Assembly: GCA_017546455.1 (NCBI GenBank)
Contig: JAFYWY010000068.1
Location: forward strand, 1 to 42,492
Length of the DNA stretch: 42,492 bases
Direction: 5' to 3'
From: Opitutales bacterium
Lineage (GTDB): Bacteria > Verrucomicrobiota > Verrucomicrobiia > Opitutales > UBA953
The position numbers and the translations under genes were made by a program. A model generated the notes under the pieces. The model did no database searches, had not been told where the DNA came from, and saw only the letters and a list, made by a program, of their open reading frames with translations. Position 1 is the first letter of the stretch; every line of letters begins with the position of its first letter. Of the stretch, positions 1 through 42,492 are shown one piece after another.

Positions 1-923
1 AGTAATCCCTCCCAGAGCGATGCCACGTCCTGCGGATCGGTACGTCCCTGCTCACGCCGAACTTCAGAGTCTTCGACGAAACGGCGGGCGAGCTTCGTTT
101 CCTTTTCACGATCCAATTCGCCGTATTTTCGCGGACTCAGATTTTCCTGCGGCAATCCGCTCAGCCTGGCGAGGAGATTATTGGCACTGCGCGTCAGTTT
201 TTTTTTTGAAAAAGGGGCAACCAATTTCGAACGCAGGTACTCCGGCACATCGCGCATGCTCGAGAAAATCATCACCTTCTCCGGCGGCAGTTCCGTCGGC
301 CGGGATGTCACCCAGAGGGCGTTGGCCCCGAATTCGACGGCGGGAATGATGTCTTCCGCGAGCGTATCGCCGATATGGAGCAATTCCCCGCGCGGGATAC
401 TCATTTCTCGGCATAGATTGTCGAAGGCCTCTTGGCTCGGCTTAGCGATACCGGTCTCGGAGGAAACGAAAATGCGGTCAAAAAAATGTGCGATCTGCTT
501 GTCCGCCAATGCCTTTTTCCAGCGGGAGTCGCCGTTGGAAAGCACGACCATTTTAACACCGAGAAAGCTGATTGCTTCAAGTGCCCGGACAACATCCGGC
601 ATCAGCTTCCAGTGCTCGGGCGATGCCAGCGCACGGTAAATATAGTCGGAGGCGATTTCGAACTGGCGGTTATTACAATGGCCGGCAAAAATTTCCCAAA
701 GCATCGCGCGCCAATAATCGCGGGAGCGACGTTCGCTCGTCGGACTGTTTCCGTTGACCTGCGCAACGCGACGCGCAGTATCACGTCGGGCGTTAAATTC
801 CCCGGCATCGGGAATCTCCGCAATGCCCTGCTCGCGCATCGCTTCGACACACAACTCCCCGATCGACGGAAACGGCTTCAGGAGCGTCCCCGTAAGATCG
901 AAGGAAACAACGGAAATTTTCAT
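1..923 (-). CDS. HAD-superfamily hydrolase (partial, C-terminus outside window)
   Basis: The reading frame starts at ATG 923 and runs off the window edge after 307 visible codons without a stop. All four HAD motifs are visible: motif I SFDLTGTL with the nucleophile D9, motif II VVLSNGD with S129, motif III K161 in AKPS, and motif IV HIGDTLAEDI with D186 and D191. The residue two after the nucleophile is T11, not the usual Asp that acts as general acid in HAD phosphatases. That is known in some haloacid-dehalogenase-like branches and makes the substrate uncertain. After about residue 235 there is a charged, Arg/Lys-rich extension beyond a normal HAD core. The gene begins six bases after the stop of the upstream GH13 gene on the same strand, so the two are probably cotranscribed and a sugar phosphate is a reasonable but unproven substrate. 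Confidence 0.85.
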   Translation of the reverse strand, partial: MKISVVSFDLTGTLLKPFPSIGELCVEAMREQGIAEIPDAGEFNARRDTARRVAQVNGNSPTSERRSRDYWRAMLWEIFAGHCNNRQFEIASDYIYRALASPEHWKLMPDVVRALEAISFLGVKMVVLSNGDSRWKKALADKQIAHFFDRIFVSSETGIAKPSQEAFDNLCREMSIPRGELLHIGDTLAEDIIPAVEFGANALWVTSRPTELPPEKVMIFSSMRDVPEYLRSKLVAPFSKKKLTRSANNLLARLSGLPQENLSPRKYGELDREKETKLARRFVEDSEVRREQGRTDPQDVASLWEGL

Positions 924-929
924 TGCCGT

Positions 930-3443
930 TTAGTCTTCTCCGCGAATCCAGAGCGAAACGGAGAGCGGCGGAAGCGTAAGGAATCCGCCCTCGTGCGAGA
1001 AGCCGTTTTCGGCGCTCACGCCTTCGAGATCGATCTGCTCGGAATTCGCAATCTGGCGGAAGCCTTCGAGCGCGGTCTGCTGAATTTGCACCGTTGCCGG
1101 AACCGTCTGCGGATTGAGCATGAGCGCATACTGCATTTTCCCCTGAGAGAAATCCGCATTGTAGATCGCGACGACAGCCGTGTTGCGCTGGTCCGGATAG
1201 AAGCGGAAAAACTCGCGGGAAACGTTGTTGCGCTGGCGGAAGAGACGGCCGCGCGGAGAAAGGCGGAAGCGAATCCAGCCGCACACAAAATCGTGCGTTC
1301 CTTCAAAGCGCTTCAAGCGCGCGTAGTCGAGAGCGTTTTCTTCGCCGTCGAGATAGGTGTTGTTTTTCCCGTGCTTCGTACGCAGGAAGTCCTGCCCCTC
1401 CGCGAGCATCGGCGTACCGAGAGCGGACAGGAGGAAGGCAAACATGATGTGCGTACGGCGGCGATCGGACTCGGTCGGATTTTCCGCATTCGAGTTACCG
1501 CATTCCGTGATGCGGTCGAGCCAGCAACGGTCGTCGTGCGATTCCGTGTAATTAATCGTCTGCGACGGGAAGGTCGCAAAGTATTCGGGCGATCCGGCGA
1601 GGAAGTAACGGAAACCGTCGAGATTGACGGCATTGTGGACATACTTTGCCGCGTAGTCGCGGAAACCGTCGTTCCAGGACGAAAACGTCGTCTTGCGCAA
1701 ATTGTAGGCGATATGCCCGCGGAAGCTCCACGGTTCGGCAATGAGAATCGCATCCGGGAAGCGCGTGCGCACGGTAGATTCGATGACGCGCAAGGCCGGG
1801 ACACCGATGAGCTCGGCGAGATCGAATCGGAAACCGTCCACGCCGTAGCGCTCGAGCAACCAAATAAGACTGTCGCAAACGAGCTTGCGCGACATCGGAT
1901 TGTCGGCGTCGTAGTCGTTCCCGCAACCGCTCCAATTGGTGAAATTGCCGAAGGGATCGAGGTGGAAGTAATAGTTTTTATCGACGCGGAAAAGGTGATT
2001 GGGTTCGCCGACGTGGTTGTAAACAACGTCCAGGATGACGGCCATACCCGCTTCGTGGAAGGCATCGACCAAATCGCGGAATTCTTCGATCTGAGTGCCC
2101 GCCGTCGGGTCGGACGCGTAATGGGATGCAGGCGAGAACCAATTGTTCGTCATGTACCCCCAATGATAGTCCTCGCGCTTTTCGGCGTCGAATTCCTGAA
2201 TCGGCTGGAGTTCGACGGCATTTACGCCGAGTTGCTTCAGATAACAATCGGGCGAACGGACCCATGCGGCGAGTTCGCGGAAGCCGAGGGCTTTTTTGCC
2301 GGCAAACTGCGGGAGCTTGGCAATCAGGTCGCGCAGGTGGACTTCGGTAATCACAAGGTCCGAAAGGTTCGGCGCGTGGAAAGTCTTTTTCGGGAAGCCG
2401 AGCTTATGTTCGTCCACAACGATGGCCGGACCGTTTCGGCTGCAACAGGCCTTGGCGTAGGGATCCAAAACCGGCATGTCTTCGGCAAAGGCCGAGCTGT
2501 TATCGACGTTTTTCCCGTTGATGTAATAGAAGTAGTAGCAACCCGTGAGATTGGCGTTGTATTCGCATTCCCAAAGGCCGCTTTCAATCGCCTGCAGATC
2601 GAGGCGCTGGCGCGCAATATTGCCGCTCCAGAATTCGACGCTGACCGAGAGTGCGCGCGGAGCGAAAACGCGAAAAACGGTTTTCTTGCCGTCGCGGGAA
2701 ACATGCGATCCGAGCGGAATCGGCGAAAAGATTTTCGCAATCATAAAGCCCGCATTTACGGGGATTGCGTGCGGGTGGCGTTCGCTGTTCCAAACCAGTT
2801 CTTCCGGCAGATTGAAATCGACCGGACGCTCGCAGATAAATTGGAAAACCTGATACCCCGTCTGGTTGCGCGAGGCACGCAGATTCCCGTTTCCGCCTTC
2901 GTCCAAAACCAAATTTACGGACTCCGAAGGCGGCCCGAGCCACTCACCGGCCTGCGTCACGAATTTGAATACAACGTGTTCCGAATGGTCGCCGTAAAAC
3001 ACGCGCTCCTGCGGCACGCGCAGTTCCCAAACGTCGTACTGCCCGTTGACAACGCGTTGCAAGCGCCAAGAGGAATCGCCGATCGCATTTTTCCAACCGT
3101 TGAAATTGCCGGCCACGAAGACTTCCGCATCCGGAGCAACGTAGTGCCCCTTGTACAAACGCGGATAGAGCAGAAACACGACCGTGTTTCCGTCCATATA
3201 ATAACCGTAGTTAATCCCTGCGATTTGCGGCGGAACGCGAACGATTTCGCGAATGCGCGTTCCGGAGCGCAGACTCAGCGGCGGCATTTTCTTCGAGTCG
3301 CGCCAGTCGCAGGAAAGAAAAACAATCCCCGTATTACTCGAAACCCAAAGGGCGGACTCCAGAGAAGCGTGCTCGGAGGAATTGGCGTTGGCGAGTACGG
3401 GAAGGCCCAAAAAGTTAGAAATTTTTTTTAAAATAGAAGCCAT
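930..3443 (-). CDS. GH13 alpha-glucan debranching-type enzyme (pullulanase/isoamylase-like)
   Basis: An 837-residue glycoside hydrolase of family 13. Region I is DVVYNH, region II GFRFDLAEL holds the nucleophile D541, region III LIAEPW holds the acid/base E570, and region IV ESHDD holds H636 and D637, so the catalytic set is complete. Two beta-rich modules resembling CBM48/glycogen-binding domains precede the barrel: one around residues 75-190 (AGNFNGW motif) and one around 235-310. This order is typical of enzymes that cleave or rearrange alpha-1,6 branches of glycogen or pullulan, but the exact specificity cannot be read by eye. I chose ATG 3443 (MASILKKI) because a frame reaching back to 3548 adds 35 residues with no family character. 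No signal peptide is evident, so a cytoplasmic glycogen role is likely. The HAD gene follows after six bases. Confidence 0.85.
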   Translation of the reverse strand: MASILKKISNFLGLPVLANANSSEHASLESALWVSSNTGIVFLSCDWRDSKKMPPLSLRSGTRIREIVRVPPQIAGINYGYYMDGNTVVFLLYPRLYKGHYVAPDAEVFVAGNFNGWKNAIGDSSWRLQRVVNGQYDVWELRVPQERVFYGDHSEHVVFKFVTQAGEWLGPPSESVNLVLDEGGNGNLRASRNQTGYQVFQFICERPVDFNLPEELVWNSERHPHAIPVNAGFMIAKIFSPIPLGSHVSRDGKKTVFRVFAPRALSVSVEFWSGNIARQRLDLQAIESGLWECEYNANLTGCYYFYYINGKNVDNSSAFAEDMPVLDPYAKACCSRNGPAIVVDEHKLGFPKKTFHAPNLSDLVITEVHLRDLIAKLPQFAGKKALGFRELAAWVRSPDCYLKQLGVNAVELQPIQEFDAEKREDYHWGYMTNNWFSPASHYASDPTAGTQIEEFRDLVDAFHEAGMAVILDVVYNHVGEPNHLFRVDKNYYFHLDPFGNFTNWSGCGNDYDADNPMSRKLVCDSLIWLLERYGVDGFRFDLAELIGVPALRVIESTVRTRFPDAILIAEPWSFRGHIAYNLRKTTFSSWNDGFRDYAAKYVHNAVNLDGFRYFLAGSPEYFATFPSQTINYTESHDDRCWLDRITECGNSNAENPTESDRRRTHIMFAFLLSALGTPMLAEGQDFLRTKHGKNNTYLDGEENALDYARLKRFEGTHDFVCGWIRFRLSPRGRLFRQRNNVSREFFRFYPDQRNTAVVAIYNADFSQGKMQYALMLNPQTVPATVQIQQTALEGFRQIANSEQIDLEGVSAENGFSHEGGFLTLPPLSVSLWIRGED

Positions 3444-3645
3444 GAATTTCGGGAATGCGCGAAAGATTATAGGACTTATTCGGTATTGGCAAGAAACGAA
3501 GTCTGCAAGTAGGATTTCCCGCCGAAAAGATGCATCGGAAGCTCTCACGGAGACACAGTACCGCCCGTGACAGACCCCGCATTTTCAAGTTCCGTTCGCT
3601 TTTTTCTCGCGTTTACGGCATCGGCGGGATTTTAATTTTCGCGCT

Positions 3646-4566
3646 ATGAAAACCTTTGAAAAAGACGGCTACACTTTCCAGGAATGGCGCATCGGCGCCT
3701 CCACTTTCACCGCCTGCATGACGCTCGGCGCCCGCCTTATGAGCTGGACCATCGACGTCGCCGGCAATCGCCGCGAAGTCATTCGCTGGCCCGAAAATGC
3801 GGACTTCTCCCAATACCGGAAAATCCGCGGCGGGAATCCGATTCTTTTCCCATTCATGGGCCGCAATTACGTCGAAGGAAAAAAGTTCTTCTGGAAAAAC
3901 CCCGTGGACGGCGTGGTGCGCCCGATGCCGCAGCACGGCTACGCGGTGGACGGAGCCTTTGAAATCGTCGAAGCGACGGAAAATTCCGTACGCGCCAAGT
4001 TCATTCCGAGCGAAGCTTCGCGGGAAGGCTATCCTTTCGACTACGACTTTTTTGTCATCTATCGCTTTGCGGAACTTTCGCTGGAATGCGAATTCGAATT
4101 GGTCAATCGCGGAAGCGAGCGCCTGCCTTGGTGCGCCGGTCACCACTTCTACTTCGCAATGCCGTGGCATGCCGGGCTCTCCCGCAAGGACTACGTCCTG
4201 AAAATCGACGCCAAGAAGTTCTGGCACCACGCTTCGGACGGTTCGCTCGTAAAAGCGGAAGCCCCGCGCGAACCCGTTTGCTTCGGCGATTCGGAAATCT
4301 GCGACCTGCTCTACACGAAGCTGAAAAGCAACCGCGTTGCGTTCGGTCCGAAAAGCGGCGAAGAAAACATCGTCATCCGCGTCGGCGAAAATGAAGTGCC
4401 CTCGCCGTGGACCACGGTTGTCACCTGGTCGGAAAGCGAAGATTCGCCCTTCTACTGCGTGGAACCCTGGATGGGAGCTCCGAACAGCTGCGAACACGGC
4501 AACGGCCTTCACTTTGTCGAAGCCGGCGCCTCGGAAAGCTTCAAAGTCTCCGTATCGCTGGAATAA
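3646..4566 (+). CDS. Aldose 1-epimerase / D-hexose-6-phosphate epimerase-like protein
   Basis: A 306-residue protein with the galactose-mutarotase fold pattern. The N-terminal half carries GGNPILFPFMGRN and MPQHGYA, followed by a GHHFYF segment with the candidate catalytic histidines. The C-terminal half carries VEPWMG, whose Glu is the likely catalytic base. These features fit the aldose 1-epimerase/YeaD superfamily, which interconverts alpha and beta anomers of free or phosphorylated hexoses. The protein has no signal peptide and should be cytoplasmic. It lies divergently from the GH13 gene (203 bases apart), which supports a role in sugar handling. The substrate is not determined. It ends in front of a strong bidirectional terminator. 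Confidence 0.8.
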   Translation: MKTFEKDGYTFQEWRIGASTFTACMTLGARLMSWTIDVAGNRREVIRWPENADFSQYRKIRGGNPILFPFMGRNYVEGKKFFWKNPVDGVVRPMPQHGYAVDGAFEIVEATENSVRAKFIPSEASREGYPFDYDFFVIYRFAELSLECEFELVNRGSERLPWCAGHHFYFAMPWHAGLSRKDYVLKIDAKKFWHHASDGSLVKAEAPREPVCFGDSEICDLLYTKLKSNRVAFGPKSGEENIVIRVGENEVPSPWTTVVTWSESEDSPFYCVEPWMGAPNSCEHGNGLHFVEAGASESFKVSVSLE

Positions 4567-4582
4567 GTTCCCGCCCTTTCTT

Positions 4583-4627
4583 AAAAGCAGAGCGCTCACC
4601 CTTCACCGGATGAGCGCTCTGCTTTTT
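4583..4627. terminator. Bidirectional rho-independent terminator
   Basis: The inverted repeat AAGCAGAGCGCTCA / TGAGCGCTCTGCTT has a loop of about 12 bases. An A-run precedes it and a T-run follows it. It sits between the convergent epimerase gene and coiled-coil gene and can serve both. Confidence 0.85.
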
Positions 4628-4654
4628 ATAAACTAAATCTGTCTTTAAGCTTTT

Positions 4655-5251
4655 CTAAAACCAGGAATCTTCCAATTCTTTGATACGTTCTCGCGAAATC
4701 TTGAGCTCGGATTCCGCCGCAAAATAATCTTCCTTAAGGTTTTCGAGCTCGCTTTCGCGCGTCGCCAGCGAGGTTTCCAAATCCTTCGTCAGATTGCGAG
4801 CGCGCACCAATTCGCCGGTAAGCTCGTCGCAACGTTTTTTCTCGGCTTCGAGCCGGGATTCCAAGTCGGCGACGCGCGATTTCTCGGCAGAAAGTTCGTC
4901 CGTCGCGCGGGAAGAACGTGCTTCCGCAGCCTTTTTGCCCTTTTCCTGTTCCTGCGAAAAGAGCTTCATCTTTTCCAAATCGTTATCTTTGACCAAGATG
5001 GAATTCTTGAGCGACTCGTTTTCCTCGAGTAGCTTCTTTTCGTCTTCGATCGATTCCAAATTAATCTTCTCGAGACTGCGAACCTGCTCCTTGAGCGAAT
5101 AGACCTCACGATTGGCGCTACGCAGTTTGAGAACATCCGCACGATTTTCCGCTCCTTCCGTGGAGAAGTCCGAGGATTCCAACGCGAAATACACGGCAAG
5201 CGCCGCGAAGAAGATATTCGCCAACAAAAGATAAACGGTTGATTTTTTCAT
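4655..5251 (-). CDS. Membrane-anchored coiled-coil protein of unknown function
   Basis: A 198-residue protein. Residues 1-22 (MKKSTVYLLLANIFFAALAV) form one N-terminal membrane segment or uncleaved signal anchor. Nearly all the rest is a highly charged Glu/Lys/Leu/Ser-rich sequence with heptad-like spacing, for example LRSANREVYSLKEQVRSLEK and LESRLEAEKKRCDELTGEL, which predicts a long continuous coiled coil. By the positive-inside rule the coil should lie in the periplasm. I do not recognise a family; coiled coils of this kind match many unrelated proteins. A structural or envelope-spacing role is possible but not shown. It is transcribed in the same direction as the M50 protease and TPR genes upstream of it. 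Confidence 0.75.
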   Translation of the reverse strand: MKKSTVYLLLANIFFAALAVYFALESSDFSTEGAENRADVLKLRSANREVYSLKEQVRSLEKINLESIEDEKKLLEENESLKNSILVKDNDLEKMKLFSQEQEKGKKAAEARSSRATDELSAEKSRVADLESRLEAEKKRCDELTGELVRARNLTKDLETSLATRESELENLKEDYFAAESELKISRERIKELEDSWF

Positions 5252-5315
5252 GCGGTATTAAAATAGAGATTTCATTAAACGGCGCTTTGCCCGCCCTCGC
5301 AAGCAAACGTTCCCG

Positions 5316-6053
5316 CTATGCGTTTCCGGCGAAGCACCGGGCAATCCAATCCGCAAAATGCAAAAGCGGATCAAAGCTTGCTTCGAAGATCGGACGGAAC
5401 ACGTACGAGAGGAACGAATTTCCCGGGGACGGCAAAAGAATCAGCGCGAGCAAAATCCACCAGGCGTTGGCGGCGATTTTGTAGTACGTTTCTTCCTTCA
5501 TCTTCGTCGCGTAGAACATGAGTCGGGAGCCGTCCAGCGGAGGAATCGGCATCAGATTGAAAATCATCAGCGCGAGATTGAGTTGGATAAACATGACAAA
5601 GAATGTGACCGGTGCGGTGTTTGCCGTACCGAAAACACCTGCCGAAACGCCGAGCAAAATTGCGCCGATAACGGCCAGAAGCAGGTTCATCGCCGGGCCG
5701 GCGAGCGTCGTCAGAATATCGTCTTTCATGCGCGATTCGCGGTTCGGCAAAGAAACCAGTACCGGTTTTCCCCAACCGAAAATGAACTGCGGAAGACCGC
5801 CCATCAGCGCGGGCACAAAAATCATCAACGCGGGAATGATCAGAGTCCCGGCGCGGTCGGCATGGGCGAGCGGGTTGAGCGTCACGCGCCCCATGCGTCG
5901 CGGAAGCGGGTCACCGCATTTGTCCGCCGCCCAGGCGTGTCCGAATTCATGTAATGAAATCGAAATGACAAGCGAAATGAAGAGAAGCGCCGCCCAGCGC
6001 ATGTTTTCCAAAAAGCCGCCGCCTGCGGCCAAAAACTGAAGAGTATCCGTCAT
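5316..6053 (-). CDS. Site-2 protease family (M50) intramembrane metalloprotease
   Basis: A 245-residue multi-pass membrane protein. A hydrophobic segment ends in SLHEFGHAW, giving the zinc ligands H35 and H39 and the catalytic E36. A later segment carries NLMPIPPLDGSR, the NPxxDG-type motif that supplies the third ligand (Asp). Several further hydrophobic helices are visible. This is the short Rip/YwhC-like type without PDZ domains. Family members cut membrane-embedded substrates such as anti-sigma factors, but no anti-sigma gene is seen here. The start ATG 6053 lies five bases after the stop of the TPR gene on the same strand, so the two are probably one transcription unit. Confidence 0.88.
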   Translation of the reverse strand: MTDTLQFLAAGGGFLENMRWAALLFISLVISISLHEFGHAWAADKCGDPLPRRMGRVTLNPLAHADRAGTLIIPALMIFVPALMGGLPQFIFGWGKPVLVSLPNRESRMKDDILTTLAGPAMNLLLAVIGAILLGVSAGVFGTANTAPVTFFVMFIQLNLALMIFNLMPIPPLDGSRLMFYATKMKEETYYKIAANAWWILLALILLPSPGNSFLSYVFRPIFEASFDPLLHFADWIARCFAGNA

Positions 6054-6058
6054 AGTAA

Positions 6059-7003
6059 TTATTCCTTATTCGTAGAAAGTTTTCTTTTTTCAATAATGAT
6101 TTTCCGAATGCGCGCGCAGGAATAAGCCAGGCGCTCGTCCGCAATGCCGCCCAGGATTTTCTCGCTTGCGTCGCAATTACCGAGCTCAGCGTAAGCTCGC
6201 GCTCGATGCAACTCAAGCGTACCCCGCATGAGCGTTGATTCGGCCGTTTCCGCATGGTCTTGAAGCGCCTCGGCAAGTGTTCGTTGCGCGACATTCCAAG
6301 CCTCCAGAGCTGCCTGCCATTCGGGCTTTTCAACGTCGTAAAACGATTCCGCGTAGCGCACGGCGACTTCCGGAGAGCGCGGAGCAAGCGCCCGTGCAGC
6401 CCGAAAGGCATTCTGCATAGCAGCATCCGCCGCTTCCCGCGTCTCGAAAGTCCCGTTTTTCAGGAGCGCGTCCCGAAACGCCGTTATCAACTCTCCGAAT
6501 TGCAGCTGATAAACCGCTTGGCCGGGTTCCAGTTCCGCGGCACGTTTCATCAGCGGAAAAGCTTTCAACCCGTCGCCCCGCTCTGCCGCAATCGCAGCCA
6601 GCTGCTGGTGGACAACCGCCCAATCGGGCTGAAGCTTCCGTGCTTTTTCAAAATAGTCCGCCGCGCCCGCATCGTCACCGCCGTCCCGAAGAAACTTCGC
6701 GTAGAGCACAAAGGCCTCCGCATCGTCCGGATAGCGTTTCAGGTGATTCTCGTAGCGCGCCGCAATCGGAGCCAGACGTCGGGAACGCTCCAAATCCGGA
6801 ATCCCGGGCTCCGCCAAAGACACATAGATTGCGCGCAGATCCCGTTCAATCGCGAGCAATGCGTCGCGGCGGGAACGCTCCTGCGCTTCCTTGAGCACCG
6901 ACTCAAGAGCAATGCCCGATTCCGTTTCCGCGGGAAGGCTTATCCCCGAGAACAGGAAGCAACTCAGCACGAGGCCGCACTTTGCCGGACTAAAAAAACG
7001 CAT
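6059..7003 (-). CDS. Secreted TPR-repeat protein
   Basis: A 314-residue protein from ATG 7003. The N-terminus (MRFFSPAKCGLVLSCFLFSG, then ISLPAET) is a signal peptide with a likely cleavage after SLPA. The mature part has helical repeats with TPR spacing, for example YPDDAEAFVLYAKFLRDGGD followed by a PDWAVVHQQLAAIAAERGD segment, which usually form protein-binding scaffolds. No catalytic motif is visible. An alternative start at 7012 adds three residues. The open frame extends back to 7105, but those 34 residues are not signal-like and would overlap the promoter region of the divergent glutamate dehydrogenase. It is followed closely by the M50 protease gene; a shared envelope role is inference. 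Confidence 0.75.
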   Translation of the reverse strand: MRFFSPAKCGLVLSCFLFSGISLPAETESGIALESVLKEAQERSRRDALLAIERDLRAIYVSLAEPGIPDLERSRRLAPIAARYENHLKRYPDDAEAFVLYAKFLRDGGDDAGAADYFEKARKLQPDWAVVHQQLAAIAAERGDGLKAFPLMKRAAELEPGQAVYQLQFGELITAFRDALLKNGTFETREAADAAMQNAFRAARALAPRSPEVAVRYAESFYDVEKPEWQAALEAWNVAQRTLAEALQDHAETAESTLMRGTLELHRARAYAELGNCDASEKILGGIADERLAYSCARIRKIIIEKRKLSTNKE

Positions 7004-7049
7004 TGCCGCCATTCTCGGAGAAAAAAATTTCGCAGACAAATATTTTTTA

Positions 7050-7078
7050 TTGAACAGGCCTAAATAAAATAAAATACT
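7050..7078 (+). promoter_or_regulatory. Possible sigma-70-type promoter for glutamate dehydrogenase
   Basis: TTGAAC at 7050-7055 and AATACT at 7073-7078 are separated by 17 bases. The site lies in the AT-rich gap between the divergent TPR and gdhA genes. The match is moderate only. Confidence 0.3.
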
Positions 7079-7139
7079 CTGTCCCCGCTGTTCGGAAAAA
7101 TTCACCGGACGGCGGCTTTATTTAGAATCAGAAAATTAA

Positions 7140-8486
<1,347 letters not shown>

Positions 8487-8500
8487 TCGATTCAAAACAG

Positions 8501-8538
8501 AAAACGTTCCCGTGATTCGCTTCACGGGAACGTTTTTT
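8501..8538 (+). terminator. Rho-independent terminator of gdhA
   Basis: A 15-base-pair stem AAAACGTTCCCGTGA / TCACGGGAACGTTTT (8501-8515 and 8522-8536) with a six-base loop TTCGCT, followed by further T residues. Confidence 0.9.
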
Positions 8539-8577
8539 TGTTTTCGGGATAAGCGTCGAAAGGGGAATTTCGGATAA

Positions 8578-8612
8578 ACAAAAACGCTCCTGCCGAAGCG
8601 GGAGCGTTTTTG
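8578..8612. terminator. Bidirectional terminator, mainly for the M3 peptidase gene
   Basis: The inverted repeat AAAACGCTCC / GGAGCGTTTT (8581-8590 and 8601-8610) encloses a short inner stem with loop. It lies 13 bases beyond the stop codon of the M3 peptidase gene on the minus strand. Confidence 0.8.
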
Positions 8613-8623
8613 TTTACCGGGGA

Positions 8624-10858
8624 TTACTTTTCGGAAATCCCGTAGAGCACGTTAATCGCATTCCAATCCGGATCGCGTCCGACGAAATCGCGGAAGAGCT
8701 CATTAGCATCCGCCGTATCGCCGCGCTCGAGGATCTTTTTGCGATAGACCTTACCCTTTTCGAGGTCGAGAGTGCCGTCCGGCTTCTTGAAGCTCAGGAA
8801 AGCATCGGCTTCAAGCGCTTCCGCCCACTTGTAGGAGTAGTAACCGGAAGAATAACCGCCCGAGAAGATGTGCGTGAGACGATTCAGAATCGTATTCGTC
8901 GGCGTCTTCATCGGCCAAGAATAGTCGCGGAAGAATTCGACACCGACATCATTCACTTCGCGTCCGGCAATGGCCTTGGCGTTGCGGTGGATGTAGAGGT
9001 CGCTGCCGGCAATGCCGAGCTGGCGCATCTGCGAGTAGGCGGCTTGGAAGTTGCGGGCACGCAGCATCGCGTCGATCAGCGATTGCGGAAGCACTTCGCC
9101 GGTCTTGTAGTGCTTGGCAAAGCGCTTCAGCACGCTCGGCTCCCAAGTCCAGTTTTCATTGAGCTGCGAGGGGAATTCAACAAAGTCCCAAGCAACGCTG
9201 GTACCGTTGAGCGCCGCCACTTCGGTGTTACCGAGCAAGTGGTGGAGCAAGTGGCCGAATTCGTGGTAAATCGTTTCAACGTCGTAGTGCGTGAGCAGAG
9301 CCGGTTCGTCGCCGACCGGAGCCGTCATATTGCCGCAAACGAGACCGAAGTTCGGGATGCCCGCCTTGCGGTCGCCGACAGCCAAGGGGTGCATCCAAGC
9401 TCCGGCACGCTTCGATTCGCGCGGATACCAGTCCGTGTAAAACACTCCGAGGCGGACATTCGTTTCGGCGTCAAAGAGTTCATAGAACTTCACTTCCGGA
9501 TGCCAAACTTCGACAGTGCCTTCCGGGATGCTCTTTCCGGAGCCGAGTTCCACGAAGGCCGACGGAACTTCGCGAATGCGCAAGCCGTGCAGCTCTTCAA
9601 AGAAGCGGAACATGCCGTCCATGACGTTGTCCATCGTGAAGTACGGCTTGACGGAATTGGAGTCGAAATCGTATTGCGCCTTGCGCATTTTTTCCGCCCA
9701 GTAGGCCAAATCCCAGGGTTCGAAGTTACCGCCGTCGTAGGAAGCATCCTGAGACTTGCGGAAAGCTTTCAGCTCTTCGTATTCGCGCAGGAATGCCGCC
9801 TTGGTTTTTTCGCGCAGTTCGAGAACGAAATTGAAGGCAGTTTCGCCGTTCTTCGCCATGCGGCGCTTCAGGATGAGGTCGGAATAATTGGCTTCACCGA
9901 GAATTTCCGCACGCTTTTGGCGCAATTCGAGGATGCGACGCGTGTTCTTGGAATTATCGAACTCACCGCCGATGCAAAGCGTGTCGGAAGCAGCCCAGAG
10001 TTCCTTGCGCAGGGCCTCGTCTTCCAGATATTTCAATGCCGGTCCGAGCGAGGTGCTACGCAGCGTAAACATCCAAGCCGGCTTTTCGTCCGTTGCCTTT
10101 CCGGCCTTCTTGGCTTCTTCGAACGCCGCCGCACGATTCGTTTCCGGGAGCCCGGCGAGACGTGCCGGATCGGTTACGACGAGCGAATAGGCATTCGTCG
10201 CGTTGAGCACGTTGCGGGAAAACGCCTGGCGCAGCACGGTCGATTCCTTGCTGATTTCCGTCAGCTCCGCCTTCTTGTCCGCGGGAAGATCCGCCCCGCC
10301 GTCGCGGAAAGCGTTCACAAGCTTGTCCAAATAGCGTTTCTTTTCGGGAGAAAGATTTTTGGCATCTTCCGTTTCCGCATAAGCTTTAAGGGTTTCCCAG
10401 AGCTTGGGGTTGAGATCGACGCTGGTGCCGAATTCGGCGATGAGCGGAAGCGCCTTTTCGTATTCGGCGTTGTATTCCGGAGTCATGCAAACGTCTTTGA
10501 CGTGCGCCATCAGGCTACTGAAAAAGTCAAAGGGCGCCATGTACTCATCCCAGTAAGCGCCGACGACATTGTCGTAGGTCAGCTCTTCCGGTTTGAGCGC
10601 ACAAATCTTGTCGATAGCCTTCTGCGCACGGGCAATGGCTTCTTTCGTATCGGGAACGATATTTTCGGGTGTCATGGCCGACCAGCGGATCGCGTGGCCT
10701 TGCTGGAGAAAGGGGTGTTGAAGCTGTTTCGCCGGAGCACAGGCTTCCGCAACGGCGGCAGTTTCCGCAGGAACGGACTTGCAATCGTCGCAGCAATTGC
10801 AGGCTGCCAAGAACGGCAAAAGGGCCAAAGAGGTAATCTGGATAATCGAAGATTTCAT
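8624..10858 (-). CDS. M3 family metallopeptidase lipoprotein (peptidyl-dipeptidase Dcp / oligopeptidase-like)
   Basis: A 744-residue zinc peptidase. The zinc site is HEFGHLLHHLLG with H532, E533 and H536; a downstream WDFVEFPSQLNENW segment supplies the third ligand Glu. These are the hallmarks of peptidase family M3 (Dcp, oligopeptidase A), which trims short peptides. The length is slightly above the roughly 680-residue E. coli enzymes because of an N-terminal extension. This extension begins with a lipoprotein signal: MKSSIIQITSLALLPFLAAC, lipobox LAAC, and several more Cys (CNCCDDC) right after it. A lipid-anchored, periplasm-facing location is therefore likely, unlike the cytoplasmic E. 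coli enzymes. It is flanked by its own terminator. Confidence 0.9.
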   Translation of the reverse strand: MKSSIIQITSLALLPFLAACNCCDDCKSVPAETAAVAEACAPAKQLQHPFLQQGHAIRWSAMTPENIVPDTKEAIARAQKAIDKICALKPEELTYDNVVGAYWDEYMAPFDFFSSLMAHVKDVCMTPEYNAEYEKALPLIAEFGTSVDLNPKLWETLKAYAETEDAKNLSPEKKRYLDKLVNAFRDGGADLPADKKAELTEISKESTVLRQAFSRNVLNATNAYSLVVTDPARLAGLPETNRAAAFEEAKKAGKATDEKPAWMFTLRSTSLGPALKYLEDEALRKELWAASDTLCIGGEFDNSKNTRRILELRQKRAEILGEANYSDLILKRRMAKNGETAFNFVLELREKTKAAFLREYEELKAFRKSQDASYDGGNFEPWDLAYWAEKMRKAQYDFDSNSVKPYFTMDNVMDGMFRFFEELHGLRIREVPSAFVELGSGKSIPEGTVEVWHPEVKFYELFDAETNVRLGVFYTDWYPRESKRAGAWMHPLAVGDRKAGIPNFGLVCGNMTAPVGDEPALLTHYDVETIYHEFGHLLHHLLGNTEVAALNGTSVAWDFVEFPSQLNENWTWEPSVLKRFAKHYKTGEVLPQSLIDAMLRARNFQAAYSQMRQLGIAGSDLYIHRNAKAIAGREVNDVGVEFFRDYSWPMKTPTNTILNRLTHIFSGGYSSGYYSYKWAEALEADAFLSFKKPDGTLDLEKGKVYRKKILERGDTADANELFRDFVGRDPDWNAINVLYGISEK

Positions 10859-10939
10859 AAGGCGCTTAGTCTAATTTTTGTGTTTTTTAACGGCAAGGCA
10901 AATAAGTGCCGACGTCCTTCGTCAGCCGCAACGCGATAC

Positions 10940-10973
10940 AAAAAAGCACCCCTCGCCGCGAGGCAAGGGATGC
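10940..10973 (-). terminator. Rho-independent terminator of the Fur-family gene
   Basis: Read on the minus strand, GCATCCCTTGCC and GGCGAGGGGTGC pair with a TCGC loop, followed by six T residues. It lies about 43 bases after the stop of the regulator gene. Confidence 0.75.
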
Positions 10974-11015
10974 CGGAGCAAAAAACAGTAACGCGAGATA
11001 GTCCCAATCAAAGGA

Positions 11016-11432
11016 TTACTTGCCCTTGGCGGCACAGTCAGCGCAGGTTCCGTGGACGTAAACCTGGAAAGCCTCGCCGCGGGCGTTTTCCGGGAGATAT
11101 TTCTGAATGGAATCTCCGCCCAGCGTAAAGTCCCGAATCGAGCCGCAATGCGAGCATTTGAAGTGCCCGTGAATTTCGGTCAGCACATCGAAGCGCATTT
11201 CCTTTTCCTCGATGGTAATCATCTGGGCCGCACCTTTTTCCGTAAAAAGGCGCAAGGTGTTGTAAATAGTCGTACGGGACAGAGTAGCAATCGAAGGTGC
11301 CAAAGCCGTGAAGATTTCTTCCGCCGTCGGATGCGTGCGGTGTTTCCAGAGGTAATCGTAAACGGCAATACGCTGCACGGAGGGACGAATTCCGTGTTCG
11401 CGTAAAATTTTGGTGTATTCTTTCGTAGTCAT
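11016..11432 (-). CDS. Fur-family transcriptional regulator, PerR-like
   Basis: A 138-residue metalloregulator of standard length. The N-terminal winged helix (residues 1-80) includes RPSVQRIAVYDYL and the recognition segment SRTTIYNTLRLF. The structural zinc site is CSHC (C93, C96) plus CADC (C130, C133). The regulatory-metal positions look PerR-like: H34 in THPTAEEI, D82 in MRFD, and H88 and H90 in EIHGHFKC. In the family, PerR proteins use such His and Asp residues to sense peroxide through iron, while Fur and Zur differ at the RFD position. A PerR role is inferred and its targets are unknown. The upstream region 11490-11525 is very AT-rich with partial dyad symmetry and may contain an autoregulatory operator, but I cannot match a consensus. 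Confidence 0.88.
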   Translation of the reverse strand: MTTKEYTKILREHGIRPSVQRIAVYDYLWKHRTHPTAEEIFTALAPSIATLSRTTIYNTLRLFTEKGAAQMITIEEKEMRFDVLTEIHGHFKCSHCGSIRDFTLGGDSIQKYLPENARGEAFQVYVHGTCADCAAKGK

Positions 11433-11620
11433 TGGTTTCGGAAAATGATTAGGCGGGCGAAAACTCCCAAAGGCTTCTCCGCCCGAATTGAAGTAAAATT
11501 ATTTTTGTAATGATTTAAATTTTAAAGAGAAATGCAAATCTTTTTTTTACGGAAAAATCGCATTCTGTCCGCCTTCAGCCTTCAGCGGGATAAAATTCGC
11601 GGGGAAACACCACTCTCTTC

Positions 11621-11649
11621 TTGACGCGAGAAGCTATCGTGGATTTGCT
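11621..11649 (+). promoter_or_regulatory. Possible promoter for tRNA-Arg
   Basis: TTGACG at 11621-11626 is a good -35 match. At 17 bases spacing the -10 candidate is TTTGCT (11644-11649), which is poor. It lies 14 bases before the mature tRNA 5' end. Confidence 0.25.
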
Positions 11650-11662
11650 TGTTATTTCTTTT

Positions 11663-11737
11663 GCTCCCGTATTTCAATGGATAGAATTCTGGCCTCCGAA
11701 GCCGGCGATCTGGGTTCGAATCCCGGCGGGAGCGCCA
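11663..11737 (+). tRNA. tRNA-Arg (anticodon CCG)
   Basis: All arms fold. The acceptor stem is GCTCCCG / CGGGAGC, the anticodon stem is CTGGC / GCCGG around the loop CTCCGAA, and the T arm is CTGGG-TTCGAAT-CCCGG. The discriminator base is G and the 3' CCA is encoded. Anticodon CCG reads the arginine codon CGG. No attachment-site duplication was noticed nearby. Confidence 0.95.
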
Positions 11738-11799
11738 CTCTGCTTCCCCTAACGGATTTTTCTATTTAAAAAAGCCGCATCGGCGGTCATTATTTCCCC

Positions 11800-12780
11800 A
11801 TGCCCACAACGCAGCCCAATACTTCCGTTTTGAATCCGCTCTGGCCCGATGCCGAATGGGATGTCTCCGGAGCCTTTGCCAACGACCGCGAATTACTCCT
11901 TTTTCACGACTTTTTCTTTCAGGTCTTCGGTATCAGACCGCTTCGCCTCGTACACGGCGCCCCGCTCTGTCTCTGGAACAGCGGCCGCGTAGTCCCGCGT
12001 CTCATGTGCACGGCGGAACAAATCCGCGACGCCGGAAATGCTTACACGCGACGCAATATCGCGGTTGATTTGACTTTTTCCAATCACCTCCTGGGCGAAG
12101 AACACCTCGGCGACGAAACCGGCAACGCGATTCTGAAGTTTTTCGAACGCAATAATCCGACCGGCGGCAACGGCGTCATCATGGCCTCCGAAGCCCTTTA
12201 CAATCACGTCAAAAAGAATTTCCCCGGTCTGAAAACGGTTTCGTCGATTATCAAAGTATCCGTCGAGCACGGTCGCGGAAAGGCGGATTACTATCGTCGC
12301 CTCGCAGAGCGTTTCGACAAAGTCATGATCCACCCGGACGACGCTTGGAATTTTGACATGCTCGAACAGCTCGAGGACAAGAGCCGTTACGAAATTCTGG
12401 TTAACGAATACTGCGTGCGCGGTTGCAAAATCCGCCACCTGCACTACCGTTCGCTTTCCAAGGCCGCCATCAATTTCTTCGGGGCACGGGACGAAGAATT
12501 CGAAAAGCTTTTCCCGAACAACGGCTGTTCGGACATCCGCCAACTGCTGACAAGCCCGGACCGCGGCACCACCGCGCTCTCCCTCGACGAGATTCGCCGC
12601 CTCTACGACATGGGTTTCCGCAAATTCAAAGTACAGGGACGCGGCATGGCCAATGTCGGCGGACCGCTCTTCGATTTGCTCCGCCTTTGCCTGCGGGAAG
12701 ATACGCCCGACGACAACTTCATGCACCGCGTCAAGCTCCAGTTCCTGGAAGCCGTCGCGACGCTTAATCCGCAAGTTTAA
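11800..12780 (+). CDS. U32-peptidase-like TIM-barrel protein (paralogue 1)
   Basis: A 326-residue protein without signal peptide. Its central to C-terminal part has the segment ILVNEYCVRGCKIRHLHYRSL, with two Cys spaced CxxxC followed by R and H, and an earlier VHGAPLCLWNSGRV segment. From memory of the family, these motifs match a group of U32-like TIM-barrel proteins often found in surface-polysaccharide loci, whose biochemical function is not established. Related U32 proteins include collagenase-like peptidases and the UbiU/UbiV and RlhA proteins, some of which use Cys-bound iron-sulfur clusters. Here only the Cys pair is visible, so a cluster is not shown. The next gene is a paralogue starting 20 bases downstream, with the same VN-C-x3-C-xxR-xxH layout. 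No polysaccharide genes are in the window. Confidence 0.65.
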   Translation: MPTTQPNTSVLNPLWPDAEWDVSGAFANDRELLLFHDFFFQVFGIRPLRLVHGAPLCLWNSGRVVPRLMCTAEQIRDAGNAYTRRNIAVDLTFSNHLLGEEHLGDETGNAILKFFERNNPTGGNGVIMASEALYNHVKKNFPGLKTVSSIIKVSVEHGRGKADYYRRLAERFDKVMIHPDDAWNFDMLEQLEDKSRYEILVNEYCVRGCKIRHLHYRSLSKAAINFFGARDEEFEKLFPNNGCSDIRQLLTSPDRGTTALSLDEIRRLYDMGFRKFKVQGRGMANVGGPLFDLLRLCLREDTPDDNFMHRVKLQFLEAVATLNPQV

Positions 12781-12800
12781 CCATTCCCCGCGATTTCGAG

Positions 12801-13904
12801 ATGAGCCAAAGCAACATCCCCACGACTTTCGTTTTAGCGCCGAACCTGCTTTCTCCGTCAGCGCCGCAGACCGAAGCCCCCCGCCCGGCCTTCCCGCCGC
12901 CGAACTTCCTCGCCGACGAAGCCCTGGCAGACGTCCGCTGGTCAATCGGCGGCGCCCTGCTCTATGACAACGCGGTCATCGAATTTCTGAAATTCGTTCG
13001 CTCGGAAACGCCGGCCATTCATATCCGCGACGTCTTCGGCGCCCCGCCGGCCCAATGGACACTCGATTGGTACGCCATGCGCCGCCTGATTCCGCCGGGA
13101 GATTTTACCGCATCCGCAAAAAAGATTATCGAACTCCAAGTCGATTTTTCCCTCGATTTCGACAACCCGTTTATTACGGAAGACCGGCTCGACGACGTCG
13201 TCGGCAATACCTGCCTGCGCTCGCTCTCGACGGCGCGCAACGCCCGCATCTACGTCGCCTCCGAAATTCTCGCAAACTACATCCGCAAACAGTTTCCGCA
13301 GTTTAAGCTTCACGCGGGCGCCAACAAAGTCGTCGCCGAAAACGGCCAAGGCGATTTGGATTATTACTGCCGCTCCGCCGAAAAATTCGAAACGACGGTT
13401 TTGCATGCGAACGATGCCACGGACACCGCATTTCTCGAAAAGCTCGTTGCCCGCGTGCCTGCCGACAAATTCGAAATCGTCGTCAACGACACCTGCCTCC
13501 GGAATTGCCCGCTCCGCCGGGAGCACTTGGACGCGCTTTCAAAAATCCGCAATGCTCCGTGGGATGCCTCGCTACTCCAACAGCGCCACGCTCTGCTGGG
13601 CCGTGCCGGTTGCGAAAACGTCATCGCCTCTCCGGACAACGCGACGGGCCGCGCCTCGATGCTCACGCGGGAAGAAATGAAGCGCGCCTACGCCCTCGGA
13701 TTCCGGAACTTCAAGATCCAGGCGGAAAAGCTGCGCAGCGAAGTCGCATTTTTCTGGGAACTCGGCCAGCGCATTCTCAGCGACAAGCCGGAGCTCTGGC
13801 ACAAAAAATCGGCTTTCATCGCGTCGGCGGTTAACAACATCCACGCCCCCGTTCCCGTCCTCAAAAGCGGTACGAGCGCCTTCGTTCTGAGAAAATACGA
13901 CTAA
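12801..13904 (+). CDS. U32-peptidase-like TIM-barrel protein (paralogue 2)
   Basis: A 367-residue protein sharing its layout with the preceding gene. The key segment is IVVNDTCLRNCPLRREHLDAL, aligning with the CxxxC-xxR-xxH motif of the neighbour. Other shared stretches are FSLDFDNPFITEDRLDDVVGN (compare LTFSNHLLGEEHLGDETGN), the YVASEILANYIRKQFPQFK segment and FRNFKIQAEK (compare FRKFKVQGRG) near the C-terminus. About 40 Pro-rich residues at the N-terminus have no counterpart in the neighbour. The two genes look like an old tandem duplication whose products may form a heterodimer, as UbiU and UbiV do; that is inference. The thioredoxin-like gene starts six bases after its stop, so the three may be one operon. 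Confidence 0.65.
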   Translation: MSQSNIPTTFVLAPNLLSPSAPQTEAPRPAFPPPNFLADEALADVRWSIGGALLYDNAVIEFLKFVRSETPAIHIRDVFGAPPAQWTLDWYAMRRLIPPGDFTASAKKIIELQVDFSLDFDNPFITEDRLDDVVGNTCLRSLSTARNARIYVASEILANYIRKQFPQFKLHAGANKVVAENGQGDLDYYCRSAEKFETTVLHANDATDTAFLEKLVARVPADKFEIVVNDTCLRNCPLRREHLDALSKIRNAPWDASLLQQRHALLGRAGCENVIASPDNATGRASMLTREEMKRAYALGFRNFKIQAEKLRSEVAFFWELGQRILSDKPELWHKKSAFIASAVNNIHAPVPVLKSGTSAFVLRKYD

Positions 13905-13910
13905 ACTCCG

Positions 13911-14480
13911 ATGAAAACGCTGTATCTTTGCGGCATCTTTTTCCTTTTGGCGAGTGTCTTCGGGCTTCAGGCGGCCCCGGAGAAGGCCCCGGCAGTACCC
14001 GCACAGAAAGAGAAAGTCGAGCTCTTCGACTGGGCCAAGTTTTTCCCGAGCGGCATTATGAAGGCACGCCAAAAGAGTTCTACCGCCTCCGTCAAAAACC
14101 TCGCAGTATTGAAAGGAAAATTCGTCATCCTTTACCATTCCGCAAACTGGTGCACGCACTGCCACCGCTTCACGCCGGAGCTCATCCGCTTCTACAAAAA
14201 GAACCGCAAAACCACGGAAGTCGTTTTCCAAAGCGGAGACAATTCGGAGAAAGCAATGGAAGAATACGCCAAGTCGCATAAAATGCCTTGGTACGCCCTG
14301 CCTTACGGAAAGAAAATCAACAATTCCAACGCAATTGCGATGGCCTATCCCTGCGCGATTGTCTATTCACCCGACGGCCAATTCTTTTACAATATCCTCG
14401 GCGGCCCGAAAGCAAGTCCGGACCCGCGCCTGAAGGAATTGGAAGACAAAATCAGGGCATGGCAAAAAAATCATCCCTAA
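13911..14480 (+). CDS. Secreted thioredoxin-like protein
   Basis: A 189-residue protein with a cleavable signal peptide (MKTLYLCGIFFLLASVFGLQAAP) and a thioredoxin-like domain. The redox motif is ANWCTHCHRF with C81 and C84. The pattern SANWCxxCxxFTPEL resembles nucleoredoxin/tryparedoxin-type domains (AxWCxPCRxFTPxL), and a cis-Pro-like AYPCAIVYSPDG segment follows at the expected distance. A role in periplasmic disulfide reduction is likely but unproven. It lies immediately after two U32-like genes whose products contain conserved Cys pairs. No DsbD-like electron donor gene is in the window; thioredoxin reductase is encoded at 19564 in a separate unit. Confidence 0.82.
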   Translation: MKTLYLCGIFFLLASVFGLQAAPEKAPAVPAQKEKVELFDWAKFFPSGIMKARQKSSTASVKNLAVLKGKFVILYHSANWCTHCHRFTPELIRFYKKNRKTTEVVFQSGDNSEKAMEEYAKSHKMPWYALPYGKKINNSNAIAMAYPCAIVYSPDGQFFYNILGGPKASPDPRLKELEDKIRAWQKNHP

Positions 14481-14593
14481 AAACTCCGCAACGGCAAAGT
14501 TCTTATTTTCGTGGTTGCGAGTTCCCGTCGCGACGCTTCTAATAGTAAAAATTTAATTGAATATTTCCTACATTTCTGCAAAACATCATCCCT

Positions 14594-16258
14594 ATGGACA
14601 CAAAGCCAGATTCTGAAAACCTACAGGAAATTGATTTGAGCTCTCTCGCTTCGCTCGACTTCAACCCCGCTTGGGCTGCAGCCGACGCCAAGAAGATTAA
14701 TTTTGAACGCCACGGGCAAGCGGACTCCCGCAACGGCAATCGTCGTCCGCCCCGCAAAGAATTTAAACACGACGGTGCTTCGCGCGACCGCCGCCCGCCC
14801 CGCGCCCCGCGCAAGGATAACGCACCGGAATCCGCCGAAGCGCCCGTCCGCGAAAATCGCCGCGACGACGCCAAGCCGCATCGCGGGAACCCGCGCCGCA
14901 ACAAGCATCAGAGCCATGCGCCGGCCGCCGAAAAGCGCCCCTTGGTGCGCGTCGCCGACGTCGTCATCTACCCGGAAGAAAAGCCCTTCACGGTTCTCGC
15001 TAAGGCGATCAAGAACTCGGCCCGCACCTACGTGCTCTTCGAAATCGCAAAAATCATTTTGGAAAAGCCGGAACGCTTCAACGTCGTCATCGCGCCGTTG
15101 CAGAAGAAAGACAAGGCCGGGAAGCCGATTCCCTCGGAAACGCCGCTACCGCCTTTCTACGTCAGCCTTCCCGACGGCATGCCGTTCCTGAACGAGCAGG
15201 ATGCCCTCGCGCATGTCCTGAAAAACCACCTCGACGCATTTTTCAACTGCGAGGAAGTGGAAATCGAGGCGCCCAAGGGCAATTTCACGATGGTGGCCAA
15301 GTGCGGATTCACGGGCGAAGTTATCGCGCCGCCGAACTACCACGGCTACCAGCAGGCGCTCCGTGACCACCACGCCGCCAATTTCCCGAACATGGCCTTT
15401 GAAAAGTTCATGTCGCGCGTCGAAACCGTCAACGACCCCGAACTCGTCAACGCTTGGATCGAAAAAGTGAAGAAGGTGACGCGATATACGCTCAAGGACC
15501 GCCGCGAAGGCGAGCCGGAATCCTTCGACGGTCTCGGAGCCGCCAAGGCCTTCATCCTCGCCTCCCGCAAGGACGCCGCCGTGCGTCAGTCCCGCCAGGT
15601 ACGTATCACGGGTACGCTCGTGGACAAAATGCCGCTCGGCCCGCTGAAATCCACCGTCGATGCGGAAATCGCTTTCCAGCGCAAATTCCCGCTCAATACG
15701 GCCAACGGATTCCGCGGACGTCTCCGCCACCTCGGCTTCTCGCTCTACAAAAAGGGAGCCAAGGGTGTCACGATGGTCTGCGGCGTAAAGCGCAAATTCC
15801 GTACGCCGGATTCCGTATTCTCGGACACGATTCAACGCATCTTTGATTTCCTCGAAAAGAACCCGGGTACGAACCTGAAGGATCTTCCCGCCCAGATGCT
15901 CGGTATCGAAGCGAGCGTCGCTCCGGCAAGCGTCGAAGGCGAAGCCCCGGCGAACCCGATTCCGGCAGAGGAAAGCGCTGCGGAAAAGGAACTCATCGGC
16001 ACGGTACGCTGGCTCGTCAACGAAGGCTACGTTTCCGAAATGGCGGACGGCAAGCTCTACGCGCATCCCGTAATGACCGAAGCTCAGGCAAAGGCCGCCG
16101 CCAACGCGGAACAGCCGATCGAACGTCCGGAAATCCCGAATGTGGAATGCCCCGGCGACAACATCGGCGAACAGGTTCCCGAAGCTCCGGAACCGCTCAT
16201 CAAGGTCATCGGTTCGCTCGCTCCGGAAGAACCGGAACAAGCTCCGACGGAAGCCTAA
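14594..16258 (+). CDS. Large basic/acidic protein of unknown function, putative nucleic-acid binding
   Basis: A 554-residue protein I do not recognise. Residues 1-30 are acidic. Residues 35-115 are an Arg/Lys/Pro/Asn-rich low-complexity region (repeated RRPPR, RDRRPPRAPRKDN and NPRRNKHQSH), typical of disordered RNA- or DNA-binding tails. Residues 120-430 look folded, with aromatic-rich segments such as PPNYHGYQQALRDHHAANFP and FRGRLRHLGFSLYKKG. Residues 460-510 contain IGTVRWLVNEGYVSEMADGKLY, which resembles a winged-helix wing. The final 45 residues are Pro/Glu-rich and acidic. There is no signal peptide. The gene stands alone with its own terminator. Binding to nucleic acid is inferred only from composition; the conserved core has no visible catalytic motif. 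Confidence 0.75.
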   Translation: MDTKPDSENLQEIDLSSLASLDFNPAWAAADAKKINFERHGQADSRNGNRRPPRKEFKHDGASRDRRPPRAPRKDNAPESAEAPVRENRRDDAKPHRGNPRRNKHQSHAPAAEKRPLVRVADVVIYPEEKPFTVLAKAIKNSARTYVLFEIAKIILEKPERFNVVIAPLQKKDKAGKPIPSETPLPPFYVSLPDGMPFLNEQDALAHVLKNHLDAFFNCEEVEIEAPKGNFTMVAKCGFTGEVIAPPNYHGYQQALRDHHAANFPNMAFEKFMSRVETVNDPELVNAWIEKVKKVTRYTLKDRREGEPESFDGLGAAKAFILASRKDAAVRQSRQVRITGTLVDKMPLGPLKSTVDAEIAFQRKFPLNTANGFRGRLRHLGFSLYKKGAKGVTMVCGVKRKFRTPDSVFSDTIQRIFDFLEKNPGTNLKDLPAQMLGIEASVAPASVEGEAPANPIPAEESAAEKELIGTVRWLVNEGYVSEMADGKLYAHPVMTEAQAKAAANAEQPIERPEIPNVECPGDNIGEQVPEAPEPLIKVIGSLAPEEPEQAPTEA

Positions 16259-16267
16259 GCGCGACCG

Positions 16268-16306
16268 ACAAAAAATCCCGCAGACTTGAATCTGCGGGAT
16301 TTTTTG
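16268..16306. terminator. Bidirectional rho-independent terminator
   Basis: A stem AAAAATCCCGCAGA / TCTGCGGGATTTTT (16271-16284 and 16291-16304) with a six-base loop CTTGAA. It lies between the convergent unknown-protein gene and the YihY gene. Confidence 0.92.
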
Positions 16307-16363
16307 TTTGGCGGAGCTACAAACGCCAGAGCCTCTGTCTAACGCTCGCGTCCCTACCGAAGG

Positions 16364-17905
16364 CTAAGCGGACTTCGGGTTCTTCTCACATTCTGCGAGG
16401 AGCATTTCTAAAGTCGTCGTATCCTCACACGCGGCAAAGGAAGCGGAAAAGCGCGCCAGAGCCGCTTGGAGGCAGGCATTGCCGCCAAGCTCAATCGGCA
16501 GACGCAAATTGTCGAAACGGCGGCGCAAATCCGCAATTGAAAGCTTTCCGACGGGACCGGCTGAATTGTAGCGCGTGCGCCCGTCTTCATCCATTTCCGG
16601 CGAAAGCGTGACGAGCAGCTTCAAATCGATAAGCGTCGAAGTGCATTCCGAAGCAAGATTGGCAGGAATGCAAAGCACATTTCCGAGCTCTTCGAGCGTC
16701 AGTCCCTTTTCCGTGCTGGAACAGCGTTCGTAAATGGCGAAGAGGCTGGCAAAAAAGGCTTCCTGCTTGGCTCGCGGACTCAGTTCCGCCCATTTGCGAT
16801 TGATGTTTTTAAAGAAACCGGCATTCTGCGCTGCGTATGAAATTTGGCCCCCGATGAGAAGGAACATCCACGACAGATAGAGTCCGAACATCAGAATGAA
16901 AATCACGCTCAAATTCCCGTAGATCGAATTAAATTCCGAAATTTTGGAAACGAAGAGCGAGGCAGCCTTACCGCAACCGATGAAGGAAATCGCAACGATG
17001 GCTCCGCCGAGCAAGGCCGGACGCCAATTCACGCCGACGTTCGGCAAATAACGATTCAGCGAGGCAAAGAGCAACGTCATAATTGCAAACGCGATGAGCA
17101 GCGGCACAATCGACGTCATCATATTAAAGAAGAATTCGCCGCCGGGGATTCCTGCCGCATAGACGGAGACTTCGCTCGTACTCTGAGCCAGTCGCTTGAA
17201 GATGGCGGAAACGGAGAGAACGGACATTGCCACAGCCGAAACAGCTCCGCCGAGCACGAGAAAGAGGAAATACACCCAGAAGCGGCGCGCCCAGCTACGT
17301 CGGTTCCGGACATTCCAAATGAGATTGTAGGCGTCCTCAATGCGCGCAATCATGAAGACAGCGAGCACGACGAGAATCAGCGTTCCGATGGTACCCGTCG
17401 AGCCGGAGTTGGCCATCGTGTTTTTCAACAGCATTCCGGAGAATTCCTCCAGCTGCGGCGCCAAGGTCCCGATTGCCTGAACATCTTCCGGATTGCCGCC
17501 GATGACGGGTACAATCGTGTCCGCAGGCGTGGGAAGCACGAGCTGCATCGTTTCCGCCAAGCGTTCCTGCATGATCCGCACGGCTTCTTCACCCTGCACG
17601 TTCATCACAATCCCGAAAATCGTCAGGACCAGCATCACGAAGGGCGCCAGCGCCATCAACGCGTAATAGGTCAACGCCGCCGCATGCATCGGGATGTTGT
17701 TGTTAATCGTCCCGTTGATCGTGATTTCCACGATACGCCAAATCGTCGTAAAGACGCGCATCGGCAAAGTGTGATACGTGACTTCCCGCGGCGTCCAAAC
17801 TTTGTCGTAGAGCGCGTCGAACAACTCCTTTCCGCGTTCAATCAGCGCGGAGAAAACGGATTTTTGGGGAGTTGCGGAGGGCAAGTCGTCGTGGGGCGAT
17901 TCCAT
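16364..17905 (-). CDS. YihY/virulence factor BrkB family membrane protein
   Basis: A 513-residue inner-membrane protein. Six hydrophobic helices are visible in the central part: AAALTYYALMALAPFVMLVL, then LILVVLAVFMIARIEDA, FWVYFLFLVLGGAVSAVAM, IVPLLIAFAIMTLLF, LLGGAIVAISFIGCGKAASL and VIFILMFGLYLSWMFLLIGG. The first matches the family signature AAALAYY...P. The family was once called RNase BN but is not a nuclease; its function is unsettled, with proposals in lipid or envelope transport. Residues about 390-490 form a soluble region with a winged-helix look (EKGLTLEELGNVLCIPANLASECTSTLIDL), which is present in some longer family members. The TrkA-like gene lies just upstream (9 bases), so the two are probably cotranscribed. 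Confidence 0.88.
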   Translation of the reverse strand: MESPHDDLPSATPQKSVFSALIERGKELFDALYDKVWTPREVTYHTLPMRVFTTIWRIVEITINGTINNNIPMHAAALTYYALMALAPFVMLVLTIFGIVMNVQGEEAVRIMQERLAETMQLVLPTPADTIVPVIGGNPEDVQAIGTLAPQLEEFSGMLLKNTMANSGSTGTIGTLILVVLAVFMIARIEDAYNLIWNVRNRRSWARRFWVYFLFLVLGGAVSAVAMSVLSVSAIFKRLAQSTSEVSVYAAGIPGGEFFFNMMTSIVPLLIAFAIMTLLFASLNRYLPNVGVNWRPALLGGAIVAISFIGCGKAASLFVSKISEFNSIYGNLSVIFILMFGLYLSWMFLLIGGQISYAAQNAGFFKNINRKWAELSPRAKQEAFFASLFAIYERCSSTEKGLTLEELGNVLCIPANLASECTSTLIDLKLLVTLSPEMDEDGRTRYNSAGPVGKLSIADLRRRFDNLRLPIELGGNACLQAALARFSASFAACEDTTTLEMLLAECEKNPKSA

Positions 17906-17914
17906 AGGGGAAGC

Positions 17915-18670
17915 TTATTGGTCTTTCTCGGGATTTTCGACGGAAACGTCGTCCAAAAACTTTCTCAGCTTTTTCTCGGCACCGAAAAGCACGAGTACAT
18001 CTCGCTTTTGGAATTCGACATCGAGCTTCGGGACACCGAGAGTTGTACGTTCCTGGTCGTCGCGCAATTCGTCGCGGGTTCCCAAAACTTTTTCGATTTC
18101 CTTTCCGAACGGCAACGCATTGAGGCGCTTTACCGTAACGAGGAGAATGCTGTATTCGCGGAACTTCTCCGAAGCATCCCGCAGGGTCTTTCCGACAAGT
18201 CCGCGGGGTGCCGCGACTTCGATGACAACGTGGCCGTCACCGAGGTCGTAGCCGTCAACCACACCGCGCATCATCATTGAGTGCGCCAGGCCGCGCGCCG
18301 CAAATTCTTCGGGAACGACGAAACGGTGAATGCGCGGACGCAACATTTTCAGGAGACGTTCGTGCATTCCCGAAAGCACGCGGGCAACGATTTTTTGAGC
18401 TCCGAGTTCCTGCATGCGCATGGTGAGCATCATCGACGCTTCGAAGTTGTCGCCGATCGCAATGAAGACGGCATCCATGTCCGCAATCGGATAATGCGCA
18501 AAAGGCGTAGGATCGGTGTAATCGATTTCGATAGCCGCGTCCACAAAGTCTTTCACCGCCGCAACGTTTTCTTCCTTGCAGTCAATGGCGAGCACTTCCG
18601 CCCCCATGAGCGAAAGGTGATAGCACAAATGGCGTCCGAAAACGCCAAGTCCGATGACACAGTATTTCAT
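17915..18670 (-). CDS. TrkA/KtrA-like RCK-domain protein, potassium channel or transporter regulator
   Basis: A 251-residue cytoplasmic protein. The N-terminal RCK domain is a Rossmann fold with GLGVFGRHLCYHLSLMGAEV and the strand-end acid in AIDCKEENV, which bind NAD(H), ATP or ADP in this family. Residues about 140-250 correspond to an RCK_C domain (VVIEVAAPRGLVGKTLRDA). Family members gate Ktr/Trk potassium uptake systems or channels. No KtrB/TrkH membrane partner is present in the window; the downstream YihY protein is a different family. A near-perfect -10 box lies directly before the start (18679-18684), suggesting a very short or absent leader. Confidence 0.88.
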   Translation of the reverse strand: MKYCVIGLGVFGRHLCYHLSLMGAEVLAIDCKEENVAAVKDFVDAAIEIDYTDPTPFAHYPIADMDAVFIAIGDNFEASMMLTMRMQELGAQKIVARVLSGMHERLLKMLRPRIHRFVVPEEFAARGLAHSMMMRGVVDGYDLGDGHVVIEVAAPRGLVGKTLRDASEKFREYSILLVTVKRLNALPFGKEIEKVLGTRDELRDDQERTTLGVPKLDVEFQKRDVLVLFGAEKKLRKFLDDVSVENPEKDQ

Positions 18671-18678
18671 TGAAAAGG

Positions 18679-18684
18679 ATTATA
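18679..18684 (-). promoter_or_regulatory. Candidate -10 box giving a nearly leaderless transcript of the TrkA-like gene
   Basis: On the minus strand TATAAT ends eight bases before the ATG at 18670. Transcription starting six to seven bases after it would leave a leader of only about one or two bases. No convincing -35 is seen 17 bases upstream. Confidence 0.4.
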
Positions 18685-18720
18685 ACCTTTTTCCTGCGGG
18701 AAAAAAGGGATTTCGTAAAT

Positions 18721-18776
18721 AAAAACGCCGCATACGGACTCGTTTCCGGAGGCATTCCGGCGAGGCGCTGCGGCGT
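18721..18776 (-). terminator. Rho-independent terminator of the trxB-dedA unit
   Basis: On the minus strand ACGCCGCA and TGCGGCGT pair across a long, partly self-pairing loop and are followed by TTTTT. It lies 26 bases beyond the dedA stop. Confidence 0.65.
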
Positions 18777-18801
18777 GCAGAAAGGAAATATTTCCGGCGG
18801 T

Positions 18802-19560
18802 TTACGCTTTCTTGTGGCCCTTCAAAAACTTGTAGGCGAGATAAATGCCAAAAAGCGCGGCACAAATCAGAATCGCCCACGAAAGTTCGCGGCTATAGCG
18901 GTTGATGATTTCCTGTTGCCCGTGGGCATAGTAACCGACAACGGCAAGGATAACGTTCCAAATCATCGCCCCGAGCGAAGTAAAAATCACAAACGGCAAC
19001 ATGCGCATGCGCGCGATGCCGGCGGGAATACTGATCAGCTGGCGAACAACGGGCACCAGACGCCCGAAGAAAGTCGAAGAAATCCCGTATTTGCGGAAGA
19101 AGATCTCCGATTTTTCGACTTTCTCACGATCCACCAGGCAAAGGCTTCCCAAGCGGGATTCGGCAAACCAATTGACGAGCGGACGCCCGAAAAACAACGC
19201 CAAATAGTAATTAATCAGCGCCCCGAACAACGCGCCGACCGTCGCCGCCGCGATAACGAGCCCGATGTTCACCCAACGATTTTCCGTAACATAGAGCGAA
19301 CTCTCGGGATTGCAGGCCGCATAGGCCGCCGGCGGCACGACAACCTCCGACGGAAACGGAATAAAGGAGCTCTCCACCGTCATCAGCAAAGCGACGGTGC
19401 CGTAGTTCAAATTTTCCGCATACCATGCCACGACCTTCTCGGGCAGGGATTTTTCCGCGGAAATTTCCTCCGCGGGCGCCGCCGAAGCAGGCACTTCCGC
19501 GTTCAACGGCGCTAAAAACGCCGCGAACGCGAAAATCAAAAGCGCCAATCGTTGCTTCAT
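18802..19560 (-). CDS. DedA family membrane protein
   Basis: A 252-residue membrane protein. It begins with a signal-peptide-like segment (MKQRLALLIFAFAAFLAPLNAEVPA) and a short Ala/Glu-rich linker, which is unusual because most DedA proteins start directly with the membrane domain. The domain carries the family acidic residues in LLMTVESSFIPFPSEVVVPP, the GALFGALINYYLALFFGRP segment, and the Arg motif FFGRLVPVVRQLISIPAGIARM. DedA proteins include flippases that recycle undecaprenyl phosphate or move phosphatidylethanolamine, and they depend on proton motive force. It starts three bases after the trxB stop, so the two are cotranscribed. A second DedA domain occurs in the fusion protein at 36444. 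Confidence 0.9.
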   Translation of the reverse strand: MKQRLALLIFAFAAFLAPLNAEVPASAAPAEEISAEKSLPEKVVAWYAENLNYGTVALLMTVESSFIPFPSEVVVPPAAYAACNPESSLYVTENRWVNIGLVIAAATVGALFGALINYYLALFFGRPLVNWFAESRLGSLCLVDREKVEKSEIFFRKYGISSTFFGRLVPVVRQLISIPAGIARMRMLPFVIFTSLGAMIWNVILAVVGYYAHGQQEIINRYSRELSWAILICAALFGIYLAYKFLKGHKKA

Positions 19561-19563
19561 GCG

Positions 19564-20493
19564 TTACTGATTTTCCAGATAGCGCTGCGCGTCGAGCGCA
19601 GCACGTGCACCCATGCCTGCAGCCGTAATCGCTTGGCGGTAGTGGCGGTCTGCGCAGTCCCCCGCGATAAAGACGCCCGGAACGCGCGTATGCACGCCCG
19701 AATTATCGTTCGAAACCAGCGTTCCGTCTTCATCCATCGGCAATGCGCCTTCGAGGAATTTCGTATTCGGAATGTGCCCGATAGCCACGAAAATGCCCGA
19801 AACCGGAATTTCACGAAGCGCTCCGGACAGCGAGTCTTTGACAACCAGGGCGCGCACTTTGCCGTCCGCGCCGCCGAGAATGCGTTCCGCCGCAGCGTTC
19901 ATCACCAATTCGATTTTCGGGTTGCCCGTCACGCGTTTGACCATGATGTCGGACGCACGGAATTTGTCGCGGCGGTGGACGAGGTAAACCTTCGAAGCAA
20001 AGCGCGTAATGAAATTAGCTTCTTCGCAGGCCGAATCCCCGCCGCCGAGCACGGCAACTTCCTTACCGCGATAGAATGCTGCGTCACAGGTCGCACAGGT
20101 GCTAACCCCGTTTCCGCCGTAAAATTCCTTTTCGCCCGGAACGCCGGTCAGACGCGGAGCCGCGCCCGTCGCCACAATAACCGACTTCGCTTCGTAAACC
20201 TTTCCGGAAGTCGCAACGAGCTTTTTCACCGGTCCCGAAAAATCGACGGATTCGATCTGATCGACTTCAAAACGCGCGCCGAACTTTTCGGCCTGCTGGC
20301 GCATATTGAACGTGAGCATATAGCCGTCGATACCTTCCGGGAATCCCGGGAAGTTTTCGACTTCGGAAGTCGTCGTAATTTGTCCGCCCGGCAACGAGCC
20401 TTCCAAGACCAACGGCGAGAAGCCGGCGCGTGCGGCGTAAATAGCGGCAGTTGCTCCTGCGCAACCGCTCCCGAGAATGATGATATTTTCCAT
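19564..20493 (-). CDS. trxB: Thioredoxin-disulfide reductase
   Basis: A 309-residue flavoprotein of standard length. It transfers electrons from NADPH through FAD to thioredoxin. The N-terminal FAD motif is [18 protein letters not shown] (the usual Pro in GSGPAG is Cys). The redox pair is [10 protein letters not shown] with C133 and C136. The NADPH site is [14 protein letters not shown], followed by [10 protein letters not shown]. The C-terminal FAD motif is [10 protein letters not shown]. All key motifs are present, so the enzyme should be active in the cytoplasm. The dedA gene follows after three bases, and a small membrane-protein gene ends 33 bases upstream. Confidence 0.95.
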
Positions 20494-20526
20494 GATGATT
20501 ACGTTATTTTAAATTAAATACTTAGT

Positions 20527-20817
20527 TTATTTTCCGATAAAAGAAAGGAGTTTGGCAAACACGGCGCTCAGCACCGTTCCCCACAGCAGAGAGTTCAGTG
20601 CCATGACAATCCACAAACCGACGGGACTGCCGCCGATTCCGCTTAAGAGCCCGAATCCTCCGAACCCGAGCTCCCGCGAAAGATAAATCCCCGGTTGAAT
20701 AATAAATTCCGCAATCTCGGCGACGAGGCGGCCTCCGATGCCGTTTGCGTATAAAACGACAAGCAGAAAATGGATGGCGGCCAGCAACACGGCGGATGTG
20801 ACGATTTTCTTCAACAT
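20527..20817 (-). CDS. Small hydrophobic membrane protein of unknown function
   Basis: A 96-residue protein starting at ATG 20817 (MLKKIVTSAVLLAAIHFLLV). Two or three hydrophobic segments are visible, at about residues 5-25, 30-50 (with FGGFGLLSGIGGSP just after) and 65-92. No family is recognised. The frame continues upstream to 20925, but that part overlaps the metallophosphoesterase coding sequence in another frame and is not membrane-like, so the shorter start is preferred. The metallophosphoesterase gene ends 50 bases upstream on the same strand, and trxB follows after 33 bases, placing it inside the minus-strand gene group. Confidence 0.65.
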   Translation of the reverse strand: MLKKIVTSAVLLAAIHFLLVVLYANGIGGRLVAEIAEFIIQPGIYLSRELGFGGFGLLSGIGGSPVGLWIVMALNSLLWGTVLSAVFAKLLSFIGK

Positions 20818-20867
20818 GAACGGGAATTCTGCTTCAAGGATTGTCGGCAAAGCATGTTTTTTCAACG

Positions 20868-21746
20868 CTATTCTTTTGCGAATCCGGCAGGTATCAGCTC
20901 GATGACGGCAAGCTCCGGCGGACAAAAAAAGCGAGCGGGTAAAATACTTGTCCCCAGACCGCGCGTGATAAAAATCGCCTTACCGCTTTGAGGGACCGTT
21001 TTCATCCCGGCAGCGAAGTCGTTTCCGACGATGCGGCAGGAATTAAAAACCGGCCACCCGCCCGGAAGACAAAGCTGTCCGCCGTGAGTGTGTCCGCACA
21101 CAGTCAAGTCCGCAGCCGCATTCAAAAACGGCAATACGTCCGGCGAATGCGACAGCAAAATGAAAGGCAAGGCGCCGCACGACGGATTTTCAGGAATTTC
21201 GTCGGCATCAAAAACGGGGAAATAGCTGTGCGCATCCAAGGTCCCTCCGATCATAAGGCGACGTCCGTTGGGCAAACACAATTCCTGCGCGCCCTTTTCA
21301 TCAAAAACCCTGATGCCGGCTTCCCGAAACGCCTTGGTAATCGTCCGGCGTCCGGCGTAGGCATCATGATTCCCGAGTACCGCAAAAACCGGAAAATGTT
21401 CCGCCAGGCGTCCGAGATGCCGCGCAATCGTCTCGGGGGCCATGGTGCTTTTCCGCGTGTGGCCGTTGACGTAATCGCCCAAGAGGAAAACGGCGTCCGG
21501 GGCTTCTTCGAGTATTGCGTTTACGATTTTTTCGGCACGCACATCGTCGTTCGGAGCGAAATGGAAATCCCCGGCGACAAGGATTTTGGCGCCCTGCCCG
21601 CCTCCGCTCCAAGCATCGAGCATGATCCGTTCCCGCGTCACGCACAAGCGGTTCGGTTCGACAAAAAACGCCCAAAACAGACAGGCAAGCGCGAGCAAGG
21701 CGGCAAGCCCTCCGAGGCATAAAATCTTTTTTGAAGGCTTAATCAC
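20868..21746 (-). CDS. Membrane-anchored metallophosphoesterase (YkuE-like)
   Basis: A 292-residue calcineurin-like phosphoesterase. The metal-binding motifs appear in order: VAGDFHF (D-x-H), LLGDYVNG (GD), VLGNHDAY (GNHD), LLSHSPD and CGHTHGGQL. An N-terminal hydrophobic segment (CLGGLAALLALACLFWAFFV) anchors it, with the catalytic domain probably outside the membrane. YkuE-like relatives are secreted or membrane-bound phosphoesterases, sometimes acting on UDP-2,3-diacylglucosamine or related phosphodiesters; the substrate here is unknown. Its ATG overlaps the stop of the upstream 147-residue protein gene in the ATGA arrangement (21743-21746), indicating translational coupling. Confidence 0.87.
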   Translation of the reverse strand: MIKPSKKILCLGGLAALLALACLFWAFFVEPNRLCVTRERIMLDAWSGGGQGAKILVAGDFHFAPNDDVRAEKIVNAILEEAPDAVFLLGDYVNGHTRKSTMAPETIARHLGRLAEHFPVFAVLGNHDAYAGRRTITKAFREAGIRVFDEKGAQELCLPNGRRLMIGGTLDAHSYFPVFDADEIPENPSCGALPFILLSHSPDVLPFLNAAADLTVCGHTHGGQLCLPGGWPVFNSCRIVGNDFAAGMKTVPQSGKAIFITRGLGTSILPARFFCPPELAVIELIPAGFAKE

Positions 21747-22186
21747 TCGTCACAAAGAGGATTGCGGATTAGCAAGGAAGCGGGCTTTCCGTCGGCGTAA
21801 ATCTTCGGGAAAACAAGCCAAAGGTAACGCTCGCTGCGCGGAAACTCATCAATTGCGGGGAGTATGCCGTCGGCATCGGGATTTCCGACCCGGGCAACGA
21901 CTTGTTTGGCTTCGTTCACCAGAAACGCCGTAAAGGGCTGCGGAAACGGCAAAGGTAGCGGTCGGCCGTCCGCTCCGCGCAGCTCCGCATGGCGATATTC
22001 AATCTGTAAGTGCAAAGCCGCGCTGTCGGATACGGGAATCACCTTCACGCGCAGAATGCCGTCGGCATCCGTCTGCACGATGGAAGCCATATCGACGGCA
22101 TTGCGGAAGGAAGACCAGAAGGCAATTCCGGCCGCAATCAGAATCAGAATACCGAGAGCGATGCGCTTCAGAATTCGAGGGCTCAT
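21743..22186 (-). CDS. Anchored protein of unknown function in the M48-metallophosphoesterase operon
   Basis: A 147-residue protein. Residues 8-25 (RIALGILILIAAGIAFW) form one membrane anchor. The rest is a soluble beta-rich domain (LRVKVIPVSDSAALHLQIEY, SERYLWLVFPKIYADG) probably in the periplasm. I do not recognise a family; the pattern resembles a GDYXXLXY-type domain (a small cytoplasmic-membrane or periplasmic domain with the sequence GD-YxxLxY), but the hallmark residues are not clearly present, so no name is given. Both ends overlap neighbours by four bases (ATGA at 22183-22186 and 21743-21746), so translation is coupled to the M48 protease upstream and the metallophosphoesterase downstream. 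Confidence 0.7.
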   Translation of the reverse strand: MSPRILKRIALGILILIAAGIAFWSSFRNAVDMASIVQTDADGILRVKVIPVSDSAALHLQIEYRHAELRGADGRPLPLPFPQPFTAFLVNEAKQVVARVGNPDADGILPAIDEFPRSERYLWLVFPKIYADGKPASLLIRNPLCDE

Positions 22187-23478
22187 ACGTTTTTTCTCAG
22201 GGCTTCGACGCGCTCGAACAAAGTCGGGTGCGAGTAGTGGAAGGCACTGAAGAGCGGATGCGGCGTGAGGTTCGAAAGATTTTCCGTGTGCAGCTTTTCA
22301 AGCGCAGCCACCAGCGGTTCCGGAGAACCGATAACTTCGCGCGCAAAAGCGTCCGCCTCGTATTCGTGCTTGCGGGAAAAATAATTCGAAATCGGTGAAG
22401 TCCAGAACGTGATGAGCGGCAGGATCTGCGACAAAAGCAGAAGCGCCGGCACGAACATCTTTCCTTCTACATAAGCGAACCCGAAGCTTTCAAAAAATAC
22501 GGCCTGATTTAAAATCCACGCAATCAGCCCGAGAGTGATGAAACCCGAGAAAAACCCGATAATCAGGCGCTTCGTAATATGCCCGCGGCGGGAGTGACCG
22601 ATTTCGTGCGCCAAAACCGCCTCGATTTCTTCGGAAGAAAGTTGCTTGATTAATGTATCGTAAATGACAATACGCCGCCACTTGCCGAAGCCCGTAAAGA
22701 AGGCGTTGGAGTGACCGGAGCGCTTCGAACCGTCGATGACTTCGATTTTCTCCGCAATGAATCCCGTGCGCTTTGCCAAAGCTTCCAGACGGTCCCGCAA
22801 CTCGCCTTCCGGAAGCGGCGTCAGCTTATTGAAAAGCGGCAAAATCCACTTCGGAAAAACCACGAGCAGGAAAAGCTGGAAACCGAAAAGCACACATTGC
22901 CCGATAATCCACCAGCTCTGCGGGAAGGCATAGAAAAACGCAATCAGCGCCCACATAACCGGCAAGCCGATCGCGAAAGCAAGGAGAACGGATTTCGCCA
23001 GGTCCGTGAGCCAAAGCCCGACGGAAGACTTATTGAAGCCGTATTTTTCTTCAATACGGAACGTGGAATAAGCATCAAGCGGCAAGCTCACCCAGGAAAG
23101 CACCACCCCGATACCGATGAGAGCCACACCTTCCCGCCAGATCGAACTCCAGCCTTCGACGCCGGCGCCCATCCCGAGCCATCCGCTCGTCCAATCGTAA
23201 ATCGGGGCCAAAAGGAAAAGCACGAGCACCGCGCTCCAAAGCGCCGCATACGTCATTTCGAAAAATCCGAAATCAATTTTCTCGACCGTATAATCAACGG
23301 ATTTTCCGTAGTTTTTATAAAGCTCGCCGTCGCGCACCTTCGGCGCCGTCGCAAAGCCGTTCGCCTCGAATTCCTTTGCCTTCTTCAAAACGTAAGAACG
23401 ATTCGTCCAATCCAGAGCAAAGTCCGCAAAAAATTTCGCCCCTAAAAGCACAAGAAAAAGAATCTGCAAAACATTCAT
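22183..23478 (-). CDS. M48 family membrane zinc metalloprotease (Ste24/CAAX protease type)
   Basis: A 431-residue polytopic membrane protease close to the usual length of Ste24 homologues. The zinc motif is VLAHEIGHSRRGH with H291, E292 and H295, and the third ligand is in SRKHEYEADAFA, the standard Ste24 motif. Several hydrophobic helices precede and separate these motifs. In eukaryotes Ste24 processes prenylated proteins; bacterial relatives without prenylation are thought to act in membrane protein quality control. It is the first gene of a coupled minus-strand group, since the next gene overlaps its stop by four bases. Confidence 0.92.
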   Translation of the reverse strand: MNVLQILFLVLLGAKFFADFALDWTNRSYVLKKAKEFEANGFATAPKVRDGELYKNYGKSVDYTVEKIDFGFFEMTYAALWSAVLVLFLLAPIYDWTSGWLGMGAGVEGWSSIWREGVALIGIGVVLSWVSLPLDAYSTFRIEEKYGFNKSSVGLWLTDLAKSVLLAFAIGLPVMWALIAFFYAFPQSWWIIGQCVLFGFQLFLLVVFPKWILPLFNKLTPLPEGELRDRLEALAKRTGFIAEKIEVIDGSKRSGHSNAFFTGFGKWRRIVIYDTLIKQLSSEEIEAVLAHEIGHSRRGHITKRLIIGFFSGFITLGLIAWILNQAVFFESFGFAYVEGKMFVPALLLLSQILPLITFWTSPISNYFSRKHEYEADAFAREVIGSPEPLVAALEKLHTENLSNLTPHPLFSAFHYSHPTLFERVEALRKNV

Positions 23479-23575
23479 ATCCCCACGCTAAATTTTTAAG
23501 CAGGCAAATGCAATTTTGCTTTCAATTTCAAAATAAAAAACTTATTTTCTTCGAAATTTCAACGAAAGTACAAAA

Positions 23576-24907
23576 ATGGAATCATTACAAAAACAAACAC
23601 TCGCCGAAGCTGCAGCTCACTACCATGCGCATCCGCGGCACGGGAAAATCGAGGTCTTGCCGACAAAGTCCTGCTTTTCTCAGGCAGACCTGACGCTCGC
23701 CTACACCCCGGGCGTTGCCGAGCCCTGTCGCGAGATTCAAAAGGACCCGACAAAGGCCGCTCGCTACACGGCACGCGGAAATCTCGTCGCCGTCATCTCG
23801 AACGGCACTGCCGTCCTCGGACTGGGCGACATCGGTCCGCTCGCCGGAAAGCCCGTCATGGAAGGCAAGGGACTGCTCTTCAAAGCTTTCGCGGATGTTG
23901 ACGTTTTTGACATCGAATTGAACGCGCGCACGCCCGACGAAGTCGTCGCCGCCGTCAAAGCGCTTGAGCCGACCTTCGGCGCCGTCAATCTGGAAGACAT
24001 CAAGGCTCCCGATTGTTTCGAAATCGAAGAGCGCCTCAAGAAGGAAATGAACATCCCCGTCTTCCACGACGACCAGCACGGCACGGCCGTCATCACCGGG
24101 GCCGCCCTGCTCAATGCGGTTGAGCTGACCGGACGCGATATCGCAAAGGTCAAGGTCGTCGTCAGCGGCGCAGGTGCGGCGGCAATCGCCTGCACGAAGT
24201 TCTATCTGAGCCTCGGCATCCTCCCGGAAAACGTTTACATGTTCGACTCGAAGGGGCTGATTCACAAGGGCCGCAAGGACCTGCACTCGAGCAAGCTGCA
24301 ATTCGCCCGCAATGAAGACTGCACGATGGCGGAAGCGCTGACCGGAGCCGACCTCTTCCTCGGGCTCTCCCGCAAAGGGTTGCTGACGAAGGAGCTGATT
24401 TCGCTCATGGCTCCGTCGCCGATCGTCTTTGCCTGCGCCAATCCGGATCCGGAAATTACCTACGAAGATGCCAAGGCGGCACGTCCCGACTGCATCATGG
24501 GCTCCGGCCGCTCCGACTGGCCGAACCAGATCAACAATGTTTCCTGCTTCCCGTTCCTGTTCCGCGCGGCCCTCGACGTTCGTGCTACGCAGATTACGGA
24601 ATCCATGAAGATTGCTGCGGCCAAAGCGCTTGCGGCACTCGCCAAGGAACCCGTTCCGGCCTCCGTTGCGGAAGCTTACGGCGAAAAGAGCTTCACCTTC
24701 GGTCCCGACTACGTCATTCCGAAGCCGCTCGACCCGCGCATTCTCGCCTGGGAATCCGCCGCCGTCGCTCAGGCGGCAGCCGAATGCGGAGTCGCGCAGG
24801 AACCGATTGCGGATCTCGAAGCCTACAAGCAATCCCTGCAGGAGCGCATGGCTAAGACCGAAAAGCGCATCCGCGCGGTCATCGATTCCTACAGCAAGGA
24901 AGCATAA
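23576..24907 (+). CDS. NAD(P)-dependent malic enzyme (short form)
   Basis: A 443-residue enzyme that oxidatively decarboxylates malate to pyruvate with NAD or NADP reduction. The N-terminal malic domain has [31 protein letters not shown] and [18 protein letters not shown]. The metal/substrate motif is [11 protein letters not shown], followed by the dinucleotide motif [12 protein letters not shown]. It lacks the phosphotransacetylase-like C-terminal domain of the roughly 760-residue MaeB proteins, so it corresponds to the short form. The cofactor preference is not clear from sequence. The pncC gene starts three bases after its stop. There is no Shine-Dalgarno motif upstream, only an A-rich stretch. 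Confidence 0.93.
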
Positions 24908-24910
24908 ACC

Positions 24911-25390
24911 GTGGAAACGCTTTTCCGAGCGGCCGAAACGGTTTTAAACGCGGCGGCTTCACGCCGGGACATTAAGATCGCCTGTGCAGAATCCTGCACG
25001 GGCGGTCTGATTGCCAATGCGTTAACCGACGTCCCCGGGGCCAGTGCTTTTTTTGTCGGCGGGCTCGTCGCCTACTCCGTCGAAATCAAGCAGCGTGTTT
25101 TGGGCGTTCCTGCCGAAACGATTGCACGCCACGGTGTCGTTTCCGCCGAATGCGCGCAAGCAATGGCACGTGAAGCCGCACGCCTTTTCAATGCGAGTCA
25201 CGCACTTTCGACAACGGGAGTGGCCGGTCCCGGCGATCAGGACGGGATTTCCGCAGGGACGGTTTACATCGCCCTTGCCTCACCCGATTCCGTAATTGCC
25301 GAAAAGCTCTACTTCCCGAACGAAACGCGCGAACGCGTGAAATGTCTGGCAGCGCAAGCAGCGCTTCGCCTGCTCCGCGAGCACCTATAA
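24911..25390 (+). CDS. pncC: Nicotinamide-nucleotide amidohydrolase (CinA C-terminal domain)
   Basis: A 159-residue stand-alone CinA C-terminal domain protein beginning with GTG. The family signature is visible: CAESCTGGLIANALTDVPGAS near the N-terminus and STTGVAGPGDQDGISAGTVY in the middle. Members hydrolyse nicotinamide mononucleotide to nicotinate mononucleotide and ammonia, feeding pyridine nucleotide recycling. The length is right for the single-domain form. It lies three bases after the malic enzyme stop, so the two are one operon; both concern NAD(P), though a functional link is inference. A hairpin terminator follows. Confidence 0.92.
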   Translation: METLFRAAETVLNAAASRRDIKIACAESCTGGLIANALTDVPGASAFFVGGLVAYSVEIKQRVLGVPAETIARHGVVSAECAQAMAREAARLFNASHALSTTGVAGPGDQDGISAGTVYIALASPDSVIAEKLYFPNETRERVKCLAAQAALRLLREHL

Positions 25391-25398
25391 CGCCGGAC

Positions 25399-25434
25399 AA
25401 AAAAAGAATCCCGCCTTTCGGCGGGATTTTTTGT
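25399..25434. terminator. Bidirectional rho-independent terminator
   Basis: The stem AATCCCGCC / GGCGGGATT (25407-25415 and 25420-25428) has a TTTC loop with an A-run before it and a T-run after it. It serves pncC and the convergent lipoprotein gene. Confidence 0.9.
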
Positions 25435-25483
25435 TAACTTGGGTTGCATTCCTGCGGAAGACTCCGGGGAACGCTTTTCACAC

Positions 25484-25915
25484 TTATTTAGAACTAAGCG
25501 TAAAGGAATTCGGGAATACGTCGCCGGTCGGCAGATGCGTTTCGGCGTTCGTTTCCACGCAAGCGTAAGTGCCCGTTCCCGTGGCAGCGACATATCCGGA
25601 AATCTTGCCCGCGCATTCCAGCTTCACGGGAGCGGATCCGTCCGCAAAAACGAGTTCGTAACGCATCGTCAGCGAACCTTCACGATACTCATAGGTTCCG
25701 GCGCAAGCCTTTCCGTTGCGCGTCCCCGTAACCTGTTCGGCGGCGCTGAACATAAATACGTTGTTGGCATCAAAGCTCATCGTGCACCCGGCAAGCGAGT
25801 TCGGGTAGCTTTTGCCGGCATCACCGTCACCGTCTCCGCTGCCTCCGCCGCAAGCGACGAAGCTCAGCGCAGAAGCCATCATGAGCAAGGAAGAGAAGAT
25901 TTTTTTGAGATTCAT
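25484..25915 (-). CDS. Small secreted lipoprotein of unknown function
   Basis: A 143-residue protein with a lipoprotein signal: MNLKKIFSSLLMMASALSFVAC, lipobox FVAC, and then a Gly/Asp/Ser-rich linker (GGGSGDGDGDAG). The mature domain, about 110 residues, is beta-rich (CTMSFDANNVFMFSA, AGTYEYREGSLTMRYELVF, ATGTGTYACVETN) with three to four further Cys. No family is recognised; the pattern of short strands with AGTYEY and GTGTY could be a small beta barrel. It starts 15 bases after the stop of the BACON-domain protease gene on the same strand, so it may be cotranscribed with it. Confidence 0.78.
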   Translation of the reverse strand: MNLKKIFSSLLMMASALSFVACGGGSGDGDGDAGKSYPNSLAGCTMSFDANNVFMFSAAEQVTGTRNGKACAGTYEYREGSLTMRYELVFADGSAPVKLECAGKISGYVAATGTGTYACVETNAETHLPTGDVFPNSFTLSSK

Positions 25916-25930
25916 AGTCGTTTAAAATTA

Positions 25931-28900
25931 TTATTCTTGAGCCTGTTTGACCGGGATTGCGTGCAAATTACCGGATTGAGTCAGGATGAAGACCCAGGTT
26001 TCGCGCAGTTCGCCGTCCGTATTCGGAACAGCCTGAACCCACAACTTGCACGGCGTGTCCGCTTCGAGTTCGCACGCGAGCCATTCCGGATCGAGCGCAA
26101 AGGCGATCTGAGCATCGCCGACTTCAAATCCGAGAAGCACGCAACGTTCTTCGCCGTCGGCAGACAGGTAGATATAATCAGCTTCATCCGCATATTCAAA
26201 CGCTTCGAAGCCTCCCGCTTTACCGACTTCGTTATCCTGCGGTGCGTAAGGGCGCTGCTGCTCGAGATCGATTTGCAGACGCGATTCGCCGCATTCCAAA
26301 GTAAGCGCACCCTTGAGCGCCGCGGCGCCCGTATTAGCCTCAGCCTTCAGGCGAATAACCAAAATGCCGTCGGCAGGAGCATTACCGTTTTGCGGAGTAA
26401 TGGACACCCATTCCGGCCAGTAAATTGCTTTCCAGGTTCCGTTGGCGTGGAGCTTGAGCTCGCGCGTTCCGCCTTCTGACGGGAAGGTGATCTTGGAAGT
26501 TTCGGCGACAATGGACTGCATGAGGCCCTGTGCGACGGAAAGCTTCGCGGTTTTGCCGCCGGCGACAAACGTGAGCGTTGCCGTACGGCCGTTTTCACGA
26601 TCCGAATTTTGAGCGACGGAGACAACCAATTCTGCCGTCCCAGCGGAACCGGAGGTCGCCGAGAGCGTGAGCCATTCCGGAAGCTCGGACGTCAACGCCC
26701 AATCCGTATTGGCCTGGAGTTTAATCTTTTGGCTTGCCGCCTTGTAATTAAAAGCGAGGCTTGCCTTGTCCAAAGTAACGAACGGCGGGCTTTCCTTTTG
26801 AGAAACGGAAACTTGGGCGCTGTTGACCATGTTGCCGTCAGCATCTGCATAGACGAAAGTCAGCGTTCCCGTACGTACCGAAGTCGAAAGATTTTCGGTG
26901 TAGTTGAGCAGAACGTAGCCGCTGCCGATGGCCGTTTCCGTCGAGCTGCTGGTCGAAACCGTCATCCACGAACAATCGGCGCCGGCCGTCACCTTCCAAG
27001 CCACGTTGGTGTGGACATAAACATTTTTGCGCCCTGCGCCCTTCCCGAGGAGGATGTCTTCGTTGTCATAGACGACGAGGAACGGTTCGCCGCGTTCCTG
27101 CGAAAGTTTCAGCGTGCTGACCGGATTCGCCTTGTCACCCGGGTAGTAGAGGCGGACTTCGCCTTCACGCACCTTGAGCGCTTCGTTTTCGGCGACGACG
27201 AGCGTAAGCGTCTTCGTCGTCAGATTGAGCGTCGCGTTCACCCAAGACGGTGCATCGACCGTCAGGCTCGGCCAATTGGTTTCGACGGAGAGCTCGCGCG
27301 TGGCTCCGGTACGTCCGATGTTCGTCCATTCCGTGACTTCGCTTTCGCCGTCAATGAGCTTCAAGACAGCCGGAGCAGCCTTCTGAGTGACATCCAGCTC
27401 GAATTCGGAATCACGGACGACTGCAACGATTTTGCCCGTACGGGGGACGCAATACGGGTTGGCTTCCGCCGTCAGATTCACCGTTGCAACGCCGGTACCT
27501 TCGCTTTGATCAAGCGTCACCCACGGAGCCCCGTCAATCGAGAGCGTCCATTCGTAGGTGGTGTCCAAGCGGAGGCTTTGCGTTCCGCCGTTGCTTTCAA
27601 AGCCAACGGAGCTGACGGAGAACGGGCCGGGCGTGTAGAAATCAGCTGCACGCGGAAGGCTTTCGTTGAGCATGCGGCAGTTGTTTTCCGTATCGGAGCC
27701 CAGGGACACGCCGTCCCACACCGAATTCGGTCCGGAGAAAATCGGCACGCAGGTCGTATTTTCATTCCAGTTCCCGTCTTCGGACGGCCAATTGATGCCG
27801 TACGACATCACCGTGTGGTAATACTGTTTGTGGCCGGTATGGTCACGCGTCTGTCCCGCCACCTTGCTGTTTGCGCCGACGGCGTAGTCGTGGCTACCGG
27901 GCTGTTGCGTCTGTTCGCGCGAGTGCTGGCAACCCATGTTGTGACCGGCTTCGTGAGCCGAGGTCACGCCGGCGGCATACGATGCACCGACGACGGAGAA
28001 CATGCTTCCTCTTTGCGCGCCGTTTCCGGGAGCCCAACCCAAACCGGCCACGCCGTTACCCACGTGATAGAGCTGGACGAGGTCCGCTCCGTAAAATTCG
28101 CGAAGTGCGGCCACCTGCTCCTGAATCTCCGGATCCCCGCTGGCATTGCCCGGCGTGATGTTGTAGAGCGCATTATAGAAATTTCCGTCACTCGTGTAGT
28201 TTTCCAAAACTTCCGTTCCCGCCAAGCGGTAAGCGGCATCGATGTTGGAATTATCAAAGCAGTTATTCATCTGAACAACCGCGTCCGCCGCCAAGGCTTC
28301 GGTTCCGCCTCGGTTTTGGGCATAATCACGCCCCGTCGTATCATAGACAACGAGGTAGTCCACAACGTAAGCCTTGTCCGACTCGCCGGCCGCTGCAACC
28401 TTGGCTTGGAAGGCCGCGACTTCTTCTTCGCTGAGAACCGGAGCCGCCGCATGGAGGTCGTGAGCGCAGGCATGATCTTTACAGGTACCGCATTCCGGCG
28501 TCTTCGTCGTATCCTGCTCACTTGAAAAATACTGGCCGCGCGTGAAGTCGTAGGCGATTGAGTAAAGACGGGAATTTTCGAAGTCATTAATCGTGGTACG
28601 CACCTTTCCGTCGGCAACGATGAAGCTAGCTACCTGCAGACCGTTTTCGCGCGTACGTCCGCTAACGGCGATAATCGACTTGCCGTTAATCAGGCGGCGC
28701 TGAGCTTTCTCGACGTGAAAATCAAAAGCCTTATCGTCAAAGAAACGCAGGGAAAAAACTTCGCCCTTTTGCGGGAGTTCTCCGCGTTCCGTCCAAGCGA
28801 GCTGTTCCGAGAAATCCGGGTGGCAAACCTCGCGGCGCAAGAGCGTCGGATCATCGTCGCCGGAGCGGCTTACCTGCACCTGCACACCGCGATTCGCTTC

Positions 28901-29041
28901 GCCGGCATGGGAGCTGAGGGCTTTCGCCTTCGACGTATTGTTCAAATCAACCGAAGCTTCGCGGGACGCGAAATACGTGCCGACGGCGCAAGCGCAAAGC
29001 ACGGAGGCAAGGATCGTACAAAAGGTTTTTTTGCGATTCAT
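25931..29041 (-). CDS. Secreted metzincin-type (reprolysin-like) protease with tandem BACON-like domains
   Basis: A 1036-residue secreted protease from ATG 29041; the frame reaches back to 29128, but MNRKKTFCTILASVLCACAV is a proper signal peptide. Residues up to about 200 look like a propeptide and end in a Cys/His cluster (C184, C187, H190, C192, H194), which could act as a cysteine switch. The protease domain (about 210-460) has the metzincin site HEAGHNMGCQH with zinc ligands H363, H367 and H373, and a likely Met-turn in HTVMSYG. From about residue 470 there are five or six repeats of 85-95 residues. Each has the BACON pattern of strands with a W-V/L-x-L core (EWTLSIDGAPWVTLDQ, DWALTSELPEWLTLS, TWKAIYWPEWVSIT). 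BACON domains are often found in Bacteroidetes secreted enzymes and may bind carbohydrate or mucin. Targets are unknown. Confidence 0.85.
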   Translation of the reverse strand: MNRKKTFCTILASVLCACAVGTYFASREASVDLNNTSKAKALSSHAGEANRGVQVQVSRSGDDDPTLLRREVCHPDFSEQLAWTERGELPQKGEVFSLRFFDDKAFDFHVEKAQRRLINGKSIIAVSGRTRENGLQVASFIVADGKVRTTINDFENSRLYSIAYDFTRGQYFSSEQDTTKTPECGTCKDHACAHDLHAAAPVLSEEEVAAFQAKVAAAGESDKAYVVDYLVVYDTTGRDYAQNRGGTEALAADAVVQMNNCFDNSNIDAAYRLAGTEVLENYTSDGNFYNALYNITPGNASGDPEIQEQVAALREFYGADLVQLYHVGNGVAGLGWAPGNGAQRGSMFSVVGASYAAGVTSAHEAGHNMGCQHSREQTQQPGSHDYAVGANSKVAGQTRDHTGHKQYYHTVMSYGINWPSEDGNWNENTTCVPIFSGPNSVWDGVSLGSDTENNCRMLNESLPRAADFYTPGPFSVSSVGFESNGGTQSLRLDTTYEWTLSIDGAPWVTLDQSEGTGVATVNLTAEANPYCVPRTGKIVAVVRDSEFELDVTQKAAPAVLKLIDGESEVTEWTNIGRTGATRELSVETNWPSLTVDAPSWVNATLNLTTKTLTLVVAENEALKVREGEVRLYYPGDKANPVSTLKLSQERGEPFLVVYDNEDILLGKGAGRKNVYVHTNVAWKVTAGADCSWMTVSTSSSTETAIGSGYVLLNYTENLSTSVRTGTLTFVYADADGNMVNSAQVSVSQKESPPFVTLDKASLAFNYKAASQKIKLQANTDWALTSELPEWLTLSATSGSAGTAELVVSVAQNSDRENGRTATLTFVAGGKTAKLSVAQGLMQSIVAETSKITFPSEGGTRELKLHANGTWKAIYWPEWVSITPQNGNAPADGILVIRLKAEANTGAAALKGALTLECGESRLQIDLEQQRPYAPQDNEVGKAGGFEAFEYADEADYIYLSADGEERCVLLGFEVGDAQIAFALDPEWLACELEADTPCKLWVQAVPNTDGELRETWVFILTQSGNLHAIPVKQAQE

Positions 29042-29073
29042 GAGTAAGGTAAAACGTGGGTAAAAACTTGGAG

Positions 29074-29087
29074 TCGCTTTAAAGCGA
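29074..29087. promoter_or_regulatory. Perfect 14-base palindrome upstream of the BACON protease gene
   Basis: TCGCTTTAAAGCGA reads the same on both strands and is centred about 40 bases before the start codon. It could be an operator or part of a leader structure; the matching protein is not known. Confidence 0.25.
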
Positions 29088-29181
29088 TTCACCGCCCGAC
29101 ATAAAAACAATGCGAGCGATTTTCCCAAGTAAACGCAGTACGACCTCCAGAGTAAAGAAAAAAGGAGGCTTGTGAGACGCT

Positions 29182-30783
29182 TTAACGCTTTTTGAGAAAG
29201 GCACTTTTGCCGGAAATGACGTTCCCGGCAGAGTCGCGAATCTCCGCATCCGCCCGGACTCCTTCACTCAATTGTTCGGGCGTAAGGCTGAGACTTTGCC
29301 CGACGGACTCACCCGGTCCCAGATTCAGAACTCCGCTTGCAATACGGAGCGTGCCGTCGGAAAAGGTAATCGTCAGCGAAAACGTGCAATTCTCCCAAAG
29401 CGTCCCCCGGTTCTGCAGGGTCGCTCCGAGGCAGATTCCCGTATTTCCTCCACTACCGGCGCGCAGATAAAAATCGTTTACGGCAACATCGGTGACACCA
29501 GCTCCCGTCGGGCGCGTCAGACGCTCATAATTCACAATGCCGGCGCCGTATTCCTCATCGTGCCCCGGCATGCCGAAGTCGTCAGCCGTTTCCGTAATTT
29601 TTTGTGCATCGAAATTTCCCTCGGCATTTGAAAGTGCGGCCGCCAAAGCTCCCGTCACGAGCGGAGCGGAAGCCGAAGTGCCGGAAAATTCCACCGTTTC
29701 CCCGGCAGAATTACTTCCCGCCGCATAAACCGCAACGCCCGGCGCAACAACGGAGAGATTTTCTCCGACATTCGAAAACGGAGCGCTCGCCCCGGCCCCG
29801 TCCACGGCGCCGACCGCGATGACGCCTTCATAGGCCGCGGGGAAAGCGAGGGATTTCACGCCTTCGTTGCCCGCCGAAGCAACGAGCGTTACGCCTGCCT
29901 CCCGGGCATATTCGACTGCCGCCCGCAAGACAGCAGAATCGGCAGTGAGCCCGGCACTCAGATTGATAATATCGGCGCCCGCATCGACAGCCGCAACAAT
30001 GCCCTGCGCCAGCGAAAATGCCGTTGCATTTCCTTCCCCGTCAAAGACGCGGACGGCCAAAAGCTCGGCGGAAGAAGCAAGCCCGGAAACTTCACCACTT
30101 CCGTTGCCGACGATGAGCGAGGCCACGGCCGTTCCGTGAGCCAGCGATTCCGCCGTGTCGGCCGCACCGCCCGCGACGTCGATTTGGGTGATTTTTACCC
30201 CATCAAAGACCGCATGCGCCGCATAAATTCCGGTATCCAAAAGCGCAACTTTCACCCCGTTGCCGGCCGCCGAAACGCCAAGATTTTCGGCAGACGCATG
30301 CATTTGCGCCAAGGCACCGTTGCCGACGGGAACACGCCCGCCGCCTGCGCTTTCGCGCGCCTCCGGACTCATAACATCGTCCGAGACGGTCGGGATGCGG
30401 ACCGAAAAGTTGAAATCGCAGAGCGGCATCGAAGCCGCCGCAGAAAAATCAATCGTGCCGTCCGTCGCAATTCGCACCGCATTAAGCGCAGGAATCACGC
30501 CGAGAACGCGGCCGCCCTGCTTTTTCATCCGCGCCAAAAACGCATCGCGCGCAGCCTGATTTTCAAAAAATAAGACCAATTCGCCCGCCATCGTGCCGGT
30601 GGGAAACTCATCGACGACGAGCCTCCTGACGGCATCTCGGGCGGCATTGGCAAAGGGAACTGCCGAACACCCCGCGTCACCTCCGGTCACTTCCGCTTTG
30701 TTTCCCTGCGATAAGAGCCAAAAAAGAGCAAGCGCTCCCGCCACGCCCAATCCGAGTCCGAAAACTTTCTTTTTCAGGGACAT
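29182..30783 (-). CDS. Subtilisin-family serine protease (S8), exported
   Basis: A 533-residue protease from ATG 30783 (MSLKKKVFGLGLGVAGALAL), with a hydrophobic N-terminal signal/anchor. An I9-like propeptide region follows (about residues 45-130; LVLFFENQAARDAFLARMKK). The catalytic triad is D183 in ALLDTGIY, H216 in LAHGTAVAS and S370 in FSGTSASAP; the oxyanion Asn is in ASAGNEG. All residues needed for activity are present. The last roughly 100 residues form a beta-sandwich-like domain (ATLQNRGTLWENCTFSLTI) resembling CARDB/cell-adhesion domains. The BACON protease gene lies downstream on the same strand after 140 bases. A shared role in extracellular protein breakdown is likely. Confidence 0.92.
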   Translation of the reverse strand: MSLKKKVFGLGLGVAGALALFWLLSQGNKAEVTGGDAGCSAVPFANAARDAVRRLVVDEFPTGTMAGELVLFFENQAARDAFLARMKKQGGRVLGVIPALNAVRIATDGTIDFSAAASMPLCDFNFSVRIPTVSDDVMSPEARESAGGGRVPVGNGALAQMHASAENLGVSAAGNGVKVALLDTGIYAAHAVFDGVKITQIDVAGGAADTAESLAHGTAVASLIVGNGSGEVSGLASSAELLAVRVFDGEGNATAFSLAQGIVAAVDAGADIINLSAGLTADSAVLRAAVEYAREAGVTLVASAGNEGVKSLAFPAAYEGVIAVGAVDGAGASAPFSNVGENLSVVAPGVAVYAAGSNSAGETVEFSGTSASAPLVTGALAAALSNAEGNFDAQKITETADDFGMPGHDEEYGAGIVNYERLTRPTGAGVTDVAVNDFYLRAGSGGNTGICLGATLQNRGTLWENCTFSLTITFSDGTLRIASGVLNLGPGESVGQSLSLTPEQLSEGVRADAEIRDSAGNVISGKSAFLKKR

Positions 30784-30820
30784 GGCTAAAACGTTTTGCG
30801 GGAGCGGGTGCCTCGATAAC

Positions 30821-31378
30821 TTAAAATTGCTGCGAGCCGAACTTCGCCTTGTGAGCGGCCGTGACAATCAGATACTTCTCCGCCCAGTAGCGCAGCTTTT
30901 CCTGTTCTTCCGGCGTAAGGATCTTTTTGATTTTAGCCGGGCAGCCGACAACCATAGCGCCGTCCGGTACCTTCATACGCGGCGGGACAACTGCGCCGGC
31001 TGCCACGATGCAGCGATTGCCGATTTCCGCACCGTCGAGAATCGTCGAGCTCATGCCGATGAGGCATTCGTTGCCGATCGTGCAGCCGTGAAGCATCACG
31101 CGATGCCCGACCGTCACATAATCTCCGACAACCGTCGGCAGATCATCCGCCAAGTGAATGCAGGTGCCGTCCTGAATGCTCGTTCCTTCGCCGATACGGA
31201 TTTCTTCGATGTCGGCACGCATGACGACTCCGGGCCAAACATTGGAGCGGGGACCGATTTTCACGGCTCCAATGAGTTTTGCCTCGTGAGCGACGTAAGC
31301 GGACTCGTCCACTTGCGGCGTCTGGTTGAGGAATTTTTCGAGGCGGGCTTCAGCGTCTTTTTCTTGTTCCGGTGTCAT
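30821..31378 (-). CDS. Gamma-carbonic-anhydrase-like hexapeptide-repeat protein
   Basis: A 185-residue left-handed beta-helix protein from ATG 31378. Hexapeptide repeats run through the centre (VKIGPRSNVWPGVVMRAD, IRIGEGTSIQDGTCIH, TVVGDYVTVGHRVMLHGCTI). The three zinc-ligand histidines of the CamH/YrdA class are present: H75, H92 and H97, with R44 and D70-region residues as expected. Members bind zinc or iron; several are carbonic anhydrases and others are inactive or of unknown function. A longer frame reaches 31480, but those residues are not family-like. The gene is upstream of the subtilase (37 bases between them), but a functional tie is not evident. Confidence 0.9.
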   Translation of the reverse strand: MTPEQEKDAEARLEKFLNQTPQVDESAYVAHEAKLIGAVKIGPRSNVWPGVVMRADIEEIRIGEGTSIQDGTCIHLADDLPTVVGDYVTVGHRVMLHGCTIGNECLIGMSSTILDGAEIGNRCIVAAGAVVPPRMKVPDGAMVVGCPAKIKKILTPEEQEKLRYWAEKYLIVTAAHKAKFGSQQF

Positions 31379-31500
31379 AAGTATAAAAAAATTATTCGCA
31401 CAGTCTAAGCATCGCAATAAACTTATGAAACAGAATTTTACGGGAAAAAGTTTCAAAAAAAGCGTGGACTTGGCACGCAAATCGCTAACATCCTTTTATT

Positions 31501-32082
31501 ATGAATGAAGAAAAACTGAAATCTTTCTTTCGCGACGCCCTCATCATTGCTTTCGGCGTGCTTTTTGCCGCCTGGGTTCTCGGACCGTCACATATTCAAT
31601 ACAGCGGCTTTCTGGCCCTGCTGGTCGTCGCCATGATTATCAGCTTCCTCAATGCATTCCTGCGTCCGATGATGCTGACTTTCGCCATTCCTTTCCTGCT
31701 GACGACTTTCGGTCTAGGAGCGGCCGGCGCGCGCCTGCTCAATCCGCGCTCGCTCTTGGGTACGCTCGCCCTCTTCGGCATCGGATTCGCCTTCACGCTC
31801 TGGTTCATCAACGCCTGCATTTTCTCGCTGGCAAGTCTGTTGGCAGGTAACAGCTTCATCGTCCACGGATTCGGATCGGCCATGCTCGGCTCCGTCTTCA
31901 CGAGCTTGGCGACCTTGCTGATTTGCGGCTTTTTCGGCGTTAAACGCCAATCACTTATCGGCGACCTCTTCCGCAATCACGTCCGCCTCAACCCGAATGC
32001 CGGCATGCAAAATCCGCCGCCCCCGCGTCCCCGTCCCCGCCGCGAAGAGCGCCCGAAGGACGACGACGTCATCGACATCTAA
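31501..32082 (+). CDS. Four-helix membrane protein of the PF04020 (phage holin IV-like) family
   Basis: A 193-residue membrane protein with four hydrophobic helices in the first 150 residues: LIIAFGVLFAAWVLG, FLALLVVAMIISFLNAFLRP, LFGIGFAFTLWFINACIFS and MLGSVFTSLATLLICGFFG. The motif SFLNAFLRPMMLTFAIPFLLTT is the typical signature of this family (DUF360/Phage_holin_4_2). Despite the name, chromosomal members are widespread and are not evidence of a prophage. Their function is not established. The last 35 residues are a Pro/Arg/Glu/Asp-rich cytoplasmic tail (PPPPRPRPRREERPKDDD), which is unusual for the family. The gene is monocistronic and closed by a hairpin terminator. Confidence 0.82.
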   Translation: MNEEKLKSFFRDALIIAFGVLFAAWVLGPSHIQYSGFLALLVVAMIISFLNAFLRPMMLTFAIPFLLTTFGLGAAGARLLNPRSLLGTLALFGIGFAFTLWFINACIFSLASLLAGNSFIVHGFGSAMLGSVFTSLATLLICGFFGVKRQSLIGDLFRNHVRLNPNAGMQNPPPPRPRPRREERPKDDDVIDI

Positions 32083-32094
32083 GCACGGAGCGAC

Positions 32095-32134
32095 AAAAAA
32101 TCCCGCGAGCCCATCCGCTTCGCGGGATTTTTTT
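32095..32134. terminator. Bidirectional rho-independent terminator
   Basis: AAAAAATCCCGCGA / TCGCGGGATTTTTT forms a long stem with a loop of about 11 bases between the convergent holin-like gene and PH-domain gene. Confidence 0.92.
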
Positions 32135-32152
32135 GTTATCGGAAAAAACGTT

Positions 32153-32698
32153 TTAAACGTCTTTATTCAGAGCAGCCGAACGCGCATTAATCAGCTCGGT
32201 ACGTACACGGGCGGCTTCGGCAAGACCGTAAAGACGGATGCGATTGTCTCCGCCTCCGGAAACATCGAGATCCAACGCGGAAATCTTGCAGAAATGCATC
32301 AGCGGCGTACGGCGTAGCGTAATGCGGGAGACCTTGTCGATCGGAAGCGTCTTCTGAGAGAAGAAGCCGCAGTAAGCCGTTTCCGCGTAAATCACATTTC
32401 CATTAAAAGCATACACGACCGACTTAGCGTAGCGCTCGGCAATGACGGTCGAGAGCTTGTAGAAAATCACATAGGTGACAAAAAAGACGGCCGCAGCCCA
32501 AACAAAGTTTCCGCTCGCGAGAATGCGGAGCGCAAGGACGACGAGGATAATGAAGACCGGGAAGAACTGGCGGAGATGGAAATAGGTCGTCAGCGAGTTC
32601 AGCGAGATTTCATAAGGATTGTCCTGAAGCGGTTTCTGCGGCTTCGGATCCGGTCCGTTGTCAATGAGAGATTCTAAATTTTCGTTGTTGTCTTCCAT
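32153..32698 (-). CDS. PH-domain (bPH2-like) membrane protein
   Basis: A 181-residue protein. A charged N-terminus (MEDNNENLESLIDNGPD) is followed by two hydrophobic helices around residues 45-85 (FFPVFIILVVLALRILASG, FVWAAAVFFVTYVIFYKLS). The soluble C-terminal part (SVVYAFNGNVIYAETAYCGF, KTLPIDKVSRITLRRTPL, GGGDNRIRLYGL) has the layout of bacterial PH domains of the YdbS/YdbT type. The molecular function of these is unknown. It starts three bases after the lemA stop, so the two genes are cotranscribed; LemA and bPH-domain proteins are seen together in other genomes, from memory. Confidence 0.78.
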   Translation of the reverse strand: MEDNNENLESLIDNGPDPKPQKPLQDNPYEISLNSLTTYFHLRQFFPVFIILVVLALRILASGNFVWAAAVFFVTYVIFYKLSTVIAERYAKSVVYAFNGNVIYAETAYCGFFSQKTLPIDKVSRITLRRTPLMHFCKISALDLDVSGGGDNRIRLYGLAEAARVRTELINARSAALNKDV

Positions 32699-32701
32699 GG
32701 C

Positions 32702-33298
32702 TTAAAATTGGACTTTGACGTTTTTGCGGGCTTCCGGCGTTTCGATTTCGAGCTGTTTCATGGCTTCGAAACCGAAGGTGCCGGCAATCATGACGGCCGG
32801 GAAGGATTCGCGCTTCGTGTTGTAAACCATAACGGTATCGTTGTAAGCCTGCCGCGCGAACGCCACCTTGTTTTCCGTCGAAGCCAGCTCTTCCATGAGC
32901 TGCGCCATGTGGCGGTCGGACTTCAAATCCGGATAAGCTTCGGCGACGAGCATCATGCGGGAGAGCGCACCGCTCAAAGCGCCTTCGGCGACCCCGAGTC
33001 CGGCAATCGCACTCGCGGAAGTCGGATTAGCACTGGCGGCCTTCGCGGCAGACATCGCGGCGTTACGTGCTTCCGTAACCGCCTGAAGCGTTTCACGTTC
33101 GTGCTTCAAAAAGCCCTTTGCGGTTTCGACCAAGTTCGGAATCAGGTCGTAACGGCGCTGGAGCTGAACATCGATTTGCGCAAAAGCATTTTTAATTTGA
33201 TTCCGCAAAGCGACGAGTCCGTTGTAAACGGAAACAGCCCACAAAGCGGCGATGAGCAAAAGCACTCCGACGACGGATAAGAGGACGATAATCAGCAT
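32702..33298 (-). CDS. lemA: LemA family protein
   Basis: A 198-residue protein with one N-terminal membrane helix (LIIVLLSVVGVLLLIAALWAV). The family signature follows directly: YNGLVALRNQIKNAFAQIDVQLQRRYDLIPNLVETAKGF. The C-terminal part continues in the helical LemA fold, including YPDLKSDRHMAQLMEELASTENKVAFARQAYNDTV. Members are widespread, with the long helical domain probably on the outer face of the membrane, and their biochemical function is unsettled. The downstream PH-domain gene is separated by only three bases. Confidence 0.95.
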   Translation of the reverse strand: MLIIVLLSVVGVLLLIAALWAVSVYNGLVALRNQIKNAFAQIDVQLQRRYDLIPNLVETAKGFLKHERETLQAVTEARNAAMSAAKAASANPTSASAIAGLGVAEGALSGALSRMMLVAEAYPDLKSDRHMAQLMEELASTENKVAFARQAYNDTVMVYNTKRESFPAVMIAGTFGFEAMKQLEIETPEARKNVKVQF

Positions 33299-33364
33299 GG
33301 TTATAGTAATAAAGTCATTTGTATTTTACCGCATCCGGCGACAAGGTCAACCGTGTTCCCGCAA

Positions 33365-33877
33365 CTAAGCCTTCGGCGGGAACTTTTTTTTCAGACGTTC
33401 GAAAACCGCGGCGGGGACGTAGCCGTCGATGCGCGAGGCGTCGAGACTGACGATTTGCTTCACGAACGACGAATTGAAATACAGGAATTCCTGCGTCGGC
33501 ATCATGTAAATGGTTTCGACGCGCGACTCCAGACGGCGGTTATGCATGTCGAGCAGAAGTTCGGACTCGAAGTCCGAAACGAGGCGCAGGCCGCGCACGA
33601 TAATTCCCGCGCCGAGTCGTACGGCGTTGTCCACGGTCAGACCTTCGATGAGCACCGGCTCCACCTTGGGCGTTTCCGCAAACACTTCACGCAGAATATC
33701 CACGCGTTCCTCCGGCTCGAAAAGCGGGTTTTTCAGCGGATTTTTCGCAACGGCGACATAAAGTTTGTCAAACATGCGCGAAGCACGCTCGATAATGTGA
33801 ATGTGTCCGTTATGAATGGGATCAAAACTTCCCGGATAGAGCGCAACGCGCGGCGAAAGCGTTTCTGACGACTTCAT
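33365..33877 (-). CDS. coaD: Pantetheine-phosphate adenylyltransferase
   Basis: A 170-residue enzyme catalysing the fourth step of coenzyme A synthesis: ATP plus 4'-phosphopantetheine gives dephospho-CoA and pyrophosphate. The nucleotidyl-transferase signature is YPGSFDPIHNGHI near the N-terminus, where H22 and H25 form the HxGH motif. Later motifs include VAKNPLKNPLF, VRGLRLVSDFESELLLDMHNR and MPTQEFLYFNSSFVKQI, all standard for CoaD. I chose ATG 33877; the frame reaches 34012 but would overlap the divergent pgsA gene. It has an unusual N-terminal MKSSETLSPR before the core. It is divergent from pgsA, with a 73-base shared upstream region. Confidence 0.95.
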   Translation of the reverse strand: MKSSETLSPRVALYPGSFDPIHNGHIHIIERASRMFDKLYVAVAKNPLKNPLFEPEERVDILREVFAETPKVEPVLIEGLTVDNAVRLGAGIIVRGLRLVSDFESELLLDMHNRRLESRVETIYMMPTQEFLYFNSSFVKQIVSLDASRIDGYVPAAVFERLKKKFPPKA

Positions 33878-33950
33878 GATTTTGAATTTTAAATTTTGGG
33901 AATATTCGTTAAAGTTTTTGCATTTCGCATATTTTCGCAAGTTATAACTC

Positions 33951-34589
33951 ATGAAGCATCTCCCGAATATTTTAACGCTGTCGCGAATTCCCCTGCTATT
34001 CGTCATCGTCACGCTACTCTGCTTCCCGGTAAAATTCGGCGATACGCTCGCATTCGTTCTCTTTATGATCGCAGCCGTCTCCGACTGGCTCGACGGCTAC
34101 ATCGCGCGGAAAGTCGGCGCCGTCTCCAACTTCGGCAAGCTCATGGACGCGCTGACGGATAAAATCATCATGGTCGGACTCTTTGTTGCCCTGCTCGCCC
34201 TGCGCTGGAAGCTACCCGACGCCTACGGCAATGCCGCAAGCGAGCTCGAAACCCTGCTCCCGCAACACTGTATCCTGCTGGTTATGGTCATTATTTGTCG
34301 TGAATTCCTGATTACGGGTCTTCGCTTGGTCGCCGCCAGCAACGGAATCGTTCTCGCCGCGGAAAAGGCCGGGAAAATCAAGACCGCCTTACAGATGGTC
34401 TCCATGTCGCTGCTTTTGGCCGCCCAAGCACTCGCAACCGACTGGAATAATTTCCTTCCGACAGAGCTGATTGCGTGGGCGCGCGAACTCGGGCTTTGGA
34501 CCTTCTACGCTGCCGTTCTGCTGACGATTTACTCCGGAACCGGCTACCTCATCCGCAATCGCAAAATCTTTCTCGGCGACGCCGTATAA
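33951..34589 (+). CDS. pgsA: CDP-diacylglycerol--glycerol-3-phosphate 3-phosphatidyltransferase
   Basis: A 212-residue membrane enzyme that makes phosphatidylglycerophosphate. The CDP-alcohol phosphotransferase motif D-x2-D-G-x2-A-R-x8-G-x3-D-x3-D is complete: D45, D48, G49, A52, R53, G62, D66 and D70, in SDWLDGYIARKVGAVSNFG followed by KLMDALTDK. The N-terminus (MKHLPNILTLSRIPLL) is typical of PgsA. Further hydrophobic helices follow. The insertion around residues 95-105 (PDAYGNAASELETLLPQH) is longer than in E. coli. The pgpA gene, coding for the next enzyme of the pathway, starts five bases after its stop. Confidence 0.94.
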   Translation: MKHLPNILTLSRIPLLFVIVTLLCFPVKFGDTLAFVLFMIAAVSDWLDGYIARKVGAVSNFGKLMDALTDKIIMVGLFVALLALRWKLPDAYGNAASELETLLPQHCILLVMVIICREFLITGLRLVAASNGIVLAAEKAGKIKTALQMVSMSLLLAAQALATDWNNFLPTELIAWARELGLWTFYAAVLLTIYSGTGYLIRNRKIFLGDAV

Positions 34590-34594
34590 AAAAA

Positions 34595-35122
34595 ATGAGT
34601 TTCTTTCAATCCGCATCCGGACAAAAACTGCTCGCCGCCATCGCCACGCTCGGTCCCGTCGGCCGTCTGCTTCCCGCCCCGGGGACCTGGGGCTCGCTCC
34701 TCGGCGTCGTCTTCTATTATTACGCGTTCCAAAAAACGGGTCTTAATACGACGGAAACCCTCCTTCAATTCGTCATCTTCGCGGCTCTCCTCGTCGTTTG
34801 CGCCGTCCCAATTTGCGAAGCCGGGGAAAAAGTCCTCGGCAAGAGCGATCCGGGCGAAGTCAATTTTGACGAATTCGCCGTCATCCCTGTCTGCTTCGCC
34901 GGCCTCGGCAACGCAATCGACTGCGGACCCGCCGGAACGCTTTCGTGGCTGGCCGCCGGCTTTGTCCTCTTCCGCTTCTTCGACATCGTCAAGCCGTGGA
35001 AAATCAAAGAACTCCAAAAGCTCAAGGGCGGATTCGGAGTCGTTGCGGACGATTTCGCCGCCGCGCTCGCCACCTGCGCCTGCCTTTGGGCGGTCAACGG
35101 CATAATCTTAATTTTTAGCTAA
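34595..35122 (+). CDS. pgpA: Phosphatidylglycerophosphatase A
   Basis: A 175-residue membrane phosphatase that converts phosphatidylglycerophosphate to phosphatidylglycerol. It has the family motif PAPGTWGSLLGVV (residues 27-39) and the catalytic block SDPGEVNFDEFAV, where D85, D92 and E93 match the DxxxxxxDE metal-binding residues of PgpA. Hydrophobic helices surround both. I chose ATG 34595; the frame runs back to 34475, but that part overlaps pgsA and is not PgpA-like. Adjacent pgsA produces its substrate, and the short gap implies cotranscription. Confidence 0.92.
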   Translation: MSFFQSASGQKLLAAIATLGPVGRLLPAPGTWGSLLGVVFYYYAFQKTGLNTTETLLQFVIFAALLVVCAVPICEAGEKVLGKSDPGEVNFDEFAVIPVCFAGLGNAIDCGPAGTLSWLAAGFVLFRFFDIVKPWKIKELQKLKGGFGVVADDFAAALATCACLWAVNGIILIFS

Positions 35123-35171
35123 TTTTCCGCTCGCTTCGTCGGGCCCGAATTTATCATCATAAAAAATCAAT

Positions 35172-35702
35172 ATGGCAACCTCCTTTAATCGCAAAAAAAC
35201 ACGCGGAGCTTTCGGCTCCAACAAAATTCAACCGGTCGGCTACCACTATGAAGTCCTCTTGAACGAACGCGCCGAACCGCAGGTCGAACAGGTCCAAGAC
35301 CCGAATCGCCCGAACATCGCCAACATCATCATCGACTTCGCGCGTCCGCTCCTCGGCCAAGCCGGCGGCAACCACACCGCACTCAAGGGCGCCATGAACG
35401 TCGCCGTCCTCATTTGGAACGCGCTCGTCGAAGGCGATGCAGCCGTTGCCGCAGCCCGCGAAAAACTTCTTTCCCTGCCGGACGCTTCGGCGGAACAAAT
35501 CGACGAATTGCTGAAGACCATGCGCGAACGCCGCGAAGTCGTCGGCGGTTCCGGCATCAACCTGCTGGTCCGCAAGTTCGACCTCAACTTCACGAAACAC
35601 GGCATCAACTTCTCGGTTTCGACCATGCCGGGTTCCCGCATCGAAGGCGTCGAAAAATCGCCCCTGCTCTCAGCTCTCGGTTCCGCACCGAAAGCGGAAT
35701 AA
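35172..35702 (+). CDS. Conserved-looking hypothetical protein
   Basis: A 176-residue cytoplasmic protein I do not recognise. The N-terminus is basic (MATSFNRKKTRGAFGSNK). The middle is helical with hydrophobic and charged alternation (IIIDFARPLLGQAGGNHTAL, AMNVAVLIWNALVEGDAAVA, DELLKTMRERREVV). The C-terminal part is a beta-like segment (LLVRKFDLNFTKHGINFSVS). There is no signal peptide, membrane helix or catalytic motif. It starts 49 bases after pgpA, so it may be transcribed with pgsA-pgpA or from its own promoter. A terminator hairpin follows. Codon use and GC match the neighbours, so it is a real gene. Confidence 0.72.
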   Translation: MATSFNRKKTRGAFGSNKIQPVGYHYEVLLNERAEPQVEQVQDPNRPNIANIIIDFARPLLGQAGGNHTALKGAMNVAVLIWNALVEGDAAVAAAREKLLSLPDASAEQIDELLKTMRERREVVGGSGINLLVRKFDLNFTKHGINFSVSTMPGSRIEGVEKSPLLSALGSAPKAE

Positions 35703-35718
35703 AGTCTGTCGGGCAAGC

Positions 35719-35756
35719 AAACCGGAAGCTGCAAACGCAACTTCCGGTTTTTTGTT
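35719..35756 (+). terminator. Rho-independent terminator of the hypothetical gene
   Basis: AACCGGAAG / CTTCCGGTT (35721-35729 and 35742-35750) with a 12-base loop and a following T-run. Confidence 0.85.
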
Positions 35757-35774
35757 TCCTCCCATCCCGAGGCA

Positions 35775-35810
35775 CAAAAAAACGTCCCCGAAATCCGGAG
35801 ACGTTTTTTT
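35775..35810. terminator. Bidirectional rho-independent terminator
   Basis: CGTCCCCG / CGGAGACG (35783-35790 and 35796-35803) form an eight-pair stem with one wobble pair. It has A residues before and T residues after, and lies five bases beyond the Rrf2 gene stop. Confidence 0.8.
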
Positions 35811-35814
35811 AGCC

Positions 35815-36306
35815 TTAAGCTTCTTTGGCGGCCTTAGGCTTAGCCGCTTTCTTTTTAGTCGAGCAAGCCCGGCGAGCCTTTTTCGTCGGGCAAGCATCGG
35901 CTCCGCCCTTGGCGAGATCTTCCAAGGTCGTCGAACTCAGATAGCCCAGAACCAAATCGTTCAATTTTTCCCAAAACGGCAGCGTCGTACACTTTTCACG
36001 GAGCGGACAATTGTTTTCGGGAGTCGAAAGACAGGCCACCGGAGAAAGGCTGCATTCCGTCGCCGCCAAAATATCGGCGACCGTGTATTCTTTCGCCTTG
36101 CGCGTCAGGCAATAGCCGCCGTGCGCGCCGCGAACGCTTACCAGCAAATCGGCCTGGCAGAGGCGGATTACAATTTGTTCGAGATACTTAACAGAAATTT
36201 CCTGGCGTGCCGCGATTTCCTTAAGATTAATACAGGCATCGTCTCCGTGGCTGGCGAGGTCAATCATGAAGCGCAATGCGTAACGTCCTTTTGTCGAGAT
36301 AATCAT
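35815..36306 (-). CDS. Rrf2/IscR-family transcriptional regulator with Lys/Ala-rich tail
   Basis: A 163-residue regulator from ATG 36306 (MIISTKGRYALRFMIDLA, the standard Rrf2 start). The winged helix spans residues 1-80, with INLKEIAARQEISVKYLEQI as the helix-turn-helix and VRGAHGGYCLTRKA as the wing. Three cysteines, C92, C100 and C106, match the positions of the iron-sulfur ligands of IscR (C92, C98, C104), so it likely senses Fe-S status or redox/NO. The C-terminus is unusual: after the normal domain end near residue 133 there is a tail of about 30 residues rich in Lys and Ala (KKARRAC...KKKAAKPKAAKEA) with two further Cys. AAGGAG lies 13 bases before the start, farther than ideal. No isc/suf genes are nearby. 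Confidence 0.87.
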   Translation of the reverse strand: MIISTKGRYALRFMIDLASHGDDACINLKEIAARQEISVKYLEQIVIRLCQADLLVSVRGAHGGYCLTRKAKEYTVADILAATECSLSPVACLSTPENNCPLREKCTTLPFWEKLNDLVLGYLSSTTLEDLAKGGADACPTKKARRACSTKKKAAKPKAAKEA

Positions 36307-36443
36307 AGATTCACTTTTACTCCTTACGCTTTTATTGATACAAAACTTTTCCGATAGAATCAATCAATTTTATACATCTTCTAAAAAAAACGTTCCCGAG
36401 CGCCTAAAAACGCGCTAAACTCGGAGGATAATTTTTGTGAACG

Positions 36444-39353
36444 ATGCCCCCTAAAACAACATCCGAGAAAAATTTGTGGCAACGCCTTCCCGTCCGCTGG
36501 CGGGTAATTTTCATGATCGCCGCCCTCATCGGCGCCTCCTACGCCGTGCGTCACGCATTCCCGATGACACCCTCGCTACGCGACGGACAGACATTCGCGG
36601 ACATCAAGGCGCTCAGTGTGGAAACCGTTTTCGAAACTCCCGACGCCGCGGAAAAAGCCATCTCGCCGCAAAACCGGAAGAAAATTGCCGAAGCGACCAA
36701 GGACAAACCGCGCAAAGCGCGCGTCAGCGGCGTTTACGTTTCCAAGCTCGTGGAAACCGGCGAAAATGTCCGCATCGCCTACAAAGAATTTCGCAACACG
36801 GAACCGACGCCCTACGCCCGACCCGACAAAACGCCGGCAGAAGAGGCTTCGGCAAAAGAAAAAGCGGAAAGGCTGCTCCACGACTCCATTGACGCCGCTA
36901 AGAAAGTTTGGAAAGACCTGACGAGCGAAAATCAGGCCCCCGTGCTCCTAATTCACGGCGTAGGCAGTGACGGCTCGCAGCTCGATGCGCTTGCGGAAGC
37001 GCTCGTACAGCAAGGCGTTGAACGCGTCATCGTTCCCGACCTTCCGGGCGCCGGAGCCAGCCAACGCGAACTCGACGACTACTCGATCGAAGCTTCCGCC
37101 GGCATGCTCTACGCCCTGCTCGACAAGTTGGAGATTCCGGCGGTGAACGTCCTCGGTTTCGGCGAAGGCGGCGGCGTTGCCGTTTTCATGGCCCACCAGC
37201 AGGCGATGCGCGTCAAATCCCTCGCTCTCGTTTCCTCCGTCGGGGCTCAGGAATTTGAGCTGCTCGGCAATCATATCGTCAACAAAATCGTTTACACGTT
37301 CCATTTGGGCTTTTTCAAAATCGCGCAGGACGTGCTCCCGCACTTCGGTCTGATGGATCGCGGCAATATCAACAAAGCCTATGCACGCGTGCTTTGGGAT
37401 TCCGATATCAGCGAATTGAAAAAATATATCCGCGAATGGAACGGACCGACCTACATCGCACACGGGAAAGACGATTTACTCGCCTCGTTCGCCTCGGCGC
37501 AATATTCCGCCGCACTTGCCCCGCAAGCCCAAACTTATTTCTGCGACGGAGGCCACTACGCCCCGCTGGACAACACGCAAGCTCTTGCCGACAACTACGC
37601 GAATTTCCTCAAGCAGCTGGACACCCCGGCTAAAATCAAAAAGCTCTCCCGTACGGAACAATCCGTACCCGCCGACGGCAATTACACTTATCCGACGATT
37701 GAACCCGCCGGCGGTGCGCGCGTCGTTGTCCTCATGCTCATCATTTTGGTCTGCACCTTCGTCGCGGAAGACCCTACCTGCCTCGCTGCAGGCTTGCTCG
37801 TCGCCCAAGGCCTCATCGGCTTCATCCCCGCTTGCGTTGCCTGCCTTGTCGGCATTTTCATCGGCGACTTGGTGCTCTACCTCATCGGCCGCTTCCTCGG
37901 ACGCCCGATTCTGCGCAAGCCGCCGCTGAAGTGGCTCGTCTCGGAACAGCAAATCGACGAAATGTCGGAGCGCTTTTCCAAGAACCCGAAAGGCCTGGCG
38001 CTCATCGTCTCGTCACGCTTCATCCCCGGCTCCCGCGTCCCGACCTTCGTCGCTGCCGGCATCATGAAGCTGGACTGGCATAAGCTGATTTTCCTCTTCT
38101 TCATTGCCGCCGCGCTCTGGACGCCGCCGCTGATTCTGCTCGCGGAATACGTCGGCGCCAGCGTCATCGAGCAATTCAAGGAATGGCACCACAACGCCGC
38201 CTGGATTGTCATCGGCGCCATTCTCGCGCTGTATCTGATCAGCCACTACATCATCCCCGCGTTTACCTGGCGCGGCCGCCGCCGCCACGTCATGACGCGC
38301 CGCCAAATCACGCGCCACGAATTCTGGCCGCATTTTATTCTGAACTTCCCGGTTCTCTTCCAATTCCTCTGGCTCGGCATCGTCTATCGCTCGTTCACCG
38401 TCTTCACGCTCGCCAATCGTGCATTCGGCCCCGACGGCGGCATTCCCGCAGCCTCCAAATTCGATATCTATAAAAAATTCCTCGGGACGAGCTCCGTCGG
38501 CGTAAAGACCGTCCGCATTCCCGCCGAAAAAAATTTGGATACGCGCTGGGAAAACGCGCTGAAAGTGCTTAAGCGGGAACAAATCGACTTCCCCTGCATC
38601 ATCAAGCCGGAAATCGGCGACGGCGGGATCGGCGTGTATGTCGCACCATCCGCCGCACACCTGCGCGCCTGGCTCGATGCGAATGTGGATGATGCCGTGG
38701 CACAGGAATACATCAGCGGCAACGAATACGAAGTTATCTGGGCACGCCGCCCGGGACGCAAGGAAGGCCAAATCCTCTCCGTCATTCAGAAAGATTTCGT
38801 CCGCGTCAAAGGCGACGGCGAACGTAAACTGGAAGACCTCATTTGGGCGGACGACCACGGCGTCTGCAACGGCAAGCTTTTCTCGAAGCAGAACTTCCGC
38901 AAAGCGGACATGGTGCTTGAACCCGGGAAATATTATCCCTTGGCTCCGACCGGTTCCCGCATTCGCGGCGCACGTTTCATCGCGCGTCCGGAACTGCGCG
39001 CAGGAACACTCTCGAAGGCCATCGACGCCCTCGCCGATGCCTGCGGTGAAGTCCACTACGTCTGCCTCGACATCCGTGCGGCGAGCGACGAAGCGCTTTC
39101 CAACGGCGAAGCCATCCGCATCACGAGCGTCAAAGGTGCCGGCGCTATTTCCTCCGTACTCTACGACGGCTATGTACGCATGGGCAAGGCCTACTCCGTC
39201 ATCTACAAGCAGATGAATTTCTGCTTCTCCGTAGGCGCCGAATTACGGGACGACCACCACGTCCGGGCCGGTATCTCGGCATGGAAACTCTTCGAGATCT
39301 GGGGTACGGCCCGCGGCCGCTCCGACAACTACGTCAAGGAACCGGCGGAATAG
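36444..39353 (+). CDS. Fusion protein: degenerate alpha/beta-hydrolase + DedA membrane domain + ATP-grasp-like domain
   Basis: A 969-residue three-part membrane protein. A signal anchor at about residues 19-38 leads to a soluble alpha/beta-hydrolase domain (about 160-395). There the nucleophile elbow reads GFGEGG, with G240 where the catalytic Ser is expected (GxSxG), while D343 (HGKDD) and H371 (GGHYAP) are kept. A DedA domain follows (about 425-605), with acidic residues E442 and D443 and the motif SSRFIPGSRVPTFVAAG containing R525 and R531. A basic stretch (about 610-625) and one more hydrophobic segment lead to an ATP-grasp-like domain (about 680-960), with CIIKPEIGDGGIGVYV (K721) and AQEYISGNEYEV (E755). 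By eye its late metal-binding E-x-N motif is replaced by S895-V-K897. By topology the hydrolase part should face the periplasm and the ATP-grasp part the cytoplasm. Function unknown. Confidence 0.8.
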   Translation: MPPKTTSEKNLWQRLPVRWRVIFMIAALIGASYAVRHAFPMTPSLRDGQTFADIKALSVETVFETPDAAEKAISPQNRKKIAEATKDKPRKARVSGVYVSKLVETGENVRIAYKEFRNTEPTPYARPDKTPAEEASAKEKAERLLHDSIDAAKKVWKDLTSENQAPVLLIHGVGSDGSQLDALAEALVQQGVERVIVPDLPGAGASQRELDDYSIEASAGMLYALLDKLEIPAVNVLGFGEGGGVAVFMAHQQAMRVKSLALVSSVGAQEFELLGNHIVNKIVYTFHLGFFKIAQDVLPHFGLMDRGNINKAYARVLWDSDISELKKYIREWNGPTYIAHGKDDLLASFASAQYSAALAPQAQTYFCDGGHYAPLDNTQALADNYANFLKQLDTPAKIKKLSRTEQSVPADGNYTYPTIEPAGGARVVVLMLIILVCTFVAEDPTCLAAGLLVAQGLIGFIPACVACLVGIFIGDLVLYLIGRFLGRPILRKPPLKWLVSEQQIDEMSERFSKNPKGLALIVSSRFIPGSRVPTFVAAGIMKLDWHKLIFLFFIAAALWTPPLILLAEYVGASVIEQFKEWHHNAAWIVIGAILALYLISHYIIPAFTWRGRRRHVMTRRQITRHEFWPHFILNFPVLFQFLWLGIVYRSFTVFTLANRAFGPDGGIPAASKFDIYKKFLGTSSVGVKTVRIPAEKNLDTRWENALKVLKREQIDFPCIIKPEIGDGGIGVYVAPSAAHLRAWLDANVDDAVAQEYISGNEYEVIWARRPGRKEGQILSVIQKDFVRVKGDGERKLEDLIWADDHGVCNGKLFSKQNFRKADMVLEPGKYYPLAPTGSRIRGARFIARPELRAGTLSKAIDALADACGEVHYVCLDIRAASDEALSNGEAIRITSVKGAGAISSVLYDGYVRMGKAYSVIYKQMNFCFSVGAELRDDHHVRAGISAWKLFEIWGTARGRSDNYVKEPAE

Positions 39354-39369
39354 CCCGTTCCGAATAAAC

Positions 39370-39405
39370 GAAAAGCGCTCCCGAACCATCACGGGAGCGT
39401 TTTTC
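39370..39405. terminator. Bidirectional rho-independent terminator
   Basis: CGCTCCCG / CGGGAGCG (39376-39383 and 39392-39399) form the stem, flanked by A-rich and T-rich stretches, between the convergent fusion gene and PEP-CTERM gene. Confidence 0.85.
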
Positions 39406-39414
39406 GTACAGGTG

Positions 39415-40476
39415 TTAAGCTTTAATCCTTCTCCGGCGTCTGCCCGTTGCCATCACCACGGCCAGACTTCCGGCGAGAAGCCCGAAGCTCGACGGCTCCG
39501 GAATCGCCGCCAAGGTCCACCCCATCGCTTCCAACAAAAGCAGTTCGTGCTCGTTCAATTCACGGCGAATGGTGCCGTTAGCGATCGCGTAATACATCAG
39601 CGCATCCCCGTCCCTGCCCTCCGCAGTCTCCAAGTGAGCCATCGAAGAGCCGTCATCGTGCAAGGCGGGATTGTAAACCTCCAGGAAAGAAAGCTCCGTT
39701 TCGCCGACTTTCAGAAAATACTCTTTGCCCGGCGCGTAAGTCTCCGTCGCGGAATAGGCCGTCCAGCCGGGAACCGCTGCAACATCCTGAGCCTCGAACA
39801 GATTAGTAACCTCGCCGCTACCGTCCTTACTCGCAATCAGACTGTCGAATGTCGTAATCAGCGCAAACGAGGCTTCCAGTGTATTCAAAACGCGCCAGCC
39901 CGTTTCGGTACACAGCGTATTAAATCCCATGATGTGACCGATCTCGTGCGTCAGCACACTCTGCAGATCGTACTGATTACTCCGGATTCCGCTCGTCGAT
40001 TCTCCGTAATAGTAATCGGCATCTTTAGAAAGTACGACCAGGGCGCGGGTTTCATTGCTCGAGTAATTGTACAGATTGCCGGTACCGGAAGTATTCCGCA
40101 GAGTCGCCTCCGCCCCGGAAAGCGTCAACCCGGAATACGGATCAAAGTACCAGGCATCCGCCGCACCGCCGAGCGCCCTCGGACCGAGGTCTTCCCAAAT
40201 GAAGACGATCTCGACACGCTCCGTCGCCTCGGTCGTAATGAGGCTGTTCCAGTAATTAAGCGAGCGTTCGACACAACTTCGCATCTCCTCACTCCAATCC
40301 TGCGCGCCCGTGTAATTGCCGTAATGAGCGGAACTGAGCTGATCCCCGCTCCCGTAAAAAGAGATGTTAAAATTTCCGCAACTAAGCGTTTCAATTGCCG
40401 CCGGCGCGGAAAGCGCTCCGCCTAAACCCGCAAATATCAGGAAAGCGCTTATTGGTTTTGAGGTATTTCCGAGCAT
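39415..40476 (-). CDS. PEP-CTERM-sorted zinc metalloprotease-like protein
   Basis: A 353-residue exported protein. It begins with a signal peptide (ISAFLIFAGLGGALSAPAA). The central domain has a zinc-binding motif LTHEIGHIMGFNT, with H177, E178 and H181; the position where metzincins have a third His or Asp is Thr, so the third ligand must come from elsewhere, as in other HEIGHxxGF proteases. A Met-turn-like DALMYY follows. The C-terminus is a PEP-CTERM sorting signal: IPEPSSF, a hydrophobic helix GLLAGSLAVVMA, then RRRRR. In Gram-negative bacteria such signals are processed by exosortase (EpsH) and tie proteins to the cell surface or exopolysaccharide. No exosortase gene is in the window. 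Confidence 0.87.
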   Translation of the reverse strand: MLGNTSKPISAFLIFAGLGGALSAPAAIETLSCGNFNISFYGSGDQLSSAHYGNYTGAQDWSEEMRSCVERSLNYWNSLITTEATERVEIVFIWEDLGPRALGGAADAWYFDPYSGLTLSGAEATLRNTSGTGNLYNYSSNETRALVVLSKDADYYYGESTSGIRSNQYDLQSVLTHEIGHIMGFNTLCTETGWRVLNTLEASFALITTFDSLIASKDGSGEVTNLFEAQDVAAVPGWTAYSATETYAPGKEYFLKVGETELSFLEVYNPALHDDGSSMAHLETAEGRDGDALMYYAIANGTIRRELNEHELLLLEAMGWTLAAIPEPSSFGLLAGSLAVVMATGRRRRRIKA

Positions 40477-40646
40477 GCGACAAACCTACAATCCTAATAG
40501 GAATTAAACAAGTCCATTTATCGAAACACATCATCCAACCCGCAAGTCATCCATAGGACACCCTTTTGCTCTTTTAAGCCGGTCGGCGACTACTTGAGGC
40601 CGCCTTACCTAGGACAAAGAGATTTTTGATTCTTCTGAAATTTTTC

Positions 40647-41516
40647 CTAAAACGGCAAATCTTCCGAGAAATCTTCACGCAGGGAAAAGTCAGATTTCGC
40701 ATGGAGGAGTGGCGGGAGCCTCAGCTTTCTTCGAAAAGTATCCGCTGTTCCAAAATTCAGAATCTCGATTTTGCGCTTTTGTGACATTTCCAAGAATCTC
40801 GCTTCGCGCTCAATCCCGAGAAAACGGCGATTTAACAGATTTGCCGCAATTCCCGTCGTTGCGCTCCCCGAAAACGGGTCAAGCACCCACGCACGCTCCC
40901 GTGTCGAAGCAAGCATAATACGCGATAAAAGCGAAAGCGGTTTTTGCGTCGGATGCTTGCCGCAGGATTTTTCCCAAGGAGCAATTGCCGGTAAATTCCA
41001 AACGTCACGCATCTGAGTCCCGCCGTTGAGTTCCCGCATGAGCTCGTAGTTGAAATAATGCGGAACTTTATCGCTCTTTCGGGCCCAAACGACAAACTCA
41101 CTCGAATGCGTAAAATAGCGACAGGACAAATTCGGTGGAGGATTAGTCTTCGCCCAAGTTACAACATTGAGAATTTTAAAGCCCTGCTCTTTTAGGATTT
41201 TCGCAACAGAAAAAATATTGTGATAAGTGCCGCTAATCCAAATCGTTCCCGAAGGAGTCAGCTTTTTACGCGCTTCCGAAATCCATTCCCGCGTGAACGC
41301 TTCATCCGCCTCCCCACCGCGGGAACGGTCCCAATCACCCTTATTTACGGAAACAACTTTCCCTGACTGAACGGAAATACCGTCGTTCGAAAGAAAATAA
41401 GGCGGATCCGCAAAAATCATGTCGAATTCGAAATCAAACGAACGCAGAACATCGACACAATCTCCCTGCAAAAGCGTAAAATCCCTATCCGGCGACTTGT
41501 AAAAATGCGGAATCAT
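40647..41516 (-). CDS. DNA adenine methyltransferase, beta class (second methylase of a GATC system)
   Basis: A 289-residue DNA methyltransferase. Motif IV is FADPPYFLSNDG near the N-terminus (residues 37-40 DPPY) and motif I is LDPFSGSATTGIAA near residue 220, an order typical of the beta class, together with KHPTQKPLSLLSR. It resembles DpnA/MboC-type methylases that modify the adenine in GATC, including single-stranded DNA. I chose ATG 41516, which overlaps the endonuclease stop as ATGA (41513-41516); an in-frame upstream start at 41552 would overlap the endonuclease further. It is the last gene of the cassette. Confidence 0.9.
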   Translation of the reverse strand: MIPHFYKSPDRDFTLLQGDCVDVLRSFDFEFDMIFADPPYFLSNDGISVQSGKVVSVNKGDWDRSRGGEADEAFTREWISEARKKLTPSGTIWISGTYHNIFSVAKILKEQGFKILNVVTWAKTNPPPNLSCRYFTHSSEFVVWARKSDKVPHYFNYELMRELNGGTQMRDVWNLPAIAPWEKSCGKHPTQKPLSLLSRIMLASTRERAWVLDPFSGSATTGIAANLLNRRFLGIEREARFLEMSQKRKIEILNFGTADTFRRKLRLPPLLHAKSDFSLREDFSEDLPF

Positions 41517-42043
41517 TTTCTCCTGTCCGAAACCGGTAATCCCAACTTCCAAAGCGGGATATGCTCAAAATAGTAAGAGCAGTCTACGCTAATAATGTAA
41601 TCAAGAACATCCTTGTATTCCGGCTTTCGGAACCACTCACCCAACAAATAAATGTACTCAACATCAATGTTTGCCGGAGCCAAAAGCTTCCTGTACTGCT
41701 TTTTCTTAAAATCGCATGTTTGAAGTTTTTCATCGACGGAACCTGCGACCTGTTGAAATTTACACTCAATAATGTAAAGCGTACTGCGAATAATTATAAA
41801 AATACTATCATCGGGAAGTAACTTCTTAGAAATGCATTCACGCCAATTAATGCGAAGTTCGTCCAAGAACTTGTAAAAAGCATGTTTCTTAAAAATTCTG
41901 GCAATTTTCTTGCCCTCGAAAAAAACATCTCCGGCCTTCACAACATAACCTTCGTATCCCTGAAGAAATGTCGCCAAATCCGTTTTCCCCTCAAACGCCA
42001 ATCCCGTTTTGGTATTCCCGCCTCCGACGCCACCCTTAATCAT
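41513..42043 (-). CDS. Putative type II restriction endonuclease (PD-(D/E)XK type)
   Basis: A 176-residue protein between two DNA methylase genes. It starts with a Gly-rich segment GGVGGGNTKTGLAFEGKTDL seen in several restriction enzymes, from memory. A likely PD-(D/E)XK core is DDSIFIIIRSTLYIIECKFQ with D79, E93 and K95, followed by GSVDEKLQTC. The arrangement methylase-endonuclease-methylase matches the MboI system (mboA-mboB-mboC), so GATC specificity is inferred from the neighbours, not from this protein. It is shorter than MboI and DpnII (about 280 residues), so it is probably a different endonuclease type. The sequence is visibly more AT-rich than the core genes, suggesting horizontal transfer. 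It overlaps both neighbours by a few bases. Confidence 0.72.
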   Translation of the reverse strand: MIKGGVGGGNTKTGLAFEGKTDLATFLQGYEGYVVKAGDVFFEGKKIARIFKKHAFYKFLDELRINWRECISKKLLPDDSIFIIIRSTLYIIECKFQQVAGSVDEKLQTCDFKKKQYRKLLAPANIDVEYIYLLGEWFRKPEYKDVLDYIISVDCSYYFEHIPLWKLGLPVSDRRK

Positions 42044-42492
42044 TCCGAATCTCCTCCTTCGTAAAATTCGAAATTAATACTTCCGCCAACTTGCCTCGCT
42101 TGGAGGCGTCGGCATTAACCATGCGGGAAGCGAGAACGCGACGAATTGAGAATCCCGCGTAAAGGTCTTCAAAAAACGACATCCCTGCCTCATTGAACGC
42201 ATCGGAATTGCTCAAAATCCACCGGGCTCCGCGTGCGTGGAGTGCCCCGCAAAAATCGCGCAAGCGCACTTGCTCGGTGTCATCGAAACCGCCCTGTGCG
42301 TAAGCATTAAAGCTCGATGTTACGCTTATCGGCTTGTAAGGAGGATCCAAGTAAAGCAGTGAGTTCTCGTCAGCATATTTTAACGTTTCAGAAAAATCTC
42401 CACAGAGTATTTCCGTTCGCTGTAACAGCAAACTGTCTGCCCGTATCGTTGCCGCGTCGCAAATTTTAGGATGCCTGTATTTGCCGAACGGG
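42036..42492 (-). CDS. DNA adenine methyltransferase, alpha class (Dam/DpnM-like), partial
   Basis: The 3' part of a methylase gene; its 5' end lies beyond the window edge. Open frame continues to the last base, giving about 151 visible residues. The first visible residues PFGKYRHPKICDA resemble the conserved PFGxYKNPxIC of Dam/DpnM proteins. Motif IV is LLYLDPPYKPIS. The end, SRMVNADASKRGKLAEVLISN, matches the R-x-x-R-x-x-E segment of this class. Members methylate adenine in GATC. Its stop overlaps the endonuclease start by eight bases. A TTG at 42431 is an internal codon, not the start. Confidence 0.88.
   Translation of the reverse strand, partial: PFGKYRHPKICDAATIRADSLLLQRTEILCGDFSETLKYADENSLLYLDPPYKPISVTSSFNAYAQGGFDDTEQVRLRDFCGALHARGARWILSNSDAFNEAGMSFFEDLYAGFSIRRVLASRMVNADASKRGKLAEVLISNFTKEEIRND

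Follow-up and report, generated by a model that had tools for sequence, protein, structure and literature searches.

A hydrolase–DedA–ATP-grasp fusion with catalytic residues lost from both outer domains in a family of Opitutales

We find that the window analysed here, a 42,492-nucleotide stretch of DNA that makes up an entire contig of an Opitutales bacterium (genome 2.15 Mb, 98% complete), carries a gene (36444..39353, + strand) whose 969-residue product joins a transmembrane helix, a pseudo alpha/beta-hydrolase, a DedA core and a pseudo ATP-grasp domain. In the bacterium's own family (the UBA953 lineage, labelled f1 below; all other families are called non-f1), both outer domains have lost catalytic residues that intact relatives possess, the loss of the ATP-grasp E-x-N pair has a single origin, the DinB and TANGO2 genes that accompany the fusion in related families are absent, and the fusion gene is nonetheless under purifying selection. 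At a probability of roughly 0.5, we propose that the protein is a DedA flippase or scramblase that descends from a three-activity fusion and carries a dead periplasmic hydrolase and a dead cytosolic ATP-grasp domain as binding or regulatory modules. A regulated flippase is the best available explanation of these data, and an unproved one.

Architecture, topology and locus of the fusion

The open reading frame has zero internal stops, and all residues listed in the first-pass annotation of this gene are at their given positions in its product. An N-terminal transmembrane helix (residues 17-38; 36492..36557, +) is followed by an alpha/beta-hydrolase domain (residues 45-398; 36576..37637, +), which is supported by Pfam (Abhydrolase_1, residues 166-272, 4.7e-18), by AlphaFold2 and by a structure match. 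The DedA/VTT core (residues 425-612; 37716..38279, +) is recognized by Pfam (VTT_dom/DedA, residues 451-565, 6.3e-15), NCBIfam and AlphaFold2, and the ATP-grasp-like domain (residues 640-960; 38361..39323, +) by profiles and AlphaFold2. Pfam matches to ATP-grasp at residues 697-761 are weak and sub-threshold, and the NCBIfam matches, to UptA-type DedA and several ATP-grasp ligases, all fall under the curated cut-offs. The AlphaFold2 model of the window protein, built with 65 aligned homologues, has a mean pLDDT of 89.7 and a pTM of 0.78, and the models are confident for both the f1 protein and one intact relative.

The three-domain fusion is a real observation. Neither an accidental joining of genes nor a frame artefact can explain it, as a genome search finds the same three-domain order across the order and the phylum. 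The fusion gene is present in 72 of the 77 sampled f1 genomes versus 59 of 296 other genomes of the order, where it takes the form of hydrolase-DedA-ATP-grasp, DedA-ATP-grasp or ATP-grasp alone, and it is also patchily distributed in other families of the phylum. The three-domain order is therefore old and conserved rather than a local accident. The first-pass annotation had described the modules as normally separate; this description does not hold, since the fusion is old in the phylum and not unique to the window genome.

Positively charged residues precede the N-terminal helix and suggest that the N-terminus lies inside. The loops at residues 484-516 and 604-630 each contain seven Lys or Arg residues, and the loop at 570-584 contains one. 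Given a single helix at the N-terminus plus three membrane helices in DedA, the positive-inside rule and the structure model together predict that the N-terminus, loop 484-516 and the ATP-grasp domain face the cytosol and that the hydrolase faces the periplasm. This predicted topology agrees with the earlier proposal that the outer domains sit on opposite sides of the membrane.

The fusion gene stands alone in the window, with no operon partner beside it. A divergent Rrf2-type regulator gene lies upstream (35815-36363, − strand) and a convergent PEP-CTERM/M10-like gene downstream (39415-40476, − strand). Open reading frames at 35752-36357 (+) and 39412-40425 (+) look like antisense shadows of these two neighbours. 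A pgsA/pgpA operon (33951-35122) was also set aside as context, given that the divergent Rrf2 gene intervenes and that the rest of the genus does not share this gene order. No neighbour of the fusion is conserved across the window's genus, and f1 as a whole likewise yielded no conserved operon partner. A second DedA gene of this genome also lies in the window (18802-19560).

The DedA core is the most conserved part of the fusion in f1. An acidic pair in the first reentrant region (E442-D443; 37767..37772, +) is invariant in the family, as are R525 and R531 (38016..38036, +; 40/40). The two arginines have the spacing of the essential Arg130 and Arg136 of YghB and align with the R-x5-R motif of the window's second DedA protein; Arg130 and Arg136 are essential in UndP flippases (PMC10127716). 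The fusion thus shares with the UptA/COG0586 UndP flippases a VTT domain and a two-Arg motif at the tip of the second reentrant region, and UptA is the best NCBIfam match of the core (5.9e-17, under its cut-off). Unlike these flippases, the fusion has an adjacent E-D in the first reentrant region and no second acidic residue about 12 positions on (position 454 is not acidic; the alignment there is uncertain), and it carries two outer domains. The COG0586 fusions that have been surveyed name rhodanese and PAP2 rather than hydrolase or ATP-grasp partners (PMC10127716). A sequence search of the PDB with the DedA core returned nothing convincing. Since this first reentrant region does not follow the canonical pattern of UndP flippases, flippase activity of the core is only assumed here, and the core counts as a candidate UndP flippase.

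If the core were a mere anchor, the protein might instead be a scaffold or receptor linking periplasmic and cytosolic partners. Dead hydrolase folds do serve as binding domains elsewhere, for example in neuroligin-type proteins. However, the invariance of E442, D443, R525 and R531, residues of transporter type, points to transport, and no partner gene is conserved beside the fusion in f1, so we regard a scaffold as quite improbable.

Loss of catalytic residues from both outer domains

The hydrolase domain retains its whole fold. Residues 49-398 superimpose on the Thermogutta esterase 4uhd with a Z score of 27.8 (rmsd 2.0, 239 residues aligned); the fusion differs from 4uhd by inserts at about residues 65-96 and 118-160. 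What distinguishes all f1 members from these esterases is the nucleophile. At the nucleophile elbow, the column of G240 (37161..37163, +) is Ser in 23/23 three-domain homologues from non-f1 families that were selected for an intact hydrolase, and Gly in 40/40 f1 proteins, confirming that G240 occupies the catalytic position and that the change is conserved. No substitute nucleophile, Ser included, is found at the elbow of the f1 hydrolase, and the neighbouring position 241 is variable. The remaining catalytic pair had been given as D343 and H371. The histidine stands (H371; 37554..37556, +): it is present in 23/23 intact homologues and kept in the window protein, and the f1 family is divided between His (20/40) and Arg (20/40). 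Position 343 is variable among the intact homologues, and the conserved catalytic Asp is D344 (37473..37475, +), found in 23/23 of them and in 38/40 f1 proteins. The window protein therefore has the fold and the Asp and His of an active hydrolase and lacks a Ser, Cys or Asp nucleophile at the elbow.

Loss of the hydrolase nucleophile has occurred several further times outside f1 (for example in f14 g92, f4 g41 and the phylum family f44). A count of eight Ser changes on the tree is an overestimate, owing to apparent "not Ser" cases among two-domain proteins (L109, L112, L113, L116, L117, L120, L122 and L123), which are misaligned non-hydrolase residues and were left out of the loss count.

In the ATP-grasp domain, the contrast between f1 and all other families is complete. 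The E-x-N pair is present in 54/54 non-f1 proteins, including those that consist of ATP-grasp alone, versus 0/40 in f1, and S895-V-K897 of the window protein (39126..39134, +) occupies exactly this column, as had been supposed. The replacement itself is not conserved: S-V-K or G-V-K is found in the window's genus, and G-V-S, E-V-G, E-V-E or E-V-D in other f1 members. The Asn is lost in 40/40 f1 proteins, and the Glu at 895 is still present in 24/40. In addition, f1 no longer has R727, R805, H839, D847 and E902, whose conservation in the other families is 96-100%. On the nucleotide side, K721 (38604..38606, +) is invariant, in agreement with the first-pass annotation, and the Glu that it had paired with this Lys, E755, is variable among homologues; the invariant ATP-grasp Glu is E761 (38724..38726, +; 94/94). 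Together with Q754, K783 and D876 (39069..39071, +; the remaining likely metal ligand), K721 and E761 are invariant in f1, and two positions, G240 and E763, are newly fixed in the family (each 40/40). The window protein thus possesses the nucleotide-site motifs of a catalytic ATP-grasp enzyme (the Lys, the G-rich loop and the Glu) and lacks E-x-N.

Searched as a profile, the intact family hits cyanophycin synthetase (2.6e-9) and Ddl, and the fusion family retains the K, E and GDG motifs of ATP-grasp ligases such as cyanophycin synthetase, RimK and D-Ala ligase; unlike those ligases, f1 lacks the E-x-N pair and several substrate-side residues, and the ATP-grasp family of the fusion lies below the cut-off of every curated ATP-grasp model. 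PDB fold searches listed only hydrolases, since the hydrolase domain fills the match list. No useful alignment came out of a profile-profile comparison between the intact ATP-grasp set and the Ddl of this genome (probability 0.5), and the E-x-N assignment accordingly rests on the sequence motif, its conservation and the arrangement of strands in the models. A conserved ligase-fold domain is likewise retained in TTLL12, a human ATP-grasp-type pseudoenzyme for which no activity was detected and a regulatory role has been proposed (PMC3520985), but TTLL12 is an unrelated protein in an unrelated context and has no transporter fusion.

One finding that speaks against our reading is that the metal ligands are not all lost, given invariant D876 and the Glu at 895 in 24/40 f1 proteins. 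It is conceivable that only the hydrolase is dead and that the ATP-grasp domain, its metal ligands rearranged, continues to work as a ligase: K721, Q754, E761, K783 and D876 are all invariant, and the few f1 members with E-V-E or E-V-D might still bind metal. We consider an active ligase doubtful, because both the Glu and the Asn are replaced in the window's genus (by S/G and K), the Asn and five residues that are near-invariant in intact homologues are gone from f1, and the residues at the pair differ between genera.

Descent, selection and the ancestral gene neighbourhood

Maximum-likelihood analysis with the E-x-N columns removed sets f1 apart by a single branch (support 100*, length 0.95), and on this tree the E-x-N pair is lost a single time, at the f1 stem. 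Among close f1 pairs, dN/dS is mostly 0.03-0.13 for the hydrolase and 0.02-0.15 for ATP-grasp, and in f1 pairs it is mostly 0.01-0.1 for DedA; these values are comparable to those of intact-homologue pairs. Higher values are found for L036-L037 (hydrolase, 0.43) and L022-L029 (0.25, at low dS), and for L030, in which a diverged DedA stretch reaches 0.40 and may be a local sequence error. The f1 frames are full length except at contig ends or N stretches.

These data bear directly on the idea that the gene is a decaying relic, drifting after loss of a pathway that included the DinB and TANGO2 proteins described below. The variable E-x-N site among f1 genera, the change of His371 to Arg in half of the family and the repeated death of the hydrolase elsewhere are what drift could produce. 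Against this stand full-length frames in nearly every f1 genome, low dN/dS across all three domains, an invariant DedA core and newly fixed G240 and E763, such that decay is not seen and a relic is largely refuted and very improbable. It is well supported by the sequence comparisons that both outer domains form a retained double pseudoenzyme: the residues of the intact ancestors are gone, and the DedA core is conserved, much as the first-pass annotation had it. Another view is that only the DedA core matters, for flipping of UndP or phospholipid, and that the outer domains are inert structural baggage. The core is indeed the most conserved part, its best profile is UptA-like, and other lineages have dropped or split off the hydrolase and ATP-grasp domains. 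Yet dN/dS near 0.05-0.1 and newly fixed pocket residues are unexpected for baggage, truncation to DedA alone is not seen in f1 though shortened forms occur elsewhere, and the genome has its second DedA; we therefore judge inert outer domains to be unlikely.

The unexpected part of the result is the genomic setting of the intact relatives. Almost every non-f1 locus of the order has a TANGO2 gene (PF05742) upstream in the same orientation, usually adjoining, and a DinB-family gene of about 170 codons lies upstream of TANGO2, giving the order DinB-TANGO2-[hydrolase]-DedA-ATP-grasp. The presence or absence of the ATP-grasp protein and of TANGO2 agrees in 51 + 228 of 296 non-f1 genomes, with exceptions of 8 and 9 (Fisher 3e-39, uncorrected for relatedness and based on two genome samples that overlap but are not identical). 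Among the genomes tested, DinB is missing wherever TANGO2 is, and four genomes that carry the pair away from the fusion (G261, G385, G392 and G503) still keep DinB and TANGO2 together. Both TANGO2 and DinB are absent from all f1 genomes searched. In the window genome, whole-genome searches found neither DinB-like nor TANGO2-like genes, and a DinB profile search of the window was also negative. Some non-f1 proteins (G080, G108 and G516) keep E-x-N without TANGO2, showing that partner loss does not force active-site loss, and the association of E-x-N loss with TANGO2 loss rests on a single event.

A second link is to aminolipid synthesis. An enzyme of this kind, either an ornithine N-acyltransferase of OlsB type or a fused aminolipid synthase of OlsF type, is encoded within about 10 kb in 14 of the 70 non-f1 loci (the matches are strong, yet below curated cut-offs), and in several loci (L110, L111, L112 and L122) this gene touches or overlaps the DedA-ATP-grasp gene. 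Most of the other f1 genomes tested have OlsF-type synthases, but none were found in the window's genus, making an ornithine-lipid cargo unlikely there today. The TANGO2 neighbours match human TANGO2 structures at 3e-4, and in five proteins M-C-T and N-R-D-E are invariant, so that they have the N-terminal Met-Cys and the NRDE motif of the proposed Cys Ntn-hydrolase. One paper describes TANGO2 as a Cys Ntn-hydrolase with kinship to enzymes that hydrolyse N-acyl amides (PMC13044924), and another as a protein that binds acyl-CoA (PMC11867700); a role in heme trafficking (PMC10470608) has been challenged (PMC12782551). The first two accounts are consistent with N-acyl amide chemistry. In the literature searched, we found no paper joining TANGO2 with ATP-grasp or DedA with ornithine lipids, and none on the hydrolase-DedA-ATP-grasp fusion or the TANGO2-DinB-OlsB/OlsF setting.

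A proposed path from aminolipid pathway to regulated flippase

The ancestral protein may have been a three-activity fusion working with DinB-family and TANGO2-type proteins. OlsB or OlsF would make an N-acyl amino-acid lipid, the cytosolic ATP-grasp ligase would extend or modify it, DedA would carry it through the inner membrane to the periplasmic side, and there the hydrolase would trim or release it by removing an acyl or ester group. The nearest solved relatives of the ATP-grasp fold form amide bonds. MprF and Dlt systems couple cytosolic synthesis of an amino-acyl lipid or carrier with transmembrane transfer; their logic resembles that of the proposed ancestor, but they use other folds and have no DedA or ATP-grasp domain. 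The lipid-linked cargo suggested by the first-pass annotation stays conjectural, and the OlsB/OlsF, TANGO2 and DinB context favours an amino-acid lipid in the ancestor.

In f1, the DinB and TANGO2 partners and both catalytic centres would have been lost around one ancestral branch, with the fusion almost universally kept. On the outside, the pseudo-hydrolase most likely serves to bind or gate the lipid or else a protein partner. The pseudo-ATP-grasp domain, which keeps its nucleotide-side residues, would sense ATP/ADP or a ligand inside without turnover and thereby control flipping. The earlier suggestion of substrate-binding or regulatory domains flanking a lipid flippase agrees with the descent, the residue losses and the predicted placement on opposite faces; flipping and its regulation are parts that we infer. 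More tentatively, and with the odds against so specific a version, there may be a Verrucomicrobiota-type aminolipid pathway in which DinB and TANGO2, the latter as a Cys Ntn-hydrolase of N-acyl amides, work with a [hydrolase-]DedA-ATP-grasp protein that makes, flips and trims a peptide-extended N-acyl amino-acid lipid supplied by OlsB/OlsF, and this pathway may have been dismantled in f1, leaving the fusion as a nucleotide-sensing flippase.

Little is known about the substrates and control of DedA proteins and of TMEM41B and VMP1, their human relatives, all of which move lipids. A DedA protein joined to domains on both faces, with a series that runs from intact to dead sites, offers a route to the cargo and to the control of flipping. 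The conserved TANGO2 partner is a bacterial relative of a human disease protein with a disputed function. Its strong genomic association with a flippase, with a ligase fold that forms amides and with synthases of N-acyl-amino-acid lipids favours a lipid or amide role of TANGO2, one that can be tested in bacteria.

Other genes of the window and close homologues

A second, ordinary DedA-family gene lies at 18802-19560 on the minus strand; it matches VTT at 1.7e-17, and its acidic and R-x5-R motifs are the usual ones. This gene could supply canonical undecaprenyl phosphate flipping. At the contig end (40647-42492, minus strand), a CcrM-like N6/N4 methyltransferase, a PDDEXK_11-type fragment and a partial Dam-type methyltransferase occupy a region of lower G+C (0.43-0.50), which looks like an acquired restriction-modification cluster. 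Two close homologues of the fusion protein, L032 and L033, are about 65% identical to it; their contigs are labeled "Opitutia bacterium" and "Coprobacillus sp.", respectively, and the latter is probably mis-binned.

Domain inactivation and gene decay in other lineages

The catalytic triad of the hydrolase domain has been independently lost, with the ATP-grasp E-x-N still intact, in phylum family f44 (L183, L184, L186) and in genus g92 of family f14 (L104-L107, L114, L118), and hydrolase death is therefore recurrent. In f21 g62, two DedA-ATP-grasp proteins without TANGO2 or DinB (L113, L117) read KS rather than KP at their ATP-grasp Lys, and their E-x-N is followed by GQ where SE is usual; these changes are possibly an independent step toward inactivation. 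The DedA/ATP-grasp genes of three f14 genomes, G229 (L132), G327 (L133) and G289 (L131), are broken or truncated, and all three genomes lack TANGO2 and DinB. In these genomes, partner loss and real decay of the gene seem to go together.

A gene cluster that recurs in other families

Outside the window's own family, f1, genes for DedA-ATP-grasp, TANGO2, DinB and the aminolipid acyltransferase types OlsB/OlsF form a recurrent cluster (L110, L111, L112, L122, L130, L041, L099 and others), in some cases joined by YHS-domain and DoxX-like genes. This cluster likely encodes an undescribed aminolipid pathway.
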